From Clostridiales bacterium (lineage in GTDB: Bacteria; Bacillota; Clostridia; Christensenellales; Borkfalkiaceae): a stretch of 64,000 bases of DNA. The notes under the pieces are model-generated. The model saw only the letters and a list, made by a program, of their open reading frames with translations. It ran no database searches and was not told where the DNA came from. Where the stretch lies: NCBI GenBank assembly GCA_015055945.1, contig SVHH01000002.1, forward strand, positions 124,001 to 188,000, read 5' to 3'. This document shows, piece after piece, positions 1 through 64,000 of this stretch; the first letter of the stretch is position 1; each line of letters opens with the position of its first letter. A program made the translations under genes and the position numbers.

Positions 1-516
1 CCCGAACAAATTCAAAAACGCGTAAAAGAACTTGCGGACCAAATCACGCTAGACTATTCAAGCGTAGACAACACTATCCGCCGCCCCGTGTTTATTTGCA
101 CCTTAAAAGGCGCTGTATATTTCTTTGCCGACCTTACCAAGAATATCAAACGCCCGATTATGCTTGATTTTGCTAAACTTTCAAGTTATCGCAACGGCAC
201 TGTTAGCGGTGAGATGGAAATGCAAAGCGACATTACAACTGATATTGAAGGCAGAGACGTTATTATCGTTGAAGATATTATCGACAGCGGTAAAACTTTA
301 AAGTTCTTTGTAGAACTTCTTCAAAAGCGCAATCCTAAGTCAATCAAGATTTGCTGTTTCCTTGATAAAAAAGAACGCCGTGAAGTTGATATGGAAGCCG
401 ATTACGTTGGCTTTGATATTCCCTGCGGTTTCGTTGTAGGTTACGGTCTTGACTACGCTGAAAAGTATAGAGAATTACCCTACCTTGCAGAAGTTATCGA
501 CCCGTCAAAAGCGTAA
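1..516 (+). CDS. hpt: Hypoxanthine phosphoribosyltransferase, 5' end outside window
   Basis: Cytosolic purine-salvage enzyme that joins hypoxanthine or guanine to PRPP. The frame is open to the left edge, so the gene is cut by the window; the track start at 88 is an internal GTG. 171 codons are visible. The PRPP-binding signature VEDIIDSGKTL lies near the middle and the C-terminal YRELPYLAEV is typical of the family. In many Firmicutes hpt neighbours tilS and ftsH; here ftsH is about 40 kb away. It converges on truA across a shared terminator. Confidence 0.93.
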   Translation, partial: PEQIQKRVKELADQITLDYSSVDNTIRRPVFICTLKGAVYFFADLTKNIKRPIMLDFAKLSSYRNGTVSGEMEMQSDITTDIEGRDVIIVEDIIDSGKTLKFFVELLQKRNPKSIKICCFLDKKERREVDMEADYVGFDIPCGFVVGYGLDYAEKYRELPYLAEVIDPSKA

Positions 517-530
517 AATTATATACTAAA

Positions 531-568
531 AAAAACGACTTAAGCAGTTTCGCTTAAGTCGTTTTTTT
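531..568. terminator. Bidirectional terminator between hpt and truA
   Basis: A 10-bp stem CGACTTAAGC/GCTTAAGTCG has an A-run on the left and a T-run on the right, so it can serve both converging genes. The truA stop codon lies at the edge of the T-run. Confidence 0.9.
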
Positions 569-1301
569 AATATTCAACTTTCATTAAGCATAACCCTTTT
601 GGGGATAGCGTTCTAATTGTGGGTATTCTTTTACCCGATTTCAACATGTTTTCAACTTGTTCTTTGGTAATTCTTCCGTACCCCACTTCTAAAAGCGTGC
701 TGACTAAAATTCTTACCATATTATATAAAAAGCCACCGCCAGTAACCGAAAAGCAAATATCTTCGCCCTTTTGTTCAATTTCAATCGAATAAACTTCTCT
801 AACGGTGGTTTTTGCACCGCTGCCGCTAGAACACATACACTTAAAGTCGTGCTCACCAACGATAACTTTGACAGCATCTTTCATCTTTTCTATATCGGGT
901 TGAAAGTCAAGTTTTGTAGAAAATCTCTCTTTCAACGGCTTTTCTACCCTAGAAACGTAACAAAAATACGAATACGTCTTGCTTTTTGCGCTACGCCTTG
1001 CGCTAAAATCATCATCCACCCTTTCGCTTGACAACACTTTTACGTCGGGGGGGAGTTGGATGTTAAGTGCTTTATAAAAGTTTTCAGCGGGAATATTTTC
1101 AAAAGGCGTTTCAAAGTGCGCAACTTGACCTTGTGCGTGCACACCCGCATCCGTTCTGCCGCTGCCGATAACTTTCAGTTTTTGCCCAACCACCTTTTCA
1201 AGCGCGTCTTCAACTACTTGTTGAACGGTGATTTTATCGGGTTGAACTTGCCAACCGCAATATTGTGTTCCGTCGTAAGTAATAACGAGTTTAACTTTCA
1301 T
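567..1301 (-). CDS. truA: tRNA pseudouridine(38-40) synthase TruA
   Basis: Converts uridines 38-40 of the tRNA anticodon arm to pseudouridine. The catalytic aspartate lies in GSGRTDAGVHA (about D51 from the chosen start), and the length of about 244 aa is normal. The track uses an upstream GTG. I prefer the ATG at 1301 (MKVKL), because it overlaps the ecfT stop in a TAATG junction, the usual sign of translational coupling. It is the last gene of the leftward ecfA1-ecfA2-ecfT-truA operon, an order common in Firmicutes. Confidence 0.95.
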   Translation of the reverse strand: MKVKLVITYDGTQYCGWQVQPDKITVQQVVEDALEKVVGQKLKVIGSGRTDAGVHAQGQVAHFETPFENIPAENFYKALNIQLPPDVKVLSSERVDDDFSARRSAKSKTYSYFCYVSRVEKPLKERFSTKLDFQPDIEKMKDAVKVIVGEHDFKCMCSSGSGAKTTVREVYSIEIEQKGEDICFSVTGGGFLYNMVRILVSTLLEVGYGRITKEQVENMLKSGKRIPTIRTLSPKGLCLMKVEY

Positions 1302-2125
1302 TATATCACCCACGGAAAAAGATATATGGTGTTTAATAAAAGCACGCCAGCGATAAGGTTTGCTATTATCAAAAGCCCCAAAACATCACGCCAAGAAAGT
1401 GTCATTTTCTTATATTTTGTTCTATTTTTACTGCCCGAATAGCAGCGCGCGTCCATAGCGTCCGCAAGTTCGTCCGCACGACGGAAAGAACTTATAAGCA
1501 AGGGAATAAGCACTGGAATAAGCGCCTTTGCACGCTTAAAAAGATTGCCGCTTTCAAAGTCCGCACCCCTTGCCTTTTGTGCCTTTATAATCCTATCAGT
1601 TTCATCGAGCAGCGTAGGGATAAACCTTAGTGCAATACTCATGATAAGCGCAAATTCATGCACGGGGAATTTTATAACTTTTAAGGGCGATAAAAGGCTT
1701 TCTAAACCGTCCGCAATCTCTACTGGTGAAGTTGTCAAAGTCAAAATGCTTGCGCCCAAAACGATAAGGGTAATTCTTGCAATGATAAACCCAGCGCTAA
1801 GCAAGCCGCTTTCGGTAATTTTGATAAATTGCCACTCGAAAACCACTTTGCCATCCGTGTTAAAGAACACTTGTAAAATTGCCGACAAAACTATAAAGAA
1901 AAGTATGCCTTTAATACTTCTTAAAACCTTTCCAAATGGAACTCTTGCCGCACAAGTTGCAATCACCACGAAAGCAAAGCACGCCAAAAAGCCTAAAAAG
2001 TGATAAGTTTGAACTAAAAATACCGCTACGATATACGCGATAACTGCTAAAATTTTTACCCTTGCGTCCATATTATGAACGAAAGATTTCGTGGGGAAAT
2101 ACTGCCCAAAAGTAACGTCTTTCAT
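1301..2125 (-). CDS. ecfT: ECF transporter transmembrane subunit EcfT
   Basis: Membrane scaffold of the energy-coupling-factor module, which links substrate-specific S components to the two ATPases for vitamin or metal uptake. Several hydrophobic segments fill the N-terminal half. Two cytoplasmic coupling motifs are visible, ARG in KAQKARGAD and the variant ARC in DAMDARCYSG. The track starts at a GTG; the ATG three bases later overlaps the ecfA2 stop (TGATG) and is preferred. Stops are shared at both ends, so translation with ecfA2 and truA is probably coupled. No S component lies in the window, suggesting a shared (group II) module. Confidence 0.93.
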   Translation of the reverse strand: MKDVTFGQYFPTKSFVHNMDARVKILAVIAYIVAVFLVQTYHFLGFLACFAFVVIATCAARVPFGKVLRSIKGILFFIVLSAILQVFFNTDGKVVFEWQFIKITESGLLSAGFIIARITLIVLGASILTLTTSPVEIADGLESLLSPLKVIKFPVHEFALIMSIALRFIPTLLDETDRIIKAQKARGADFESGNLFKRAKALIPVLIPLLISSFRRADELADAMDARCYSGSKNRTKYKKMTLSWRDVLGLLIIANLIAGVLLLNTIYLFPWVI

Positions 2126-2994
2126 CACGCCTTACCCCCTTTATAGTAGTTGATAAGCGCGTCCACAAAACTTTGGGCGGTGTAATCGTTGTCTATATTA
2201 ACGCCGATTTTTTCAAGTTCTTTTGTTAAGTAAGCCGTTACTGGAAGTTCTAAGCCTAACTCTTTAAGCATAGGTTCATCAGCAAAAACCTGCTTAGGAG
2301 TGCCTTGTAAAAGCACGTTGCCGTGCGCAAAAACAGCAATACGTGTGCAGTTTTCTGCGACAAGGTCCATATCGTGCGATACTAACACGATAGTTTTTAC
2401 AAAGGTTTTATGAAGTCTATGAAGAAGCGCAATAAAGTCGCGCTTGCCTTGCGGGTCAAGCCCAGCGACAGGCTCGTCTAAAACTAAAACTTCGGGCTTG
2501 GTAACTATTACACCAGCAATAGCAACCCTTCTCTTTTGCCCGCCCGAGAGTTCAAACGGGGACTTGTCCTTTATCTTTTCATAATTTAAGCCAACGGTGG
2601 TAAGCGCTTCTTTTACCATTTGCTCGGTTTGTTCTTCGCTAATATTCGGCATGAAATTTTTTACGCCAAAAGCAACGTCGTCTTTAACCGTTTCTGCAAA
2701 GAGTTGATATTCGGGATATTGAAAAACCATACCGAGTTTTGCTCTAAGCGCTCTAAAATCACACTTTTTATCAGCAAAATCGAATTCGCCAACCTTTATA
2801 GAGCCGCTGTCCTTTTGCAATTTAATAAGCCCGTTAAGGTGCTGAACGAAAGTGGTTTTACCAGAGCCAGTTTGACCGATAATCCCGAAAAATTCGCCTT
2901 CTTCAATATTTAACGAAACACCGTTTAATGCAGCGTTTGACAAAACTTTGGATTCGCCGTACGCGTGCTTTAAGTCTTTTACTTCAATGCGCAT
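2125..2994 (-). CDS. ecfA2: ECF transporter ATPase EcfA2
   Basis: One of two ABC ATPases of the energy-coupling factor. Walker A GQTGSGKT (about residues 40-47), the Q-loop region MVFQYPEYQLF, signature LSGGQ and Walker B VLVLDEP are all intact. The length of 289 aa fits the family, including the C-terminal extension. Its start overlaps the end of ecfA1 by 16 bases and its stop overlaps ecfT. The A2 assignment rests on operon position and the longer C-terminus. Confidence 0.93.
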   Translation of the reverse strand: MRIEVKDLKHAYGESKVLSNAALNGVSLNIEEGEFFGIIGQTGSGKTTFVQHLNGLIKLQKDSGSIKVGEFDFADKKCDFRALRAKLGMVFQYPEYQLFAETVKDDVAFGVKNFMPNISEEQTEQMVKEALTTVGLNYEKIKDKSPFELSGGQKRRVAIAGVIVTKPEVLVLDEPVAGLDPQGKRDFIALLHRLHKTFVKTIVLVSHDMDLVAENCTRIAVFAHGNVLLQGTPKQVFADEPMLKELGLELPVTAYLTKELEKIGVNIDNDYTAQSFVDALINYYKGGKA

Positions 2995-3803
2995 AGTTCC
3001 TCCAAAAGTTTTTCTCTCGTCAAAATACCGTCGGGAAGATTTAACCCGCGGTCAATGAGTTTTTGGGCAATCTCCGAGCATACGGGATTTTCCAAACCAA
3101 GAGAAGTGATTTTTTCTTTTTGTTTAAAAATTTCTTCAGGCGTACCAGAGAGAGCAATTTCACCGTCGTTCATAACGAAAACCCTATCCGCACCCACGAT
3201 TTCATCCATATAGTGCGACACGGTTATAACGGTTACGCCTTGTTCTTTATTGAGTTTTCTAATAACTGACAAAACTTCTTCTCTCCCTTGCGGATCAAGC
3301 ATAGCAGTTGATTCGTCTAAAACCAAGATTTCAGGGTTTAAGGCAAGAACGCCCGCGATTGCTATGCGTTGTTTTTGCCCGCCGGATAACCTTGTAGGAG
3401 ACGAGTGGCGGAATTTTTCCATACCAACGGCTTTTAGCGCAAAGTCTATTCTTTTTCCTATTTCTTCTCTTTCAACACCCAAATTTTCAGGGCCGAAAGC
3501 AACGTCGTCTTCAACGATTGACGCAACTAACTGATTGTCGGGGTTTTGGAAAACAACGCCAACGCGTTTTCTAATCTCGAATAAATCTTTTTTATTGCGT
3601 GAAGAAAAACCGTCCACCGTAACTTCGCCCGCATCCGGCACGCAAAGCCCGTTGAAAAGTTTTGAAAGGGTTGATTTGCCGCTTCCGTTGTGTCCGATAA
3701 TAGCGATATATTCGCCCTTATCTACTTGAAGAGAAACGTTCTTTATGGCACGAGTGCGTTTGTCGTATGAAAAACTTACGTTTTCCAAAGTAAGAATTGC
3801 CAT
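2979..3803 (-). CDS. ecfA1: ECF transporter ATPase EcfA1
   Basis: Partner ATPase of the energy-coupling factor and first gene of the leftward operon. Walker A GHNGSGKS (about residues 37-44), Q-loop VVFQNPDNQLV, signature LSGGQKQR and Walker B ILVLDES are present. 274 aa is normal. The gene is transcribed away from nifJ out of the shared intergenic region, where a good leftward promoter can be read. Confidence 0.93.
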   Translation of the reverse strand: MAILTLENVSFSYDKRTRAIKNVSLQVDKGEYIAIIGHNGSGKSTLSKLFNGLCVPDAGEVTVDGFSSRNKKDLFEIRKRVGVVFQNPDNQLVASIVEDDVAFGPENLGVEREEIGKRIDFALKAVGMEKFRHSSPTRLSGGQKQRIAIAGVLALNPEILVLDESTAMLDPQGREEVLSVIRKLNKEQGVTVITVSHYMDEIVGADRVFVMNDGEIALSGTPEEIFKQKEKITSLGLENPVCSEIAQKLIDRGLNLPDGILTREKLLEELCALK

Positions 3804-3836
3804 TTTTTAGTCCTTAAAAAGATTTCGTACGCAGTT

Positions 3837-3865
3837 ATTATACCAAACCGCCGCCTTTTTTACAA
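3837..3865 (-). promoter_or_regulatory. Sigma-70 type promoter of the ecfA1 operon
   Basis: Read on the minus strand: TTGTAA, 17 bases, TATAAT, with TGG just before the -10 (extended -10). It lies about 35 bases ahead of the ecfA1 start. Confidence 0.7.
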
Positions 3866-3957
3866 GCAACTGCGGTTAAAATTTTTTATCAGTATGCATT
3901 TTAATTATACTTCTATGCAATTTTATTATAAAATACCGAAAAATTTTCCGTTTGGGG

Positions 3958-3986
3958 TTGACTTCGCCTTTCTTATAATGTATAAT
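3958..3986 (+). promoter_or_regulatory. Sigma-70 type promoter of nifJ
   Basis: TTGACT, 17 bases, TATAAT: a near-consensus promoter about 55 bases ahead of nifJ, whose ribosome-binding site is ACGGAGGAC. Strong elements fit high expression of a central anaerobic enzyme. Confidence 0.8.
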
Positions 3987-3996
3987 AGGTTGGTAA

Positions 3997-7542
<3,546 letters not shown>

Positions 7543-7564
7543 TTAAAAGTCATTTAGTAAAATT

Positions 7565-7596
7565 AAACGCCCTTGCGTTATGCAAGGGCGTTTTTT
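7565..7596 (+). terminator. Terminator of nifJ
   Basis: Stem ACGCCCTTGC/GCAAGGGCGT followed by six T. Confidence 0.9.
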
Positions 7597-7601
7597 ATAT
7601 T

Positions 7602-7631
7602 AAAAGCCACGCTTAAAAAAGCGTGGCTTTT
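7602..7631. terminator. Second hairpin after nifJ, possibly bidirectional
   Basis: 11-bp stem AAAAGCCACGC/GCGTGGCTTTT with an A-rich loop. It may end leftward transcription from the GIY-YIG operon or back up the nifJ terminator. Confidence 0.65.
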
Positions 7632-7658
7632 ATTTAATTTAACTTATTTTTTTACCTT

Positions 7659-7757
7659 GTCATTCCGAGACGGGCAATTATAACGGACTTGCTCTGGAAT
7701 CTCTTTTTCTTTAGATTCTAGAGTTTGCCCGTCAATGTGGGCGCATCTCAGAATGAC
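7659..7757. repeat. Palindromic MITE-like repeat with GTCATTC termini
   Basis: About 99 bp bounded by inverted termini GTCATTCCGAGA and TCTCAGAATGAC (11 of 12 matching), with nested inner stems GACGGGCAA/TTGCCCGTC and an inner hairpin around CTGGAATCT. Palindromes with GTCATTC...GAATGAC ends are common non-autonomous repeats in bacterial genomes. Its last base is the first plus-strand base of the complemented stop codon of the GIY-YIG gene. Confidence 0.75.
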
Positions 7758-8026
7758 TATAATAATTCTTTATACTCAGGGTTGTTTTTCTCAATTAACG
7801 CTTGTTTTTTTGCGCGGCTTAGCCTTTTTATTTGTTTTTCTCTTGAAATTGCTGAATAAACATCGGAAGTTGTTTCAAAATAAACGAGTTTATGCACGTT
7901 ATATTTTTTTGTAAATCCTTCAATAATACCGTTTTTGTGTTCAAAAACCCTTCTTTCAAGATTATTAGTAACGCCAGTATATAAAACTTTATTGCTGATA
8001 TTTGTTAAAATATAAACGTAATACAT
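7757..8026 (-). CDS. GIY-YIG nuclease-superfamily protein
   Basis: 89-aa single-domain GIY-YIG protein (YhbQ/UPF0213 type). The core YYVYIL...YTGVTNNLERR opens the protein, and the arginine, later glutamate and lysine-rich helix (SREKQIKRLSR) fit the catalytic fold. Its cellular role is not established; these proteins are thought to act on DNA structures. The ATG overlaps the stop of the upstream XRE gene (TAATG), so the two form a coupled operon. The 3' end abuts the MITE-like repeat. Confidence 0.88.
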   Translation of the reverse strand: MYYVYILTNISNKVLYTGVTNNLERRVFEHKNGIIEGFTKKYNVHKLVYFETTSDVYSAISREKQIKRLSRAKKQALIEKNNPEYKELL

Positions 8027-8241
8027 TATTTATCTTCGTGCCCAAACTCTCTACCGACTAACTCATCAAGTGAAATTCCGTAAAAGTCTGCAAGTTTAAT
8101 GCATTGAATAATTGACGGAACGTTTTTATTACTTTCCCATCTGTATATTTGTTCGTGCTTTATGCCAGTTGCTTTTTCAATATCATATACCTTTTTCCCG
8201 CTTTCTTCTCTAGCAGTTTTTAAATTATTACCAAGTTCCAT
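8026..8241 (-). CDS. XRE-family HTH transcriptional regulator
   Basis: Small one-domain DNA-binding protein. The helix-turn-helix spans most of it: LGNNLKTAREESGKKVYDIE, then KHEQIYRWESNKNVPS, then IKLADFYGISLDELVG, the usual XRE ending. The track starts at a GTG; the ATG at 8241 has AAGGTG at correct spacing and is preferred, giving 71 aa. It faces a divergent Cys-rich small gene across two related 16-bp palindromes, so autoregulation plus control of the neighbour is likely (inference). Confidence 0.9.
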   Translation of the reverse strand: MELGNNLKTAREESGKKVYDIEKATGIKHEQIYRWESNKNVPSIIQCIKLADFYGISLDELVGREFGHEDK

Positions 8242-8276
8242 AACATACACCTTTTTAATTATCTTATATATATTTT

Positions 8277-8292
8277 AGTACATTTTTACACT
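8277..8292. promoter_or_regulatory. Candidate operator O1 of the XRE regulator
   Basis: AGTACATTTTTACACT, an imperfect palindrome matching O2 at 13 of 16 positions. It lies on the XRE-gene side of the divergent region, where leftward transcription must begin. Confidence 0.5.
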
Positions 8293-8298
8293 AATTAC

Positions 8299-8327
8299 TT
8301 GACAAGTGCATATTTGCACTATATAAT
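8299..8327 (+). promoter_or_regulatory. Promoter of the Cys-rich small gene with built-in operator O2
   Basis: Perfect TTGACA, 17-base spacer, TATAAT. The first 16 spacer bases are the perfect palindrome AGTGCATATTTGCACT, so a repressor bound there would block RNA polymerase directly. Confidence 0.75.
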
Positions 8328-8369
8328 ATTTAACAAAAGCATTTTTAATGCTGAAAAAAGGAGATAAAA

Positions 8370-8636
8370 ATGGAAGAAAGTAATAAGTTTTGTAAAAATT
8401 GTATGAAGTATAACGCTTTTTACGTTAAACGCCTTTTGTCTTTTGAAAAACAAACGAAAGGACTTTGCAGCAAAAAAGAAAAAGTTGTGGAGCAATCGGG
8501 CGTTTGCAAAAGTTGGTGTAAAGATTACAACTTAAAACGAATGAAAAAAGCCATAAGCACAAAAATGGTTTGCAAAATGGCGGAAGATTTAAGAACAATT
8601 TGTCAAATCTTGACGGAAGAATTTGAGCAGAATTAG
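8370..8636 (+). CDS. Small Cys-rich protein, function unknown
   Basis: 88 aa with cysteines in a metal-ligand style pattern: CKNC near the start, a lone Cys after G in KGLC, then CKSWC, plus two later cysteines in a basic C-terminal half. There is no signal peptide or membrane segment. I do not recognise the family; a zinc- or Fe-S-binding role is a guess from the Cys spacing. It has a good AAGGAG site and a strong promoter whose spacer is a palindrome, so it is probably the main target of the divergent XRE regulator. Confidence 0.75.
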   Translation: MEESNKFCKNCMKYNAFYVKRLLSFEKQTKGLCSKKEKVVEQSGVCKSWCKDYNLKRMKKAISTKMVCKMAEDLRTICQILTEEFEQN

Positions 8637-8654
8637 CCTTGTTTTAATTTTTAC

Positions 8655-8683
8655 TTGAAAATTTTCCTATTATATTATATAAT
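8655..8683 (+). promoter_or_regulatory. Promoter of the exported protein gene at 8742
   Basis: TTGAAA, 17 bases, TATAAT, about 58 bases ahead of the start codon. Confidence 0.65.
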
Positions 8684-8741
8684 GTTATAGACTAGCACGA
8701 AAAAACGCTGCGGTCAATAAACCAATGAAGGAAAATCTACA

Positions 8742-9758
8742 ATGAATAAGGCGCTTAAAAAAACTTTGATTATTATCGCTTGCGTCGTTTTATCTTTAGG
8801 GCTTATTTTGCTCTGCGCAATAGGTTACTTTAGATTGCCTGTAAACGACTATTACAAAAATTCTCAACAAGCATTCGTTATCCCTGGGCTTGACGACGGT
8901 TACGTTCCACAAGGATTTTGCTATGACCAAGAAGAAAATTGCTTTTTAGCAACGGGATATATGAACGACCACTCTTGCTCGCCCGTATACGTTATCGATA
9001 AAGAAAGCGGCAAGAGCGACAAAATGGTTTATCTTAAAAAACCCGACGGCTCTGATTACACTGGGCACGGTGGTGGCATTGCGCAATGGAAAAATTATAT
9101 CTATATTGCCGACGGTGATGAACACGCCCTTTACGTTTACGATTATAATCAATTAAAGGCAGCGGAAAACGGCGGTGCTATCACTTCTATCGGCACTTTC
9201 GGTACGGAAAACTCTAAAACCGATTACGTAAAACCGTCTTGCGTGGAAGTTTACGGCGACAAAATCGTTATCGGCGAATTTTTCCGCGAAGGCTCTTACC
9301 CCACACCCGACGCGCACAAAATCACCACCCCTAACGGCGACAAAAACACCGCGCTTGCGATAGAATTTAGTTTGGACGAAAGTTTTGAGTTTGGCATTAA
9401 CCCCGCGCCCGACAAGGCTTACTCTTTGAGAGAACAAGTGCAAGGCATAACTTTCTATAACGGAAAGATGTTCCTTTCAACTTCTTGGGGCTTATCTTTC
9501 TCACACATTTTCGTTTACGATTTAGAAAAATGCACGACCAGCACGATGACCGCGCTCGGCAAAGAAGTTCCGCTTGTTTACCTTGACGGCGCTTCACTCG
9601 TTAAAGATATGAAAATTCCGCCTATGAGTGAAGAAATGGCTATCGTTGACGGAAAACTTTACGTTTCTTGCGAATCAGCATCAAATAAATACATCTTTGG
9701 TAAACTTACTGGTGGCAAATGGTGTTACGCAACCGACCTAAGTAAATACGGAATTTAA
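8742..9758 (+). CDS. Membrane-anchored extracytoplasmic protein, propeller-like, unknown function
   Basis: 338 aa. One N-terminal hydrophobic segment (about residues 7-29) after KKT acts as signal anchor; the rest is predicted outside the cell. Repeated short strands with Gly-Asp turns (VPQGFCYD, GGGIAQWKNYIYIADG, VQGITFYNGKMFLSTSWG) suggest a beta-propeller or similar repeat fold. No catalytic motif is recognised. It stands alone with its own promoter and terminator. Confidence 0.82.
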   Translation: MNKALKKTLIIIACVVLSLGLILLCAIGYFRLPVNDYYKNSQQAFVIPGLDDGYVPQGFCYDQEENCFLATGYMNDHSCSPVYVIDKESGKSDKMVYLKKPDGSDYTGHGGGIAQWKNYIYIADGDEHALYVYDYNQLKAAENGGAITSIGTFGTENSKTDYVKPSCVEVYGDKIVIGEFFREGSYPTPDAHKITTPNGDKNTALAIEFSLDESFEFGINPAPDKAYSLREQVQGITFYNGKMFLSTSWGLSFSHIFVYDLEKCTTSTMTALGKEVPLVYLDGASLVKDMKIPPMSEEMAIVDGKLYVSCESASNKYIFGKLTGGKWCYATDLSKYGI

Positions 9759-9773
9759 TAAAAAACTTACTTT

Positions 9774-9800
9774 ACCCCTGCTTTTGCAGGGGTTTTTTAT
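9774..9800 (+). terminator. Terminator after the exported protein gene
   Basis: Stem ACCCCTGC/GCAGGGGT with a TTTT loop, followed by a T-run. Confidence 0.9.
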
Positions 9801-9870
9801 TGCTAAAAATAAAACATATTAAAAAACTAAAATTTTTTCTTACTTTTTTTGAAAAAGTATATAAAAACAC

Positions 9871-9899
9871 TTTACAACTTTAGCGTAATAAAGTATAAT
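9871..9899 (+). promoter_or_regulatory. Promoter of the amino-acid ABC transporter operon
   Basis: TTTACA, 17 bases, TATAAT. The spacer is filled by the first of two ACTTTA-N6-TAAAGT palindromes. Confidence 0.75.
9877..9894. promoter_or_regulatory. Candidate operator 1, ACTTTA-N6-TAAAGT
   Basis: Perfect 6-bp half-sites separated by GCGTAA. It lies between the -35 and -10 boxes and touches the first base of the -10. The likely ligand is the TrpR/YerC-type protein encoded last in the operon (inference). Confidence 0.6.
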
Positions 9900-9911
9900 A
9901 CCTATACAATC

Positions 9912-9933
9912 TCACTTTAGTTAGATAAAGTGA
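9912..9933. promoter_or_regulatory. Candidate operator 2, same half-sites and spacing
   Basis: ACTTTAGTTAGATAAAGT, extended by one pair of flanking matches on each side (TCACTTTA/TAAAGTGA). It sits just downstream of the -10, 37 bp centre to centre from operator 1. Confidence 0.6.
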
Positions 9934-9982
9934 ACAAAAAACAAGAAATAAAAAAGGCTTTATGCCAAAAGGAGAAATTCTT

Positions 9983-10828
9983 ATGAAGAAATTTTTAACA
10001 CTTTTATTATCTTTGGTAGTTGCGTTAACCGCTTGTGTTGGTTTAACCGCTTGTAACCCCCCTGAAGATACGAACAAACCCGTTATCGTTAGCGGTATTA
10101 CCTTAATTGAAGAACAATATGGTATCGCTGCTAAAAAGGGTAACGACGCTTTGATTTCAAAAGTTAACGATGCTTTAATCGCTTTGGCTGATGGACAAAT
10201 GAAGACTATTGCTAACACTTACGGCTTAGCAAGTGAAATCGCAGTAACTTCTACCACCACTAACCCCAAGGCTGAAGCAACTGACGATAGTTGGGATAAA
10301 ATCGTTACTAAAGGTAAAGTAATTATCGGTTACACTATCTTTGCTCCTATCGCTTACGATGTTGTTAACGACCAACCCACTAAGGGTTATGACATTGAAC
10401 TCGCTAAAGCAGTTTTCGCTCAATTAGATCCTAACATTGAAGTTGAATTCTTCAAAATCGAATGGAGTGCAAAAGAAGCAATGCTCGAAGCGGGCACTAT
10501 CGACCTTGTTTGGAACGGTCTTACTATTACCCCTGCTCGTTCAGAAGAAATGTGTATTTCTATCCCTTATCTCAACAACAAGCAAGTTGCAGTTGTTATG
10601 AGCAAAAACGCTGAAAAATACAGCACTATTGACGGTATGAAAGATGCTATCACCGGTGCTGAAGACGGTTCTGCTGGTGAAGAACAAATCGCTGCAAAAC
10701 AAATCGGTTCTGAATACATTAAGTGCAAATCTCAATTAGATGCTTTCAATATGCTCAAAACCGGTACTTTACAAGTAATCGTTATCGACTCTGTAATGGC
10801 TAACTATTACATTTCTTTAGAAGACTAG
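9983..10828 (+). CDS. Amino-acid ABC transporter binding lipoprotein, apparently circularly permuted
   Basis: Extracellular SBP_bac_3-type receptor for a polar amino-acid ABC importer, 281 aa. The start at 9983 (MKKF) is chosen over 9962 because of AAAAGGAG upstream. Signal peptide and lipobox LTAC (Cys24). The order is odd: residues about 38-82 (ITLIEEQYGIAAKKGND... to ...IANTYGL) resemble the usual last strand and helices of this family. The usual beginning (SWDKIVTKGKVIIGYT, about 103-118) follows, then GYDIELAKAVFAQL and ITPARSEEM. The protein stops at DSVMANYYISLED, where the normal C-terminal part would begin. No remnant of that part lies before the permease gene. Confidence 0.9.
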   Translation: MKKFLTLLLSLVVALTACVGLTACNPPEDTNKPVIVSGITLIEEQYGIAAKKGNDALISKVNDALIALADGQMKTIANTYGLASEIAVTSTTTNPKAEATDDSWDKIVTKGKVIIGYTIFAPIAYDVVNDQPTKGYDIELAKAVFAQLDPNIEVEFFKIEWSAKEAMLEAGTIDLVWNGLTITPARSEEMCISIPYLNNKQVAVVMSKNAEKYSTIDGMKDAITGAEDGSAGEEQIAAKQIGSEYIKCKSQLDAFNMLKTGTLQVIVIDSVMANYYISLED

Positions 10829-10851
10829 TTAATTAGGAACACTGCAATAAA

Positions 10852-11535
10852 ATGGAATTTGTTGAAATAATACAGATGCTTTTAGATGGGTTTGGCAAAA
10901 CGCTTTTGCTTTTTGCCATAACCCTTATTGCATCTTTACCCCTTGGATTATTGATTTCTTTCGGTTCAAGATCTAAATTTTTACCTGTAAAATGGTTTTG
11001 TAGAGGGCTTGTTTGGGTTATTAGAGGTACGCCGTTGATGTTACAGATACTTGCTGTTACCCTTATCCCTTATTACGTTTTTAGAATAGGAAACTCTGAC
11101 ATCACTTCTTTTTTAGATATTAAAATGAAGTGGTTGTTGTTTTCTTACGCGGCAATAGCATTTATTATCAACTATGCGTGCTATTTTTCGGAAATTTTCC
11201 GTGGCGCAATAGAGAGCGTGCCAAAAGGTCAATATGAAGCAGGTAAGGTTTTGGGTATGACCAAAAACCAAATCTTTAGAAAAGTTATTCTTTTCCAAGT
11301 TATTAAAAAATCTTTAGCACCAGTAAGTAATGAAGTTATCACTTTGGTTAAAGATACGGCTCTTGCATCAGTTGCAGGCGTTTTAGAACTTTACACCACT
11401 GCTCAATCGTTGGTAAACACTTACGTTGTTTTAACGCCGCTCCTTTACGCTGCTATTTTCTATTTGATTTTCAACGGTCTTTTAACCTTGCTTTTCGGCT
11501 TTATCGAAAAGAAATTTTCTTTCTATTCGGAGTAA
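10852..11535 (+). CDS. Amino-acid ABC transporter permease (HisM/GlnP type)
   Basis: Inner-membrane channel subunit, 227 aa, about five hydrophobic segments. The family hallmarks RGTPLMLQI and the EAA-loop region GAIESVPKGQYEAGKVLGMTKNQIF are clear. It is 23 bases after the binding-protein stop and 6 bases before the ATPase, so it is part of the same transcript. Only one permease is encoded, which implies a homodimer. Confidence 0.95.
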   Translation: MEFVEIIQMLLDGFGKTLLLFAITLIASLPLGLLISFGSRSKFLPVKWFCRGLVWVIRGTPLMLQILAVTLIPYYVFRIGNSDITSFLDIKMKWLLFSYAAIAFIINYACYFSEIFRGAIESVPKGQYEAGKVLGMTKNQIFRKVILFQVIKKSLAPVSNEVITLVKDTALASVAGVLELYTTAQSLVNTYVVLTPLLYAAIFYLIFNGLLTLLFGFIEKKFSFYSE

Positions 11536-11541
11536 AAACCT

Positions 11542-12393
11542 ATGGCTTATCTTGAAATTAAAAATTTTAATAAAAGTTTTGGTAATACCGAAGTTTTGAA
11601 AGGTATTGACCTTGAAATGGAAAAGGGCGAAGTCGTTTCTATTATCGGCTCTTCAGGTTCTGGTAAAACCACTCTGCTTAGATGCATTAATTTCTTAGAA
11701 ACCGCAGACAACGGTCAAATGCTTTTGGACGGTGATATCCTTTTCGATAGCGAAACCGCTAAAAAGGATAACGACGCTATTTTGAGAGAAAAACGCTTAA
11801 ACTTTGGGCTTGTTTTTCAATCTTTTAACCTTTTTCCGCAATACAGCGTTATTAAAAACATCACGCTTGCACCAACTCTTCTTCTTAACGACAAGTTAAA
11901 AGTATATAAAAAGCAGTTGAAAGACCAAAAACTTTCTTCTCACGATATAAAGGCTAAACTCCACGATTTTAAGGAAGAACAAAAGAAAATTATCGACGCT
12001 GACGCTGAAGAACTTCTCGTTAAAATAGGACTTACTGAAAAGCGCGACAATTACCCTTGTGAATTATCGGGCGGTCAATGTCAGCGTGTGGCTATTGCAA
12101 GGGCGCTTGCCTTAAAACCTAAAATTTTATGCTTTGACGAACCGACTTCTGCTCTCGACCCCGAACTTACGGGCGAAGTTTTAAAGGTTATTAAATCTTT
12201 GAAAGACGAAGATAGAACTATGATTATCGTTACGCACGAAATGGGCTTTGCTAAGAACGTTTCTGATAAAATCGTGTTTATGGCGGACGGCGTTATCGAA
12301 GAAGCGGGCAACCCCGTTCAAATTATCGAAAACCCCAAGTCTGAAAAACTTAAAGCCTTCCTTCACGGTGTTTCTAATAAGGACGGTGAATAA
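11542..12393 (+). CDS. Amino-acid ABC transporter ATP-binding protein with charged insertion
   Basis: ATPase of the importer. Walker A GSSGSGKT (about 36-43), Q-loop VFQSFNLFP, signature LSGGQCQR and Walker B ILCFDEPTSALDP are intact. At 283 aa it is about 40 residues longer than usual. The extra part (about 116-155, lysine/glutamate rich, helical in character) lies between the Q-loop and the signature, in the helical subdomain that contacts the permease. The next gene starts two bases after its stop. Confidence 0.95.
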   Translation: MAYLEIKNFNKSFGNTEVLKGIDLEMEKGEVVSIIGSSGSGKTTLLRCINFLETADNGQMLLDGDILFDSETAKKDNDAILREKRLNFGLVFQSFNLFPQYSVIKNITLAPTLLLNDKLKVYKKQLKDQKLSSHDIKAKLHDFKEEQKKIIDADAEELLVKIGLTEKRDNYPCELSGGQCQRVAIARALALKPKILCFDEPTSALDPELTGEVLKVIKSLKDEDRTMIIVTHEMGFAKNVSDKIVFMADGVIEEAGNPVQIIENPKSEKLKAFLHGVSNKDGE

Positions 12394-12395
12394 AA

Positions 12396-12662
12396 ATGTC
12401 TGGCGATATTAAAAATTCATACGGCGAACTCTATAAAGCCGTTCTTAACCTTAAAACCGAAGAAGACTGCAAGGCGTTTTTCAACGACCTTTGCACGATG
12501 AAAGAACTAGATTCTATGGCGCAGCGCATAACTGCTGCAAAACTTTTGCTCTCGGGTGAAACTTATGAGCAAATTATAAAGAAAACGGATATTTCTTCCG
12601 CAACCTTATCCCGCGTTTCACGCTGTGTTAAATACGGTGAAGGTTATAAAAAATTTCTTTAA
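12396..12662 (+). CDS. TrpR-like repressor, YerC/YecD family
   Basis: 88-aa DNA-binding protein. EEDCKAFFNDLCTMKELDSMAQRITAAKLL and the helix-turn-helix SSATLSRVSRC match the TrpR superfamily in its YerC/YecD form. It is translationally coupled to the ATPase gene and closes the operon. A TrpR relative cotranscribed with an amino-acid importer suggests that it senses the transported amino acid and shuts its own operon through the paired palindromes at 9877 and 9912. Tryptophan or another aromatic amino acid is possible but not shown. Confidence 0.88.
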   Translation: MSGDIKNSYGELYKAVLNLKTEEDCKAFFNDLCTMKELDSMAQRITAAKLLLSGETYEQIIKKTDISSATLSRVSRCVKYGEGYKKFL

Positions 12663-12671
12663 TTTAACGCT

Positions 12672-12697
12672 AAAACGCCGCTAATGCGGCGTTTTTT
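12672..12697 (+). terminator. Terminator of the amino-acid transporter operon
   Basis: Stem AACGCCGC/GCGGCGTT, loop TAAT, then a T-run. Confidence 0.9.
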
Positions 12698-12706
12698 ATT
12701 TTTTGC

Positions 12707-12734
12707 TTGACTTTTGACACATATGTTTTATAAT
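12707..12734 (+). promoter_or_regulatory. Promoter of the YwaF-like gene
   Basis: TTGACT, 16 bases, TATAAT, directly after the preceding terminator. Confidence 0.65.
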
Positions 12735-12785
12735 ATGTATTAGTAAATAAAAATTTGTTTAAACTAATGAAAAGGAAAAAGTTTT

Positions 12786-13616
12786 ATGGAACAAATTTAC
12801 AACTTTTTTGATATGAAAATGCCAAGACCCACTAATTACGGCTGGTTTCATATCTTGTTTATTTTAATTGCTATTTCCGCAACCGTTCTTTTATGCGTAT
12901 TCTTCAAAGACGCTAAAGATAAGATTTTTAGAAGAATTATGCTTATAAGTTGGCTTACTATGGTAATTTTAGAAATTTATAAGCAATTAAACTATTCTAT
13001 CAGTTTTCCCGACGGCACTTTTACTTGGGACTATCAATGGTACGCTTTCCCCTATCAATTCTGTTCAACACCCCTTTATGTCTTGCCGTTTTTAGCGTTT
13101 ATGAAAGAAGGCAAGGTTAGAGACTTTTTTGAAGCGTATATTTCAACCTTTTCCCTTTTTGCTGGGTTAGTGGTGTTTATTTACCCCAACGACGTGTTTA
13201 TCAAAACTATAGGCATAAATATTCAAACAATGGTACACCACGGTTTACAAATCGTTTTAGGCGTTTATTGTGCCGTTTACAATAGAAAGAAACTTAACTT
13301 TAAGTATTTCTTAAAGGCTATCCCCGTGTTTATGGCACTATTAGTTATTGCCGTTATCTTAAACGAAACTGCGGGCGCATATATTAAGACCGCTTTTGAT
13401 GAAACCTTTAATATGTTTTATATCAGCCGTCTTTTTCCTTGTACTCTGCCAGTAGTAAGCCTTTTCTATCCACCAGTACTGCCTTGGTTTTTATTCTTCT
13501 TGGTGTACTCGGTAGGTTTTTGCTTGGCGGCAACCGTAATTTTCTATATCACTTTAGGAATAATGAAACTTGTTTATCATTTAAACGCAAAACATTCTAA
13601 AAAAGAGAACGCTTAA
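12786..13616 (+). CDS. YwaF-like polytopic membrane protein
   Basis: 276 aa with about seven hydrophobic segments. Patterns of the YwaF (TIGR02206) family are seen: an early WFHILF, the central YQFCSTPLYVLPFLAF (compare HLCS in the family), MVHHGLQIVLGVY, and an ending with NMFYISR...PVLPWF. The function is unknown in the family. It starts a two-gene operon with a YhhN-like gene. A larger relative lies at 53.2 kb. Confidence 0.75.
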   Translation: MEQIYNFFDMKMPRPTNYGWFHILFILIAISATVLLCVFFKDAKDKIFRRIMLISWLTMVILEIYKQLNYSISFPDGTFTWDYQWYAFPYQFCSTPLYVLPFLAFMKEGKVRDFFEAYISTFSLFAGLVVFIYPNDVFIKTIGINIQTMVHHGLQIVLGVYCAVYNRKKLNFKYFLKAIPVFMALLVIAVILNETAGAYIKTAFDETFNMFYISRLFPCTLPVVSLFYPPVLPWFLFFLVYSVGFCLAATVIFYITLGIMKLVYHLNAKHSKKENA

Positions 13617-13618
13617 TA

Positions 13619-14320
13619 ATGATTAAAAACAAAACTTTAAAAACTTTCTACCTTGTCGCTTTTTTAATTATTCAAGCGGTTTTGGGGTATTTCGTTCAAA
13701 CTACAAGTGGAAAACTTTGCAGCAGTATTTCTTTATCGATTATAATTCTTTCACTTCTTACAATTATAATTTTTTATAAGAGAGATACTCTACATTTTCT
13801 AACGCTTATTGCCTATATAAACACGCTTTGTGCAGACTTTTTTTTGTGCGGACTTGTTGATTTTGAAAATATAAAAGTCGTGGCGATGGTTTTCTTTTCT
13901 ATAACGCAAATCTTTTATTTTTTGCGCCTTTATTCTAACCATTTATACACCAGCGAAAAGCGTATTCACTTAATAGTTAGAATTTTATTGACCGTAATAG
14001 TTTTAACGGTTACTTTTATAGTTTTAGGTAAAAATAATAACTTACTTGCAGTAATTTCTATGTTTTATTTTACCAACCTTTTTATAAATCTAATCTATGC
14101 GTTTATTCAAATAAAGCGCGCGCCGCTGTTCGCAATCGGGCTGCTTTTGTTCGCGTTTTGCGACACCGTTATCGGTTTTTCTTTCCTTCCGTCGTTTTTA
14201 AGCGTTCCAAAAGGCTCGTTTATAGATATAGTAAATAATGTGGATATAAACCTTGCGTGGTTATTTTACACGCCTTCTCAAACTTTAATAGCATTTGATA
14301 GTGCAATAAAAAAAGGCTGA
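13619..14320 (+). CDS. YhhN/TMEM86-like membrane protein
   Basis: 233 aa, about eight hydrophobic segments. Weak but consistent likeness to YhhN: an early acidic spot in a membrane helix (CADFFLCG), a later FAFCDTVIGF, and a final WLFYTPSQTLIAF. Human TMEM86 members are lysoplasmalogenases; bacterial roles are unclear. It follows the YwaF-like gene by two bases. An alternative call is an unrelated multi-pass protein. Confidence 0.6.
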   Translation: MIKNKTLKTFYLVAFLIIQAVLGYFVQTTSGKLCSSISLSIIILSLLTIIIFYKRDTLHFLTLIAYINTLCADFFLCGLVDFENIKVVAMVFFSITQIFYFLRLYSNHLYTSEKRIHLIVRILLTVIVLTVTFIVLGKNNNLLAVISMFYFTNLFINLIYAFIQIKRAPLFAIGLLLFAFCDTVIGFSFLPSFLSVPKGSFIDIVNNVDINLAWLFYTPSQTLIAFDSAIKKG

Positions 14321-14338
14321 TTTTTTTCAGCCTTTTTT
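14309..14338. terminator. Bidirectional terminator between the YhhN-like and SLOG genes
   Basis: AAAAAAGGCTGA/TCAGCCTTTTTT palindrome between converging genes. Confidence 0.9.
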
Positions 14339-14342
14339 CTTT

Positions 14343-14822
14343 TTAATCTTTTAAATAAACGATAGGTATATTCATTTTTTCAGCGTACTTTACAGTGTTT
14401 GCCGTGCCACCGTAATCTCTTATTAAGTAAGCGAGAAGTGCACAAGCATTATCCACCATAAATTTATTACGCTTCATCATACAAGCGGGTGTATATTCAG
14501 TGGATAAAATAATCTTTTCATCAGCAACCGATAACATCCTATCGTATTCTTCTTTTTGTGCTTTATTAAATTTACACGCTTGGCACAAACAAGGAATGCA
14601 CGCTATAATTTTAATGGACGGATATTTTTCTTTTAGTTTTTCCAGAGTTTGAAAACACACCGTGTCAAAACCGAGCGCCATACCTATTAAAAAAGTATCG
14701 AAATCTCTTTCAATAAATTTTTCTAAAACGCTCTTTAATTTATCTTTATTAAAATTTGCGCTTAACATTCTATGCCCGGTAACCGCAAGCGTCTTTGCTC
14801 TATTAATAAAAACTTCACTCAC
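14343..14822 (-). CDS. SLOG-superfamily protein (DUF1273/YpsA-like)
   Basis: 159 aa Rossmann-like protein. It opens with AVTGHRML, followed by GMALGFDTVCFQTL and a late YGGTANTVKYA, which match DUF1273/SLOG nucleotide-binding proteins. Some SLOG proteins sense nucleotide ligands in stress or division control (YpsA of B. subtilis affects division); no such role can be read here. Its ATG overlaps the rsmG stop (ATGA), so it is coupled to rsmG. Confidence 0.85.
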   Translation of the reverse strand: MSEVFINRAKTLAVTGHRMLSANFNKDKLKSVLEKFIERDFDTFLIGMALGFDTVCFQTLEKLKEKYPSIKIIACIPCLCQACKFNKAQKEEYDRMLSVADEKIILSTEYTPACMMKRNKFMVDNACALLAYLIRDYGGTANTVKYAEKMNIPIVYLKD

Positions 14823-15499
14823 AGCGGGTTTTTACGCTCCTTTCCGTTACCCCTTGGGTATTTTTTATCAGTACTTTTTATTTTATCAATGGTGATAAGC
14901 GTCCTATTAGCGTCATCTAAAGTATATTCGTAAACTTCACTTATTTTACCGCCCAAAATATTAACGGCGTTTTTACTCTCTAAAACTTCTTCAGCAGCGT
15001 TTGCTTTATAAGAAACGAATTTTCCACCAACCTTTACGAACGGCATACAGTATTCACAAAGGGTGTTAAGCCTTGCAACTGCGCGCGCAGTGCATATATC
15101 GAATTGTTCCCTATAATTTTCATTTTTGGCGAGTGTTTCCGCTCTATCGTTAATAACGCGTATATTTTTAAGATTAAGCCCATCAATAACCGCTTGTAAA
15201 AAACTACACTTTTTGCCAGTTGCTTCTAAAAGGGTTACCGATAAATCATCTTTCATAATCTTAATAGGTATTGCGGGAAATCCACCACCTGAGCCTATAT
15301 CAATTAGAGTTTTTCCACAAATTTTATCAACACCTAAAACACTGTCTATAAAATGTTTTAAGTAAACTTCTTTTTTATCGGTAATGGTAGTAATATTAAA
15401 TTTTTCATTATAAACCACTAGTAAATCATAATACTTTTCAAACTTTTGTAATTGCTCGTCAGTAACTAAAATACCGTGCTTAGTAAAAATTTCTTTCAT
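14819..15499 (-). CDS. rsmG: 16S rRNA (guanine527-N7)-methyltransferase RsmG
   Basis: SAM-dependent methylation of G527 of 16S rRNA. The SAM-binding motif DIGSGGGFPAIPIKI and the following LLEATGKKCSFL are typical, as is ARAVARL. MKEIFTKHG at 15499 is preferred over the upstream start on the track. rsmG normally lies beside mnmG and the par genes at the origin; here it faces dnaN across a 0.5-kb AT-rich gap. Confidence 0.95.
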   Translation of the reverse strand: MKEIFTKHGILVTDEQLQKFEKYYDLLVVYNEKFNITTITDKKEVYLKHFIDSVLGVDKICGKTLIDIGSGGGFPAIPIKIMKDDLSVTLLEATGKKCSFLQAVIDGLNLKNIRVINDRAETLAKNENYREQFDICTARAVARLNTLCEYCMPFVKVGGKFVSYKANAAEEVLESKNAVNILGGKISEVYEYTLDDANRTLITIDKIKSTDKKYPRGNGKERKNPL

Positions 15500-15896
15500 A
15501 CATAGAGTATAACACAAAACCAACTTATAAACAACAATTTTTTCTATTAACTTTTTTATTTTGAGAAAGTTGATAAAACTGTAAATAACTTTTTTACCCG
15601 ACTTTTTTTGATATTATTCATTATAAAATTCATATTTTAATTTTTTTCGGTATTTTTAATTAACTTTAAAATTTTCTATCAACTTTTTATTAAATTTATT
15701 GCACATTTATTTGCACTGAGATTTAGTTAGAGTTTAATTAGTTAAAAATGGCTTTTCAACAATTGCACAACACTCTAATACTATAAATACTATCCAATTA
15801 TTATTTAATAATAAATTTAAAAAACTAACTAAAACGGACGAGAGATAAAAATTATTTTGATTTATCAAAAATAAACTGACAAAAAAGCAAAAGTTC
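15500..15896. other. AT-rich gap between rsmG and dnaN, weak oriC candidate
   Basis: About 400 bases with no coding potential, very rich in A and T. Four sequences distantly like the DnaA box TTATCCACA occur (TTATCAACT on the minus strand near 15576, CTATCAACT near 15678, TTTTCAACA near 15751, TTATCAAAA near 15863), each with two or three mismatches. No exact box was found, so this is only a candidate. Confidence 0.3.
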
Positions 15897-15925
15897 TTGA
15901 TTTTTTACGCCTAATAATATATAAT
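15897..15925 (+). promoter_or_regulatory. Promoter of dnaN
   Basis: TTGATT, 17 bases, TATAAT, about 75 bases before dnaN. Confidence 0.65.
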
Positions 15926-16001
15926 ATACTTGTTATAATATTTTAAACAAAAAGCGTAAACGAAAAATATCGTTTTTTACGTAGTAAAAAAGGGAGTTAT
16001 T

Positions 16002-17102
16002 ATGAAACTTATTTGCGACGGTCTCGATTTATCTGATGCAGTGTTAAAGGTTAGCAAGGCTTTATCCGTTAAAGCAGTAAACCCCGTTTTAGAAGGTATT
16101 AAAATTATTGCAAGAGCAGATTCTTTAACTTTAATTGCGTCTGATACTGAACTTACCATTGAAAAGAAAATTAAAGCGGACGTTATGATGGAAGGCGAAA
16201 CTGTCGTTGTAGGTAAATACTTCGTTGATTTTGCTAAAAAGTTGGAAAAAGAACAAGTTGAACTCGTTAAACTTTTCGACGGTCAATTACAAATCAAATA
16301 TTCTGGTTCTGAAGGTGAACTTCAAGTATTCCCTTCTGAAAACTTCCCCAAAATTAAAAAGGAAGACGACAGCAAATATTTTGAAATTTCAGGTGCGGAC
16401 TTTAAGAGTATCGTTGAACGCACCACTTTTGCATGTTCAACCGACGATAGCCGTCCTATCTTAAAAGGCGTTTTATTTGAAATCAATAATAACAGCCTTA
16501 CCGGCGTTGCACTTGACGGTTTTAGAATGGCAGTTGTTAAAAAGCAAGTTAACGCAAGCGGTGATATGAAAGTAGTTATCCCTGCACGCGCTTTGCAAGA
16601 AATCGTTAGACTTTTAGAAAAAGAAGACCAAAACTTAAAGATTATTCTTCAACAAAATACACTTTTGGTTGAAGTTGAAAACACCACTTTGTGTTCAAGA
16701 CTTATTGAAGGTGAATTCGTTAAGTATAATCATATTCTTCCCACAGCGTTTGAAAATAACGTAACTATCAATAAACAAGCGTTGCTCAATAGTATTGAAC
16801 GCGCGTCAATCGTGGTTAGAAACGATAGATATAACGTTGTTAAAATGGATATTAAAGAAGAAGGGCTTAATATTTTAGCGAGATCTGAAGTTGGTAACGT
16901 AAACGAACAAATCCCCATCAACCTTACCGGCAAGGATATGTCAATTGCGTTTAACGGAAAATATCTTGCAGATTATTTAAAAATTAGCGGTGATGAATTT
17001 ATTACTCTCAACCTTAACTCACCTATCGACCCGTGCGTAATCACTTCAGTTGGTAACGACGGATTCCTTTATTTATTACTTCCCGTAAGAATAAACGCGT
17101 AA
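16002..17102 (+). CDS. dnaN: DNA polymerase III beta sliding clamp
   Basis: Ring-shaped processivity clamp that holds the replicase on DNA. 366 aa with three repeats of the clamp fold. TDDSRPILKGVLFE in the second domain and the C-terminal FLYLLLPVR are characteristic. AGGGAGTT precedes the ATG. In most Firmicutes dnaN directly follows dnaA; here dnaA is almost 9 kb downstream and dnaN heads the rpmH-rnpA-yidD-yidC-jag block. Confidence 0.97.
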   Translation: MKLICDGLDLSDAVLKVSKALSVKAVNPVLEGIKIIARADSLTLIASDTELTIEKKIKADVMMEGETVVVGKYFVDFAKKLEKEQVELVKLFDGQLQIKYSGSEGELQVFPSENFPKIKKEDDSKYFEISGADFKSIVERTTFACSTDDSRPILKGVLFEINNNSLTGVALDGFRMAVVKKQVNASGDMKVVIPARALQEIVRLLEKEDQNLKIILQQNTLLVEVENTTLCSRLIEGEFVKYNHILPTAFENNVTINKQALLNSIERASIVVRNDRYNVVKMDIKEEGLNILARSEVGNVNEQIPINLTGKDMSIAFNGKYLADYLKISGDEFITLNLNSPIDPCVITSVGNDGFLYLLLPVRINA

Positions 17103-17107
17103 ATTGT

Positions 17108-17136
17108 TTGACAAAAACTGAAAATATCTATACAAT
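17108..17136 (+). promoter_or_regulatory. Promoter of rpmH-rnpA
   Basis: TTGACA, 17 bases, TACAAT in the gap between dnaN and rpmH. Confidence 0.75.
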
Positions 17137-17187
17137 AGTATAGCAAAAAGAAAAAATACTTGATTTAAGTTTTAAGGAGAAATAAAA

Positions 17188-17322
17188 ATGAAACAAACTT
17201 ATCAACCTAAAAAAAGACAAACCAGTAAAGTTCACGGTTTCAGAAAGAGAATGAAGACCCGTTCTGGTAAGAACGTATTGAAGAGAAGACGTAACAAAGG
17301 TCGTCATAAACTTTCTGCGTAA
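17188..17322 (+). CDS. rpmH: Ribosomal protein bL34
   Basis: 44-aa large-subunit protein, too short for the ORF track. It begins [18 protein letters not shown] and ends [10 protein letters not shown], the universal bL34 pattern of Lys/Arg-rich sequence with GFRKRM and NVLKRRR. AAGGAGA lies ahead of the ATG. First gene of the block with rnpA, as in most bacteria. Confidence 0.97.
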
Positions 17323-17338
17323 GTTTTAAGGCAAAAAA

Positions 17339-17665
17339 ATGACCTTAGATTATAGGTTAAAAAAAGAAAAAGATTTCAATCTTGTATTCAATAAAGGTAA
17401 AAGATTGTTTTCATCTAATTTGACGGTAGTATATTTTCCGTCAAATGATCTTAAAGCGGGTTTCGCCGTGAGTAAAAAACACGGCGGAAGCGTTAAAAGA
17501 AATAGGATAAAGCGACTTTTAAGGGAATCTTTCAGAAGTTTTATGCCCGATTTTAGGCAAAACTTCTTTTTTGTTTTTATACCGAAAGTAAAAGATGAGT
17601 ATACGCTTAACTCGTTTAAAGAGAGTATGGGATATATTTTTAAAAAAGGTGGTTTTTTAAAATAA
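17339..17665 (+). CDS. rnpA: Ribonuclease P protein component
   Basis: Protein subunit of RNase P, which trims the 5' leader of pre-tRNA. 108 aa, basic. The RNA-binding signature is the stretch KRNRIKRLLRESFR. It lies 16 bases after rpmH and 4 bases before yidD. Its RNA partner, rnpB, is encoded at 30.8-31.2 kb in this window. Confidence 0.95.
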   Translation: MTLDYRLKKEKDFNLVFNKGKRLFSSNLTVVYFPSNDLKAGFAVSKKHGGSVKRNRIKRLLRESFRSFMPDFRQNFFFVFIPKVKDEYTLNSFKESMGYIFKKGGFLK

Positions 17666-17669
17666 TTCT

Positions 17670-17903
17670 ATGTTAAAGAAATTAGGCGTTTTTTTAATTA
17701 GACTTTATCAAAAGTTTTTATCTAAAGGAACTTGTATGTATTACCCAACTTGTTCGCAGTACACGCTTGAAGCAATCTTAAAGCGTGGTTTTTTCGTTGG
17801 GTGTTTTTTAGGCGCGTTGAGAATTTTAAGGTGTACGCCGTGGTGTAAAGGGGGCTTTGATCCCGTTCCTGATAAAAACAGTATTAAAAAATGGGTATAT
17901 TAA
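17670..17903 (+). CDS. yidD: Membrane protein insertion efficiency factor YidD
   Basis: 77-aa membrane-associated protein that aids YidC-dependent insertion. The family core YPTCSQYTLEAI and the C-terminal CTPWCKGGFDPVP are present. It sits in its classic place between rnpA and yidC, four bases from each. Confidence 0.95.
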   Translation: MLKKLGVFLIRLYQKFLSKGTCMYYPTCSQYTLEAILKRGFFVGCFLGALRILRCTPWCKGGFDPVPDKNSIKKWVY

Positions 17904-17906
17904 ATT

Positions 17907-19487
17907 ATGAATATTATCAACTTTACTATGCCGTCCGTTAGCGGCTTCGAAGGTTTTTTAGTAAATATTATCATTTGGTTAGTGGAAATTAGTTCTTCGA
18001 TAGCGTTAGGTATCGTATTATTTACGCTTATCTTAAAACTAATTACCTTACCTTTCGACTATTTTTCAAGAGCGTCTATGCGTAAAAACTCTCTCAAAAT
18101 GGAAGAAATGCGCCCCGAACTTGAAAAACTTCAAAAACAATACGCTGATAATAAAGAACTTTACAGCCAAAAAATGATGGCGCTCTATAAAAAGAACGGA
18201 TATTCTATGTTCGGTTCTTGCCTTCCTACCATTTTAACGCTCGTAATCTTCTTTATTGCAATCGGTGCGTTTACAGACTATTCTCAATACCAAAACAAGA
18301 AAGGCTTTTATGAAATGAGCCAATCTTACAACAACGTTGTTTACGCTGGTTTTGATATTTGTGAAGAAAATAATGATTATATCTACACTGATGGAAACGG
18401 CGTTATTCAATTAAAAGGCGAAAATATTATTAAAGCGTTTGAAGGCGTTGAAGCAGTTGAAGCAGTTAAAACTTTAGGTAAGAATTTAGAAGTAAAACAA
18501 ACCAAAATTTTCGTAACCGAAGGTGAAAATACCGTTCAAAACGGCGTTAAGTATGAAGTTTATACTTCAAACGGTTATTCTAAAGTAACTGTTCAATATA
18601 ATAAAGAACTTACTTCACACAGCGCAAAAGTATTTTCACTCTCATCTAACGCGCTTGAAAACATAAAAGCAGCGAGTTTAGCAAGTGAAAAAAACAACTT
18701 CTTAAAGAATGAAAAAGGTTTAACTTTCGCTGAGGCTTACGCACAAGTTAAAGATACTGAAAACGCACCCACTGAAGATGCTTACGCTTTAATCTTTATC
18801 GATAACATCCAAAGTTTTGAATCGGCTCAAAAATATAGAGAATTAGAAGAAACTGAATATAGATTCTTCTGGATTAAGAATATTTGGGTTGCGGATAGCG
18901 CGTTTAAGCAGCCTATTGAAAAGAATTGGGGGTCATTTAAGAGTACTCACGAATACCCTGCCACCGGTAACGATATCGGTGATGATGGTTATAACAAACT
19001 TATTGCCTGCCTTGGCGATAAGACGAGCGAACCTAACGGTTACTTTATTTTAGTTGTGCTCACCGCTTTAACTTCTCTCTTAACTCAAATAGTTATCGGT
19101 AAGAGCCAAAAAGCGTCAATGGAACTTCAAACAGTTGACGGACAAGGTGCACAAACTCAAAAAATGATGCAATGGATGATGCCGCTTATGATGGCGTTCT
19201 TTGCATTTAATTATACGTCGGCTTTCTCTATCTATATTATTTTAAGTTCACTTATGAGTATGCTTACCACACTCGGTATTAACTTTATAGTTGATAGACA
19301 AGTGAAAAAAGAAAGAGAAAAGCGCGGTATGGATGAAATTAGGGGTAGAGTTTATACACCTAAGCCGGAAGAACAAAAGCCCGAAAAGAAAGAAAAGAAA
19401 AAGGCTGATGGAGACGATACTGGTTCAACCTTCCTTTCTGGCAAAGCAGATAACAAAAAGGGCAACATCCGCGGAAGAATTAAATAA
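17907..19487 (+). CDS. yidC: YidC/OxaA membrane insertase with large extracytoplasmic insertion
   Basis: Inserts and folds membrane proteins. The insertase core is split: two hydrophobic segments and the coiled cytoplasmic hairpin (about residues 1-130, with EEMRPELEKLQKQYADN), then about 240 soluble residues, then the last membrane segments (from about 375, with MMQWMMPLMMAFFAFNY). Firmicute YidC proteins are usually near 260-290 aa; this one is 526. The insertion has no cysteine pattern or known motif and should face outside. The basic C-terminal tail is typical of ribosome contact. Confidence 0.93.
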   Translation: MNIINFTMPSVSGFEGFLVNIIIWLVEISSSIALGIVLFTLILKLITLPFDYFSRASMRKNSLKMEEMRPELEKLQKQYADNKELYSQKMMALYKKNGYSMFGSCLPTILTLVIFFIAIGAFTDYSQYQNKKGFYEMSQSYNNVVYAGFDICEENNDYIYTDGNGVIQLKGENIIKAFEGVEAVEAVKTLGKNLEVKQTKIFVTEGENTVQNGVKYEVYTSNGYSKVTVQYNKELTSHSAKVFSLSSNALENIKAASLASEKNNFLKNEKGLTFAEAYAQVKDTENAPTEDAYALIFIDNIQSFESAQKYRELEETEYRFFWIKNIWVADSAFKQPIEKNWGSFKSTHEYPATGNDIGDDGYNKLIACLGDKTSEPNGYFILVVLTALTSLLTQIVIGKSQKASMELQTVDGQGAQTQKMMQWMMPLMMAFFAFNYTSAFSIYIILSSLMSMLTTLGINFIVDRQVKKEREKRGMDEIRGRVYTPKPEEQKPEKKEKKKADGDDTGSTFLSGKADNKKGNIRGRIK

Positions 19488-19519
19488 GCGCAAAAAGAGA
19501 TGCGCACGGAGGATATATA

Positions 19520-20344
19520 ATGCAATTCACAGCGAAGACGGTGGAAGAAGCCATTGATTTGGGCTTAAAGGAATTGAACACCACCGTAGACAAGGCGGTT
19601 ATAACCGTTCTTGAACAGCCTACTAAAGGCATTTTTGGTAAACTTAAGGGTAAAGCAGTCGTAGAGATTGAAATTGAAAAAAGTGATGCGGAAAGAACTG
19701 TTGAATTCGTTCAAGGAATTCTTGATTTAATGGATATTAAGGCAGTTGCAGCACTTACTTCTGAAGATGATAACACCGTTATTACTTTAACCGGTACGGA
19801 AGCAACTTCTTCTTCAATCATCGGTTACCGTGGCGAAGTGTTAGACGCTATTCAAACTATTGCTGGCGCAGCACTTAATATCGGCAAGAAAGAATACAAA
19901 AAAGTTGTTGTTGACTGCGAAAATTACAGAGAAAAACGCGAAGATACTTTGATTAAACTCGCTCATAAGTTGGAAGAAAAAGCAACTGAAATGCGTAGAG
20001 AAGTTATCTTAGAACCGATGAGTCCGTTTGAAAGACGCATCATCCACACCGCCTTAGCAGAAAGCAAAACCGTTACCACTAAGAGCGACGGTAAAGAACC
20101 CAACCGCTACGTTGTAATTGTTCCCTTTGATAAGGACGAATTTTCTAAGCCTTACAACGCTGGAAGAAACAACTCTGACCGCGGCGGCAAGCGTGATAAC
20201 CGCAAAAACAATCACCGCAATAATTCAAAGGGTGGCTTCAAAGGCTCACGCGGCGGCAAAACGGTTAAGTATGGCGAAACTAAGAAAAAATCTTCAAGTT
20301 TCTCATTTGGTACTTACCTTGGAAACTCATTAAAAGACAACTAA
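19520..20344 (+). CDS. jag: Jag/KhpB RNA-binding protein
   Basis: 274 aa. Jag-N domain (AKTVEEAIDLGLKEL, about 3-50), KH domain (about 75-150, with IIGYRGEVLDAIQTI) and R3H domain (about 150-210, with EPMSPFERRIIH). KhpB proteins bind RNA and influence cell elongation in some Firmicutes. The last 60 residues form an Arg/Gly/Asn/Lys-rich tail with RGG-like repeats, not part of the minimal family. ACGGAGGA precedes the start. It ends the dnaN-jag block. Confidence 0.94.
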   Translation: MQFTAKTVEEAIDLGLKELNTTVDKAVITVLEQPTKGIFGKLKGKAVVEIEIEKSDAERTVEFVQGILDLMDIKAVAALTSEDDNTVITLTGTEATSSSIIGYRGEVLDAIQTIAGAALNIGKKEYKKVVVDCENYREKREDTLIKLAHKLEEKATEMRREVILEPMSPFERRIIHTALAESKTVTTKSDGKEPNRYVVIVPFDKDEFSKPYNAGRNNSDRGGKRDNRKNNHRNNSKGGFKGSRGGKTVKYGETKKKSSSFSFGTYLGNSLKDN

Positions 20345-20347
20345 TTA

Positions 20348-20380
20348 AAAAAGCAGTTCAAAACGAACTGCTTTTTATTT
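20348..20380 (+). terminator. Terminator of the yidC-jag transcript
   Basis: Stem AAAGCAGTTC/GAACTGCTTT and a T-rich tail. Confidence 0.9.
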
Positions 20381-20587
20381 TGTCAAAGAAAACACGTTTT
20401 CTTGCAAATTTATTGTTTATTTAAATACTTAATGGGAAGAGTTTTTTTCCGCAACGAAGTTCTCCGTAGTGAAACGGAGGAGTATGCACCCTTCCCCTTA
20501 AAACCCTAACCGCAAAACTCCTCAAAACCCCTACCCCTTATTCTTTAAGGGGATATGTGGAATAAAATATAGTAAAAAATTTTTGTT
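20381..20587. other. Non-coding gap with two small hairpins
   Basis: No gene seen. Two inverted repeats occur: CTCCGT/ACGGAG (20462-20479) and CCCCTT/AAGGGG (20534-20552). They may be remains of a repeat element or the terminator region of the leftward HTH gene. Confidence 0.35.
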
Positions 20588-21034
20588 TTATAGTGTTTTA
20601 GTTCTACCTAATAGATAATCGAGCGAGCAATTGAGTATAGTACAAATTTCTATTAGTTTTTCTAAGGTTGGAGCACTTGTTTTACCTTTAGCCCAGTAAT
20701 AGAGAGTAGATTCTGAAAGCGGTGTGCTTTTTTCTACTTTATATCTTGAAATTTTACACTCGGATAGAACTTCATTAAAACGCTCTGCAAAAGGTTTTGT
20801 TTTAAGAAATTCGTTTGTAAAACATTCTTCTTCAAGCCCAACCAAAAAGTCGGTGCTAACTTTAAAATAATCGGCAAGTTTTATAAGGTTTTTTATAGTT
20901 GGCATTTTGTTGCCTTTAAAATATTCATATAATGAAGATTTTGCAACCCCACTTTCTTTTGCAACGTCTTTATTGGTCTTTTTGCTTTCAAAAATAAGTT
21001 CACTAAGTCTTTCAGAAAATACTTTTAAATCCAT
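20588..21034 (-). CDS. Tandem-HTH XRE regulator
   Basis: 148 aa made of two consecutive XRE helix-turn-helix domains. The first (about 5-70) has KDVAKESGVAKSSLYEYFKG and ends STDFLVG. The second (about 78-146) has YKVEKSTPLSESTLYYWAKG and ends SLDYLLGR. Both keep the same layout, so it arose by internal duplication and could bind a double site as a monomer. The neighbour on the other side is a divergent ZIP transporter, but no clear shared operator was found. Confidence 0.88.
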   Translation of the reverse strand: MDLKVFSERLSELIFESKKTNKDVAKESGVAKSSLYEYFKGNKMPTIKNLIKLADYFKVSTDFLVGLEEECFTNEFLKTKPFAERFNEVLSECKISRYKVEKSTPLSESTLYYWAKGKTSAPTLEKLIEICTILNCSLDYLLGRTKTL

Positions 21035-21170
21035 AATCTATCCTTTTTTATTTTCCGTAGTATAGAAGATATAATAGCATATTTTACAAAAAAACACAAG
21101 GTGTTTTGTCATAAAGGTATTGCAAGAAAAATAGTTTTGTGTTAAAATACTCTCAAGGAAATCGTAAATA

Positions 21171-21926
21171 ATGGATTTAGTTTTAATTACAGCCCTTGGC
21201 GTTGGTGGTGCAACCATTTTCGGCGTCGTTATAGGGTTTCTTTTCAAGAATATCACTCATAAATTTAGCGATATAGTGCTGTCTTTTGCCGCGGGCGTTA
21301 TGCTTGCCGCCGCTGTGTTCGGGCTTATTTTGCCGTCGGTTGAACTGGGCGGCAAATGGGGCTTATTATACGCCGTTTTGGGTATTTTCGTAGGTGCAAT
21401 TTGCTTAAATCTTATGGATAAGTTTACCCCGCACTTGCATAAACTATCCGGTACGGAACTTGAAGAGCACGGGCATAACGGTAAGATTGCAAAAGTAATG
21501 CTTTTCGTTATAGCAATCGCTATACATAACCTGCCCGAAGGTATTGCGGCGGGCGTTGGCTTTGGTTCTGGAAATAACACGCACGCGTTAATCGTTGCCG
21601 CTGGTATTGCGCTCCAAAATATCCCCGAAGGTATGGTTATCGTTGGACCTATGATTGCTGCGGGTATTAGCAAAAAGCGCACCTTTTTCTTAGCGGCGAT
21701 GACTGGGTTAATTGAAGTTGTTGGCACTTTTATAGGTTACTTTGCCGTAAGCATAAGTTCTGCAATATTGCCCTTTGCCCTAGCGTTTGCGGGCGGAACG
21801 ATGCTTTACGTAATTAGTGATGAAATGATACCCGAAACGCACGCGCACGGTGCGCAGCGCGGTTCTACTTACGCACTGTTAGTTGGCTTTTGTTTAATGC
21901 TAGTTTTCGATATTTTGCTCGGTTAA
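21171..21926 (+). CDS. ZIP-family metal transporter
   Basis: Membrane transporter for zinc or another divalent cation, 251 aa, about eight hydrophobic segments. The metal-site helices are clear: AIHNLPEGIAAGVGFG (helix 4) and ALQNIPEGMVIVGPM (helix 5). A His-containing cytoplasmic loop (LEEHGHNG) follows helix 3. The final codons and stop lie inside a repeat unit that is duplicated 165 bases downstream. Confidence 0.93.
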   Translation: MDLVLITALGVGGATIFGVVIGFLFKNITHKFSDIVLSFAAGVMLAAAVFGLILPSVELGGKWGLLYAVLGIFVGAICLNLMDKFTPHLHKLSGTELEEHGHNGKIAKVMLFVIAIAIHNLPEGIAAGVGFGSGNNTHALIVAAGIALQNIPEGMVIVGPMIAAGISKKRTFFLAAMTGLIEVVGTFIGYFAVSISSAILPFALAFAGGTMLYVISDEMIPETHAHGAQRGSTYALLVGFCLMLVFDILLG

Positions 21927-22070
21927 GGGCTTATATGCGGCGCAAGGCATCGTTTACTGACTTACACAAAAAACTTCGATGAACAGACGTTCTATCTCAT
22001 CTTTTTGTGCAGTCGAGCCTCCCCTTGCTTGCATCTAACCCATTAACATATACTTTTAACTTAAACGCTT
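21906..22070 (+). repeat. Post-stop repeat family, copy A, containing the ZIP gene end
   Basis: Made of a 59-bp block (21906-21964) that includes the last codons and stop of the ZIP gene, a 78-bp middle part carrying a two-stem hairpin, and a 28-bp block ending ACTTAAACGCTT. Core words shared with other copies: TATGCGGCG, CGTTTACTGACTT, GAGCCT, CTTGCATCTA. Confidence 0.8.
21965..22009 (+). other. Two-stem structured element, copy A
   Basis: Outer stem CACAAAAA/TTTTTGTG (8 bp), internal strand ACTTCGAT, inner stem GAAC/GTTC with loop AGAC, and return strand TATCTCATC. The same internal-loop words occur at 27180-27225 with different, still paired stems. Confidence 0.65.
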
Positions 22071-22168
22071 TTCGATAATTTGCTCGGTTAAGGGCTTATA
22101 TGCGGCGCAAGGCATCGTTTACTGACTTAAATCTAAGCCTTTAACATATACTTTTAACTTAAACGCTT
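22071..22168 (+). repeat. Post-stop repeat, copy A', hairpin part missing
   Basis: Repeats the 59-bp block (58 of 59 identical, including a copy of the ZIP gene end with its stop) and the 28-bp block, joined by only 11 bases. It ends exactly where the next ORF begins, so that ORF has no leader of its own. Confidence 0.85.
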
Positions 22169-22462
22169 ATGGAAATCATAGTTGAAATTCTTTTAGAAGT
22201 CTATATGGAACTAATGATGCTGATAGTTCCCGAAAAGAGCGAAAAAAAGCGTAAAACTATAGCGACAATTCTTGCACTCGTCGTTCTTACTTTAGTTTTT
22301 GCGCTTGTTATTTGGGGCTGCACGCTTATTTTTGATTATGGAAACCTTTATGGTATAATACCCTTGTCCTTTGCCATAATAATTTCTATAGTCCAAATAT
22401 CTTTTGGAATTATTCTATATAACAAAAATCATCAAGGAGATACTTATGAAGATAACCCTTAA
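22169..22462 (+). CDS. Small membrane protein, unknown
   Basis: 97 aa, with a charged KSEKKRK stretch before two hydrophobic helices (about residues 33-55 and 62-84). No family recognised. There is no Shine-Dalgarno before the ATG, which abuts a repeat; MELMML at 22205 is an alternative start. The end overlaps the next gene by 17 bases, suggesting coupling with the FTR-like protein. Confidence 0.6.
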   Translation: MEIIVEILLEVYMELMMLIVPEKSEKKRKTIATILALVVLTLVFALVIWGCTLIFDYGNLYGIIPLSFAIIISIVQISFGIILYNKNHQGDTYEDNP

Positions 22463-22643
22463 CCCCGATAAAGAAGTTGTTAAAACTATTCAAGAAGGCT
22501 TGAAAAGAACGGGCGGATATTGCCCTTGTAGATTGAGCCGAACCGAAGAATATAAGTGTATGTGCAAAGAGTTTAAAGAGCAAATTGCTGACCCTAATTT
22601 TGAAGGTTTTTGCCACTGTCTATTATATTATAAACACAAATAA
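22446..22643 (+). CDS. Ferredoxin:thioredoxin reductase catalytic-subunit-like protein
   Basis: 65 aa. In the plant and cyanobacterial family, six cysteines in three CxC pairs carry a 4Fe-4S cluster and a redox disulfide. Here the pairs are CPC, CMC and CHC, with GYCPC and FCHCLLY matching the family. The spacing (9 and 15 residues) differs from the plant pattern. The chosen ATG follows AAGGAGATACTT; the track start is too far upstream. A thioredoxin gene follows, so a ferredoxin-to-FTR-to-thioredoxin route is likely, with ferredoxin reduced by NifJ (inference). Confidence 0.85.
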   Translation: MKITLNPDKEVVKTIQEGLKRTGGYCPCRLSRTEEYKCMCKEFKEQIADPNFEGFCHCLLYYKHK

Positions 22644-22647
22644 ACTT

Positions 22648-22815
22648 TAAGCCATATATGCGGCGTGATCCGCGTTTCCTTGCGCTTTTATTTGGTTGTG
22701 TACAGAAAGTACACGCCCTGCATAAAATGCTCATTTTCCACGGCTGACTTGCATCTATGTCTTAAAATACTTTGCGAGCCTTGTCTTGCTTGTTTCTTTG
22801 GACTTATTAAAAAAC
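22648..22815 (+). repeat. Post-stop repeat family, copy B
   Basis: Starts right after the FTR-like stop. It shares TATGCGGCG, CTTGCATCTATG, CTTAAAATA and GCGAGCCTTG with the other copies, but its middle part has a different hairpin (GTGTAC/GTACAC). Confidence 0.7.
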
Positions 22816-22854
22816 ATATTTTTAACCTTACAAAAAACTAAATGGAGAATACAA

Positions 22855-23169
22855 ATGATTAGCGTTATCGAAAAAACTTTTGAACAAGAAGTATTAAACA
22901 GTGAACTCCCCGTGGTGGTTGATTTTTGGGCGACTTGGTGCGGGCCGTGTATGAAATTATCACCCATTATTGAAGAGGTTAGCGCAGAACTTGACGGTAA
23001 GGTAAAAATTGTTAAAGTAAACGTTGATGAAAATATGGGGCTTGCAATTAAATACTTAGTTGAGCGTATCCCTACCCTACTTTATTTTGTTAAGGGCGAA
23101 CTAGTTCACACCACCCACGGGTTTTTAGAAAAGGGCGATCTCTTAAAAGAAATTGCCAAAATTTTATAA
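22855..23169 (+). CDS. trxA: Thioredoxin
   Basis: 104-aa thiol-disulfide carrier of the cytosol. The active site WCGPC lies in DFWATWCGPCMKL and the cis-proline region RIPTLLYF follows. The start at 22855 is chosen for GGAG nine bases upstream; the longer track ORF adds an unlikely leader read from repeat DNA. It is probably reduced by the FTR-like protein encoded just before it, since no NADPH thioredoxin reductase is nearby. Confidence 0.95.
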   Translation: MISVIEKTFEQEVLNSELPVVVDFWATWCGPCMKLSPIIEEVSAELDGKVKIVKVNVDENMGLAIKYLVERIPTLLYFVKGELVHTTHGFLEKGDLLKEIAKIL

Positions 23170-23296
23170 AAATTCCACCAAAAAATCATAAAAAACGCCA
23201 AAATTAAGGAAGAATATATATATTCTTCCTTTTTGTTTATTTTGTGTTAATATACGTTTGTTACTATTCTTATAATATACTAAAGAGAGAGTTTAT

Positions 23297-24538
23297 ATGA
23301 GAAAGGGAAAACCGTTTGATATGAACAAAAAACCCAACAAGCCGAGATGGTATCTTAAGATTGTTGAGTTTCTTGTTGCACCGTTTTATTTATTGTTTAG
23401 TAACGCGCACGTAAAAGTTGATAGGGAAGTTAAAAAACTTAAAGGACCTTATCTTATTCTCTCAACGCACGCGTCTTTTATTGACTTTCCGCAAATAGTT
23501 GTTGGGCTTATGCCTAAAACTACCGGCTGGGTTATGTCTATTGAAGAATTCCGCCGCAGCCGTTTTTTGATGGGCGGTATCGGGGGTATGCCTAAGAGAA
23601 AGTTTACGCATGATATCGTTACCACAAAACACATCATGTATTACATAAAGAAGTTAAAACACACTTGTACCATTTACCCCGAAGCGCGTTTTGAGTTTGC
23701 GGGTATAAACGAACGCCTTGACGGTGCGCTCGGTAAACTTTGCAAGGTTTTAGGCGTGCCTATCGTTATGTGTATGACTAACGGTAACTTTCTTAACTCT
23801 CCCCAGTGGTGTAAGCACCCGTATAGAAATATTCGCCAAGAAGCGCATATGTATCAACTTTGTTCTAAAGAAGAAGTTTTATCCCTTTCTGCCGACCAAA
23901 TTCAAGCGCGCATTGAAAAGGCGTTTGAAAAGGACGAATATAAGTGGCAAGTTGAAAAGGGTTACCACATCAAGTGTAAAGACCGCGCTAAAAATATCCA
24001 TAAAATTCTTTACAAATGCCCCGTTTGCGGTGAAGAATTTAAAATGGATAGTAAAGGTATTCATCTTTGGTGTAACGCGTGCGGTTCTAAGTGGGAAATG
24101 GACACTTTATCAAGGCTTAACGGTGTAAACACCGACAAAGGTTTTTCACACGTGCCCGACTGGTATAGATGGGAACGCGCCGAAGTGGAAAAGGAAGTTG
24201 CAAACGGCACTTACCACTTTGAAGACGAAGTGAGAATTGAAGAGTATTACAACACGATTGTAAACTTCGTTGAAGTTGGTAACGGCAAAGTTGTTCACGA
24301 TGAAAACGGCTTTACTATTACTGGTACGGTTGACGGCAAGCCTTTTGAAATAAATAAGCCCGTTTCTTCAATGTATTCTTGCCACGTAGAGTACGACTTC
24401 TTAGGTAAAGGCGACGCTTTTGATATCGCCACCAGCGACAACTCTTATTTTATGTTCTTAAAAACCGCGCCTAACTACTTAACGAAAATGCATTTTGCAA
24501 CCGAGGCGCTTTACGACTATTACGTAAGAAATAAATAA
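23297..24538 (+). CDS. PlsC-type acyltransferase with zinc-ribbon insertion
   Basis: 413 aa. The 1-acylglycerol-3-phosphate acyltransferase core lies in the N-terminal half: HASFID (HX4D motif), FRRSRFLMGGIGGMPKR and the acceptor-site motif YPEARFEF. A four-cysteine zinc ribbon (CPVCGEEF...CNACGSKW, about residues 237-262) follows, then an unassigned C-terminal domain. The substrate is not certain; phospholipid or other lipid acylation at the membrane is expected. GAGAGAG precedes the start. Confidence 0.85.
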   Translation: MRKGKPFDMNKKPNKPRWYLKIVEFLVAPFYLLFSNAHVKVDREVKKLKGPYLILSTHASFIDFPQIVVGLMPKTTGWVMSIEEFRRSRFLMGGIGGMPKRKFTHDIVTTKHIMYYIKKLKHTCTIYPEARFEFAGINERLDGALGKLCKVLGVPIVMCMTNGNFLNSPQWCKHPYRNIRQEAHMYQLCSKEEVLSLSADQIQARIEKAFEKDEYKWQVEKGYHIKCKDRAKNIHKILYKCPVCGEEFKMDSKGIHLWCNACGSKWEMDTLSRLNGVNTDKGFSHVPDWYRWERAEVEKEVANGTYHFEDEVRIEEYYNTIVNFVEVGNGKVVHDENGFTITGTVDGKPFEINKPVSSMYSCHVEYDFLGKGDAFDIATSDNSYFMFLKTAPNYLTKMHFATEALYDYYVRNK

Positions 24539-24548
24539 TTCCGTTATT

Positions 24549-24584
24549 AAAAAACATCACCCCTTACTATTTAAGTAAGGGGTG
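24549..24584 (-). terminator. Terminator of recF
   Basis: Stem CACCCCTTAC/GTAAGGGGTG with a T-run only on the minus strand. Confidence 0.85.
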
Positions 24585-24590
24585 AATTAG

Positions 24591-25688
24591 TTATTTACCT
24601 TGTTTTACTTTGCCTTTTTCTACGATAAGGCGGTTATAGTTTTTGTTCTTAAACACCGTGCGGTCAATATGTGTTGCCGTAAAAATCGTTTGTAAGTGTT
24701 CAACCGCGCCGATGAGTTTTCTTTGACGCTTTTTATCAAGTTCACTCAAAACGTCGTCCAAAATTAAAATGGGATACTCGTTAAAGCGTTTATGGAAAAT
24801 TTCCGTTTCGGCAAGTTTAAGCGCAAGCGCAACCGTGCGCTGTTGACCTTGTGAGCCGTACACTCTTACGTCGTCGCCGTTGAGTGTAAACTTTATATCG
24901 TCGCGGTGCGGACCTATTGAAGTATAGCCTAGGCGCATATCGCGCTCTAGCCCCGTTTTTAAGTCCTGAAACATAGCGTAAGCAATATCTTCTTCCGAAC
25001 CGTAATAACCGCTTTCCGTCTTCATCTTTAAGGTTTCCGCGTTATCGGTAAGATATGCGTGTTTTTCTTCAGCAATGGGCGAAATTTCCGCCAAGAACTC
25101 ATTTCTAGCCTTGATAATCTTTGCGGCTTGGCGGGTTAATTGCTCGTCCCAGATAGGCAAAGTTTCACGGATAAGGAAGGTATCTGGGTCTTTGAGTAAA
25201 TTGTTTCTTTGCGACAAAATTTTGTTATAGCGTTGAAGGGCGTAAAAGTAACTTTTAGACATTTGCGAGAGCGAAACGTTTAAAAATCTACGCCTATCTT
25301 CGGGGCTTTCTTGAACGAGTTTAAGTTCCGCGGGGTTAAAGAACACGCTGTTGATATTACCCAAGATTTCACCTATGCGCAAAACTTGCATGCCGTTTAC
25401 GTAAATAGATTTTTTATCGTTTTTGTTAAACTCTATTTTAACCTTAACTTCGCCGTACTGAGAAGTTGCCGCGCCTTCGATTTCAGCCTTTTCGCAACCG
25501 TTCTTGATAACCAGTTTATCTTTGTTTGCGCGCGGAGAATACCCCGTGCAAAGAAGAAAGATTGCTTCGGCGGCGTTGGTTTTACCTTGAGCGTTTGCAC
25601 CCGTTAAAAGATTTACGCCTTCGGTAAAGGTTATATTTTCTTCCGTGTAATTGCGGAAGTTTTTTAAGGATAAATGGTGAATAAACAT
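24591..25688 (-). CDS. recF: DNA replication and repair protein RecF
   Basis: SMC-like ATPase that loads RecA at gapped DNA. 365 aa. Walker A GANAQGKT (about 33-40), the RecF signature GSQGQQRTVALALKLAE, and Walker B PILILDDVLSELD are present. RecF usually lies downstream of dnaN in the same direction; here it is divergent from dnaA, with about 107 bases between, and separate from dnaN. Confidence 0.96.
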   Translation of the reverse strand: MFIHHLSLKNFRNYTEENITFTEGVNLLTGANAQGKTNAAEAIFLLCTGYSPRANKDKLVIKNGCEKAEIEGAATSQYGEVKVKIEFNKNDKKSIYVNGMQVLRIGEILGNINSVFFNPAELKLVQESPEDRRRFLNVSLSQMSKSYFYALQRYNKILSQRNNLLKDPDTFLIRETLPIWDEQLTRQAAKIIKARNEFLAEISPIAEEKHAYLTDNAETLKMKTESGYYGSEEDIAYAMFQDLKTGLERDMRLGYTSIGPHRDDIKFTLNGDDVRVYGSQGQQRTVALALKLAETEIFHKRFNEYPILILDDVLSELDKKRQRKLIGAVEHLQTIFTATHIDRTVFKNKNYNRLIVEKGKVKQGK

Positions 25689-25795
25689 AAAAAAATAAAA
25701 ATTTTAAAAAATTTGCCCGAATAACTTTATTTTAATTTAAAAATATTATATAATGTTTTTTACTTAAATGCAACTGATAAAAAGGATAAGAGTAT

Positions 25796-27136
25796 ATGGA
25801 AAAAGAAAATTATGAGATTTTATGGGAACAAACCTTCCTTCCTGAACTGGAAAGGGCGGTTAGTTCTATCGCCTATTCAACTTACATCGAGCAATTAAAG
25901 CCCGTGGATATGAAAGGCAATAAAATCGTTCTCTGCACGAAGAGCCAACTTTTTGCGGACACCGTTAGCGATAAGGCTATCGGCGGCAAGATTAGAGAAG
26001 CACTTTTAAAAAGTGGCACTTTCGTAAACGATTTTGAAGTGGTTGTTGCGGCTGATAGAGAAGATTACTTAAAGCAATACGGCGCTAATGATGAAGCGGA
26101 AGAAATCCCCGGTTCTCCCATTAATCCCAAGTTTACTTTTGACTCGTTCGTAGTAGGTTCTTCTAACGAGTTCATTTACGCTGCCGCAAAAGCAGTTGCT
26201 GAAAACCCTGGCGACGCGTATAACCCCTTATTCATTTACGGTGGCACGGGCTTAGGAAAAACCCATATACTTATGGCTATTGCCAACTACCTTAAACTTC
26301 ACACCCCAAGCCTAAAGGTTTTATACGTTACTTGCGAACATTTTACTAACCAAATGGTGGAAAGTTTATCTAAGGGTAAACTTACTCCTGCGGATTTTAG
26401 AAGAAAGTATAGAAACGTGGACGTTTTGCTTATCGACGACGTTCAATTTCTTGCTAAAAAACAAAGTACTCAAACCGAGTTCTTTAACACTTTCAACGAA
26501 CTCGTTGCACAGAACAAGCAAATCGTTTTAACTTCTGACCGTCCCCCGCACGAAATTGAACTTTTGGAAGAAAGACTTCGCACTCGTTTTGAAGGCGGAC
26601 TTCTTGCCGACGTTCAAACGCCTGACGTGGAAACGCGTATTGCTATCTTAAAAAGAAAGGCTGAAGAAAAGAAGTGCGTTGTGGACATCAAAGTTTTAGC
26701 GTATATTGCTGAAATGAGCGACGGCGATATCCGTTCACTTATCGGTAAACTTACAAAAGTTATTTTTGCGTCTAAACTTCACGAAAAGCCCATTACGATC
26801 GACCTTGTAAACGATGCTCTAAAGGAAAGCGCGGGCGAAAAACAAGAAGAATTACAAGCCGAAGATATTATTACTTGCGTGTGCAACTTCTATAAAATAT
26901 CTAAAAACGATATGCTCGGTAAAAAGAAGAATAAAGAATTCGTTCTTCCTCGCCAAGTTGCTATGTATTTAATTCTCGATATGATGACTCTCCCCCAAGT
27001 AACCGTAGGTAACTTCTTTGGCAGAGACCACGCAACCGTAATTTACGCGCGTGATAAAATCGACAAACAAATGAAAACTGATAATAAACTTTCGGTTGAA
27101 GTTAACGACATCAAAAAGATGTTACTCAAACAATAA
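25796..27136 (+). CDS. dnaA: Chromosomal replication initiator DnaA
   Basis: AAA+ initiator that opens oriC. 446 aa with all four domains: N-terminal helical domain (about 1-80), short linker, AAA+ domain with GGTGLGKTH and VLLIDDVQFL, and the DNA-binding domain IV with FGRDHATVIYARDKI near the end. AAGGATAAG precedes the start. It is flanked by divergent recF, and downstream by a repeat element and mnmG. No DnaA-box cluster was found on either side. Confidence 0.97.
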   Translation: MEKENYEILWEQTFLPELERAVSSIAYSTYIEQLKPVDMKGNKIVLCTKSQLFADTVSDKAIGGKIREALLKSGTFVNDFEVVVAADREDYLKQYGANDEAEEIPGSPINPKFTFDSFVVGSSNEFIYAAAKAVAENPGDAYNPLFIYGGTGLGKTHILMAIANYLKLHTPSLKVLYVTCEHFTNQMVESLSKGKLTPADFRRKYRNVDVLLIDDVQFLAKKQSTQTEFFNTFNELVAQNKQIVLTSDRPPHEIELLEERLRTRFEGGLLADVQTPDVETRIAILKRKAEEKKCVVDIKVLAYIAEMSDGDIRSLIGKLTKVIFASKLHEKPITIDLVNDALKESAGEKQEELQAEDIITCVCNFYKISKNDMLGKKKNKEFVLPRQVAMYLILDMMTLPQVTVGNFFGRDHATVIYARDKIDKQMKTDNKLSVEVNDIKKMLLKQ

Positions 27137-27365
27137 TTTTTAAGTGCGAATAAGCGGCGTTATGCTGCGTTACTGCTTTGTGTTTGGACTTCGATAACCA
27201 AAAAGGTTAATCTCACCCCAAACACTTCACGAGCCTTGCTTAACTTGCTTCTTCACCCTTAAAACAAGTTAAGAACAAGTATAACTTGCATCTATGGCTT
27301 AAAAAGGAAAAAGAGCCTTGCCACGCTTGTATCTAAACCCTTAAAACGGGTTTTAAGCGGTTGCG
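27137..27365 (+). repeat. Post-stop repeat family, copy C
   Basis: Starts at the dnaA stop and fills most of the 270-base gap to mnmG. It contains AAGCGGCG, CGTTACTG, the two-stem hairpin, CGAGCCTTG, AACTTGCATCTATGGCTTAAAA and a second related tail with GCTTGTATCTAAACCCTTAAAA. It is the longest copy seen. Confidence 0.75.
27180..27225 (+). other. Two-stem structured element, copy C
   Basis: Outer stem GTGTTTGG/CCAAACAC (8 bp), internal strand ACTTCGAT, inner stem AACC/GGTT with loop AAAAA, and return strand AATCTCACC. Internal-loop words match copy A while both stems differ and stay paired. Confidence 0.65.
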
Positions 27366-27405
27366 CTTGAAAAAAACACAAAAAATAAATATTTTACTAT
27401 AAATT

Positions 27406-29271
27406 ATGAACCATTTTATTGAAGGAAAATTTGATGCTGTTGTAATCGGCGCGGGACACGCTGGTTGCGAAGCGGCACTTGCCCTTGCTAGAACGGGCTT
27501 TAATACGGCTATACTTACTCTAAACTTAGATAGTATAGCCTTTATGGCGTGCAATCCTTCTATCGGTGGCACGGCTAAAGGTCAAATCGTTCGTGAAATC
27601 GACGCGCTCGGCGGTGAAATGGGTATTAACGCTGACAACGCGTTACTTCAAATTAGAATGCTCAACCGCGGTAAAGGTGCTGCGGTGCAATCTCTCCGTG
27701 GGCAAGAAGATAAAAATTATTATCACACCATAATGAAAAAGACCTTGGAGAACACCCCTAACTTAAAAATTCTTCAAGGTGAAGCGGTAGAAATTATCGT
27801 TGACGAAGAAAACAAATGCGTTACCGGTGTAAAAACTTCTTTCGGCGGGGTTTTAGAGTGTAAAGCAGTGGTCGTTGCGACTGGGGTATATCTTAACGGT
27901 AGCATAATTGCGGGCGAATGGAGACAAAACTCTGGACCTAACGGCTTTCAATCTGCTGCAAACGGCTTGACCGAAAACCTTATTAAGTTGGGCTTTACCG
28001 TTAGAAGATTTAAGACGGGAACACCCGCAAGAGTTGATGCAAGAACTATTGATTTTTCCGTTCTTGATATTCAAGAAGGCGAAACTGATATTTATCCGTT
28101 CAGTTTTATGAGCGAACGCGTTCCACAAAAGCAAACGCCGTGCTATTTAACTTACACCAACGAACAAACCCACGATATAATCAGAGCGAACTTACACCGC
28201 TCTCCCTTATACGGTGGACTTATTAAAGGTACTGGACCGAGATATTGCCCGTCAATTGAAGATAAGGTGGTTAGATTTTCTGATAAAGAACGCCATCAAC
28301 TCTTTTTAGAGCCAGAAGGTGCTGACACCAACGAAATTTACGTGCAAGGTATGTCTACTTCTCTCCCGCACGACGTGCAAAAGGCTATGTACCGCACGGT
28401 TAAGGGGTTAGAGAATTGTGAAATTATGCGCTACGCGTACGCTATTGAGTACGACTGCATTGATTCACTTGACCTTTACCCCACGCTAGAGTATAAAAAG
28501 ATTAAAGGTTTATATACCGCTGGGCAAATTAACGGCACAAGCGGTTATGAAGAAGCGGCGGCGCAAGGGTTGATTGCGGGCTTAAACGCATCACTTCAAA
28601 TGCGTGGCGAAGCCCCCCTTATTTTATCACGCGACGACGGTTATATAGGCGTACTTATAGACGACCTTGTTACTAAGGGAACGAACGAGCCTTACCGCAT
28701 GATGACCAGCCGCGCTGAGTACCGTATAGTGCTTAGACAAGATAACCCCGACTTTAGACTTACTGAAAAGGGTAGAAAGGCTGGGCTTGTAACCGACGAG
28801 AGATACGCCGTTTACCAAAAACGCGTTGCCGAGTACACAAAAGCAACTTCTATTATGGAAACCTTGGTTAAACCTAAGGACTGTGAACAACTTATTGCTA
28901 AATATGGTTACCAAAAAGCCAACACGGCGCTGTCTTTTGCTGACCTTGTAAGGCGTGGAATACCCTTAAAAGAAGTTGTGGAAACCTTTGGCGGTTTTGA
29001 CGGTATATCAAAAGAGATTATCGACACGGTTGAAATTGATGCTAAATACGAAGGTTATTTGCAAAAGGGTTTAGACCAAATTGAAAAGGCTAAAAAATTA
29101 GAAGAAAAACTTCTTCCCGAAGATATCGACTATATGTCAATACAAGGCTTAAGAATTGAAGCAAGACAAAAACTTGATAAAATCCGCCCCGAAAACTTAG
29201 GTCAAGCGGGCAGAATTTCTGGGGTATCCCCCGCTGATATCGCCGTTTTAATGGTATATTTGAAAAGATAA
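27406..29271 (+). CDS. mnmG: tRNA uridine 5-carboxymethylaminomethyl modification enzyme MnmG
   Basis: FAD-dependent partner of MnmE in modifying wobble uridine 34 of several tRNAs. 621 aa. The FAD-binding motif VIGAGHAGCEAALA lies at the N-terminus. GPRYCPSIEDK, GLYTAGQINGTSGYEEAAAQG and the C-terminal SIQGLRIEARQKL are diagnostic. mnmE is not in the window. It is usually clustered with rsmG and the par genes, which here lie elsewhere. Confidence 0.97.
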   Translation: MNHFIEGKFDAVVIGAGHAGCEAALALARTGFNTAILTLNLDSIAFMACNPSIGGTAKGQIVREIDALGGEMGINADNALLQIRMLNRGKGAAVQSLRGQEDKNYYHTIMKKTLENTPNLKILQGEAVEIIVDEENKCVTGVKTSFGGVLECKAVVVATGVYLNGSIIAGEWRQNSGPNGFQSAANGLTENLIKLGFTVRRFKTGTPARVDARTIDFSVLDIQEGETDIYPFSFMSERVPQKQTPCYLTYTNEQTHDIIRANLHRSPLYGGLIKGTGPRYCPSIEDKVVRFSDKERHQLFLEPEGADTNEIYVQGMSTSLPHDVQKAMYRTVKGLENCEIMRYAYAIEYDCIDSLDLYPTLEYKKIKGLYTAGQINGTSGYEEAAAQGLIAGLNASLQMRGEAPLILSRDDGYIGVLIDDLVTKGTNEPYRMMTSRAEYRIVLRQDNPDFRLTEKGRKAGLVTDERYAVYQKRVAEYTKATSIMETLVKPKDCEQLIAKYGYQKANTALSFADLVRRGIPLKEVVETFGGFDGISKEIIDTVEIDAKYEGYLQKGLDQIEKAKKLEEKLLPEDIDYMSIQGLRIEARQKLDKIRPENLGQAGRISGVSPADIAVLMVYLKR

Positions 29272-29275
29272 ATGA

Positions 29276-29304
29276 AAAAGAGAGCAAATTTGCTCTCTTT
29301 TTTT
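29276..29304 (+). terminator. Terminator of mnmG
   Basis: Perfect palindrome AAAGAGAGCAAATTTGCTCTCTTT followed by T. Confidence 0.9.
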
Positions 29305-29397
29305 GATGATTTTATGATACTTAATAAAAGTGTCGCTAATAGGTATTGAATTGCAAACGGTTTTTTTGTATAATGATATTGATGAAAGGAGATATTT

Positions 29398-30750
29398 ATG
29401 AGACTTAGCGAAAAGATTAAAGCATATAGAGAAAAGAATAATATCACCCAACAAGAGTTAGCCGATAAACTTTTTGTGTCAAGGTCGACCGTCGCAAAAT
29501 GGGAACAAGGAAGGGGACTTCCGAGTAACGAACTTTTAGAAAAACTATCAAGCGAGTTAAATATTCCGTTAGAAGAATTGATTGACGAAAAGGAACTTAG
29601 GTCGCTAACCATTGACAATAATAACAATATAAAAGAGCAAAAAAAGAGTACGAAAGCAATTTTTATAATTCTTTTAAGCGTGGTTTTAATATTGTCGGGA
29701 ATATTCGCGCTTGTTCTATATAACTTAAACGAAAAGGAAGAATTGCATTATGCCTATTGTTGGGCAACTGTGGATGGCGAAACTATTAAAATTACTAGCG
29801 AAGTGCCGTCTATATACGCTTTTGAAACGGAAATTAATCGTAACGATAAAATTCACTGCTATGACAAGATAGGTAATTATAGATATCTTGACAGTATTCA
29901 AACGGGATATAAATTATACGTTACTTACGTGCCAAGTAAACTAAATTTTTCTAACGACGGTGAAATTAAAAGAATTGATATAGTGGACGATTACGTGGAA
30001 GGGCAACCGTTAATTTACGGATTTTTCTTGTCAACTGAAGAATATACGGGAGATAAAGTGCCCATTTATTGCCCAGAATTAGGATATCACTACGAAGAAT
30101 CTTATTTAGACAACAACGTTTGGCGTAAAACAGAATACAAATACCCCTATTACGTTGTTGGAACTGCCAAAAATGTAAGATTACAAAACATTGATAGAAG
30201 TAGTTGGGTGCTTTCGAAGAGCAATGTAAGGACAAGATGGAAATCAACTGTAACCGACCAAGTAGTAGAAGAAGCTAAAGGTATTGCAGTAAGTGTTGAT
30301 AGCTCCGTCGATACAATTTATGTGTACGTGATAGATAACAGTGAAAAAGGTTATAAACTGTTTGACGTACATGAAAGAAAAGATTATGGCTACACAAATC
30401 ACCAAGAAATAAAGATAGACGTTATTGATTGGGGGTATTATCAAGATGCATATAAAGTTGCAAGAAAGATACGCAACGTAGACTTTGGTGTGAATTTTTA
30501 TAACGAATTTGAACCTATCGTCATTATAGAACGCAATAAAAACGATGAAGTTGTAAAAAAAACAGAGCTTTATTCAATGGAACAAATAGGTTATCATAAT
30601 AGGTTTTTTGTCACCCAAGACAATACTAGATACGTTCAAGTATTTAAGGGGGAAATGAATTTAGGAAAGTTAGTTGTAAGCGAAAGTTTTACCCAAAAAT
30701 ACCCAACCAAAACGGGCTTTTTATATGAACATACTCTTAAGATAATATAA
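29398..30750 (+). CDS. Membrane-tethered XRE protein with extracytoplasmic domain
   Basis: 450 aa. N-terminal XRE helix-turn-helix (about 1-65: NITQQELADKLFVSRSTVAKWEQG, LNIPLEELID), a KKSTK-preceded membrane helix (about 85-108), then about 340 residues predicted outside the cell, with many aromatic residues and beta-strand character but no known motif. The layout suggests transmembrane signalling to DNA, or use of the HTH as a membrane-anchored binder. AAAGGAGATATTT gives a firm start. No operon partners. Confidence 0.85.
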   Translation: MRLSEKIKAYREKNNITQQELADKLFVSRSTVAKWEQGRGLPSNELLEKLSSELNIPLEELIDEKELRSLTIDNNNNIKEQKKSTKAIFIILLSVVLILSGIFALVLYNLNEKEELHYAYCWATVDGETIKITSEVPSIYAFETEINRNDKIHCYDKIGNYRYLDSIQTGYKLYVTYVPSKLNFSNDGEIKRIDIVDDYVEGQPLIYGFFLSTEEYTGDKVPIYCPELGYHYEESYLDNNVWRKTEYKYPYYVVGTAKNVRLQNIDRSSWVLSKSNVRTRWKSTVTDQVVEEAKGIAVSVDSSVDTIYVYVIDNSEKGYKLFDVHERKDYGYTNHQEIKIDVIDWGYYQDAYKVARKIRNVDFGVNFYNEFEPIVIIERNKNDEVVKKTELYSMEQIGYHNRFFVTQDNTRYVQVFKGEMNLGKLVVSESFTQKYPTKTGFLYEHTLKII

Positions 30751-30761
30751 AACAAGCAAAT

Positions 30762-30797
30762 AAAAAGCGCCTGATAAGGTTTAGCCTTATCGGGCGC
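30762..30797 (-). terminator. Terminator of rnpB
   Basis: 13-bp stem GCGCCTGATAAGG/CCTTATCGGGCGC (one G-U) with a T-run on the minus strand just past the RNA 3' end. Confidence 0.88.
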
Positions 30798-30803
30798 ATA
30801 TCT

Positions 30804-31157
30804 TTTTAAGACAATCTGTAAGCCGAGTTCTGTCGTGTACGGTCATTTATCTACGAATATTGTTACCAATATCCCCCAGCGATATTTGTTAAACCCTTTC
30901 GGTGAAACTCCCTTTGTGAAAAGGTTTGTCAATCTTGCGTCGGGTGGGGTTTACAGTTGCCCCATGCGTTACCGCACGGGCGGTGCGCTCTTACCGCACC
31001 TTTTCATCCTTACCTAAAAATAGGCGGTTGTTTTCTGTTGCACTTTCCTTAAAGTCACCTTCACCGGGATTTCTCCGGCACCCTGTTTCTAAAACGCTCG
31101 GACTTTCCTCATTGACAGGCTCTCCCTGCCCCCGCGACCGTATAACTGTCTTAAAAG
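30804..31157 (-). ncRNA. rnpB: RNase P RNA, class A
   Basis: Catalytic RNA of RNase P, about 354 nt. Read on the minus strand, conserved blocks appear in order: GAGGAAAGTCCGAGC, ACAGGGTGCCGG, GTGCAACAGAAA, AACCGCC, GGTAAGAGC, GGGGCAACTGTAAACCCCACC, CAAGATTGACAAAC, and CGGCTTACAG near the 3' end. Helix P1 pairs TTTTAAGACA with TGTCTTAAAA at the two ends, which sets the boundaries. The layout is class A (ancestral), not the Bacillus class B. The ORFs drawn over it are artefacts. Confidence 0.96.
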
Positions 31158-31164
31158 GAACTCT

Positions 31165-31193
31165 ATTATATATCATTTTTTTACTTTTGTAAA
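31165..31193 (-). promoter_or_regulatory. Promoter of rnpB
   Basis: On the minus strand TTTACA, 17 bases, TATAAT. The -10 ends 8 bases before the P1 helix, so transcription would begin at the mature 5' end. Confidence 0.8.
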
Positions 31194-31299
31194 GAAAAAA
31201 GACGCTTAATCTTTAAAAGGTTAACCGTCCTTTATCTTTTTTTGGCTTTTAATTTTAGCCAAATAAGGTTCTTTAATTAAAAGATTTTATTTATACCGA

Positions 31300-31468
31300 T
31301 TACAAATCGTCGGCATCTTGAACGGGTATTTCATACTTATCAAAAGGATCTACACCCGTATAAGAACCTTGTGCGTCGAAATTGCTTGTAAAAGATTTAT
31401 TACTTACAATTCTTCGCGCCTTGATTTTGACTTTTGCCGGTCGTTTTGTTCTTCTTTTTATCTCTCAT
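31300..31468 (-). pseudogene. Small conserved-looking ORF, apparently frameshifted
   Basis: A strong ribosome-binding site (AAGGGGAGGG) and ATG at 31468 open a frame MRDKKKNKTTGK that stops after 22 codons. In the +1 frame an uninterrupted basic-then-acidic peptide runs on, including ARRIVSNKSFTSNFDAQGS, then YTGVDPFDKYEIPVQDADDL and a stop at 31300. The tail looks like small Clostridia proteins ending in QDADDL (from memory). Removing one A from the A5 run after GAT would join the frames into one protein of about 55 aa. It may be a real mutation, a sequencing error, or a +1 recoding site. Confidence 0.55.
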
Positions 31469-31598
31469 AATTCCCTCCCCTTGATATTATTGTGTGCGCT
31501 ATTTTATATTTTATACAAAATTATTATAATTTCGACAAAATAAAAAAAGGGATAGCAATATTTGCTACCCCTTAGTATAAGTAATGAAAAAGTTTTTA

Positions 31599-32900
31599 TT
31601 ATGCTACAACTTCGCTCTCAGTCGCTTCTAGAGCGGCTTCTGCTTCTTCTATAATTTTTCTATCTTTTCTTGCTGCTCTAACAACAAATTGCATTGTTAT
31701 AGTAACGAAAATCATTAGTGCTGCGAACAAAATAAAAGCGTAATTATAATTGCCAAAAATATCGAAGATTGCGTTTGCAAGCGGTGCACCAAAGGCAAAA
31801 CCAGCATAGTTTACGGCAGAGAATATACCAACGATATTTGAAAAATTCTTATTGCCAAAAAGTTCGCTTGCATAAAGTGGCAACATTACCGTTTCAAGCG
31901 GAAGCGCAATAGCGGCAAAAACCATTCTACTGAACGCAAGCACAATCCCGAACGGTGTGTTGGTAACGAAAACGAGCGCGATAAGTGAAACGAACGAACA
32001 AGCAAGGCAAATATTCATAGTAACTTTTATGCCTTTTTTATCATAAATAAAACCTGTTAAGAACTTTGTGAACATTACTACAATACTGCTGAATGAAGAA
32101 ATTGTTGCAACAAGTTGTTTATCAATGCCAAGGTCGTACATATGCGGAACGGTTATACCCCCAAGACCTTGCAAAGCCATGCCCGTAAACGCGATGCAAA
32201 TGCAAGCGAGATAAAAATATGGTTTTTTAAGAATATCTTTATATTCCATACCAACCCAACCGCGACCGCGTGCCTTTTTTTGTTTCTTTTCAATTTTGAC
32301 GTTTTCAGCGCCCTTAGGTTTATCCCTAAAGAAGATTATAACGAGTGCTAACACTGCTGCAAGAACGATTGCAACCAAGGTGTAAGAATTTCTATAACCA
32401 AAGGGGTTGCCTTCTTCAAAGATGATAGGCGTTAAAATTTGAACGGCAACTGCGCCGCCAAAACCGTTTGCTGATAAAATTGCACCGGTTACCTTGCCTT
32501 TATGTTCTTCTTTAGTCCAAATGTTTACCACAGCACTCATCATAGTGGTTGTTGTCCAAGCAAGACCAACGCCGAGAAGAACGCCGCCAACATAAAACAT
32601 CCAAAGTTCAGTTGCAACCGAGTTTATAAGCGCGAAAGCAATTAAGCAAATAAATCCTGCGCAAATAAGTTTTTTAGGTCCGAATTTATTTACCAACGGG
32701 CCAAAAAACAAACTTACGACTGTAGTTGTAACGAAACGGAATGTGTCGTTTAGTGAAAACGCACTGCGCTTAAACCCTAACGCATCGGTTATTGCCGTAA
32801 GATACATCGTTCTGCCACTTGAACAAAGCCCAAGCGTTACGCAAACGATTAAAAAGCAAAGAACTATCATTACCCAAGAATAATTTAACTTCTTTTTCAC
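31599..32900 (-). CDS. MFS transporter, OFA/monocarboxylate type
   Basis: 433-aa, 12-helix major facilitator. Likeness to the oxalate/formate antiporter and monocarboxylate group is seen in GRTMYLTAITDALGFKRSAFSLNDT at the start, and in the long central loop with KKQKKARGRGW. The solute cannot be named; a small organic acid is plausible. Single gene with a stretch of about 150 AT-rich bases upstream. Confidence 0.82.
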   Translation of the reverse strand: MKKKLNYSWVMIVLCFLIVCVTLGLCSSGRTMYLTAITDALGFKRSAFSLNDTFRFVTTTVVSLFFGPLVNKFGPKKLICAGFICLIAFALINSVATELWMFYVGGVLLGVGLAWTTTTMMSAVVNIWTKEEHKGKVTGAILSANGFGGAVAVQILTPIIFEEGNPFGYRNSYTLVAIVLAAVLALVIIFFRDKPKGAENVKIEKKQKKARGRGWVGMEYKDILKKPYFYLACICIAFTGMALQGLGGITVPHMYDLGIDKQLVATISSFSSIVVMFTKFLTGFIYDKKGIKVTMNICLACSFVSLIALVFVTNTPFGIVLAFSRMVFAAIALPLETVMLPLYASELFGNKNFSNIVGIFSAVNYAGFAFGAPLANAIFDIFGNYNYAFILFAALMIFVTITMQFVVRAARKDRKIIEEAEAALEATESEVVA

Positions 32901-33030
32901 GACTTTTTACTTCCCTTTTAATAATTTATTACGCTATAAATTATCACTCTAAACGGATAAAAAAGTCAAGCAAATAACAAGCGAAAAGTTTTCGTTATAC
33001 GATATATTTTAAAATGATTAAAATTTAACA

Positions 33031-33056
33031 AAAAAAGAGAGCGTTTTGCTCTCTTT
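33031..33056 (-). terminator. Terminator of the zinc-ribbon membrane gene
   Basis: GAGAGC/GCTCTC stem with A/T runs on both sides; it serves the leftward gene ending at 33056. Confidence 0.8.
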
Positions 33057-33472
33057 TAAACTAATAAATAATAAATTATATAAAAAACTTCATATATTAT
33101 AAGAATTGAAGTTTCGATTGTGGAAATAAGCCCTAGCACGAAAACGGCGGTGGGAAGTTTTACACCACTTTTTTTAGACTTTGCGTAATTTATTATACTT
33201 ATTAGTCCTAAAACACCACTTGCCATTATACTTAAGAATGCAAGAACTGCAAGAAGCATAGAAATGTTTGCAAGTGTTTGACTCATAGCAAACAAAGCAT
33301 AAAGGGCTAAAAAAAGTCCCGCAGCACAAAGAATCACCGCTAAGTGAATCATTACAACGGATAAAATTGCTAAAAATAGAGAAGATTTTTTTCTTTTATT
33401 TATTTTACTTTTGCACTCTAAACAAAAATCATCTTCCGTTCCGATAAGTGTGCCACAATTTTTACAGTACAT
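33056..33472 (-). CDS. Zinc-ribbon membrane protein, unknown
   Basis: 138 aa. It starts with a four-Cys zinc ribbon (YCKNCGTLIGTEDDFCLECKSK), then three hydrophobic helices. The ATG at 33472 is preferred because AAGGAGAAACTT precedes it; the track start is further upstream. Proteins with this layout are common in Clostridia and have no settled role. Confidence 0.78.
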   Translation of the reverse strand: MYCKNCGTLIGTEDDFCLECKSKINKRKKSSLFLAILSVVMIHLAVILCAAGLFLALYALFAMSQTLANISMLLAVLAFLSIMASGVLGLISIINYAKSKKSGVKLPTAVFVLGLISTIETSILIIYEVFYIIYYLLV

Positions 33473-33569
33473 AAGTTTCTCCTTATCATTTTCTATAATC
33501 ATTATATAATATAATTAACGATTTTTCAACGGTGAAAATGATATTTTTGCAAAGTATCAACAAAGTAAC

Positions 33570-33598
33570 AAAAAAGAGAGCATTTTGCTCTCTTTTTT
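33570..33598 (-). terminator. Terminator of the ProB-like gene
   Basis: GAGAGCATTTTGCTCTC hairpin flanked by A6 and T6. Confidence 0.85.
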
Positions 33599-33614
33599 GG
33601 TTTTAATAGTTAAA

Positions 33615-34439
33615 TTATCTTACGCCGATGCGCGTTGCTTTTGCTTTGCCTGACAAAATGTCTTTAATAGAGTATTTTGCAGATGCAATTATAACTTTCG
33701 TTCCGTTTTTAACCGCTTCTTTAACGTATTCAAGTTTGGCTTTTGCACCGTTTGCGCCCGCACGAGATGCACCGTTGCAGTAATTTTCACACTCGGTGAT
33801 GTTTTGCAATACTTCTTCAGTATCCTTGCCACTGATTTCACTAATCAAAGTGTCGGGGTTTTTGCTGTCGCGATAAATGCCTTGGGCACTGGTTAAAATA
33901 AGCAAGGTTTCAGCCTTAACTAAGCAAGCGATTTGTGATGCGGTTTCATCATTATCCACGCACTCAACAACCTTTTTGCTCTTTTTTCTAAGCGATTGAA
34001 TTTCAAAACGGCGGCTTTCTTCAGTAGAGATTGCGTCGTTATAGTTAATAATAGGGATAGCGTTTTGTTCTTTGCAGCGAAGCAGCATTGCTTTTAAGTG
34101 TTCGCGCTTTTGCTCGTCGTTAAAGTGTTGGTGTTCAACCAAAACTTGGCGGATAGAGTATTTTGCGTCCACGTATTGACGGTAAGTTGACATCAAAATA
34201 GACTGACCTTGCGCAGCGTAGTCGGTTTTTACGTCTTCAACCGTGCCTTTAAGTTCCTTGCCGTTTCTTTTGATGTAATCAAGTCTACCCGTTTCAGCCG
34301 CACCGCTGGTTACCCAAATATAACCGGGCTTAAGTTCGCTTGATAATCTTGCGATAAGCGTATAATCGAGCATATTGCTCTCTTTATCGATAAGCGCCAT
34401 CGAGCCGATTTTGCCTACGAGTTCCACGTCAAATTTCAT
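33615..34439 (-). CDS. Amino-acid kinase family protein, glutamate 5-kinase-like
   Basis: 274 aa, closest in layout to ProB, which phosphorylates glutamate in proline synthesis. Matching spots: VTSGAAETGR (family VSSGA), AAQGQSILM, INYNDAIS (family NENDTV), VDNDETAS, LILTSAQGIY, and GANGAKAKLEYVKEA (substrate and ATP site). There is no PUA domain. No proA is nearby and several motif positions depart from ProB, so another amino-acid kinase activity is possible. Confidence 0.75.
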   Translation of the reverse strand: MKFDVELVGKIGSMALIDKESNMLDYTLIARLSSELKPGYIWVTSGAAETGRLDYIKRNGKELKGTVEDVKTDYAAQGQSILMSTYRQYVDAKYSIRQVLVEHQHFNDEQKREHLKAMLLRCKEQNAIPIINYNDAISTEESRRFEIQSLRKKSKKVVECVDNDETASQIACLVKAETLLILTSAQGIYRDSKNPDTLISEISGKDTEEVLQNITECENYCNGASRAGANGAKAKLEYVKEAVKNGTKVIIASAKYSIKDILSGKAKATRIGVR

Positions 34440-34569
34440 TTTAATCGCCTTTTAATAGATTTTATACCGATATTATATATTAAAAATGAAAAATATACAA
34501 CAAAATTAGTATTGCTTTTGATGTTTTTGGCAAAAATTAACCTAAAGACTAATTTATAAGGAGTATTTT

Positions 34570-35094
34570 ATGAAAGATAAAAAGTCAAAAACACAAGAAA
34601 ACTTGCAAACGGCTTATTTAAGAGAGTCTGGCGCTTTTAACGAGTATACTTTTTACGCCGAACAAGCAAAAAAGGACGGTTACGAGCAAATTTCTAAAAT
34701 TTTTACTCAGTTCGCATTAAACGAGCAAGCGCACGCTAAGGTTTGGTTTAAGTTGTTCCACGGTATAGCAGGCACGGAAGATAACCTAAAAGATGCCGCC
34801 GACCTTGAAAACTTTGAAAGGACCGTTCTTTACGCCGACTTTGCTAAGACCGCGCGCGAAGAAGGGTTTGACGATATTGCGGAAATTTTCGACGGTGTTG
34901 CGGCAATTGAGCGCCAGCACGAAGAAAAGTATAAGCAACTTTTAGAGTGTGTTAAAAACGACAAGTGCTTTAGTTCTGAAAAGGAAGTTTGGTGGCAATG
35001 TTCAAATTGCGGACATCGTCATAAAGGTTTAACCGCGCCTGAAAAATGTCCCGTTTGCTCTCACCCACAAGCATTTTTTTCGGTGATGCCTTAA
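34570..35094 (+). CDS. Rubrerythrin
   Basis: 174-aa non-haem iron protein that reduces hydrogen peroxide in anaerobes. The N-terminal four-helix ferritin-like domain has the diiron ligands in FNEYTFYAEQA, NEQAHAKVWFK, ADFAKTAREEGF and IERQHEEKY. The C-terminal rubredoxin-type domain (about 135-174) binds one iron through CSNCG and CPVC. AAGGAG precedes the ATG. Single gene. Confidence 0.95.
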   Translation: MKDKKSKTQENLQTAYLRESGAFNEYTFYAEQAKKDGYEQISKIFTQFALNEQAHAKVWFKLFHGIAGTEDNLKDAADLENFERTVLYADFAKTAREEGFDDIAEIFDGVAAIERQHEEKYKQLLECVKNDKCFSSEKEVWWQCSNCGHRHKGLTAPEKCPVCSHPQAFFSVMP

Positions 35095-35149
35095 TAAAAC
35101 CACTGTTATGTTAGGAAAGGCTGAAAAATGTTGTAAAAAAGAACAAAAT

Positions 35150-35193
35150 GTCATAAAAAAACGAAACCGTTGCAGTTTTTTGCAACGGTTTTA
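35150..35193. terminator. Terminator between rubrerythrin and the peptidase gene
   Basis: AACCGTTGCA/TGCAACGGTT stem. The longer T-run is on the minus strand, so it mainly serves the peptidase gene. Confidence 0.8.
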
Positions 35194-35205
35194 TGCTTTA
35201 TCCTT

Positions 35206-36474
35206 TTATTTGGCAAGGTCAAAAATTGTCTTTTTATATATTTCGTAAGCCTTAAATAAGTCTTCTTTTTTAACCTTTTCATTAGCGTCGTGAATATTGG
35301 TGTCGTAAGTTTTGAAGTCGGGCCCGAACGCGCAGCCCTTTTCAAAGCACCTTGCAAAAGTAGAGCCGCCCATAGATACTGGGGGTTTACACTTACCCAT
35401 AATTTCATTATAAGCGTTGGAAAGGGTTTTAACAAACCAACCGTCCTTATCAACCATCATAGGTTCGTGGTGGCTCTTGAAAGAGTAATCAATGCCGAAA
35501 GTATCAAAAATTTTATAGATATCTTTTGGGTCAATAGGTGCGGGAATTCTGCAATCGCAAGATATTATAACTTTATCATCAGTTTCGGTAATTAAATCAG
35601 GAGAGATGGTAACGTTACCTTGCTCATTTTTAATATCACTAATATTTTTCTTGTCGCATAAAACGAAGTCGTAAAAATCTTTAACGTCTTCGCCCATATC
35701 TAAAAAGTATGAAAAGAGCGGTTTTAGAGCGTTCTTGCCTAAATGCGGCGTAGAGCCGTGGGCGGCTTTGCCAAAACTCTCTATTCTATTTTCGCTTAAC
35801 TTTAAGCCGTGTTTTGCAAGTAATTCACTATCAATTCCGTCGCTTATAGCAGTGCAGCACGCATAGTCGCAAACGGCGTTTATAACAGTTCCGCCACTAA
35901 TGCTATGGAATTTTTTAAGTTTAGGGATAGAAAAACTTACAACGGTAACACCTTTTTCAGCATAACTTACTGGAAAGTTGCCGTCGGGAGAGAAACCATA
36001 CTTAGGCATAGTGGCTTTTGTTTTTAGGTATTCGAAATCACGCCAGCCTGATTCTTCGTTACAGCCAACAAACAATCGGAACTTTCTATTTACCTTTATA
36101 CCGCTATCTTTAAGTTCTTTCAAGGCGTAAAGCGCAAGTAAACACGGGCCTTTGTCGTCCATGATGCCCCTTGCAAACAAATATCCGTCCTTTTCAACTA
36201 GTTCAAACGGGTCACTATCCCAACCAATGCCAGTAGGAACAACGTCTAAATGTCCGATAATGCCGAGTTCTTCACCTTTGCCAAAGCAGACTTCGCCCGC
36301 ATAGTTGTCGTAATTGATGGTTTCAAAGCCAAAATCTTGTGCCTTTTTCAAGAAAAATTCTAATGCTTTTAGGTTTTCCTTGCCGAAAGGAGCATTTTCT
36401 TCCGCGGGAGCGGCTGTCGACTTGAAAGATATAAGCGTTTTAAGGTCTTGTAAAAATGCTGAATAGTTTTGCAT
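35206..36474 (-). CDS. M20-family dipeptidase, PepV-like
   Basis: Zinc metallopeptidase of the M20A group. Metal and catalytic motifs: IIGHLDVVPTG, GIMDDKGPCLLALYAL, CNEESGW, and a late HDANEKV. The lid domain lies in between. 422 aa is shorter than typical PepV (about 465). It probably cleaves dipeptides in the cytosol. The ATG at 36474 is used, since the track start is a GTG three codons earlier and neither has a strong ribosome-binding site. Confidence 0.88.
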   Translation of the reverse strand: MQNYSAFLQDLKTLISFKSTAAPAEENAPFGKENLKALEFFLKKAQDFGFETINYDNYAGEVCFGKGEELGIIGHLDVVPTGIGWDSDPFELVEKDGYLFARGIMDDKGPCLLALYALKELKDSGIKVNRKFRLFVGCNEESGWRDFEYLKTKATMPKYGFSPDGNFPVSYAEKGVTVVSFSIPKLKKFHSISGGTVINAVCDYACCTAISDGIDSELLAKHGLKLSENRIESFGKAAHGSTPHLGKNALKPLFSYFLDMGEDVKDFYDFVLCDKKNISDIKNEQGNVTISPDLITETDDKVIISCDCRIPAPIDPKDIYKIFDTFGIDYSFKSHHEPMMVDKDGWFVKTLSNAYNEIMGKCKPPVSMGGSTFARCFEKGCAFGPDFKTYDTNIHDANEKVKKEDLFKAYEIYKKTIFDLAK

Positions 36475-36598
36475 ATAACGCACCCGTATATATCATTATA
36501 TCAATATTATACTATAATTTTAAGAATATTGTATACAAAATGCTTTAAGTTTAACGTATTTATTTTGTTTTTTCGGCGTTTTGTGTTAAAATATTTTT

Positions 36599-37339
36599 AT
36601 GAAGAAAGGCGAAGATTTACACGCGGGACATCGCGAAAGATTATATAATAAATTTCTTGCTAATGCAGATGCTTTTTCCGATCACGAACTTTTGGAACTT
36701 ATGTTGTTCTATTTTATTCCACGCAAAAACACTAATGAAATTGCTCATAGATTGCTTAGGGCGTTCGGCTCATTAGATAAAGTGTTTTCAGCGAAGGTTG
36801 CAGAACTTAAGTCTGTTGACGGAATAGGCGAAAAAACCGCTTGCGCAATTGCGCTTAACGGTAAGTTCTTAAACGCTATTAAAGGAAGAGAGAAAGTTAA
36901 ACCGCTTATGTCAAATGCGGGCAGTGTTAAGGAAGTTTTGGTTAAGCAATTTAAAGGTGAGCCGGTTGAAACATTCATACTATACTTGCTTGATAGACGT
37001 TATAAATTAATTACGTCTATCGAATTTTGTGACAAAGAGCCTGAAAAAGTTTCCGCCGACATTCCAGAAATTGCCAAGGCTTTTGCTTTGCATAAACCTA
37101 GTTTTGCGATTATTGCTCATAATCATCCTAGTGGTTACGTTGAACCTAGTCATATGGATGATATTACAACCAAAAAGATTAACCTTTTATGCTGTGCGCA
37201 CAGCGTTAGGCTTGTTGACCACTTTATCGTCTCACCTGATGAAGACGTTTACAGTTATAATGGTGATGGTAGGCTTGATGAAATCAAAAAAGTTGCCGAC
37301 CTTAATTTTATTTTGAACGAACAAGGAGAAATATTATGA
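36599..37339 (+). CDS. radC: RadC/JAB-domain protein
   Basis: 246 aa. A UPF0758 N-terminal helix-hairpin-helix region (SVDGIGEKTACAIAL) and a JAB/MPN metal-binding domain with EXnHNHPSGYVEPSHMDD. Long called a DNA-repair protein; the true activity is unsettled. Its stop overlaps the gltX start (ATGA). Confidence 0.92.
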   Translation: MKKGEDLHAGHRERLYNKFLANADAFSDHELLELMLFYFIPRKNTNEIAHRLLRAFGSLDKVFSAKVAELKSVDGIGEKTACAIALNGKFLNAIKGREKVKPLMSNAGSVKEVLVKQFKGEPVETFILYLLDRRYKLITSIEFCDKEPEKVSADIPEIAKAFALHKPSFAIIAHNHPSGYVEPSHMDDITTKKINLLCCAHSVRLVDHFIVSPDEDVYSYNGDGRLDEIKKVADLNFILNEQGEIL

Positions 37340-38769
37340 AAAAAGTAAGAACGCGTTTTGCTCCCAGTCCAACTGGTTATTTACATATTGGGGGGCTTCG
37401 TACTGCGCTTTACGGTTACCTTTATTCTAAAATGAATAACGGTGATTTTATTTTGAGAATTGAAGACACGGACACTGCAAGATACGTTGACGGGTCTGTG
37501 CAGATTATTTACGACACTATGCGCGATTCTGGTATTATGTATGATGAAGGTCCAGACGTTGGCGGAAATTATGGACCGTACGTTCAGAGCGAAAGAAAGT
37601 CTATCTATACTGAATACGCTGAAAAGTTGGTTGAACTTGGCGGTGCTTATTATTGTTTTTGTACGCCCGAAAGAATTGAAACCTTAAAAGACGATGCTGG
37701 CAATATGCGTTATGATAAGCATTGTTTGAAACTTTCTAAAGAAGAAATTAAGGCTAAAATTGCCGCTGGAGAACCTTACGTTATCCGTCAAAACGTGCCC
37801 GCCGAAGGCGTTGGCAGTTATGATGACTTGGTTTACGGCGAAATTAGCGTGGATTATAAGGATATTGAAGACGGCATTTTAATTAAGAGTGACGGAATGC
37901 CTACTTATAACTTTGCGAACGTTATCGACGACCACTTAATGGGTATTACCCACGTTATCCGCGGCATCGAATATCTTTCATCAACTCCTAAATATAACCT
38001 CATGTATGATGCATATGGTTGGGAACGCCCCGTTTATATTCATCTCCCCCCGATTATGAAGGATGCTCAACATAAACTTAGCAAGCGTAATGGCGACGCT
38101 AGTTATGAAGATTTCATTAAAAAAGGTTATACTAAAGAAGCCATTGTAAACTACATCGCGCTTTTGGGCTGGAGTCCTAAGGGTAACGTTGAAAAGATGA
38201 GTTTAAATGAACTTGTTCAAAACTTCTCACTAGAAGGCATCGGCAAGTCCCCTGCAATCTTTGATGAAACCAAGATGAAGTGGCTTAACGGCGAATATAT
38301 TAAAGAAATGACCGCTGAAGAATTTAAGGTAAAGGCTTACGAATTCTTAAAAATGAGTAAGGCTTACGGTAAGTATGACGAAGATAAACTTCTAGCATTA
38401 GCAAAAGGTAGAGTTCAAATCTTCTCTGAAATTGCTGAAAAGGTTGACTTTTTGGAAGAATTTGATAAATACGACTTATCTTTATTTGAAAATCAAAAAC
38501 AAAAATCTTCAGCCGCTTTAGCAAAAGAAATTTTACCGAAGATAAAAGAAGTTTTGTTGTCCTTACCCGAATGGTCAAATTCAGCATTGTTTACCGCTCT
38601 TGTAGAACTCTCAGCAAAACTTGAAATTAAAAAGCAAGCCCTTTTATGGATTACCAGAATTGCTATAACTGGTAAAGAATCAACGGCTGGTGGCGCAACT
38701 GAAGTTGCTGATATTTTAGGCAAGGAAGAAACTTTAAGAAGAATTGATTATTCAATTAACCTTCTTTAA
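37336..38769 (+). CDS. gltX: Glutamyl-tRNA synthetase
   Basis: Class I aminoacyl-tRNA synthetase, 477 aa. HIGH-type motif in FAPSPTGYLHIGGLRTALYG at the N-terminus, and KMSKS-type motif HKLSKRNGDASYEDF (about residue 245). The tRNA-binding helical domain follows. It overlaps radC by four bases. Whether it is discriminating or also charges tRNA-Gln cannot be read from the sequence. Confidence 0.96.
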   Translation: MKKVRTRFAPSPTGYLHIGGLRTALYGYLYSKMNNGDFILRIEDTDTARYVDGSVQIIYDTMRDSGIMYDEGPDVGGNYGPYVQSERKSIYTEYAEKLVELGGAYYCFCTPERIETLKDDAGNMRYDKHCLKLSKEEIKAKIAAGEPYVIRQNVPAEGVGSYDDLVYGEISVDYKDIEDGILIKSDGMPTYNFANVIDDHLMGITHVIRGIEYLSSTPKYNLMYDAYGWERPVYIHLPPIMKDAQHKLSKRNGDASYEDFIKKGYTKEAIVNYIALLGWSPKGNVEKMSLNELVQNFSLEGIGKSPAIFDETKMKWLNGEYIKEMTAEEFKVKAYEFLKMSKAYGKYDEDKLLALAKGRVQIFSEIAEKVDFLEEFDKYDLSLFENQKQKSSAALAKEILPKIKEVLLSLPEWSNSALFTALVELSAKLEIKKQALLWITRIAITGKESTAGGATEVADILGKEETLRRIDYSINLL

Positions 38770-38784
38770 TAATTAAAACAAATT

Positions 38785-38819
38785 AAAAAAGCACACTTAA
38801 ACTTAAGTGTGCTTTTTTG
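38785..38819 (+). terminator. Terminator of radC-gltX
   Basis: AAAAAAGCACACTTAA...TTAAGTGTGCTTTTTT hairpin. Confidence 0.9.
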
Positions 38820-38869
38820 TTTATTAGATAAAATTTGGGATGGCGCAAAGAATTTTTTGTTTCTAAAAT

Positions 38870-39436
38870 TTATGCGCCATATAGTTTTTCGTTTTGCTGA
38901 TCGTTGTAAGTTGTTATGTTCTTTAGATGTTTTTCAATGCCGTTTGATATCTCTTTTGCCATTTTATAAACAAGATTTAATCTAGTTAAATTTAAAAGCG
39001 ATTCATTTCTTAAAGACTTTTCGGCAACGACTGCGATTATGCTTATATCTCCTATTTGGTTTAGGTTTTTATTCACACCAAGTCCTGGCTTTAGACCTTT
39101 GTCTACAACTCTAATCAGTCCTATATCACCTGCTTCTCCAACAGCAGCATCTATTGCTATACAAATTGAGTTTTGGTGGGTGTTTTCAATTAATTCTCCC
39201 GCATAATTAACTTCTTTTGCGGTTATAGGTGCTTTTAACGTGCCATATATATAATTAGGTATATTTTTATCCTTTAGAAAAGTTCCAACAAGTGGGCCTA
39301 GGCTATCACCTAACACTAAATCACTTCCGATACAAATAAATACTGGATTTACTTTATTTTTGTTTAAGGTGTCTAATGCTGCACATATACCATTAGAGCA
39401 GTAATTGTTATATATGTTGAACGAATAATTTTCCAT
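38870..39436 (-). CDS. yyaC: Spore protease-like YyaC
   Basis: 188 aa of the YyaC family (relative of the germination protease GPR). FICIGSDLVLGDSLGPLVGT, VNYAGEL and CIAIDAAVGEAGDIG are typical. It is found mainly in spore-forming Firmicutes, where it lies near the par genes at the origin; here it faces cvpA and the parS cluster. It is the clearest sporulation-linked gene in the window. Confidence 0.9.
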   Translation of the reverse strand: MENYSFNIYNNYCSNGICAALDTLNKNKVNPVFICIGSDLVLGDSLGPLVGTFLKDKNIPNYIYGTLKAPITAKEVNYAGELIENTHQNSICIAIDAAVGEAGDIGLIRVVDKGLKPGLGVNKNLNQIGDISIIAVVAEKSLRNESLLNLTRLNLVYKMAKEISNGIEKHLKNITTYNDQQNEKLYGA

Positions 39437-39529
39437 ATTTTTCTCTTTTATTTGATTATATGGCTTTTATTCCCAAATTTACCCAAAAATATTCAATTAT
39501 AACAAATTTTTAATATTGACAAATAATTT

Positions 39530-39558
39530 TTGACATTATTTCTATTTTGTGCTATTAT
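39530..39558 (+). promoter_or_regulatory. Promoter of the CvpA-like gene
   Basis: TTGACA, 17 bases, TATTAT; a second TTGACA lies 14 bases upstream. Confidence 0.65.
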
Positions 39559-39590
39559 TAACTTAACAAAAATACAAGAAGGAACATATT

Positions 39591-40352
39591 ATGAATTTAT
39601 TGCTTACTAACGTTACACCGTTGGCTGTCGACGTAGTAGCGATCGTTTTTGTTCTTGTGTTTGCGCTTATTGGTTTTGCAAACGGTTTTGCTAAACTATT
39701 TTTCAAAGTTTTTGGCACAATTGTAAGTCTTTTACTTGCAGTTTTGCTATGCGCCGGCGTTACTGGCTTCTTAGAAGGCCAGTTCGGGTTGGTTACATCA
39801 GTTACTGATAAGTTGGCTGGTGTTCTTAACAAAGTGTTTGGCGAAGAACTTATGAATACAACCTTAGCGCAAGCATCTGAAAAAGGTTTAGGCGATCTTG
39901 GTCTTGGCGGATTATTATTGCCTATTATTCAATCTTTTGCAAACGATGCTTCTATTCCGCTCGACGTAACTCTCAATGAAATTATCGGACCGACATTCTC
40001 ATACTATTTAGTTATGATTGTTGTGGCGATACTTTTATTTATAATTTTCAAGATTATATTTGCAATTGTTTCAGCGCTTGTAAAAAATATCTTTGCGCTC
40101 CCAGTTTTAAAACAAATAGATAGATTTTTAGGGCTTGCGATTGGTTTACTTGGTGGTTTTATTTATTTAGAACTTGCAATTATGCTCTTAGGTATATTGC
40201 CTATTGGTTTCATTCAAGATATTTACGCATTAATTCCTGAAACAACTTTTACTGCATTTATCCAAAACGCAAGTTTATTTAAGTTAATTCTTAATTCAAT
40301 TTCCGTTGCAGATATTACAGAATTCGTAAAAAACATTGTAAAACAAGCATAA
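39591..40352 (+). CDS. CvpA-family membrane protein
   Basis: 253 aa, four to five hydrophobic segments. The N-terminal AIVFVLVFALIGFANGFAKLFFKVFG and the later FKIIFAIVSALVKNIFALPVLKQIDRFLGLAIGLLGG match CvpA/colicin V production proteins. The precise role is unknown; E. coli CvpA affects envelope and purF expression. A Gly/Leu-rich exposed stretch lies between the membrane pairs. Confidence 0.82.
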   Translation: MNLLLTNVTPLAVDVVAIVFVLVFALIGFANGFAKLFFKVFGTIVSLLLAVLLCAGVTGFLEGQFGLVTSVTDKLAGVLNKVFGEELMNTTLAQASEKGLGDLGLGGLLLPIIQSFANDASIPLDVTLNEIIGPTFSYYLVMIVVAILLFIIFKIIFAIVSALVKNIFALPVLKQIDRFLGLAIGLLGGFIYLELAIMLLGILPIGFIQDIYALIPETTFTAFIQNASLFKLILNSISVADITEFVKNIVKQA

Positions 40353-40368
40353 TTAACCAATTTTTGTG

Positions 40369-40398
40369 AAAAACCATATATTTTATATGGTTTTTCTT
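40369..40398 (+). terminator. Terminator of the CvpA-like gene
   Basis: AAACCATATA/TATATGGTTT stem with T-run. Confidence 0.85.
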
Positions 40399-40408
40399 TT
40401 ATTTTAAA

Positions 40409-40424
40409 TGTTCCACGTGAAACA
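40409..40424. promoter_or_regulatory. parS site 1 (one mismatch)
   Basis: TGTTCCACGTGAAACA against consensus TGTTTCACGTGAAACA. ParB nucleation site for chromosome segregation. Confidence 0.9.
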
Positions 40425-40447
40425 CAGAATATTGTTATTATCTGCAT

Positions 40448-40463
40448 TGTTTCACGTGAAACA
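40448..40463. promoter_or_regulatory. parS site 2 (perfect)
   Basis: TGTTTCACGTGAAACA, an exact match to the bacterial parS consensus, 39 bp centre to centre from site 1. Confidence 0.97.
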
Positions 40464-40489
40464 TTGTGTTTTGTAATTTAAATTTTAAA

Positions 40490-40505
40490 AGTTTCACGTG
40501 AAACA
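40490..40505. promoter_or_regulatory. parS site 3 (one mismatch at the edge)
   Basis: AGTTTCACGTGAAACA, 42 bp from site 2. The three sites form one ParB loading cluster about 3.7 kb upstream of parB. Confidence 0.93.
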
Positions 40506-40753
40506 AAAATGCTATATATTAATAAAATTTACTTTAGCGCGTGTCGAATTTGCTTAATTATATTATAAAATTTCGCAAATTTTAATAACATTCTTTGCTA
40601 ATATAGTCAAAATAGGTTTGTCTGATGTTTTTTGACGTTCTTTATCCTATGTTTTTTCTGGCTCTATTTATATAAATAAAAAACAAAAACAGCAATAAAA
40701 AAATCGACTTTCTCACACAAAATGGCTGTTAAAAATCCCCGGCAAAAAATTTG

Positions 40754-40782
40754 GTCATTCCGTCTCAGAGCGTTAAAATGAC
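40754..40782. repeat. Shrunken copy of the GTCATTC palindromic repeat
   Basis: GTCATTCCG...TCTCAGAG...AATGAC: keeps the terminal words of the element at 7659 but lacks the middle. Confidence 0.5.
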
Positions 40783-41128
40783 AATTTTTATTTGGCTATT
40801 TTGGGGCTTTGTTTATAACATTTTAAGGTTTTAATTTTATATAAAAGTAAATTTTTAGTTGCAATTGACTTGGGTGGGGTATATATTTTTATTTTCTACA
40901 CAAGTAATATTTTAGCAAATTTATCTAATTTTAATAAAATAAAAAAAGCTATATTTTGCACGTTGTTTAATCTTTTGCGCGCTAAATATTTTGCGTATTT
41001 ATACGCTTAAGACAACAAAATGCGCTAGCGCAAGATAAAATTTTATGCGCCGTTTAAAATTTTAAAAAATTATTTACAATTTCGACTAAAAAATCTTTAA
41101 AATCTATTGTAATTTACTGAAGAATATA

Positions 41129-41157
41129 GTATACTATATAAGTAAATATATACTAAA
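41129..41157 (+). repeat. Direct repeat 1 upstream of ftsH
   Basis: GTATACTATATAAGTAAAT and following bases recur 73 bases downstream at 41202-41229 with few changes. Both carry a TATACT hexamer. Confidence 0.6.
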
Positions 41158-41201
41158 AAATCCCGTATTTTTGCCTTCAAGGTTTTTTTAACCTTAATTG
41201 T

Positions 41202-41229
41202 GTATACTATATGGGTAAATCATATTAAA
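41202..41229 (+). repeat. Direct repeat 2, probable ftsH promoter -10 region
   Basis: GTATACTATATGGGTAAAT. TATACT (41203-41208) is a likely -10. The ftsH ribosome-binding site follows at once, so the leader is very short. The palindrome AAGGTT/AACCTT (41179-41195) lies just upstream. Confidence 0.5.
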
Positions 41230-41241
41230 GGAGACCATATT

Positions 41242-43350
41242 TTGAAAACGAAAAAGTCCAAAGGTATATGGATAGTTCTTGTTATTATCGTATTGGTAAT
41301 CGGTGCGCTTTCGGTTATGAACTGTATGAATAAGCGCATTGAAGTAAATTACTCTGAGTTCTATTCTGCTGTATATAGTAATCATCAACAAGATGGTGTA
41401 ATTTTAAAAGGCGATTTTGAAAATGCTGATGCTGCAAGTCTTAAAAACGCGGTTGGTAAGTATTCTTATAACTCAGTTATGATTAAAAACGTTATGTTTG
41501 ACAATTACGTTGTTGAATTTGATATTTTAATCAATTTAGAAAGTGGAAGGACCACGACGCTTAGATTTCTTACAAATTATTCTAGAGCAAGCAGTTCCGT
41601 TGATGCGTTGGAAAAACGTATGGAAGCGGTTGGTATTGATTTTGACTATACCGATCCTAACGCTGGTGCTATTTGGTCGTCGTTACTTCCGATTGGTGGA
41701 ACAATTCTTGCCGTAATCATTTTGTTCTTGCTTATGAATCAAACTCAAGGCGGAACGAAGAGCGCAATGAATTTTGCAAAAACCAACGCGCGCGTAAACC
41801 ATAATATTAAGAGTAGATTTACCGACGTTGCTGGCGCAGAAGAAGAAAAGGCGGAACTTGCTGAAGTTGTCGACTTCCTTAAAAATCCCAAAAAGTTCTC
41901 CGACCTTGGCGCAAGAATTCCTAAGGGCGTACTTTTGGTAGGGCCTCCAGGAACGGGTAAAACTTTATTTGCGAAAGCAGTTGCTGGCGAAGCGGGTGTT
42001 CCGTTCTTCTCTATTAGCGGTTCTGACTTCGTTGAAATGTTCGTCGGCGTGGGTGCATCGAGAGTAAGAGATTTGTTCGACGTTGCTAAAAAAAGCATGC
42101 CGTGTATCGTTTTTATTGACGAAATCGATGCAGTAGGTCGTCAACGTGGTACTGGTATGGGTGGTGGCCACGATGAAAGAGAACAAACGCTTAACCAACT
42201 TCTCGTGCAAATGGACGGTTTTGAAACTAACGACGGTATTATCGTTATGGCTGCAACCAACCGTGCCGATATATTAGACCCCGCGTTACTTAGACCGGGT
42301 AGATTTGACCGTCAAATTTACGTAAACGTTCCCGACGTTCGCGGTAGAGAAGCAATTTTGAAAGTTCACGCAAGAAACAAACCCCTTGCACCCGACGTTA
42401 ACTTTAAGACGGTTGCAAGAATGACTAGCGGTTTTTCTGGCGCTGACCTTGAAAACCTTTTGAACGAAGCGGCAATCTTGGCTGCTAGGGCAAATAGAAA
42501 GTTTATCGTAAACAAAGACCTTTACGAAGGTATCAATAAAGTATTGATGGGCCCGCAAAAGAAGAGTCGACTTGTTACTGAAACCGACAAGCGCATAACT
42601 GCTTATCACGAATCAGGCCACGCTATCTTGGCAAGGTTACTTCCGAATTGCGACCCCGTACACGAAGTTTCAATTATTCCGCGTGGGCAAGCGGCGGGCT
42701 ACACTATGACTAGACCTGACACCGATGATAACCACTTGACTAAGGCTAAACTTCTTGACGATATAGTTATGACGCTCGGTGGTAGAGTTGCCGAAGAACT
42801 TATCATTAAAGATATCTCGGCGGGCGCATCTGGTGATATCCAAATGGTTACTAAGCGTGCAAGGCTTATGGTTACCGAGTGGGGTATGAGTGAAAAGGTT
42901 GGTCCTATTTCTTACGGTTCTGACAAGGAAGTGTTCATTGGTAGAGATATGGCATCACACGTTTCTTATAGTGAAGAAACTGCTGCTATCATCGATGAAG
43001 AAATTAGAATTATAATCGACACCGCACTTCAAAAGGCTCGCAAGTTGTTGTCAAAAAATAAAAACTTGCTCGATAATATGGCAAGACTTCTCGTTGAGAG
43101 AGAAACGATTTTCACTGAAGAAGTTGACTTGCTTATGGAAGGCAAGACGGTTGAAGAGATTATGCAGTTTATGGATGAAAACGAGCATATTCTTCAAGAA
43201 AACCCCTTTGAAAGGAAATCAGCAAAAAGTGTAATTGTTCCCGAAAAAACAAAGACGGAACAAGAAATTGCTGACAAACCCGAAGAAAAACCCGAAGAAA
43301 AAACTGAAGAAAACAAAGAAGAAAAGACCGAAAATAAAGACGGTGAATAA
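41242..43350 (+). CDS. ftsH: ATP-dependent zinc metalloprotease FtsH
   Basis: Membrane-bound AAA+ protease for quality control, about 702 aa. Two N-terminal membrane helices flank an outer domain (about 10-170). The AAA domain has [25 protein letters not shown] and the [13 protein letters not shown]; zinc site HESGH. The tail is unusually rich in Glu and Lys with repeated PEEKPEEK. I take the TTG at 41242 as start because AAAGGAGACC sits seven bases ahead. The track ATG at 41200 precedes this site and overlaps the promoter. Confidence 0.95.
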
Positions 43351-43393
43351 TTAACTTTAAGGATAAAGAGCAATACTTGCTAAGGAGAGAATT

Positions 43394-44170
43394 ATGGGTA
43401 AAATAATTGCTTTTTCAAATCAAAAAGGTGGCGTAGGAAAAACCACTACTTGTGTAAATATGTCTGCATACCTTGCAACCAAGGGTTATAAGTGTTTAGT
43501 TGTTGACCTTGACCCCCAAGGTAATGCGACCAGCGGTTTAGGCTTTGCTAAAAGCGACGTTAAGCATTCTGTTTACAACGTTATGATTGACGATATGCCT
43601 ATCGAAGACGCTGTTGTAAAAACTTGCGTTGACGGGCTTGACATTTTGCCGTCAAACATTGACCTTGCGGGTGCGGAAGTTGAACTTGTTTACATTAAAG
43701 ATAGAGAACACGTGTTAAAGCGTGTGTTGGAAAAAGCAAAATCCAGTTATGATTTTATCACTATCGATTGCCCGCCGTCGCTTGGGCTTCTCACCATCAA
43801 CGCGCTTGCGGCGTCTGATACGGTTATAATTCCTATCCAAAGCGAGTACTACGCATTAGAAGGTTTAAGCCAACTTATGAACACCATCAAACTTGTTGTT
43901 AAGCATTTAAACTCTGCACTCAAAATTGAAGGCGTGGTGCTTACGATGAGTGATAACCGCGCAATAATTTCCCGCCAAATTTCAGCGGAAATTAAAAAAT
44001 TCTTTGGAAAGCGCGTGTTTGAAACGGCTATTCCTAGAAACATTAGACTTGCGGAAGCGCCCAGCCACGGCGTGCCCATTATGCTCCACGACACTAAGTG
44101 CTCTGGCGCAAAGGCTTACTTGTCGTTAACCGAAGAATTTTTGGAAAGACAACCCGCAAAGAAAAATTAA
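43394..44170 (+). CDS. parA: Chromosome-partitioning ATPase ParA/Soj
   Basis: 258-aa Walker-type ATPase that works with ParB at parS in chromosome segregation and replication control. The deviant Walker A KGGVGKTT lies in FSNQKGGVGKTTT at the N-terminus, followed by LDPQGNATSG and IDCPPSLGLL. The short N-terminus is typical of chromosomal Soj, not plasmid ParA. AAGGAGAG precedes the start. parB follows by 24 bases. Confidence 0.96.
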   Translation: MGKIIAFSNQKGGVGKTTTCVNMSAYLATKGYKCLVVDLDPQGNATSGLGFAKSDVKHSVYNVMIDDMPIEDAVVKTCVDGLDILPSNIDLAGAEVELVYIKDREHVLKRVLEKAKSSYDFITIDCPPSLGLLTINALAASDTVIIPIQSEYYALEGLSQLMNTIKLVVKHLNSALKIEGVVLTMSDNRAIISRQISAEIKKFFGKRVFETAIPRNIRLAEAPSHGVPIMLHDTKCSGAKAYLSLTEEFLERQPAKKN

Positions 44171-44194
44171 AAATAAATTACGGAGAAAGTAGAG

Positions 44195-45106
44195 ATGAAA
44201 CCAAACAGAGGATTGGGTAAAGGATTATCTGCATTATTTTCAGAAACCGAAGAAGATTACGGCAAAAGTTTACTTTTCGATGAAGAACCTGTAAAAGAAA
44301 CTAAAGAAAACGTTACGGAAATAGAAATTTCTTCTATTTTTGCTAACCCTAATCAACCGAGAAAAGTTTTTGACCAAACCGCGCTTAACGAACTTGCTGC
44401 ATCAATTGCAAAGCACGGCGTTATTATGCCGATTATCGTTAACAAGAGTGGCGACCGCTATATGATTATTGCGGGTGAAAGAAGATTCCGCGCAAGTAAA
44501 ATTGCGGGCTTAGAAAAAGTACCCGTTATTATTAAAAATTATAACGAACGCCAAATCAAAGAAATCTCGCTTATCGAAAACTTGCAAAGAGAAGACCTTA
44601 ACCCTATCGAAGCGGCAACCGCTATGCGCTCACTTATGGACGATTACGGAATGACTCAAGAAGAACTTGCTGATAGAATTGGTAAATCTCGCCCCGCAAT
44701 CGCTAACACTTTAAGACTTTTGAACCTTTCACAAGAAGTTATTAAACTCGTTGCCAACGGTGCACTTTCAGCGGGCCACGCAAGAACGCTTATTTCACTC
44801 CCCCAAACTGAACAAGTTAAGGTTGCTGAAGAAGCGATTAAAGGCGGACTTTCCGTGCGCGACGTGGAAAAGAAAGTCAAAGAGTATTTTGCTCCACCCG
44901 AAGAAAAGGCTAAAAAGAAAGCAAAACAAGAACTTTCTGCTGAGTTAAAAGAACTTATCGTGGATATGCAACGCGTGTTCGGTACTCGCGTAAACGCTAT
45001 CGGCAACGACAAAAAGGGTAGAATTTACATCGATTATTATACCCGCGATGATTTGGATAGACTTAGCGATATTTTAGAGTTTGTTAAGAGCAATAAAAAA
45101 CAATAA
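44195..45106 (+). CDS. parB: ParB/Spo0J, CTP-dependent parS-binding protein
   Basis: 303 aa. Motif box ANPNQPRKVF, CTP-binding GERRFRASK and ENLQREDLNPIE. The central helix-turn-helix (TQEELADRIGKSRPAIANTLRLL) and the C-terminal dimer domain follow. The N-terminal GLGKGLSALF is the ParA-stimulating peptide. It nucleates at parS, and three sites lie upstream in this window. Confidence 0.96.
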   Translation: MKPNRGLGKGLSALFSETEEDYGKSLLFDEEPVKETKENVTEIEISSIFANPNQPRKVFDQTALNELAASIAKHGVIMPIIVNKSGDRYMIIAGERRFRASKIAGLEKVPVIIKNYNERQIKEISLIENLQREDLNPIEAATAMRSLMDDYGMTQEELADRIGKSRPAIANTLRLLNLSQEVIKLVANGALSAGHARTLISLPQTEQVKVAEEAIKGGLSVRDVEKKVKEYFAPPEEKAKKKAKQELSAELKELIVDMQRVFGTRVNAIGNDKKGRIYIDYYTRDDLDRLSDILEFVKSNKKQ

Positions 45107-45121
45107 AAGGAGAAATTCGAC

Positions 45122-45553
45122 ATGTGGATTTACGCTTGGCTTGCAGTAACGGCGATTGCGCTTGTGATTGAATTTTGCACAAACGAAATGGTTTCTATTT
45201 GGTTTGCTGGCGGCGGGCTTGTTGCTTTAATCTTATCCGCTTGCGGCGTACCGTGGATGATTTCTCTCCCCGTGTTTATAGTTCTTTCGTTTGTTTTGTT
45301 AGTATCGTTTAGAAAAATCGTAATGAAATTCTTAAACAAGGGCGATGCGCGCACGAACGCGGATTCGGCAATCGGCAAGGAATTTGCGCTTTTATCTTCC
45401 ATTGAATTTAATAAGCCTGGTACTATAAAGATAAACGATATCGTGTGGAACGTTACCACGGAAAAACAAGGCGAAAGCATTGCCGAAGGTACGATTGTTA
45501 AAGTTTTATCGCTTAAAGGCAATAAATACATAGTAGAATCTATTAAAAAATAA
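45122..45553 (+). CDS. NfeD-family membrane protein
   Basis: 143 aa. Hydrophobic N-terminal half with two or three helices, then a small beta-barrel OB-like domain (about 85-143, ending VLSLKGNKYIVE). NfeD proteins pair with SPFH proteins in membrane microdomains; the next gene encodes one. It follows parB by 15 bases with AAAGGAG, so it may be cotranscribed. Confidence 0.88.
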   Translation: MWIYAWLAVTAIALVIEFCTNEMVSIWFAGGGLVALILSACGVPWMISLPVFIVLSFVLLVSFRKIVMKFLNKGDARTNADSAIGKEFALLSSIEFNKPGTIKINDIVWNVTTEKQGESIAEGTIVKVLSLKGNKYIVESIKK

Positions 45554-45584
45554 TTTATAAAAACAATATATAAGGAGAAAAATT

Positions 45585-46457
45585 ATGCCCCCAATTTTAG
45601 TAGTTTTGTTAGTTTTGGCAGTGATTGCATTTGTAATCATTATTTCATCAATTAAGATTGTTCGTCAATCAACGGCAGTAGTTGTAGAAAGACTTGGTAA
45701 ATTCCATAGACTTTTACACACTGGCATCCACTTTATTTTCCCGTTCATTGATAAAGCGGTTGGCAACCCCATTAGTTTGAAAGAACGCGTTGCAGACTTT
45801 GCTCCCCAACCCGTTATTACAAAAGATAACGTTACCATGCAAATCGACACGGTTGTCTACTTCCAAGTAACCGATGCTAAACTCTTTACTTACGGTGTTG
45901 AACATCCTATCCGTGCTATTGAAAACCTTACGGCAACCACGCTTAGAAACCTTGTCGGTGAATTAGAACTTGACGGAACGCTTACTTCAAGAGATACCGT
46001 AAACAGCAAAATGCGTATGATTCTTGACGAAGCAACTGACCCGTGGGGTATTAAGATTAACCGTGTGGAACTTAAGAATATTCTTCCGCCGAAGGATATT
46101 CAACAAGCCATGGAAAAACAAATGAGAGCAGAGCGCGAACGCCGTGAAGCAATCTTGAAAGCCGAAGGTGAAAAGAGAAGTAGTATTCTCGTTGCTGAAG
46201 GTGAAAAGGAAGCAATGATTTTACGCGCGGAAGCGAAGAAGGCGGCGGTAATTGCCGAAGCAGAAGGTACTGCTAACGCAATTAAACTTATCAACGATGC
46301 TAACCCCAACGCTGCATACCTTACCTTGAAAGGTTACGACGCGTTGAAGATTATGGCGGACGGCAATGCAACCAAGATTATCGTACCCAGCGAAATTCAA
46401 AACGTAACGGGCTTGCTTGCAAGTTTGAAAGCCGTTGTTGAAGAAGAAAAGAAATAA
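45585..46457 (+). CDS. SPFH/stomatin-like protein (QmcA type)
   Basis: 290 aa. One N-terminal membrane helix, then the SPFH domain (VVERLGKFHRLLHTGIHFIFPF, GVEHPIRAIENLTATTLRN) and a coiled helical region rich in Ala/Glu/Lys (RAERERREAILKAEGEK). It probably forms oligomers at the membrane with the adjacent NfeD protein, and may modulate FtsH, encoded 2.2 kb upstream (inference from known SPFH-FtsH links). Confidence 0.92.
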   Translation: MPPILVVLLVLAVIAFVIIISSIKIVRQSTAVVVERLGKFHRLLHTGIHFIFPFIDKAVGNPISLKERVADFAPQPVITKDNVTMQIDTVVYFQVTDAKLFTYGVEHPIRAIENLTATTLRNLVGELELDGTLTSRDTVNSKMRMILDEATDPWGIKINRVELKNILPPKDIQQAMEKQMRAERERREAILKAEGEKRSSILVAEGEKEAMILRAEAKKAAVIAEAEGTANAIKLINDANPNAAYLTLKGYDALKIMADGNATKIIVPSEIQNVTGLLASLKAVVEEEKK

Positions 46458-46468
46458 ATAAAAATTAA

Positions 46469-46495
46469 AAAAGGGCGCGTTTCTCGCCCTTTTTG
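46469..46495 (+). terminator. Terminator of the par-nfeD-SPFH transcript
   Basis: AAGGGCG/CGCCCTT stem and a T-run. It ends ten bases before the next start codon. Confidence 0.85.
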
Positions 46496-46504
46496 TTTGG
46501 TAAA

Positions 46505-47902
46505 ATGATAGAATTACAAAAGTTAGACAAAAATATTAAAGTAATTGAGCCGTATATATCAAGGTCGGAAGTGTCTTTTTGCGATATTTCTTTAGGCGTG
46601 CGCTTTATGTGGGGTGATGAGTTCGTTATAGAATACGCTATTTATAACGATACGCTTATTATGAAGGAAACTTCACCCGATTATAGCGATGCGTTTTACT
46701 ATCCTATGGGTAGCGATATCAACGGTGCGCTTGGTCGAATAGAAGAATACTGCATAAAAAACAATATGCCGCTTAAGTTTTGCTGTCTTGATAATAGAGT
46801 TGCGGCAATTCTTAGTAAGCGTTATCACTCGGTTAAAATATATAATGATAGAGATTGGAGTGATTATATTTACGATGCGGAAAAGTTCAAAACTTATTCT
46901 GGAAAGAAGTTTAGCGGGCAAAGAAATCACGTAAATAAATTCAAGAGATTATATCCAAATTATTCTTTCAAAGTTATTGAACGCGGAGATTTTTCTAAAA
47001 TCAAAGAGTTTTTGGATGAGTTTAATAGCAAAACCGAGTTTTTGCGCTGGTCTGAAGCGGTTGAACAAAAAAAGGTGTTTGACTTGGTTGAAAACATGTT
47101 TGAACTCGGTCAAGTTGGCGGGCTTATTGAAATAGGCGGAAAAGTAGTTGCTTTTTCCGTTGGTGAAGTTGTCGGCGACACACTCATCGTTCATATCGAA
47201 AAGGCTTTAATTAAGTACGAAGGCATATATCCCACTATGGCGCAAGAGTTTGCAAAAGCGTTTGCAGTATCTGGCGTAAAGAAAATCAACCGCGAAGAAG
47301 ACTGCGGGGATACAGGGCTTAGAATATCTAAACTTCAATATCAACCCATAGAAGTTAAAGAAAAGAACTTTTTAACTGCAACCACGCTTTTTGACAAAAT
47401 TTCCGCACCCGTTTTAATAAAAACCGAACGCTTAACCATAACTGAACTTCAAAAAGAAGATAAAGAACCGTATCAAAAACTCTATCTTGACGAAGAACTA
47501 AACAAGTGGTGGGGTTATGATTATAGGGAAGATTTAGGCGACAATAAACCCACGCCCGAATATTTTTACTTTTTCCAAAACGCATTGAAAGAGAAAAAGG
47601 AAGAATTTTCTTTTGCGGTTAAAGAAAACGGCAAACTCGTTGGAGAACTGGTTTTACACAACTTTGATTTTGTCGGCGGGGTTGAAATGGGTTTTAGGTT
47701 CTTTAAAGATTGTCAAGGTAAAGGATTCGCTTTTGAGAGTGCAACGGCGCTAAAAGAATACGCTTTTGAAATTTTAGGAGCGAAAACCTTAAAGTCAAGA
47801 TGTTTTAAAGAAAATATTCCGTCTGCACGCCTTATAGGTCGACTGGGACTAAAAAAATATAAAGAAAGTGAAACGCATTTCTTTTTCAAATTAGACAGAT
47901 AA
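46505..47902 (+). CDS. Fusion of DUF2156 (LPG-synthase C-like) and GNAT acetyltransferase
   Basis: 465 aa. The first 295 residues resemble DUF2156, the acyl-transferase fold of lysyl-phosphatidylglycerol synthases: RNHVNKFKRLYPNYSFKVI, GGLIEIGGKVVAFSVGE, INREEDCGDTGLRISKLQYQP. The rest (about 305-465) is a RimJ/RimL-type GNAT domain with TERLTITEL, FFKDCQGKGFAFESA (acetyl-CoA loop) and ENIPSARLIGRLGL. The substrate of either half is unknown. The start at 46505 is chosen since the track start lies inside the preceding terminator. Confidence 0.85.
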   Translation: MIELQKLDKNIKVIEPYISRSEVSFCDISLGVRFMWGDEFVIEYAIYNDTLIMKETSPDYSDAFYYPMGSDINGALGRIEEYCIKNNMPLKFCCLDNRVAAILSKRYHSVKIYNDRDWSDYIYDAEKFKTYSGKKFSGQRNHVNKFKRLYPNYSFKVIERGDFSKIKEFLDEFNSKTEFLRWSEAVEQKKVFDLVENMFELGQVGGLIEIGGKVVAFSVGEVVGDTLIVHIEKALIKYEGIYPTMAQEFAKAFAVSGVKKINREEDCGDTGLRISKLQYQPIEVKEKNFLTATTLFDKISAPVLIKTERLTITELQKEDKEPYQKLYLDEELNKWWGYDYREDLGDNKPTPEYFYFFQNALKEKKEEFSFAVKENGKLVGELVLHNFDFVGGVEMGFRFFKDCQGKGFAFESATALKEYAFEILGAKTLKSRCFKENIPSARLIGRLGLKKYKESETHFFFKLDR

Positions 47903-47907
47903 AAAAC

Positions 47908-47940
47908 AAAAACGGTTGAGAAAAAACTCAACCGTTTTAT
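47908..47940. terminator. Bidirectional terminator between the fusion gene and coaE
   Basis: AACGGTTGAG/CTCAACCGTT with A-rich loop and flanks. Confidence 0.88.
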
Positions 47941-47956
47941 TATTTTTGTTACTTTT

Positions 47957-48547
47957 TTATTCGTCAAGACAGGCGGCAATACCCAAAACGCTTTCTTTTA
48001 AGGATATCAAAGAGCCGTTGTTGTACACTACTGCGTAATCACTAAGGTCTGCCGTATCGTAATCAAATTGATTATTCATACGCGATATGATTTGTTCTTC
48101 TGAGAGATTGGATCGCGTTTTAACGCTTTCAATGCGCGCCCTTTTGTCTCGCATTATAACGATAACCGCATCAAAGTGTTTTTGGTAACTGCGTTCAAAG
48201 AGTAAAGGCACTTCAACGAACACTACTCCGCCGAGTTTTTTAGCCTTGCCTTTAACTTCCTTTAGTACTCGCGGGGTGATAAGCGCGGTTAGTTTTTCTA
48301 GCCTTTTCTTATCGTTAAAAACTATTGCGGAAATGGCTTTTCTGTCAATGATTAAATCTTTTTTGCCACTAACTGCACTTGGAAAAAGTTTTTGAAGTTT
48401 ACGCTTAATCTTGTCTTGTTCGTAGAGTTCGTTAGTTATAGCGTCGCAAGAGAGCGTTTTGTATCCAGCATCGCTTAAAATTTTCAGCGCGGCGCTTTTT
48501 CCGCTGCCTATTCCGCCAGTCAATGCTATCATTCTAAATTTTTTCAT
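47957..48547 (-). CDS. coaE: Dephospho-CoA kinase
   Basis: Last step of coenzyme A synthesis. 196 aa. The P-loop GGIGSGKS lies near the N-terminus. ERSYQKHFDAVIVI and the downstream RMNNQ are typical. It starts three bases after the polA stop, so the pair is cotranscribed. Confidence 0.95.
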   Translation of the reverse strand: MKKFRMIALTGGIGSGKSAALKILSDAGYKTLSCDAITNELYEQDKIKRKLQKLFPSAVSGKKDLIIDRKAISAIVFNDKKRLEKLTALITPRVLKEVKGKAKKLGGVVFVEVPLLFERSYQKHFDAVIVIMRDKRARIESVKTRSNLSEEQIISRMNNQFDYDTADLSDYAVVYNNGSLISLKESVLGIAACLDE

Positions 48548-48550
48548 AAA

Positions 48551-51115
48551 TTATTTAGCGTCAAACCAAGTTTTTCCGCTTTCGGGTGAAACGAAAAGCG
48601 GAACGCAAAGTTTAACAGCGCCCTCCATTTCTTCAGTAAGAATTTTTTCAATCATTTCCTTTTCGCTAACAAACGCATCTATGATAAGTTCGTCGTGAAC
48701 TTGCAAAATTAGTTCAGATTTAAGGTTTTCTTTTTTTATGCGTCTAGCGACGCCAAGCATAGCGAGTTTAATGATGTCTGCACTGCTGCCTTGTAACGGC
48801 ATATTCATAGCAACGCGCTCGCCAAACTGGCGCAAGTTGTAGTTTGAAGATAAAAGTTCTCTAATATATCTTCTTCTGCCGAGCAAGGTTTTAGCATAAC
48901 CGTTGGCTTTTGCAAAAGCAACGTTTTTGTCCATATAATCTTTAACTTCGGGGTATTCTTTGAAGTAAGAATTGATATACTCTCTGGCTTGAGCGTTAGA
49001 AATCTTTAGTTGTTTTGCCAAGCCAAATTCACTCATACCGTAAATTATGCCAAAGTTTACAGCCTTTGCACTGCTGCGCATTTGCGGGGTAACTTCATCT
49101 AGTTTTACGCCAAAAACCTTTGCGGCTGTCGTTGCGTGTATATCTTTTCCGCTGTTAAAAGCATCAATTAAACTTTTGCAGCCTGAAAACGCTGCAAGTA
49201 AGCGCAGTTCGATTTGAGAATAATCCGCACCTACTAAAATTCTATCATCGGCTTTTGCAACGAAAAATTTTCTAATTTCCTTGCCTTCTTCTTCCCTTAC
49301 GGGAATGTTTTGAAGGTTGGGTTCTTTGCTGGATAATCTTCCTGTCGCGGTTACCGTTTGATTGAAAGAAGTGTGTATAAGCCCAGTGTTCTTTTCAACT
49401 AGCGGCTTAAACCCTTCGATATAGGTTGAGTGAAGTTTTTGAATTTGTCTATATTTTAAGATAAGCGGAACGATAGGGTGCAAATGTTCAATGCTCTCTA
49501 AAATTTCCGCATTAGTCGAATAGCCCGACTTAGTCTTTTTGCCCTTTGCAATTTGAAGTTTGCCAAAAAGAACTTCGCCTAACTGTTTGGGCGAGTTAAC
49601 GTTAAGAGATGCATCTTCCGCAAGCGCGCGGATTTGCGTTTCTAAATCGGCAAGAATAGATTTATACTTGTCGCCCGCTTGGTTTAGTGCAGTAATTTCC
49701 ACTTTAAAACCCGCGTTTTCCATATCAAAAAGCACGTCGGTAAGCGGAAGTTCAACTTCAAAGTAGAGTTTTTCTTGATCTTCTTCTTTTAATTTGTCTT
49801 TTAAGATATTATACGCCGCAAAAAGCGAAGCCGCGGGCGTTTCTTTATTTAAGCCGTAAGCATCAAACAAATCTTGGGCGGTTTCAACCTTGCCAGAAAA
49901 GTCCGCAAGGTACTTCATTATAGAAATATCATCACAAGGCGCGCTAAAGTCGCTGTGGAATTTAATTAAATGTTTTAAGTCCTTTTTGCTGTAAGCAATA
50001 AGCGGAACTTTTCCAGTAAAAAGCGGAATAAGCGCGGTGATTATTGCGGAAAGTTCAAACCCGTCGTCAAGAAGTAATTGACGGATAGGTATTTTATATT
50101 CGGTTTTGCCGTCGCAAAGATAGGTTGCAGTATCCGTAAAAATTAAAGCAACTTTTTCTGCGCTGTAAATAGGGGTTATGTCAGCAAAATCTTGTACCGT
50201 AACCGTTTTTATTGTACTATTTGACGGAATTTCTTGCACCGTATCACTGGGAATGGCAGCATTTTCAAACAACTCATCCTTTTTGTAGAGCGACTTAAAT
50301 TCATATTCGATAAACTTCTTTCTAACTTCTTGTGAAAACGGAAGTGTAATAGTCATATGAGAAACGTCGGTATCCACGCCGCAGTCGCAGTCGATAGTTG
50401 CAAGCGTCCTAGAAAGATAAGCCGAGTCTTTGCCGTTTATAACTTTTTCTTGCAACTTGCCTTTTAATTCGTGAGCGTTTGCAAAAACGCCGTCAATATC
50501 TTTATAAGATTGCAAAAGGTTAAGTGCTGTTTTTTCGCCCACGCCAGCAATACCGGGGATATTATCTGAAGAATCGCCCATAAGCGCTTTAAGTTCAATT
50601 ATTTGGCTTGGGATAAGGGTTGTTTTTTCAGTAAAATTATCAAGAGTGTAAATTTCAACGTCGGTTATACCGCGTTTTGTAAAGTGAACTTCGGTTTGTT
50701 CGTCAACTAGTTGCAAAGCGTCCTTATCGCCAGTGAAGATGTAGGTTAAAATATCCGTGTGTTTTGCAACCGTGCCTATGATATCGTCCGCTTCCGAGCC
50801 TTCTTTTTCTAAAACGGTAACGCCCATAATCTTTAAAAGGTCTTTTAAGAGCGGAATTTGCGGGCGAAGATCTTCGGGCATAGGCTTTCTTGTGCCCTTA
50901 TAATCAGCAAAAATTTTATGGCGGAAAGTGGGCGCTTTTAAGTCAAAAGCAACCGCAACGTACTTAGGCTTGATATCGCCAAGCATTTTGAAGAACATAT
51001 TCATAAAACCGTACACGGCGTTGGTGGGCGTTCCACTTTTAGTAGAAAGCGCGGGCATAGCGTAAAAAGCACGGTTGATTAAACTGTTTCCATCAATAAG
51101 CACTAATTTTTCCAT
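48551..51115 (-). CDS. polA: DNA polymerase I
   Basis: 854 aa. N-terminal 5'-3' nuclease domain (LIDGNSLINRAFYA, IFTGDKDALQL, GDSSDNIPGIAGVGEKTA), a middle proofreading-like domain, and the family A polymerase (VGADYSQIELRLLAA, RSSAKAVNFGIIYGMSEFGLA, LQVHDELI). The middle domain has VALIFTDTATYLC in place of the metal-binding DxE motif, so proofreading is probably lost, as in many Firmicutes. It fills Okazaki gaps and acts in repair. Confidence 0.96.
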   Translation of the reverse strand: MEKLVLIDGNSLINRAFYAMPALSTKSGTPTNAVYGFMNMFFKMLGDIKPKYVAVAFDLKAPTFRHKIFADYKGTRKPMPEDLRPQIPLLKDLLKIMGVTVLEKEGSEADDIIGTVAKHTDILTYIFTGDKDALQLVDEQTEVHFTKRGITDVEIYTLDNFTEKTTLIPSQIIELKALMGDSSDNIPGIAGVGEKTALNLLQSYKDIDGVFANAHELKGKLQEKVINGKDSAYLSRTLATIDCDCGVDTDVSHMTITLPFSQEVRKKFIEYEFKSLYKKDELFENAAIPSDTVQEIPSNSTIKTVTVQDFADITPIYSAEKVALIFTDTATYLCDGKTEYKIPIRQLLLDDGFELSAIITALIPLFTGKVPLIAYSKKDLKHLIKFHSDFSAPCDDISIMKYLADFSGKVETAQDLFDAYGLNKETPAASLFAAYNILKDKLKEEDQEKLYFEVELPLTDVLFDMENAGFKVEITALNQAGDKYKSILADLETQIRALAEDASLNVNSPKQLGEVLFGKLQIAKGKKTKSGYSTNAEILESIEHLHPIVPLILKYRQIQKLHSTYIEGFKPLVEKNTGLIHTSFNQTVTATGRLSSKEPNLQNIPVREEEGKEIRKFFVAKADDRILVGADYSQIELRLLAAFSGCKSLIDAFNSGKDIHATTAAKVFGVKLDEVTPQMRSSAKAVNFGIIYGMSEFGLAKQLKISNAQAREYINSYFKEYPEVKDYMDKNVAFAKANGYAKTLLGRRRYIRELLSSNYNLRQFGERVAMNMPLQGSSADIIKLAMLGVARRIKKENLKSELILQVHDELIIDAFVSEKEMIEKILTEEMEGAVKLCVPLFVSPESGKTWFDAK

Positions 51116-51263
51116 AAAAATTCCTTATCAATCGCTTGCCAAACATAAAAATTTATGGTATTATTTTATGGCAAGCAACGATGACGTTGTTTTGTGTTAA
51201 GTATTTTACCATTTAATTTTACCAAAAATACTTGTAAAATGCAACAAATAATTAAAAATAAAC

Positions 51264-51350
51264 GCCGCTGTGGTGAAATTGGCAGACGCGCTGGACTCAA
51301 AATCCAGTGGTAGTGATACCGTGCCGGTTCGACTCCGGCCAGCGGCACCA
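51264..51350 (+). tRNA. tRNA-Leu (anticodon CAA)
   Basis: 87 nt with the 3' CCA encoded. Acceptor stem GCCGCTG/CAGCGGC, D-arm TGGTGAAATTGGCAGACGC, anticodon stem CTGGA/TCCAG with loop CTCAAAA (anticodon CAA), long class II variable arm and T-loop TTCGACTC. The long arm and G/A signature fit leucine. The minus-strand ORF over it is an artefact. Confidence 0.97.
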
Positions 51351-51388
51351 AAAAAAGAAAGCGACTAACTCAGTCGCTTTCTTTTTTA
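51351..51388 (+). terminator. Terminator of tRNA-Leu
   Basis: AAGAAAGCGACT/AGTCGCTTTCTT hairpin with T6. Confidence 0.9.
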
Positions 51389-51389
51389 T

Positions 51390-51545
51390 CCAAGCCATCG
51401 TCGGCTTGGTATGTAATCACGCGATAGCGTGTATGTAATTGCCAAGGCACATATATTTCTTTGTGTGGGTTGGCTTGATGACATGCACAACGTTGTTGTG
51501 AGTACATGCAATACTGCGTATTGATTACATTCACGATGAATCGTG
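51390..51545 (+). repeat. Array of short perfect hairpins before the four-helix-bundle gene
   Basis: At least five perfect small stems in about 155 bases: CCAAGCC/GGCTTGG, CACGC/GCGTG (loop GATA), CACAAC/GTTGTG, AATAC/GTATT (loop TGC), CACGAT/ATCGTG (loop GA). Between them recur unpaired words TATGTAAT, TACATGC and ATTACAT. The array begins one base after the tRNA terminator and ends 19 bases before the ATG. Confidence 0.75.
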
Positions 51546-51564
51546 AGTAGTTGAAGGGGAATTT

Positions 51565-51924
51565 ATGCAAAAAAACTTACTGATGGAGTATTCTAAACGA
51601 TTAGCGATTGAGTTAGAACTTGTTTGCAAGGAGATTAAAGGAAATTCAAATGCGGTTTTTCAAATAAGAAAGTCATCATCTAGTGTTTTTGCAAACGTAA
51701 GCGAAGCGCAATATCCACAAAGTTTAAAAGACATGTTATCTAAACTTAAAATTGCGAGAAAAGAATGTTTTGAAACAGAAAGTTGGTTAGAAATTTTACG
51801 CTCGACAGGATATATAAATGAGAATATTTTTAAAAAATATCGTAACCTTTGTGGGCGAATTAGAAGAATGCTTACTGCTTCTTGTATCACTATCGAAAAA
51901 AAGATAGCAGATAGCACTGTGTAA
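51565..51924 (+). CDS. Four-helix-bundle protein (S23 / Avd-like, TIGR02436)
   Basis: 119 aa, all-helical. EYSKRLAIELELVCKEI, IRKSSSSVFANVSEAQYPQS, LKIARKECFETESWLEILRSTGYI and a basic RIRRML stretch match the family first seen in 23S rRNA intervening sequences and related to the Avd accessory protein of diversity-generating retroelements. No reverse transcriptase lies near. The upstream hairpin array and position next to a tRNA suggest a small mobile cassette. AAGGGGAATTT is the ribosome-binding site. Confidence 0.88.
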   Translation: MQKNLLMEYSKRLAIELELVCKEIKGNSNAVFQIRKSSSSVFANVSEAQYPQSLKDMLSKLKIARKECFETESWLEILRSTGYINENIFKKYRNLCGRIRRMLTASCITIEKKIADSTV

Positions 51925-51944
51925 AATAAAGTGAAAATTATAAT

Positions 51945-51985
51945 AAAAGAGCAAGCAACTAAAAAGTTGTTTGCTCTTTTCGTTT
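51945..51985 (+). terminator. Terminator of the four-helix-bundle gene
   Basis: Stem of GAGCAAGCAAC with GTTGTTTGCTC (G-T mismatch), A-run before and T-run after. A near-identical hairpin follows the next gene. Confidence 0.85.
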
Positions 51986-52077
51986 TATGGTTGGGTTTTG
52001 TAAAAATTTTGGTTTGGTATTTACAAAATGAGTTTAGAGTGATATAATTAAGTAAACAAAAACTTGTGGGGTGGGGT

Positions 52078-52989
52078 ATGAAAAAGACCATTAAATTATT
52101 TTCAATTTTTTGTTTAATACTCGTTCTATGTTCTTCGCTTTTTGCGGGGTGTGATTTGTTTGGTGGCGGAAGTGACGGCGTTGAAAGATATAACGACGAA
52201 TTAACTTCAGCGACGGGCAAGTGGTTTTTAATGGACGACAATGATACTTATTTTGAGTTTGACGGTACGAAAAACGTTATGACGGTTAGGTATTTTGAAG
52301 ACGGGGCTTTTAAATACGACGGAAAATTTAGGGCTATATATAAAGGGCTTGGCGATGACGTTATTACGCCGCTAACTTACGTTGTTAAGAGAAGTGATAA
52401 AACGAAAGAAGACTGGATAAACTGTTACGTTGAGAATTTTAAGCAAGACTTTACGCAGTTTACCATAATGAATATTGAAGAAGATTTGGGGATGATAGAC
52501 GCGTCCCTTTACTCACACGTTTATAGAATTAGTGAATTACCCTATAAAATGGGCACTTATATTTTAGAAGGCAAGGAACAAGTGGAAGAAACTGATAATT
52601 ATAAGTACGCAAAAGAATTTTATATCCCCAGCGGCACTTATAGTTTAAGTTCGGGCGAAAGTTTTACTTTTTTGGTAACAAAACCGACCACTCAAGAGTT
52701 GTTTCAGTATAGAAACGGCGATACGATAGTGGAAGGAACTTATAGGATGGCTCAAGATAAAAAGACCGTTTATTTGTATATATCGCACGACCAGTATTCA
52801 AAGGTAACCAAAGCCGATAAAGAGCATTACGACACCACTTTTGACATTTATTATCCGCCCGATATTTATCTTCGCGGAGATTTTTCTAACAGTGAACACT
52901 TAATAATCAACGATTTATATCATCACGGCGAAAGCCCGATTGAAGTTCCTGATTCCGCGTGGACTTTTGGAAAATATATTAAAAATTAA
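52078..52989 (+). CDS. Secreted lipoprotein, unknown function
   Basis: 303 aa. Signal peptide with lipobox FAGC (Cys about 23). The mature part is soluble, rich in aromatic residues, with repeated short strands such as GKWFLMDDNDTYFEFDG, GTYSLSSGESFTFLV and VEGTYRMAQDKKTVYLYI, which suggest a lipocalin-like or beta-barrel domain of the kind common in Clostridia lipoproteins. The ATG at 52078 is preferred over the track start because GGGGTGGGG then lies ahead. Single gene. Confidence 0.82.
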   Translation: MKKTIKLFSIFCLILVLCSSLFAGCDLFGGGSDGVERYNDELTSATGKWFLMDDNDTYFEFDGTKNVMTVRYFEDGAFKYDGKFRAIYKGLGDDVITPLTYVVKRSDKTKEDWINCYVENFKQDFTQFTIMNIEEDLGMIDASLYSHVYRISELPYKMGTYILEGKEQVEETDNYKYAKEFYIPSGTYSLSSGESFTFLVTKPTTQELFQYRNGDTIVEGTYRMAQDKKTVYLYISHDQYSKVTKADKEHYDTTFDIYYPPDIYLRGDFSNSEHLIINDLYHHGESPIEVPDSAWTFGKYIKN

Positions 52990-53011
52990 GGTTTTTTAGT
53001 AAAAACAAGCA

Positions 53012-53050
53012 AAAAAGAGCAAAAAACGAAAAGTTGTTTGCTCTTTTTCT
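53012..53050 (+). terminator. Terminator of the lipoprotein gene
   Basis: AAAGAGCAA...TTGCTCTTT hairpin with T-run, similar to that at 51945. Confidence 0.82.
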
Positions 53051-53165
53051 TTTGTCGAAAGAAAAAAGCTATTTTAAAAGTTTTACAAAATCAGTTTACA
53101 AAAAACATTTAATTATGTATAATTAAAAATAAGTTTATTGACAAGGCTTTTTTACAGGAGAAAAA

Positions 53166-54632
53166 ATGTTTTACTGGATCTTTTTTGCGCTTGCAATTGG
53201 CGCATCACTAGCAATGTTTTTTACAAAGATTTATAAAAGCGAAAACCCGTTGGTTGAAAAAATTGCTAAAATCACGGTTGTCGTTTGGATGTGTTTATAC
53301 TTTTTAAACCTTTTCCTTCCCGACGGCTTGGTTTTAAGAAGTTACGAAAACGTTTCGTACTACGTAACTGGTGAAAACACTTGGCTTGTTATGCTTAGAT
53401 GGTGTAACGACGTTGCCTTTTTAGTTCTTCCCGTTGCGGTATTCTTCAAAAAAGAAGCGTTTATTAAGATTTCTGGGTATTTTCTTATTCTCGTTTGCTT
53501 AGTTAACGTTGCCGTTTACTTTAAGCAAATTGAATTCTTCACCAGTGAACTCGGTGCGGGTATTGCTCAAATCAGATTTTTCAGCGCTGATTTTAAGGCT
53601 TTCTTATACGACAAGGTGTTTAGAAGCATTTGGTTTGGACTTTTAATGTTTGTTGAACTTATGCTTATCGTTTTCGTGGTTTTAAGAAATATTGAAGTTT
53701 TCAAAAAGCCCGTTACGGTAAAGGGCGCGCTTATTAACCTTGGAATTTTTGCGTTGGTATTCTTTTCGATTATGCCTATCTACGCACCGCAATATATTTT
53801 CAAAGGTTATTCACTCACAACCGAAAATAATTTTGACAACTTCAAAATGGGCACGCCTTTCCATATTATTTGGATAATCTTCGTAATTGCTGAAGGCGTT
53901 GGTTTGACCCTTTTGTTTAGAAAGAAATCTTATGAAGATAAATATATAGTGGTATTGATGCTTGCATTATCGCTCGTTATGCAATATCACGAAATGTTTA
54001 CTTGCGTAGGTGAAATTACCACGCATAGAATGCCCTTCCAACTGTGCAATATGGCTGGTTTCTTCATCCTTTTAATGCTTTTAACAAAGAGCGAAAAGGT
54101 TTATCACTTTACCTTGGTTATAAACGCGGTCGGCGCAATAATCGCTATGGCGATATGTGATACCACGCCTTTTGGTATTGCTTACGTAATGAATATTCAC
54201 TACGTATTCGAACACACCAACGTAATTTTAACGCCTATCCTTTGTGCAACATTAGGGCTTTTCCCGAGATTGAAAACCAAGCACGTTATTGACTTCTTAG
54301 TTGGTTTTGCAATTTATTTTGCATTTATTCTTCTCATCGGTGGAACGTTTACTGGTCTTAAAGAAATGGGCGGGGAAAACGCTGATTACTGGAATTGCAA
54401 TTACTTGTTTATGTTCAACAAGGACGAAACCGCCGCAATCGTCGGTTTCGTTGCGCCTTTGTTTGATATAAAAATTACTTTATTTAACTTCTTTACGCTT
54501 AGTTTAATACAATTAGTTGTATTCGTTGCGTTCTCTGTGATATGCACGGGCGCGTTCTTCGCAATTAAAGCGCTTACGAATATAGGCAAAAAGAAAGAAC
54601 CCGTTATTAAAAATGAGCAACTTAGCGAATAA
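53166..54632 (+). CDS. Large YwaF-like membrane protein
   Basis: 488 aa, about 13 hydrophobic segments. The C-terminal half has YwaF features: MPFQLCNMAGFFILLMLL, then NIHYVFEHTNVILTPILCATLGLFPR, and a late PLFDIKITLFNF. The N-terminal half may be a second degenerate unit (LRWCNDVAFLVLPVAVFF), so the protein could be an internal duplication. Function unknown. Its last 20 bases overlap the acyltransferase gene. A shorter relative is at 12786. Confidence 0.72.
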   Translation: MFYWIFFALAIGASLAMFFTKIYKSENPLVEKIAKITVVVWMCLYFLNLFLPDGLVLRSYENVSYYVTGENTWLVMLRWCNDVAFLVLPVAVFFKKEAFIKISGYFLILVCLVNVAVYFKQIEFFTSELGAGIAQIRFFSADFKAFLYDKVFRSIWFGLLMFVELMLIVFVVLRNIEVFKKPVTVKGALINLGIFALVFFSIMPIYAPQYIFKGYSLTTENNFDNFKMGTPFHIIWIIFVIAEGVGLTLLFRKKSYEDKYIVVLMLALSLVMQYHEMFTCVGEITTHRMPFQLCNMAGFFILLMLLTKSEKVYHFTLVINAVGAIIAMAICDTTPFGIAYVMNIHYVFEHTNVILTPILCATLGLFPRLKTKHVIDFLVGFAIYFAFILLIGGTFTGLKEMGGENADYWNCNYLFMFNKDETAAIVGFVAPLFDIKITLFNFFTLSLIQLVVFVAFSVICTGAFFAIKALTNIGKKKEPVIKNEQLSE

Positions 54633-55617
54633 AAGTTTAATAAGCCGCTCTTCTACAAGCGCGCTCAAGATAATATTTCAAGTGATGGTGCTTTTTCATC
54701 ATTTGTATTTGTGCTCTACGGAATTTGGCCGACACGTTAGTGCAATGGCTGGCCCCGTTGCGGTTGGGGGATTTTTAATACTTTCCGGTTACGGCGTTGG
54801 GTTAAGTTACAAAAAAAGTGGGGAAGAATATTCTCATAAACTTCTTTTTAAGCGTGTTCCGTCCACTTACCTAATGCTATTTATCACGAATATTTGTTAT
54901 CTTGCGTTGTATTTTTATATGGGTAGCAAGTTTGATAACTTATTCGACCTTGCGGTTTCCGTTTTATATCTTCCGATTTTTGATGGGTTTGTTGCGCTTT
55001 CGCACTACGTCTACTTTTTGGCAGATTTAATTATATATTATATAATGTTTCTATTGTTTTCACATTTGTTTAGAAAACAAAAAAACGGGTTGACGATAAC
55101 AGCCGCGGCTATGTGCGCCGTGTTAATTATCGTAATTATAGTTTTATCAATAATAAACGCGAAAACTGGCAGTTCTAGATATTTACGTGCGTGTTTATGT
55201 TTTCCGTTTGGGCTGACGTGTGCTTGTTTCGACCAACCGCTCGTTAAGTTTTTTAAGAAATTTAAGTGGTTTATAGTAGCAATCTTATTTATTGTAGGTG
55301 TAATTGTTTACTGGTTTGGCGCAAACAAGACTGCAAATGAATACGCCGTTCCAGTACTTGTTGGCTTAGCAATAGTTTTAGCATTTAGCGGGTGCGAATT
55401 CAAGAGCAAGATAATAGAATATTTTGCATCCCTTATGCTTTACGTTTACCTTTCGCACGAATTATTTAGGGAATTGTTGATTTACGAGTTTCCTAATATG
55501 CACCAAAACGTAAGGGCAATAATTGTGGTGGCATTGTCGCTGCTTATAGCGATTATAATCACTACGTTAATAAATTTTATAAGTAAAAAGTCAAAGAAAA
55601 AAGAGAAAAACGCCTAA
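54613..55617 (+). CDS. Membrane acyltransferase, OafA/Acyl_transf_3 family
   Basis: 334 aa, about ten helices. The N-terminal ALKIIFQVMVLFHHLYL and AGPVAVGGFLILSGYGVGLSY are typical of integral acyltransferases that add acetyl or other acyl groups to surface sugars; the catalytic His is probably in FHH. It overlaps the YwaF-like gene, so the two may act together at the cell surface (inference). Confidence 0.8.
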   Translation: MSNLANKSLISRSSTSALKIIFQVMVLFHHLYLCSTEFGRHVSAMAGPVAVGGFLILSGYGVGLSYKKSGEEYSHKLLFKRVPSTYLMLFITNICYLALYFYMGSKFDNLFDLAVSVLYLPIFDGFVALSHYVYFLADLIIYYIMFLLFSHLFRKQKNGLTITAAAMCAVLIIVIIVLSIINAKTGSSRYLRACLCFPFGLTCACFDQPLVKFFKKFKWFIVAILFIVGVIVYWFGANKTANEYAVPVLVGLAIVLAFSGCEFKSKIIEYFASLMLYVYLSHELFRELLIYEFPNMHQNVRAIIVVALSLLIAIIITTLINFISKKSKKKEKNA

Positions 55618-55632
55618 TGATAGGCGTTTTTC
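55607..55632 (+). terminator. Terminator of the YwaF-like/acyltransferase operon
   Basis: AAAACGCCTA/TAGGCGTTTT, loop ATGA; the stop codon is within the stem. Confidence 0.88.
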
Positions 55633-55672
55633 CGTTTTAAAAAATATATTATATAGAGATGAAAATGCTTAA

Positions 55673-56728
55673 TTAATCAAAGGGCGGTTTGGGTTTAATA
55701 CACTCGCCTGAAACGGCATCTTGAAACATCATCCAAAACCCATCACCCGACAAGTCGAATATGGATAGTGGAATAAACGTGCAAAACCCCTTTAATTCTT
55801 TGGGCGGCGTTTTAGAATAAACGGCAGGAACGCCGTAACATATGTATTTTTCTTTAGCGCGTTCTTTGATAACGCCCACGATGTAATACTTATCAGCGGA
55901 ATAATTTATTTGCGCCCATCGACTTTTTGGGAAAAGTCCTTTTAATCTATCATCTTTGGGGTATTTACTAAAAATTTTTTCTAAATCTTGTTCAACGGTT
56001 TTAAAGTAGGGCTGCTCTTTTGAATATTCTTCGCCGCGACTAGCGTCCGCTTCATTTTTAAAGAAGTCAGCTGCCGAACGGATAATTTTCGTTTCTTCTT
56101 CGCGGCTATCAATAGTTTGGACATTTGGTATCCGTAAAGTGTCATCATCGTTCTCCTTTATATTTACGGGCGGCGGTAACTGCTGGTCAAATTCGTAAAA
56201 ATTTGTAGTTGCAACCGCTTCATCGTCATAAAAAGCCTTAACGGTGTCGCTTTTTTGTGACGGAAACTCTTTTTTTGGCGTGTTAATTGCGGGTGGTTCT
56301 TGCACGGCTGGTTTTTCTTGTAAGTGTAAACTTCTTTCTTCCAAACACTTTTCTGCAACTAAACTCTTAAATTTGCTAAGCGTGCAAGTAGAATTGTCTT
56401 CGCTCGCAAAAGCAAAGGTTATAGGTACGCCGTTAATAGCGTAAAGGCCAACCGAAATTCCGCTTTTAACTGCGGGCATAGTTGAAAAAATAAAACTTTG
56501 AGAAGTAGGTTTTTTCCCACAGTCAAAAGTAAAACAGTCGCCGTTTGCGTCTACTAACATAAATTTATAAACAGTGTTCTCAATGGGCATAACGTTTAGA
56601 GTGGTTAAATGCAAACTAGCAACGTCTTTTTCAATTTCAATACGACACATCGCACTGACCGCCTTGTCGCTGATAGAGAAACCTGCTTCAATTTGTTTTA
56701 ATACTAAAATTTTTTTATAAAAACTCAT
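55673..56728 (-). CDS. Conserved-looking protein of unknown function
   Basis: 351 aa, soluble, no signal peptide. An N-terminal beta-rich domain (about 1-125, MSFYKKILVLKQIEAGF, LNVMPIENTVYKFMLVD), a disordered Pro/Glu-rich middle (about 140-230), and a C-terminal domain (about 250-351, with WAQINYSADKYYIVGVI and KPKPPFD at the end). The layout is like uncharacterised Clostridia proteins. The start at 56728 is chosen from the N-terminal pattern; the track frame adds 16 codons. Confidence 0.75.
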   Translation of the reverse strand: MSFYKKILVLKQIEAGFSISDKAVSAMCRIEIEKDVASLHLTTLNVMPIENTVYKFMLVDANGDCFTFDCGKKPTSQSFIFSTMPAVKSGISVGLYAINGVPITFAFASEDNSTCTLSKFKSLVAEKCLEERSLHLQEKPAVQEPPAINTPKKEFPSQKSDTVKAFYDDEAVATTNFYEFDQQLPPPVNIKENDDDTLRIPNVQTIDSREEETKIIRSAADFFKNEADASRGEEYSKEQPYFKTVEQDLEKIFSKYPKDDRLKGLFPKSRWAQINYSADKYYIVGVIKERAKEKYICYGVPAVYSKTPPKELKGFCTFIPLSIFDLSGDGFWMMFQDAVSGECIKPKPPFD

Positions 56729-56776
56729 TAACGAAATCCTAATATTTTTGTCTTTCTTACAATATATATGAAACAA

Positions 56777-57106
56777 TATTGAAAAATATAGATTATTTTG
56801 TCAAAAAACAAGTAAAAAAGTAAAAATTGAAAAAATTAAAAAGGCGTGGAAAAATTTGTAAAAAGTTTAGTTAAAACCCTTTACTTTTGACACGATGTTT
56901 GTTAGAATATACACTGAGGGAACAAAAAGATTTTTTGTTTTAAGGCGATTATTTAAATTGCGTAAATCATAAATAAATATTTAGCGAAATTGCATTTTTT
57001 GTATAACCTTATAGCATTTTGCAAATACTTAAAATTGACTTGTTAAAAACCAAATAAATAAAGAAAAATACACTCAGGCAACTGAGAATACGTAAGGAGA
57101 ATTATT
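56777..57106 (+). promoter_or_regulatory. pckG upstream region
   Basis: About 330 bases without genes. TTGACA at 56887 with a weak TATACA 15 bases on is a possible promoter. AACAAAAA/TTTTTGTT forms a hairpin near 56930, and CTCAG/CTGAG (57073-57086) lies seven bases ahead of the AAGGAG site. No known riboswitch was recognised. Confidence 0.45.
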
Positions 57107-58882
57107 ATGACGACCAACAAGAAAGTTCTGGATTTTATCCAAGAAGCACAAGCGCTCTGCCAACCCGACCAAATCGTTTGGATTGACGGTAGTGAAGAAC
57201 AACTCGAAGCGTTGAGAAAGCAAGCAGTTGAAGAAAAAATTCTTATTAAACTCAATCAAGAAAAATTACCTGGCTGCTATCTCCACCGCACCACTGTTAA
57301 CGACGTTGCCAGAGTAGAAGGCAGAACCTTTATCTGTTCAAAGAAAAAAGAAGATTCCGCTCCCATCAATAACTGGATGGAAACTGGCGAAGCAATGGCT
57401 CTTATGAACGACCTTTTCAAAGGCGTTATGAAGGGTAGAACTATGTACGTTATCCCTTATTCAATGGGTGCTGTAGGTAGTAAGTTCTCAAAAATCGGTA
57501 TCGAACTTACCGACTCTGTTTACGTAGTTCTTAATATGGCTATAATGACTAGAGTAGGCAAGGCTGTTGTTGATGCTTTAGGCGATGGCGACTTCATCAA
57601 AGGTTTACACTCTTACGCAGAACTTTCTGAAGAAAAGAGATATATTATGCACTTCCCCGAAGAAAATACCATTATGTCAATCAACTCTAACTATGGTGGT
57701 AACGTTCTTCTCGGTAAAAAGTGCTTTGCGCTCCGTATTGCATCATTCCTTGGTAAGAACGAAGGCTGGATGGCTGAACACATGCTTATCCTTGGCATCA
57801 CCAATCCCAAGGGTGAAAAGAAATACATTGCTGCTGCATTCCCCAGTGCTTGCGGTAAAACTAACCTTGCAATGCTTATTCCCCCCAAATCATATCTTGA
57901 AAAGGGTTATAAGATTGAATGCGTAGGCGACGACATCGCTTGGATTAGAGTTGGCGAAGACGGTAGACTTTGGGCAGTTAACCCCGAAAACGGTTTCTTC
58001 GGCGTTGCTCCTGGTACTAACGTTAAGTCTAACCCCAACGCACTTTACTCTACTATGAAAAACACCATTTTCACCAACGTTGTTCAAAACCTTGATGACA
58101 ACACCGTTTGGTGGGAAGGTCTTGATAAAAATCCCCCCAAGAACGCTATCGACTGGAAGGGTAACCCCTGGAACGGCGATATGAAGGATGCTGAAGGCAA
58201 GGCTATTAAGGGTGCACACCCCAACAGCCGTTTCACCGCTCCTGCAATCAACTGCCCGTGCATTTCTGATCAATTCGAAGCACCCGACGGCGTACCCCTT
58301 ACCGCTATCGTATTCGGTGGTAGACGTGCTAAGACTGCACCGTTAGTATATCAAAGCAAGGACTGGAACAACGGTGTATTCGTAGGTTCTATCATGGCAA
58401 GTGAAACTACTGCTGCTGCAACCGGCGCTGTAGGTGTTGTTCGTCGTGACCCGATGGCAATGAGACCGTTCGTTGGCTACAATATGGGCGACTACTTCAA
58501 TCACTGGATTGAAATGGGCGAAAAGATTACCAACAAACCCCAAATCTTCAACGTTAACTGGTTCAGAACTGATGATGAAGGCAACTTCATTTGGCCGGGC
58601 TTTGGCGATAACATGCGCGTTCTTGAATGGATTATCGACCGTTGCGAAGGCAAGGTAGATGCTCAAGAAACCGCTATCGGTTACGTTCCTAACGCAGAAG
58701 ACATCAACATCGAAGGTCTTGAAGATATCACCGTTGATACTATTAAAGAACTTCTTACCGTTGATAAAGAAAACTGGAAGAAGGAAGCAGAAGGCATTGA
58801 ACAATTCTACGGCGAACTCACTCGTGTTCCTGAAGAATTAAAGGCTCAACTTGCTACTTTGAAAGCAAACTTAGATAAATAA
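57107..58882 (+). CDS. pckG: Phosphoenolpyruvate carboxykinase (GTP)
   Basis: Interconverts oxaloacetate and PEP with GTP/GDP. 591 aa. GTP-type signature FPSACGKTNLAML (P-loop with the reactive Cys), GDDIAWIRVGEDGRLWAVNPENGFFGVAPGT, and FGGRRAKTAPLVYQ are clear. With NifJ it links the pyruvate/PEP node to C4 acids; in anaerobes it may run toward oxaloacetate. AAGGAG precedes the start. Confidence 0.97.
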   Translation: MTTNKKVLDFIQEAQALCQPDQIVWIDGSEEQLEALRKQAVEEKILIKLNQEKLPGCYLHRTTVNDVARVEGRTFICSKKKEDSAPINNWMETGEAMALMNDLFKGVMKGRTMYVIPYSMGAVGSKFSKIGIELTDSVYVVLNMAIMTRVGKAVVDALGDGDFIKGLHSYAELSEEKRYIMHFPEENTIMSINSNYGGNVLLGKKCFALRIASFLGKNEGWMAEHMLILGITNPKGEKKYIAAAFPSACGKTNLAMLIPPKSYLEKGYKIECVGDDIAWIRVGEDGRLWAVNPENGFFGVAPGTNVKSNPNALYSTMKNTIFTNVVQNLDDNTVWWEGLDKNPPKNAIDWKGNPWNGDMKDAEGKAIKGAHPNSRFTAPAINCPCISDQFEAPDGVPLTAIVFGGRRAKTAPLVYQSKDWNNGVFVGSIMASETTAAATGAVGVVRRDPMAMRPFVGYNMGDYFNHWIEMGEKITNKPQIFNVNWFRTDDEGNFIWPGFGDNMRVLEWIIDRCEGKVDAQETAIGYVPNAEDINIEGLEDITVDTIKELLTVDKENWKKEAEGIEQFYGELTRVPEELKAQLATLKANLDK

Positions 58883-58952
58883 TTTAAGCGCGAATAAGCA
58901 GTGCGTTTCTTCGTTACTACTTCTTCACTCTTAAAAGAGTTTAATAAAAAAC
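58883..58952 (+). repeat. Post-stop repeat family, copy D (short)
   Basis: Begins at the pckG stop: AAGCGCGAATAAGCAGTGCG and CGTTACTACTTCTTCACTCTTAAAA match parts of copies C and E. The hairpin middle is missing. Confidence 0.65.
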
Positions 58953-58953
58953 A

Positions 58954-58985
58954 AAAACGCTTTGCGAACTGCAAAGCGTTTTTTT
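58954..58985 (+). terminator. Terminator of pckG
   Basis: AAAACGCTTTGC/GCAAAGCGTTTT with T-run. Confidence 0.9.
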
Positions 58986-59010
58986 ATATCTTATATATAT
59001 TATATAATGT

Positions 59011-59484
59011 TTATTCGTACTTAAAAGTTACGTTCTTTTGGCTGTTTAGTGCGGTTAAATATTTTTCACACTCTATTTTTGCGCTTTTCAAGGATAAGCA
59101 CTTATAATTTCCGCACTCTTTGCGGGTGTTTCCAAACATTTCACCCTTGTGGTCAATGGTTTTTTTGAGCGCAAGTTTAACTTCGTTTAACACGGTTTGA
59201 TTATCTAAATTTCTAACTAAAAGATAAAACCCAGTTCTGCAACCCATAGGCCCAAAATAAATTACGCTATCTTTAATAGCGGAATTTCTTAAAAAAGTTG
59301 CCATCATGTGTTCAACCGAGTGCATAGTTATATCGTCTAAATAATCGCCATTGTTAGGGACGCGCGTGCGCAAATCGTAAGTAATAATATCCCCGTCAAT
59401 TCTTGAAATATAAATACCCACTCCTATTTTATCGTGGTCGACGGAAAAACTTGCAATTTTTTTAGTTGTGTTAGTGCTGTCCAT
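59011..59484 (-). CDS. luxS: S-ribosylhomocysteine lyase LuxS
   Basis: Cleaves S-ribosylhomocysteine to homocysteine and DPD, the precursor of AI-2. 157 aa. Metal ligands in HSVEH and the Cys in RKECGNYKCLSL; GPMGCRTGFYL is diagnostic. The ATG at 59484 matches the usual family start; the track adds 15 upstream codons. Single gene, convergent with pckG. No pfs gene is in the window. Confidence 0.95.
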   Translation of the reverse strand: MDSTNTTKKIASFSVDHDKIGVGIYISRIDGDIITYDLRTRVPNNGDYLDDITMHSVEHMMATFLRNSAIKDSVIYFGPMGCRTGFYLLVRNLDNQTVLNEVKLALKKTIDHKGEMFGNTRKECGNYKCLSLKSAKIECEKYLTALNSQKNVTFKYE

Positions 59485-59590
59485 AGTTCTACCTAAAAAG
59501 TTTTTTTCAATTATATCATAAAACGGCAAAAAGTCAAAGTGATTTTATTTTTTATGCTAATTTGCATTGCAAAAAAGAAATGTATTATGT

Positions 59591-59596
59591 TATAAT
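59591..59596 (+). promoter_or_regulatory. Likely -10 of the repeat-lipoprotein gene
   Basis: TATAAT, with a poor TTGCAA 18 bases upstream (59567). It implies a leader of about 135 nt that contains two copies of a 38-bp hairpin repeat. Confidence 0.5.
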
Positions 59597-59623
59597 AATA
59601 AAGCAAGATGATGTTTCTCAATG

Positions 59624-59699
59624 AAAAGGGTATACCCTTTTCTCTATCCTTACGAATAGAGAAAAGGGTATACCCTTTTCTCTATCCTTACGAATAGAG
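59624..59699 (+). repeat. Two tandem 38-bp hairpin repeats in a leader
   Basis: Two identical 38-bp units. Each has the perfect palindrome AAAAGGGTATACCCTTTT and a stem CTCTAT/ATAGAG around CCTTACGA. They lie between the promoter and start of the gene at 59739. Confidence 0.9.
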
Positions 59700-59738
59700 A
59701 AAAAGCATTTTGATAGATAAATATTTAAGGAGTTTATT

Positions 59739-61292
59739 ATGAAGAAAACAATAAGAGCGTTGTCGCTTGCGTTGGTGTGCGTAATGCTTATGCCGTTGAT
59801 AGTTGCTTGTCAACCAGCAAACCAACACGCACACAACTATAGCGAAATGGTTACCACCGCTGAATTCTTAAACGAAGAAGGAAGTTGCTCTAAAAAGTCA
59901 ACTTACTTTTATTCTTGTGAGTGCGGTGAAAAGGGCACGGAAATATTTGAAGGTGATTATGCTTATGCGCATAATTACGACCAAAAGAACACCGATGATA
60001 AGTATTTGAAAGAAAACGTTTCTTGCACACAAAAAGCAGTTTATTACTATTCTTGCAAGTGCGGTGCAAAAGGCACGGAAACTTTTGAAGGCGAAAGCAC
60101 TTCAGACCACGTATTTAATTTAAAGAATACTGCTGACAAGTACGTAAAAGAAAAGGGAAGTTGTTCATCAAAAGCCCTTTACTATTACTCTTGTAAGTGC
60201 GGTGAAAAAGGTGAAGAAGTATTTGAAGGCGATTATATTCATAATTTTGGCGACAAAATAACCACTTATGAATATTTTGCAAGCGATTCTACCGCAACAA
60301 CGGCAACTCAGTTTTATAATTCTTGCACGAGTTGTGGAGAAAAGACGACTTTTGAATTTGGTAAGACTGATAGCCAAAGAGCAGCAGTAGGTAGCAAGGT
60401 TAAAGAAACACTTGACGGTAAAAAGATTTTAATTGTAGGTTGTTCATACAACTATTACGGTAAAATCGTTAACCCCGTAAATGTTGGCGTTACTACACAA
60501 ACTGCCCGTGATAACAACCAAGGATATTTTTGGGAACTTTGTAGGCAAAACGGTGCAGACGTAGAAGTTGGCAACTGGTGTTTTGGTGGTCATGACTTAA
60601 CCGACCTTTTGGGAACGAGTTGTGCTGCTGACCGTGGCCATGATGGGTTTAACCACCTTGCAGCGTTAAAAGACCGTAATTTTGATTACGTTAGTTTAAT
60701 GGATATTGCAAGACCTAAAAAATTAACTGTAGAAGAATATATTGAAGAATTAAAAGGCTTTATGAAAATATTTACCGACGTAAATCCTAACTGTAAATTT
60801 ATATATTCTATACCTTGTGGTGCTTATTGGTATAAAAATGCAGATAGAACAGACTTTAAGGAAACTTACGTAGGAACTGTTTACGCAAAAGAAATTGCAA
60901 AACTTCCCAATATGGTTGTAATGGACTGGGGCAAAATGATTCACGACCTTGTTAAGGGAAACGCTAAAGTTCCAAATTCAACCTTTACTTATAACGCAAA
61001 CAGTTTTATCGTTGGTGACGGTTATCACCCCAACTTATTGAGTGGTTATATCAATACCCTTATGACCTATTGTCTTATTACTGGTGAAACTGCAGTTGGT
61101 CAACCTATCAACCTTGAAAACGGTTTAGAAAATTCACAGGCTGCACCGTATAAGAAGTCAGTATATGTTGCAAATTACTATAAAGGTCAAAAAACAAACT
61201 TTATTGAAATTATGGATTCTGCAAGCGAAATGGCAAATATTCAAAAAGTAGTAAATAGATATCTTGATATGCAAACTTATCTCTACTACTAA
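59739..61292 (+). CDS. Lipoprotein with Cys-rich repeats and SGNH-hydrolase-like domain
   Basis: 517 aa. Signal peptide with lipobox IVAC (Cys24). Residues about 30-215 hold three good repeats and one decayed repeat of about 45 aa, each with a GSCS/SCT Cys, YYSC, CGxKG and FEGD. The paired cysteines suggest small disulfide or metal-bound modules. The C-terminal part (from about 225) starts KKILIVGCSYNYYGK, with Ser in the nucleophile position of SGNH/DUF4886-type esterases; a late DGYHPN supplies the Asp/His block. It probably acts on a cell-surface or dietary glycan ester (inference). Confidence 0.82.
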   Translation: MKKTIRALSLALVCVMLMPLIVACQPANQHAHNYSEMVTTAEFLNEEGSCSKKSTYFYSCECGEKGTEIFEGDYAYAHNYDQKNTDDKYLKENVSCTQKAVYYYSCKCGAKGTETFEGESTSDHVFNLKNTADKYVKEKGSCSSKALYYYSCKCGEKGEEVFEGDYIHNFGDKITTYEYFASDSTATTATQFYNSCTSCGEKTTFEFGKTDSQRAAVGSKVKETLDGKKILIVGCSYNYYGKIVNPVNVGVTTQTARDNNQGYFWELCRQNGADVEVGNWCFGGHDLTDLLGTSCAADRGHDGFNHLAALKDRNFDYVSLMDIARPKKLTVEEYIEELKGFMKIFTDVNPNCKFIYSIPCGAYWYKNADRTDFKETYVGTVYAKEIAKLPNMVVMDWGKMIHDLVKGNAKVPNSTFTYNANSFIVGDGYHPNLLSGYINTLMTYCLITGETAVGQPINLENGLENSQAAPYKKSVYVANYYKGQKTNFIEIMDSASEMANIQKVVNRYLDMQTYLYY

Positions 61293-61308
61293 TATAAAAA
61301 AATAAAAC

Positions 61309-61353
61309 AAAACGCAAGAACGGTGAATTTACCCTTAAGTTCTTGCGTTTTTT
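61309..61353 (+). terminator. Terminator of the repeat-lipoprotein gene
   Basis: AACGCAAGAA/TTCTTGCGTT with a long loop and T7. Confidence 0.85.
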
Positions 61354-61404
61354 TGCATTTTGGTGTATTATAATGATAAATTAACTTTATTTTAGGAGTT
61401 TATT

Positions 61405-62829
61405 ATGAAAAAAAGCGTAAAAGATATTTTGGCAATTATTAAAGAAAACAATATTGAAATGGTTGACTTTAAGATGGTTGACATCAACGGTCAATATCGC
61501 CACGTAACAATCCCCGCACAAAATTTTAGTGAAGAAACTATGAAGAGCGGTATCGGTTTCGATGCATCAAACTACGGTTACGCCGTTGTTGAAAAGAGTG
61601 ATATGGTGTTTATTCCCGACCCTGACACTGCTGTTATCGACCCGTTCTGTTCAGTTCCTACCCTTTCTATGACGGGTAACGCTATGATTATCGACACGCC
61701 CGAAAATAGACCGCTTCCGCAATATCCCAGAAATATCGTTCGTGCAGCGGTTAAGGCTATGCAAGATAGCGGCGTTGCTGATACTATGTATATTCTCCCC
61801 GAATTTGAATTCTATCTTTTCGACCAAGTTGGTTGGGAAGTTAGCGGTAGAGAAATGAGCGCGTTCGTTGACGCTAAACAATCTTACTGGAACAGCGCAA
61901 ACGAAGGGTTAGGCGTTGTAGTTCCCAAACAAAAGAACTATCATATTGCAAAACCGTTCGATATTTCTTACGAATGCCGTAGTGAAATGTGCAAATATAT
62001 GACTGATGCTGGTATTGAAATCAATTACCACCACCCCGAAGTTGCTGCATCTGGTCAATTTGAAATTGAACCACAACTCGGCGAAGTCGTTCATATGGCG
62101 GACGCTACTATGATGATTAAATACATCATTCATAACACCGCCCTAAAGTATGGCAAAACCGCAACCTTTATGCCCAAGCCCATTTACGGCGAAGCAGGCA
62201 GCGGTATGCACGTTCATATGCTCTTAATGAAAGACGGCAAGCCCGTGTTCTCTGATGATAACGGTTACGCACACTTGAGTGAAACCGCGCACTACTTTAT
62301 GGGTGGTCTCTTAAAGCACATCGCATCACTTTGCGCACTTACCAACCCCAGCACTAACTCGTTTAAGCGTTTAGTTCCTGGTTTTGAAGCACCCGTAACC
62401 GTAGGTTACGCAACGTCTAATCGTAGTGCGGTTATTCGTATCCCCGCATACGCAAAATCTCCCGAAAAGAGAAGATTTGAACTTAGAAACCCCGATGCAA
62501 CTTGCAACCCGTACTTCTGCTACGCTGCAATCTTAATGGCTGGTCTTGACGGTGTTAAAAACAAAATTGACCCGCATAAAAACGGTTGGGGTCCTTACGA
62601 CGTAAATCTTTACCATCTCCCCGAAGAAGAAAAGGCAAAACTCCAAGGCTTACCCGTATCTTTAGAACAAGCGCTTGATGCTTTGGAAAAAGATAACGAA
62701 TATTTGACCGCAAACGGCGTATTCCCCAAAGAACTTATTGCAAACTTCATTAAAACCAAGCGTGCAGAATGTAGAGAACTTTCAGCAATTCCTAATCCTG
62801 CTGAGTTCGATAAGTATTTTAACTTATAA
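61405..62829 (+). CDS. glnA: Glutamine synthetase type I
   Basis: Makes glutamine from glutamate, ammonia and ATP. 474 aa. Beta-grasp N-terminal domain (VDFKMVDINGQYRHVTIP), active-site MYILPEFEFYLFD, ATP-site GSGMHVHMLLMKDGKP, and NPSTNSFKRLVPGFEAPV. The adenylylation-loop Tyr of the beta subdivision is not seen, so it is closer to the alpha form regulated by feedback. AGGAG precedes the start. Followed by repeat copy E. Confidence 0.96.
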   Translation: MKKSVKDILAIIKENNIEMVDFKMVDINGQYRHVTIPAQNFSEETMKSGIGFDASNYGYAVVEKSDMVFIPDPDTAVIDPFCSVPTLSMTGNAMIIDTPENRPLPQYPRNIVRAAVKAMQDSGVADTMYILPEFEFYLFDQVGWEVSGREMSAFVDAKQSYWNSANEGLGVVVPKQKNYHIAKPFDISYECRSEMCKYMTDAGIEINYHHPEVAASGQFEIEPQLGEVVHMADATMMIKYIIHNTALKYGKTATFMPKPIYGEAGSGMHVHMLLMKDGKPVFSDDNGYAHLSETAHYFMGGLLKHIASLCALTNPSTNSFKRLVPGFEAPVTVGYATSNRSAVIRIPAYAKSPEKRRFELRNPDATCNPYFCYAAILMAGLDGVKNKIDPHKNGWGPYDVNLYHLPEEEKAKLQGLPVSLEQALDALEKDNEYLTANGVFPKELIANFIKTKRAECRELSAIPNPAEFDKYFNL

Positions 62830-62890
62830 GACCTTGGCTTGCTTGTTTCTTCACTCTTAAAACGCAAAATGTTCGGCGTTTATGATTTAA
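62830..62890 (+). repeat. Post-stop repeat family, copy E (short)
   Basis: Starts at the glnA stop: CCTTGGCTTGCTTGTTTCTTCACTCTTAAAA, matching the tails of copies B, C and D. Confidence 0.6.
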
Positions 62891-62935
62891 GATTAAAAAT
62901 TATATAAAAATATTATTAACAAAAGGAGAATTTTT

Positions 62936-64000
62936 ATGGAAGGTACTTTTTGGGCGTTCCTTCCGGCGATTATAGCAATCGTGCTTGCGCTTGTTACTAA
63001 ACAAGTATATATCTCGCTCTTTTTCGGGATATTGGTCGGCGCGTTGATGTACACCGGTGGCGACGTACTTAACGGACTCTTTACGCTTTACGACGTAATG
63101 AGCAAAAAGGTTGGGGAGAACGTTCCCATTATCGTGTTCTTGGTAGTGCTTGGCATTTTGGTTATCTTAATGCAAAAGTCTGGTGGTGCTAAGGCGTATG
63201 GAGATTGGGCTAGTAGAAATATTAAGTCTAAGGGCGGTGCACTTGCCGCTACTGCTGGACTTGGCTGCTTGATTTTCGTTGACGACTACTTTAACTGTTT
63301 GACGGTTGGTTCAGTTATGCGCCCCGTAACCGACAGATTTAAAGTTTCAAGATCAAAACTTGCTTACATTATCGACGCAACCGCAGCGCCCGTGTGCATT
63401 ATCGCACCTATTTCAAGTTGGGCGGCGGCTGTTGCTGGTGAACTTTCTGGCGATGGTATTATGGTTTTCATAAGCACTATTCCTTTTAATATTTACGCTA
63501 TACTTACTCTCGTAATGGTTTTCGCACTTTGCTTTATTAAGTTTGACTTTGGCAGAATGAAGAAAAACGATATGATAACCTTTACTACTGGCGACGTTCA
63601 CTCAGGCATTACTGAAGACGTTGAAAAGAAAGATGAAGTGCTTACTAACCCCAAAGGCAAAGTTCGTCATCTTATTATCCCCGTAGTAGTTTTAATTCTT
63701 TGCTGCATCGGCGGAATGATTTATACTGGTTACTTCTTTGACTGGGATGCTGAACTCATCACTAACGTTCCGCAATCATCAAACGTAATCGAAGCGTTTT
63801 CTAACTGTTCAGCAGGACACTCGCTTGCAATCGGTTCAACAATTGCGCTTATAATAATCGCCGCGTACTATATGATAGCAAAAGTAGTTTCTTTCAAAGA
63901 TATGATGAACAGCATTTCAGAAGGTTTTAAGGCAATGGTTCCCGCAATCCTTATTTTGACGTTTGCTTGGTCAATTTCAGGTATTATGGGCGCTAAGGGT
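62936..64000 (+). CDS. Na+/H+ antiporter, NhaC-type, 3' end outside window
   Basis: Open frame of 355 codons running off the right edge, so absent from the ORF track. It begins MEGTFWAFLPAIIAIVLAL after AAAAGGAG. Polytopic: several membrane helices with the family motifs LIFVDDYFNCLTVGSVMRPVTD, IDATAAPVCIIAPISSWAA, and FSNCSAGHSLAIGSTIAL. Members exchange sodium for protons or, in relatives, amino acids or organic acids. A charged loop (about residues 210-240) splits the helices. Confidence 0.92.
   Translation, partial: MEGTFWAFLPAIIAIVLALVTKQVYISLFFGILVGALMYTGGDVLNGLFTLYDVMSKKVGENVPIIVFLVVLGILVILMQKSGGAKAYGDWASRNIKSKGGALAATAGLGCLIFVDDYFNCLTVGSVMRPVTDRFKVSRSKLAYIIDATAAPVCIIAPISSWAAAVAGELSGDGIMVFISTIPFNIYAILTLVMVFALCFIKFDFGRMKKNDMITFTTGDVHSGITEDVEKKDEVLTNPKGKVRHLIIPVVVLILCCIGGMIYTGYFFDWDAELITNVPQSSNVIEAFSNCSAGHSLAIGSTIALIIIAAYYMIAKVVSFKDMMNSISEGFKAMVPAILILTFAWSISGIMGAKG

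Follow-up and report, generated by a model that had tools for sequence, protein, structure and literature searches.

The permuted gene and its operon

The window, by which we mean the whole 64,000-nucleotide stretch of contig SVHH01000002.1 analysed here, carries on its plus strand an open reading frame (9983–10828) that encodes a protein of 281 amino acids, begins MKKFLTLLLSLVVALTACVGLTAC and is closed by a TAG stop. We place the start at 9983 rather than at 9962, because the AGGAG stands 8 nt ahead of the ATG at 9983. The protein matches the amino-acid solute-binding protein (SBP) family SBP_bac_3 (PF00497) with 76.3 bits (cut-off 26.4) in two stretches, and it contains both the pocket Ser/Thr and the pocket Asp, which contact the ligand in known structures of the family. 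The genes around it and the parts of the protein are collected in Table 1.

Genes for the SBP, the permease and the ATPase adjoin one another in all 15 of the loci compared. The Trp-repressor-like gene lies directly 3′ of this ABC cassette, is kept there in several relatives and may regulate the operon. The upstream marker gene is presumably PFOR, to judge by its sequence alone. A 338-residue frame with a hydrophobic N-terminal stretch, at 8742–9758 (+), is also present, at 55% identity, in locus L024 (SVIP01000002.1, Clostridiales bacterium SIG412), and had no Pfam match at E 0.001. Downstream of the operon, 12786–13616 (+) encodes a membrane protein of the TMEM164 family (PF14808, 47.7 bits).

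Table 1. Genes and protein parts at the permuted SBP locus, in window coordinates.
Feature	Position	Strand	Basis
PFOR-like gene, upstream marker of the orthologous locus	4042..7542	+	tblastn synteny in L024, L025, L199, L200
Ribosome-binding site AGGAG	9970..9974	+	8 nt 5′ of ATG, read from sequence
Lipoprotein signal peptide, residues 1–24, lipobox GLTAC closing with Cys24	9983..10054	+	sequence, regex, AF2 helix 2–24
Tether linker, residues 25–30, past Cys24	10055..10072	+	pLDDT <50 at residues 25–33
Moved segment, residues 31–84 (hinge strand 2 + lobe-1 C-terminal helices)	10073..10234	+	canonical HMM 178–231; phmmer; AF2 elements
New linker from old C-terminus to old N-terminus, residues 85–102	10235..10288	+	alignment
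Original lobe-1 N-part + hinge strand 1 + lobe 2, residues 103–278	10289..10816	+	canonical HMM 1–172; Pfam; phmmer
New C-terminus, final residues LED (279–281) + TAG stop	10817..10828	+	sequence
ABC permease (BPD_transp_1), same operon	10852..11535	+	Pfam PF00528, 67.1 bits vs cut-off 26.4
ABC ATPase, same operon	11542..12393	+	Pfam PF00005, 112.9 bits
Trp-repressor-like regulator	12396..12662	+	Pfam PF01371, 76.8 bits; synteny

Segment order of the window protein

In canonical members of the family the N-part of lobe 1 comes first, followed by lobe 2 and then by the C-part of lobe 1, an order from which the window protein departs. Against a reference profile of 235 positions built from 13 canonical relatives, its residues 31–84 match positions 178–231 (25 bits) and its residues 103–278 match positions 1–172 (175 bits), and every segment is therefore present once, with the order swapped, in a chain that stops at the end of lobe 2. 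A phmmer comparison with PDB sequences likewise gave two swapped pieces for the best-ranking chains, 4ohn, 3hv1 and AncQR 4zv1; in 4ohn, the N-terminal three quarters match residues 97–280 of the window protein and the C-terminal part matches its residues 40–79. A chance or low-complexity match of the moved segment was ruled out by shuffling, as residues 25–104 alone score 28.4 bits against the canonical profile while the best of 2000 shuffles scored 6.2 bits.

At the level of sequence, these alignments demonstrate a chain that runs from the lipid anchor through hinge strand 2 and the lobe-1 C-part, a linker, the lobe-1 N-part and hinge strand 1 to lobe 2. The first-pass annotation, which had put the displaced C-terminal segment at residues of about 38–82, the usual start near 105 and the end after VMANYYI, proved correct to within a few residues. 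The linker at residues 85–102 resembles in alignment that of cut-B relatives (NPxAxATDxSW; the cuts are defined below). Because the order is C-part, N-part, lobe 2, we treat the protein as a circular permutant derived from SBP_bac_3 and not as a canonical member; as judged from its sequence, the circular permutation of the window gene, within a known amino-acid SBP family, is genuine and natural.

Predicted structure

AF2 models were obtained for the window protein (cut A; pLDDT 85.6, pTM 0.76) and for a cut-B protein, L025 (pLDDT 86.2, pTM 0.80), both built on alignments of little depth (5 and 6 sequences, respectively) and without PAE. In the former, the moved segment is predicted as a strand and two helices (E40–51, H55–68, H72–79), with block means of 88–97 across residues 41–90. 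By alignment with canonical members, E197–204 reads as hinge strand 1 and E40–51 as hinge strand 2 in the model, so that cut A would keep one covalent hinge connection. From the predicted secondary structure together with the segment order we infer that lobe 1 is contiguous and that a single covalent hinge, in place of two, connects the lobes. The new ends had been proposed to fall near the inter-lobe crossover, and this is borne out by the modelled termini, which adjoin hinge strand 2 (E40–51) and follow the last helix of lobe 2 (H270–280).

Failure of residues 38–82 to complete lobe 1 in a predicted structure would have refuted the permutation, and no such failure is apparent in the model. 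Residues 41–90 are modelled with high confidence, and a solved Venus-flytrap chain, 5jkq (PfVFT1), aligns across the old C-terminus/N-terminus junction in both models, over 210 residues within 52..270 for cut A (Z 13.6, rmsd 4.6) and 184 residues within 95..291 for cut B (Z 13.8, rmsd 4.4). Without a direct superposition on lobe 1, these alignments support, without proving it, the reading in which lobe 1 is completed by the moved segment. The junction of the cut-B model is also crossed by OpuAC 3chg (Z 9.0, rmsd 4.8, 193 residues), 5nxx (Z 8.9, rmsd 4.4, 190 residues) and the ATP phosphoribosyltransferase 11te (Z 9.0, rmsd 4.0, 166 residues); the ranges for chorismate mutase 8cq3 and 8pnj start from 95–96, with only 137 residues aligned. 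The rows that Foldseek and VIA-align gave for canonical SBPs are mostly confined to residues ~100–281 (cut A) and 142–291 (cut B). We read this restriction to part of the chain as due to aligners that preserve chain order, and these rows neither support nor exclude the modelled place of the moved segment.

Four cut sites among the relatives

The window gene had been treated as a single case, a view that did not survive the search of related genomes. A first search of 41 of these already contained matches with further segment orders, and of 192 classified relatives 86 were canonical and 106 permuted (33 A, 32 B, 25 C and 16 D). Relatives were classified by the positions on the canonical HMM at which their chains start and end, using ORFs from the fetched loci, and fell into discrete groups. 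Chains of cut A mostly start at 153–184 and end at 165–178 (the outlier L155 starts at 136), those of cut B start at 122–139 and end at 129–136, those of cut C start at 22–33 and end at 22–28, and those of cut D start at 101–119 and end at 98–109. By inference from the models, cuts A and D would lie at inter-lobe crossovers, B would divide lobe 2 and C would divide lobe 1. Recurrence of these four cut sites across relatives rules out that the window gene is a lone oddity.

In the taxonomic order of the window, at least 61 of the 396 genomes searched hold a verified permuted gene (36 across the A/B/D junction, 25 with cut C), and other families of the same class and phylum hold permuted SBP genes too. 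Both this figure and the permuted shares are lower bounds, because many of the matches that looked canonical were left unfetched; nor were the 192 rows sampled at random, putative permutants having been fetched ahead of the others. Before the count we removed L189 and L195, both truncated at a contig end, together with two L156 rows that were duplicates; L022, L023, L027–L029 and L032 were left uncounted as repeats of other loci, and the rows L058 and L060 were counted although identical, as they come from different genomes.

Several single loci deserve mention in their own right. The window genome has a second SBP_bac_3 gene (L023:883-1740 (-), on G000:C17) of another subfamily, also of cut A and ahead of its own permease. 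Tandem, strongly diverged cut-B paralogues of 326–348 residues with longer inserts are found at L198:1545-3578 (-) and L156:833-2831 (-), adjoining a canonical (L198) or cut-B (L156/L007) SBP gene; they are possibly specialised or non-binding. At L132:872-2335 (+), a canonical SBP is fused in frame to what by eye is a permease-like C-terminal half, in a frame of 488 residues.

Probable origin by duplication

Overall, the best explanation, to which we assign a probability of roughly 85%, is that the window gene encodes a permuted, tethered SBP of a polar-amino-acid ABC importer that arose through permutation by duplication. We infer three steps. An SBP gene would first have been duplicated in tandem, the two copies would then have been fused in frame, and the outer parts would finally have been lost behind the retained signal peptide.

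The first two stages can be seen in present-day genomes. Two canonical SBP genes lie three bases apart, as stop-to-stop frames, in L196, and a canonical SBP gene adjoins two cut-B genes in L198. A 528-residue lipoprotein frame at L197:391-1974 (-) holds two complete SBP domains, with few joining residues and one signal peptide, and no permease domain; its halves are identical at 182 of 231 aligned positions (79%). A second species has a fused double SBP (L214) of 92% identity to that of L197, and such a fusion is present in two of the nine genomes of its family. The clade of the window gene itself yielded no fused-double intermediate, L197 and L214 belonging to another subfamily and another genome family; the tandem and fused-double stages are thus documented in the lineages of other genomes and not in that of the window. 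With this restriction, the fused double SBP and the adjacent tandem genes, again in other genomes, lend support to the route that the first-pass annotation had suggested, namely duplication and then removal of the outer portions. Had homologues carried a further complete domain that this assembly alone lacked, this would have told against a permutation; none of the relatives did.

The rearranged order could instead stem from recombination or fusion of two different SBP genes rather than of one duplicated gene. Neighbouring SBP paralogues do occur in some genomes, as with the canonical and two cut-B genes of L198, and without separate segment trees such mixing is not excluded. We nonetheless hold it unlikely, given that two species have a tandem duplicate fused into one frame, the halves of which are 79% identical, and given that all permuted forms keep each segment once, with a discrete cut, and that the linker joining the old termini resembles the canonical mature N-terminus.

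Number of permutation events

Permutation by duplication appears to have happened repeatedly in this family, at four cut sites. On a 194-row IQ-TREE, for which every row was rearranged to the canonical order, at least 23 changes between the five states are required, and the well-supported branches alone force at least five (A), three (B), three (C), four (D) and four (canonical). This was a quick tree with SH-aLRT support only, 57 of its 190 inner branches are open and its root is unknown, on which the directions of topology change hinge. Minimal changes numbered 17 on an earlier 153-row tree and 20 on a thinned 90-row tree, from which the long branches L002_2545, L155, L144, L147, L143 and L145 and the fused halves had been left out.

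The count of events would be inflated if there had been only a few permutations, followed by horizontal transfer and reversion. The labels are indeed strongly clustered on the tree (23 changes as against a mean of 96.0 when shuffled), and the genome families with cut B are far apart, as transfer could bring about. Yet transfer leaves the cut site unchanged, and the supported branches of the SBP tree force several changes for each cut; moreover, forcing every permuted row of the 90-row set, 48 in number, into a single clade cost 431 log units and was rejected (p-AU 2.9e-9). The orthologous locus adds a further point. The order PFOR, SBP, permease, ATPase is common to the window, L024, L025, L199 (G010) and L200 (G016), and within this one PFOR-linked locus the SBP has cut A in the window and L024 and cut B in L025, L199 and L200. 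On this evidence, we consider a history of few events improbable. Two further loci were compared, L206 (G381), in which the same SBP–permease–ATPase–TrpR cassette carries cut C, and L202 (G173), which has cut A.

As to the window's own lineage under repeated permutation, the group of L001, L024 and L031 has a support of 100 and lies inside a well-supported clade of 23 rows, 18 of which are B, four A and one C. A change from B to A is therefore the simplest reading, although the root is unknown and the inner forks are partly open. As the cut A of the window most parsimoniously arose within a cut-B clade, its direct ancestor was probably already permuted, with cut B.

Selection and signs of function

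L024 and L031, from independent assemblies, provide the homologues of the same order that had been called for, L031 having cut A as in the window gene and L024 sharing with it 84% identity, the segment order and the neighbours. Between the window gene and L024, dN is 0.114 and dS 0.571 (NG86), and for the moved segment (residues 34–84) the values are 0.071 and 0.523; the window gene is under purifying selection, with dN/dS about 0.2. That the window frame is a pseudogene undergoing decay or a product of misassembly, as might be feared of a draft genome in 18 contigs, is scarcely credible and is rejected on this selection and on the same order in the independently assembled L024, the frame, ribosome-binding site, signal peptide and operon being moreover all intact and cut A recurring in 33 of the 192 rows. 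The original proposal of a natural permutation in an intact operon thereby finds backing in the sequence, in L024 and L031, in the purifying selection on the gene and in a confidently predicted AF2 model.

Across all topologies, every one of the 192 rows retains the pocket Ser/Thr, and 189 of them retain the pocket Asp. The lipobox pattern was present in 20/20 ORFs of cut A, 25/29 of B, 24/26 of C, 5/5 of D and 63/75 canonical ORFs, counts that refer to an earlier ORF set from before the removal of two duplicates; some of the misses keep a Cys acceptable to a looser pattern. The permuted forms look functional from these sequence features, their ligand, binding and transport being inferred only, in the absence of binding or transport data. 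From its pocket residues, operon and purifying selection, we suppose that the window protein would bind an amino acid between its lobes, close and deliver it to the neighbouring permease.

Implications

Natural circular permutations are, as a rule, regarded as ancient one-off events that lack intermediates. We regard the present case as new, as a variant of a known family, because the same family seems to have been re-cut repeatedly at four sites and intermediate stages are still visible. Canonical, tandem, fused-double and four cut forms coexist, so that each stage on the route to permutation is open to testing, in many replicates. The family offers a natural test bed for protein survival after re-wiring, and its forms with a single hinge (A, D) provide experiments of nature on Venus-flytrap closing, of relevance to sensors built on these scaffolds. 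Permutation may be recurrent and still active in the amino-acid SBPs of this class, with genes repeatedly doubled, fused and trimmed until even orthologous operons have come to differ in cut site, and the new orders being kept for shifting the tether from lobe 1 to lobe 2 (B, D) or for a single hinge (A, D), which would tune docking and closing; this we put forward only tentatively and with more doubt than conviction.

Ordinary profile searches split or truncate permuted SBPs, and we infer that such genes are therefore likely to be annotated as partial SBPs. NCBIfam models matched four tested permuted proteins only partly and below their cut-offs.

Comparison with known systems

No report of natural permutation in SBP_bac_3 or the amino-acid SBPs was found in the open-access literature, which is weak evidence of absence; nothing on it in SBP_bac_3 was found in PMC2861598, PMC12667903, PMC10601554, PMC13199436 or PMC7683729. 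The earlier statement that no natural permutation had been described thus stands for SBP_bac_3 itself, but other classes of solute-binding protein have published cases (PMC4990184; PMC2395249).

The SBP_bac_3 proteins of Streptococcus pneumoniae (4ohn, with His) and S. thermophilus (3hv1) and the AncQR protein (4zv1) agree with the window protein in their segments, in the residues of the pocket, in the lipoprotein signal and in the ABC operon. Unlike these canonical members, the window protein is rotated, its lobe 1 is, by inference, contiguous, and one hinge connection appears to be gone in cuts A and D.

Among natural permutants, Treponema pallidum Tp0684/MglB-2 (Type Ic/Cluster Bc) is a tethered ABC binding protein that binds ligand, and its authors speculate on tethering (PMC4990184). 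It has a type I/cluster B sugar fold, a single permuted form and an extra fourth crossover, whereas the window family is of amino-acid type II and has four cuts. Membership of the window protein in this MglB-2-like class was rejected, as SBP_bac_3 is the only Pfam family above cut-off and the PDB matches are amino-acid SBPs and their relatives. CPSARST related by permutation the glycine-betaine-binding proteins 2B4L, 1R9L and 1SW1, molybdate-binding proteins and CysB (PMC2395249). These cases are deep (<24% identity) and structure-based, with no recent series, intermediates or change at an orthologous locus, unlike the window family. Plasmodium falciparum PfVFT1, the chain that aligns across the junction of both our models, differs in being eukaryotic and has only 12–13% identity.

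Clifton and colleagues, to judge by the title of their 2017 paper, reportedly engineered circularly permuted amino-acid SBPs to improve sensors; such permutants are man-made, unlike the natural window family. Outside the solute-binding proteins, DNA methyltransferases are listed among proteins with natural permutation (PMC2395249), and for GTPases (cpRAS) more than one segment order has been reported. Both have permuted order within a family, as here, but in unrelated folds.
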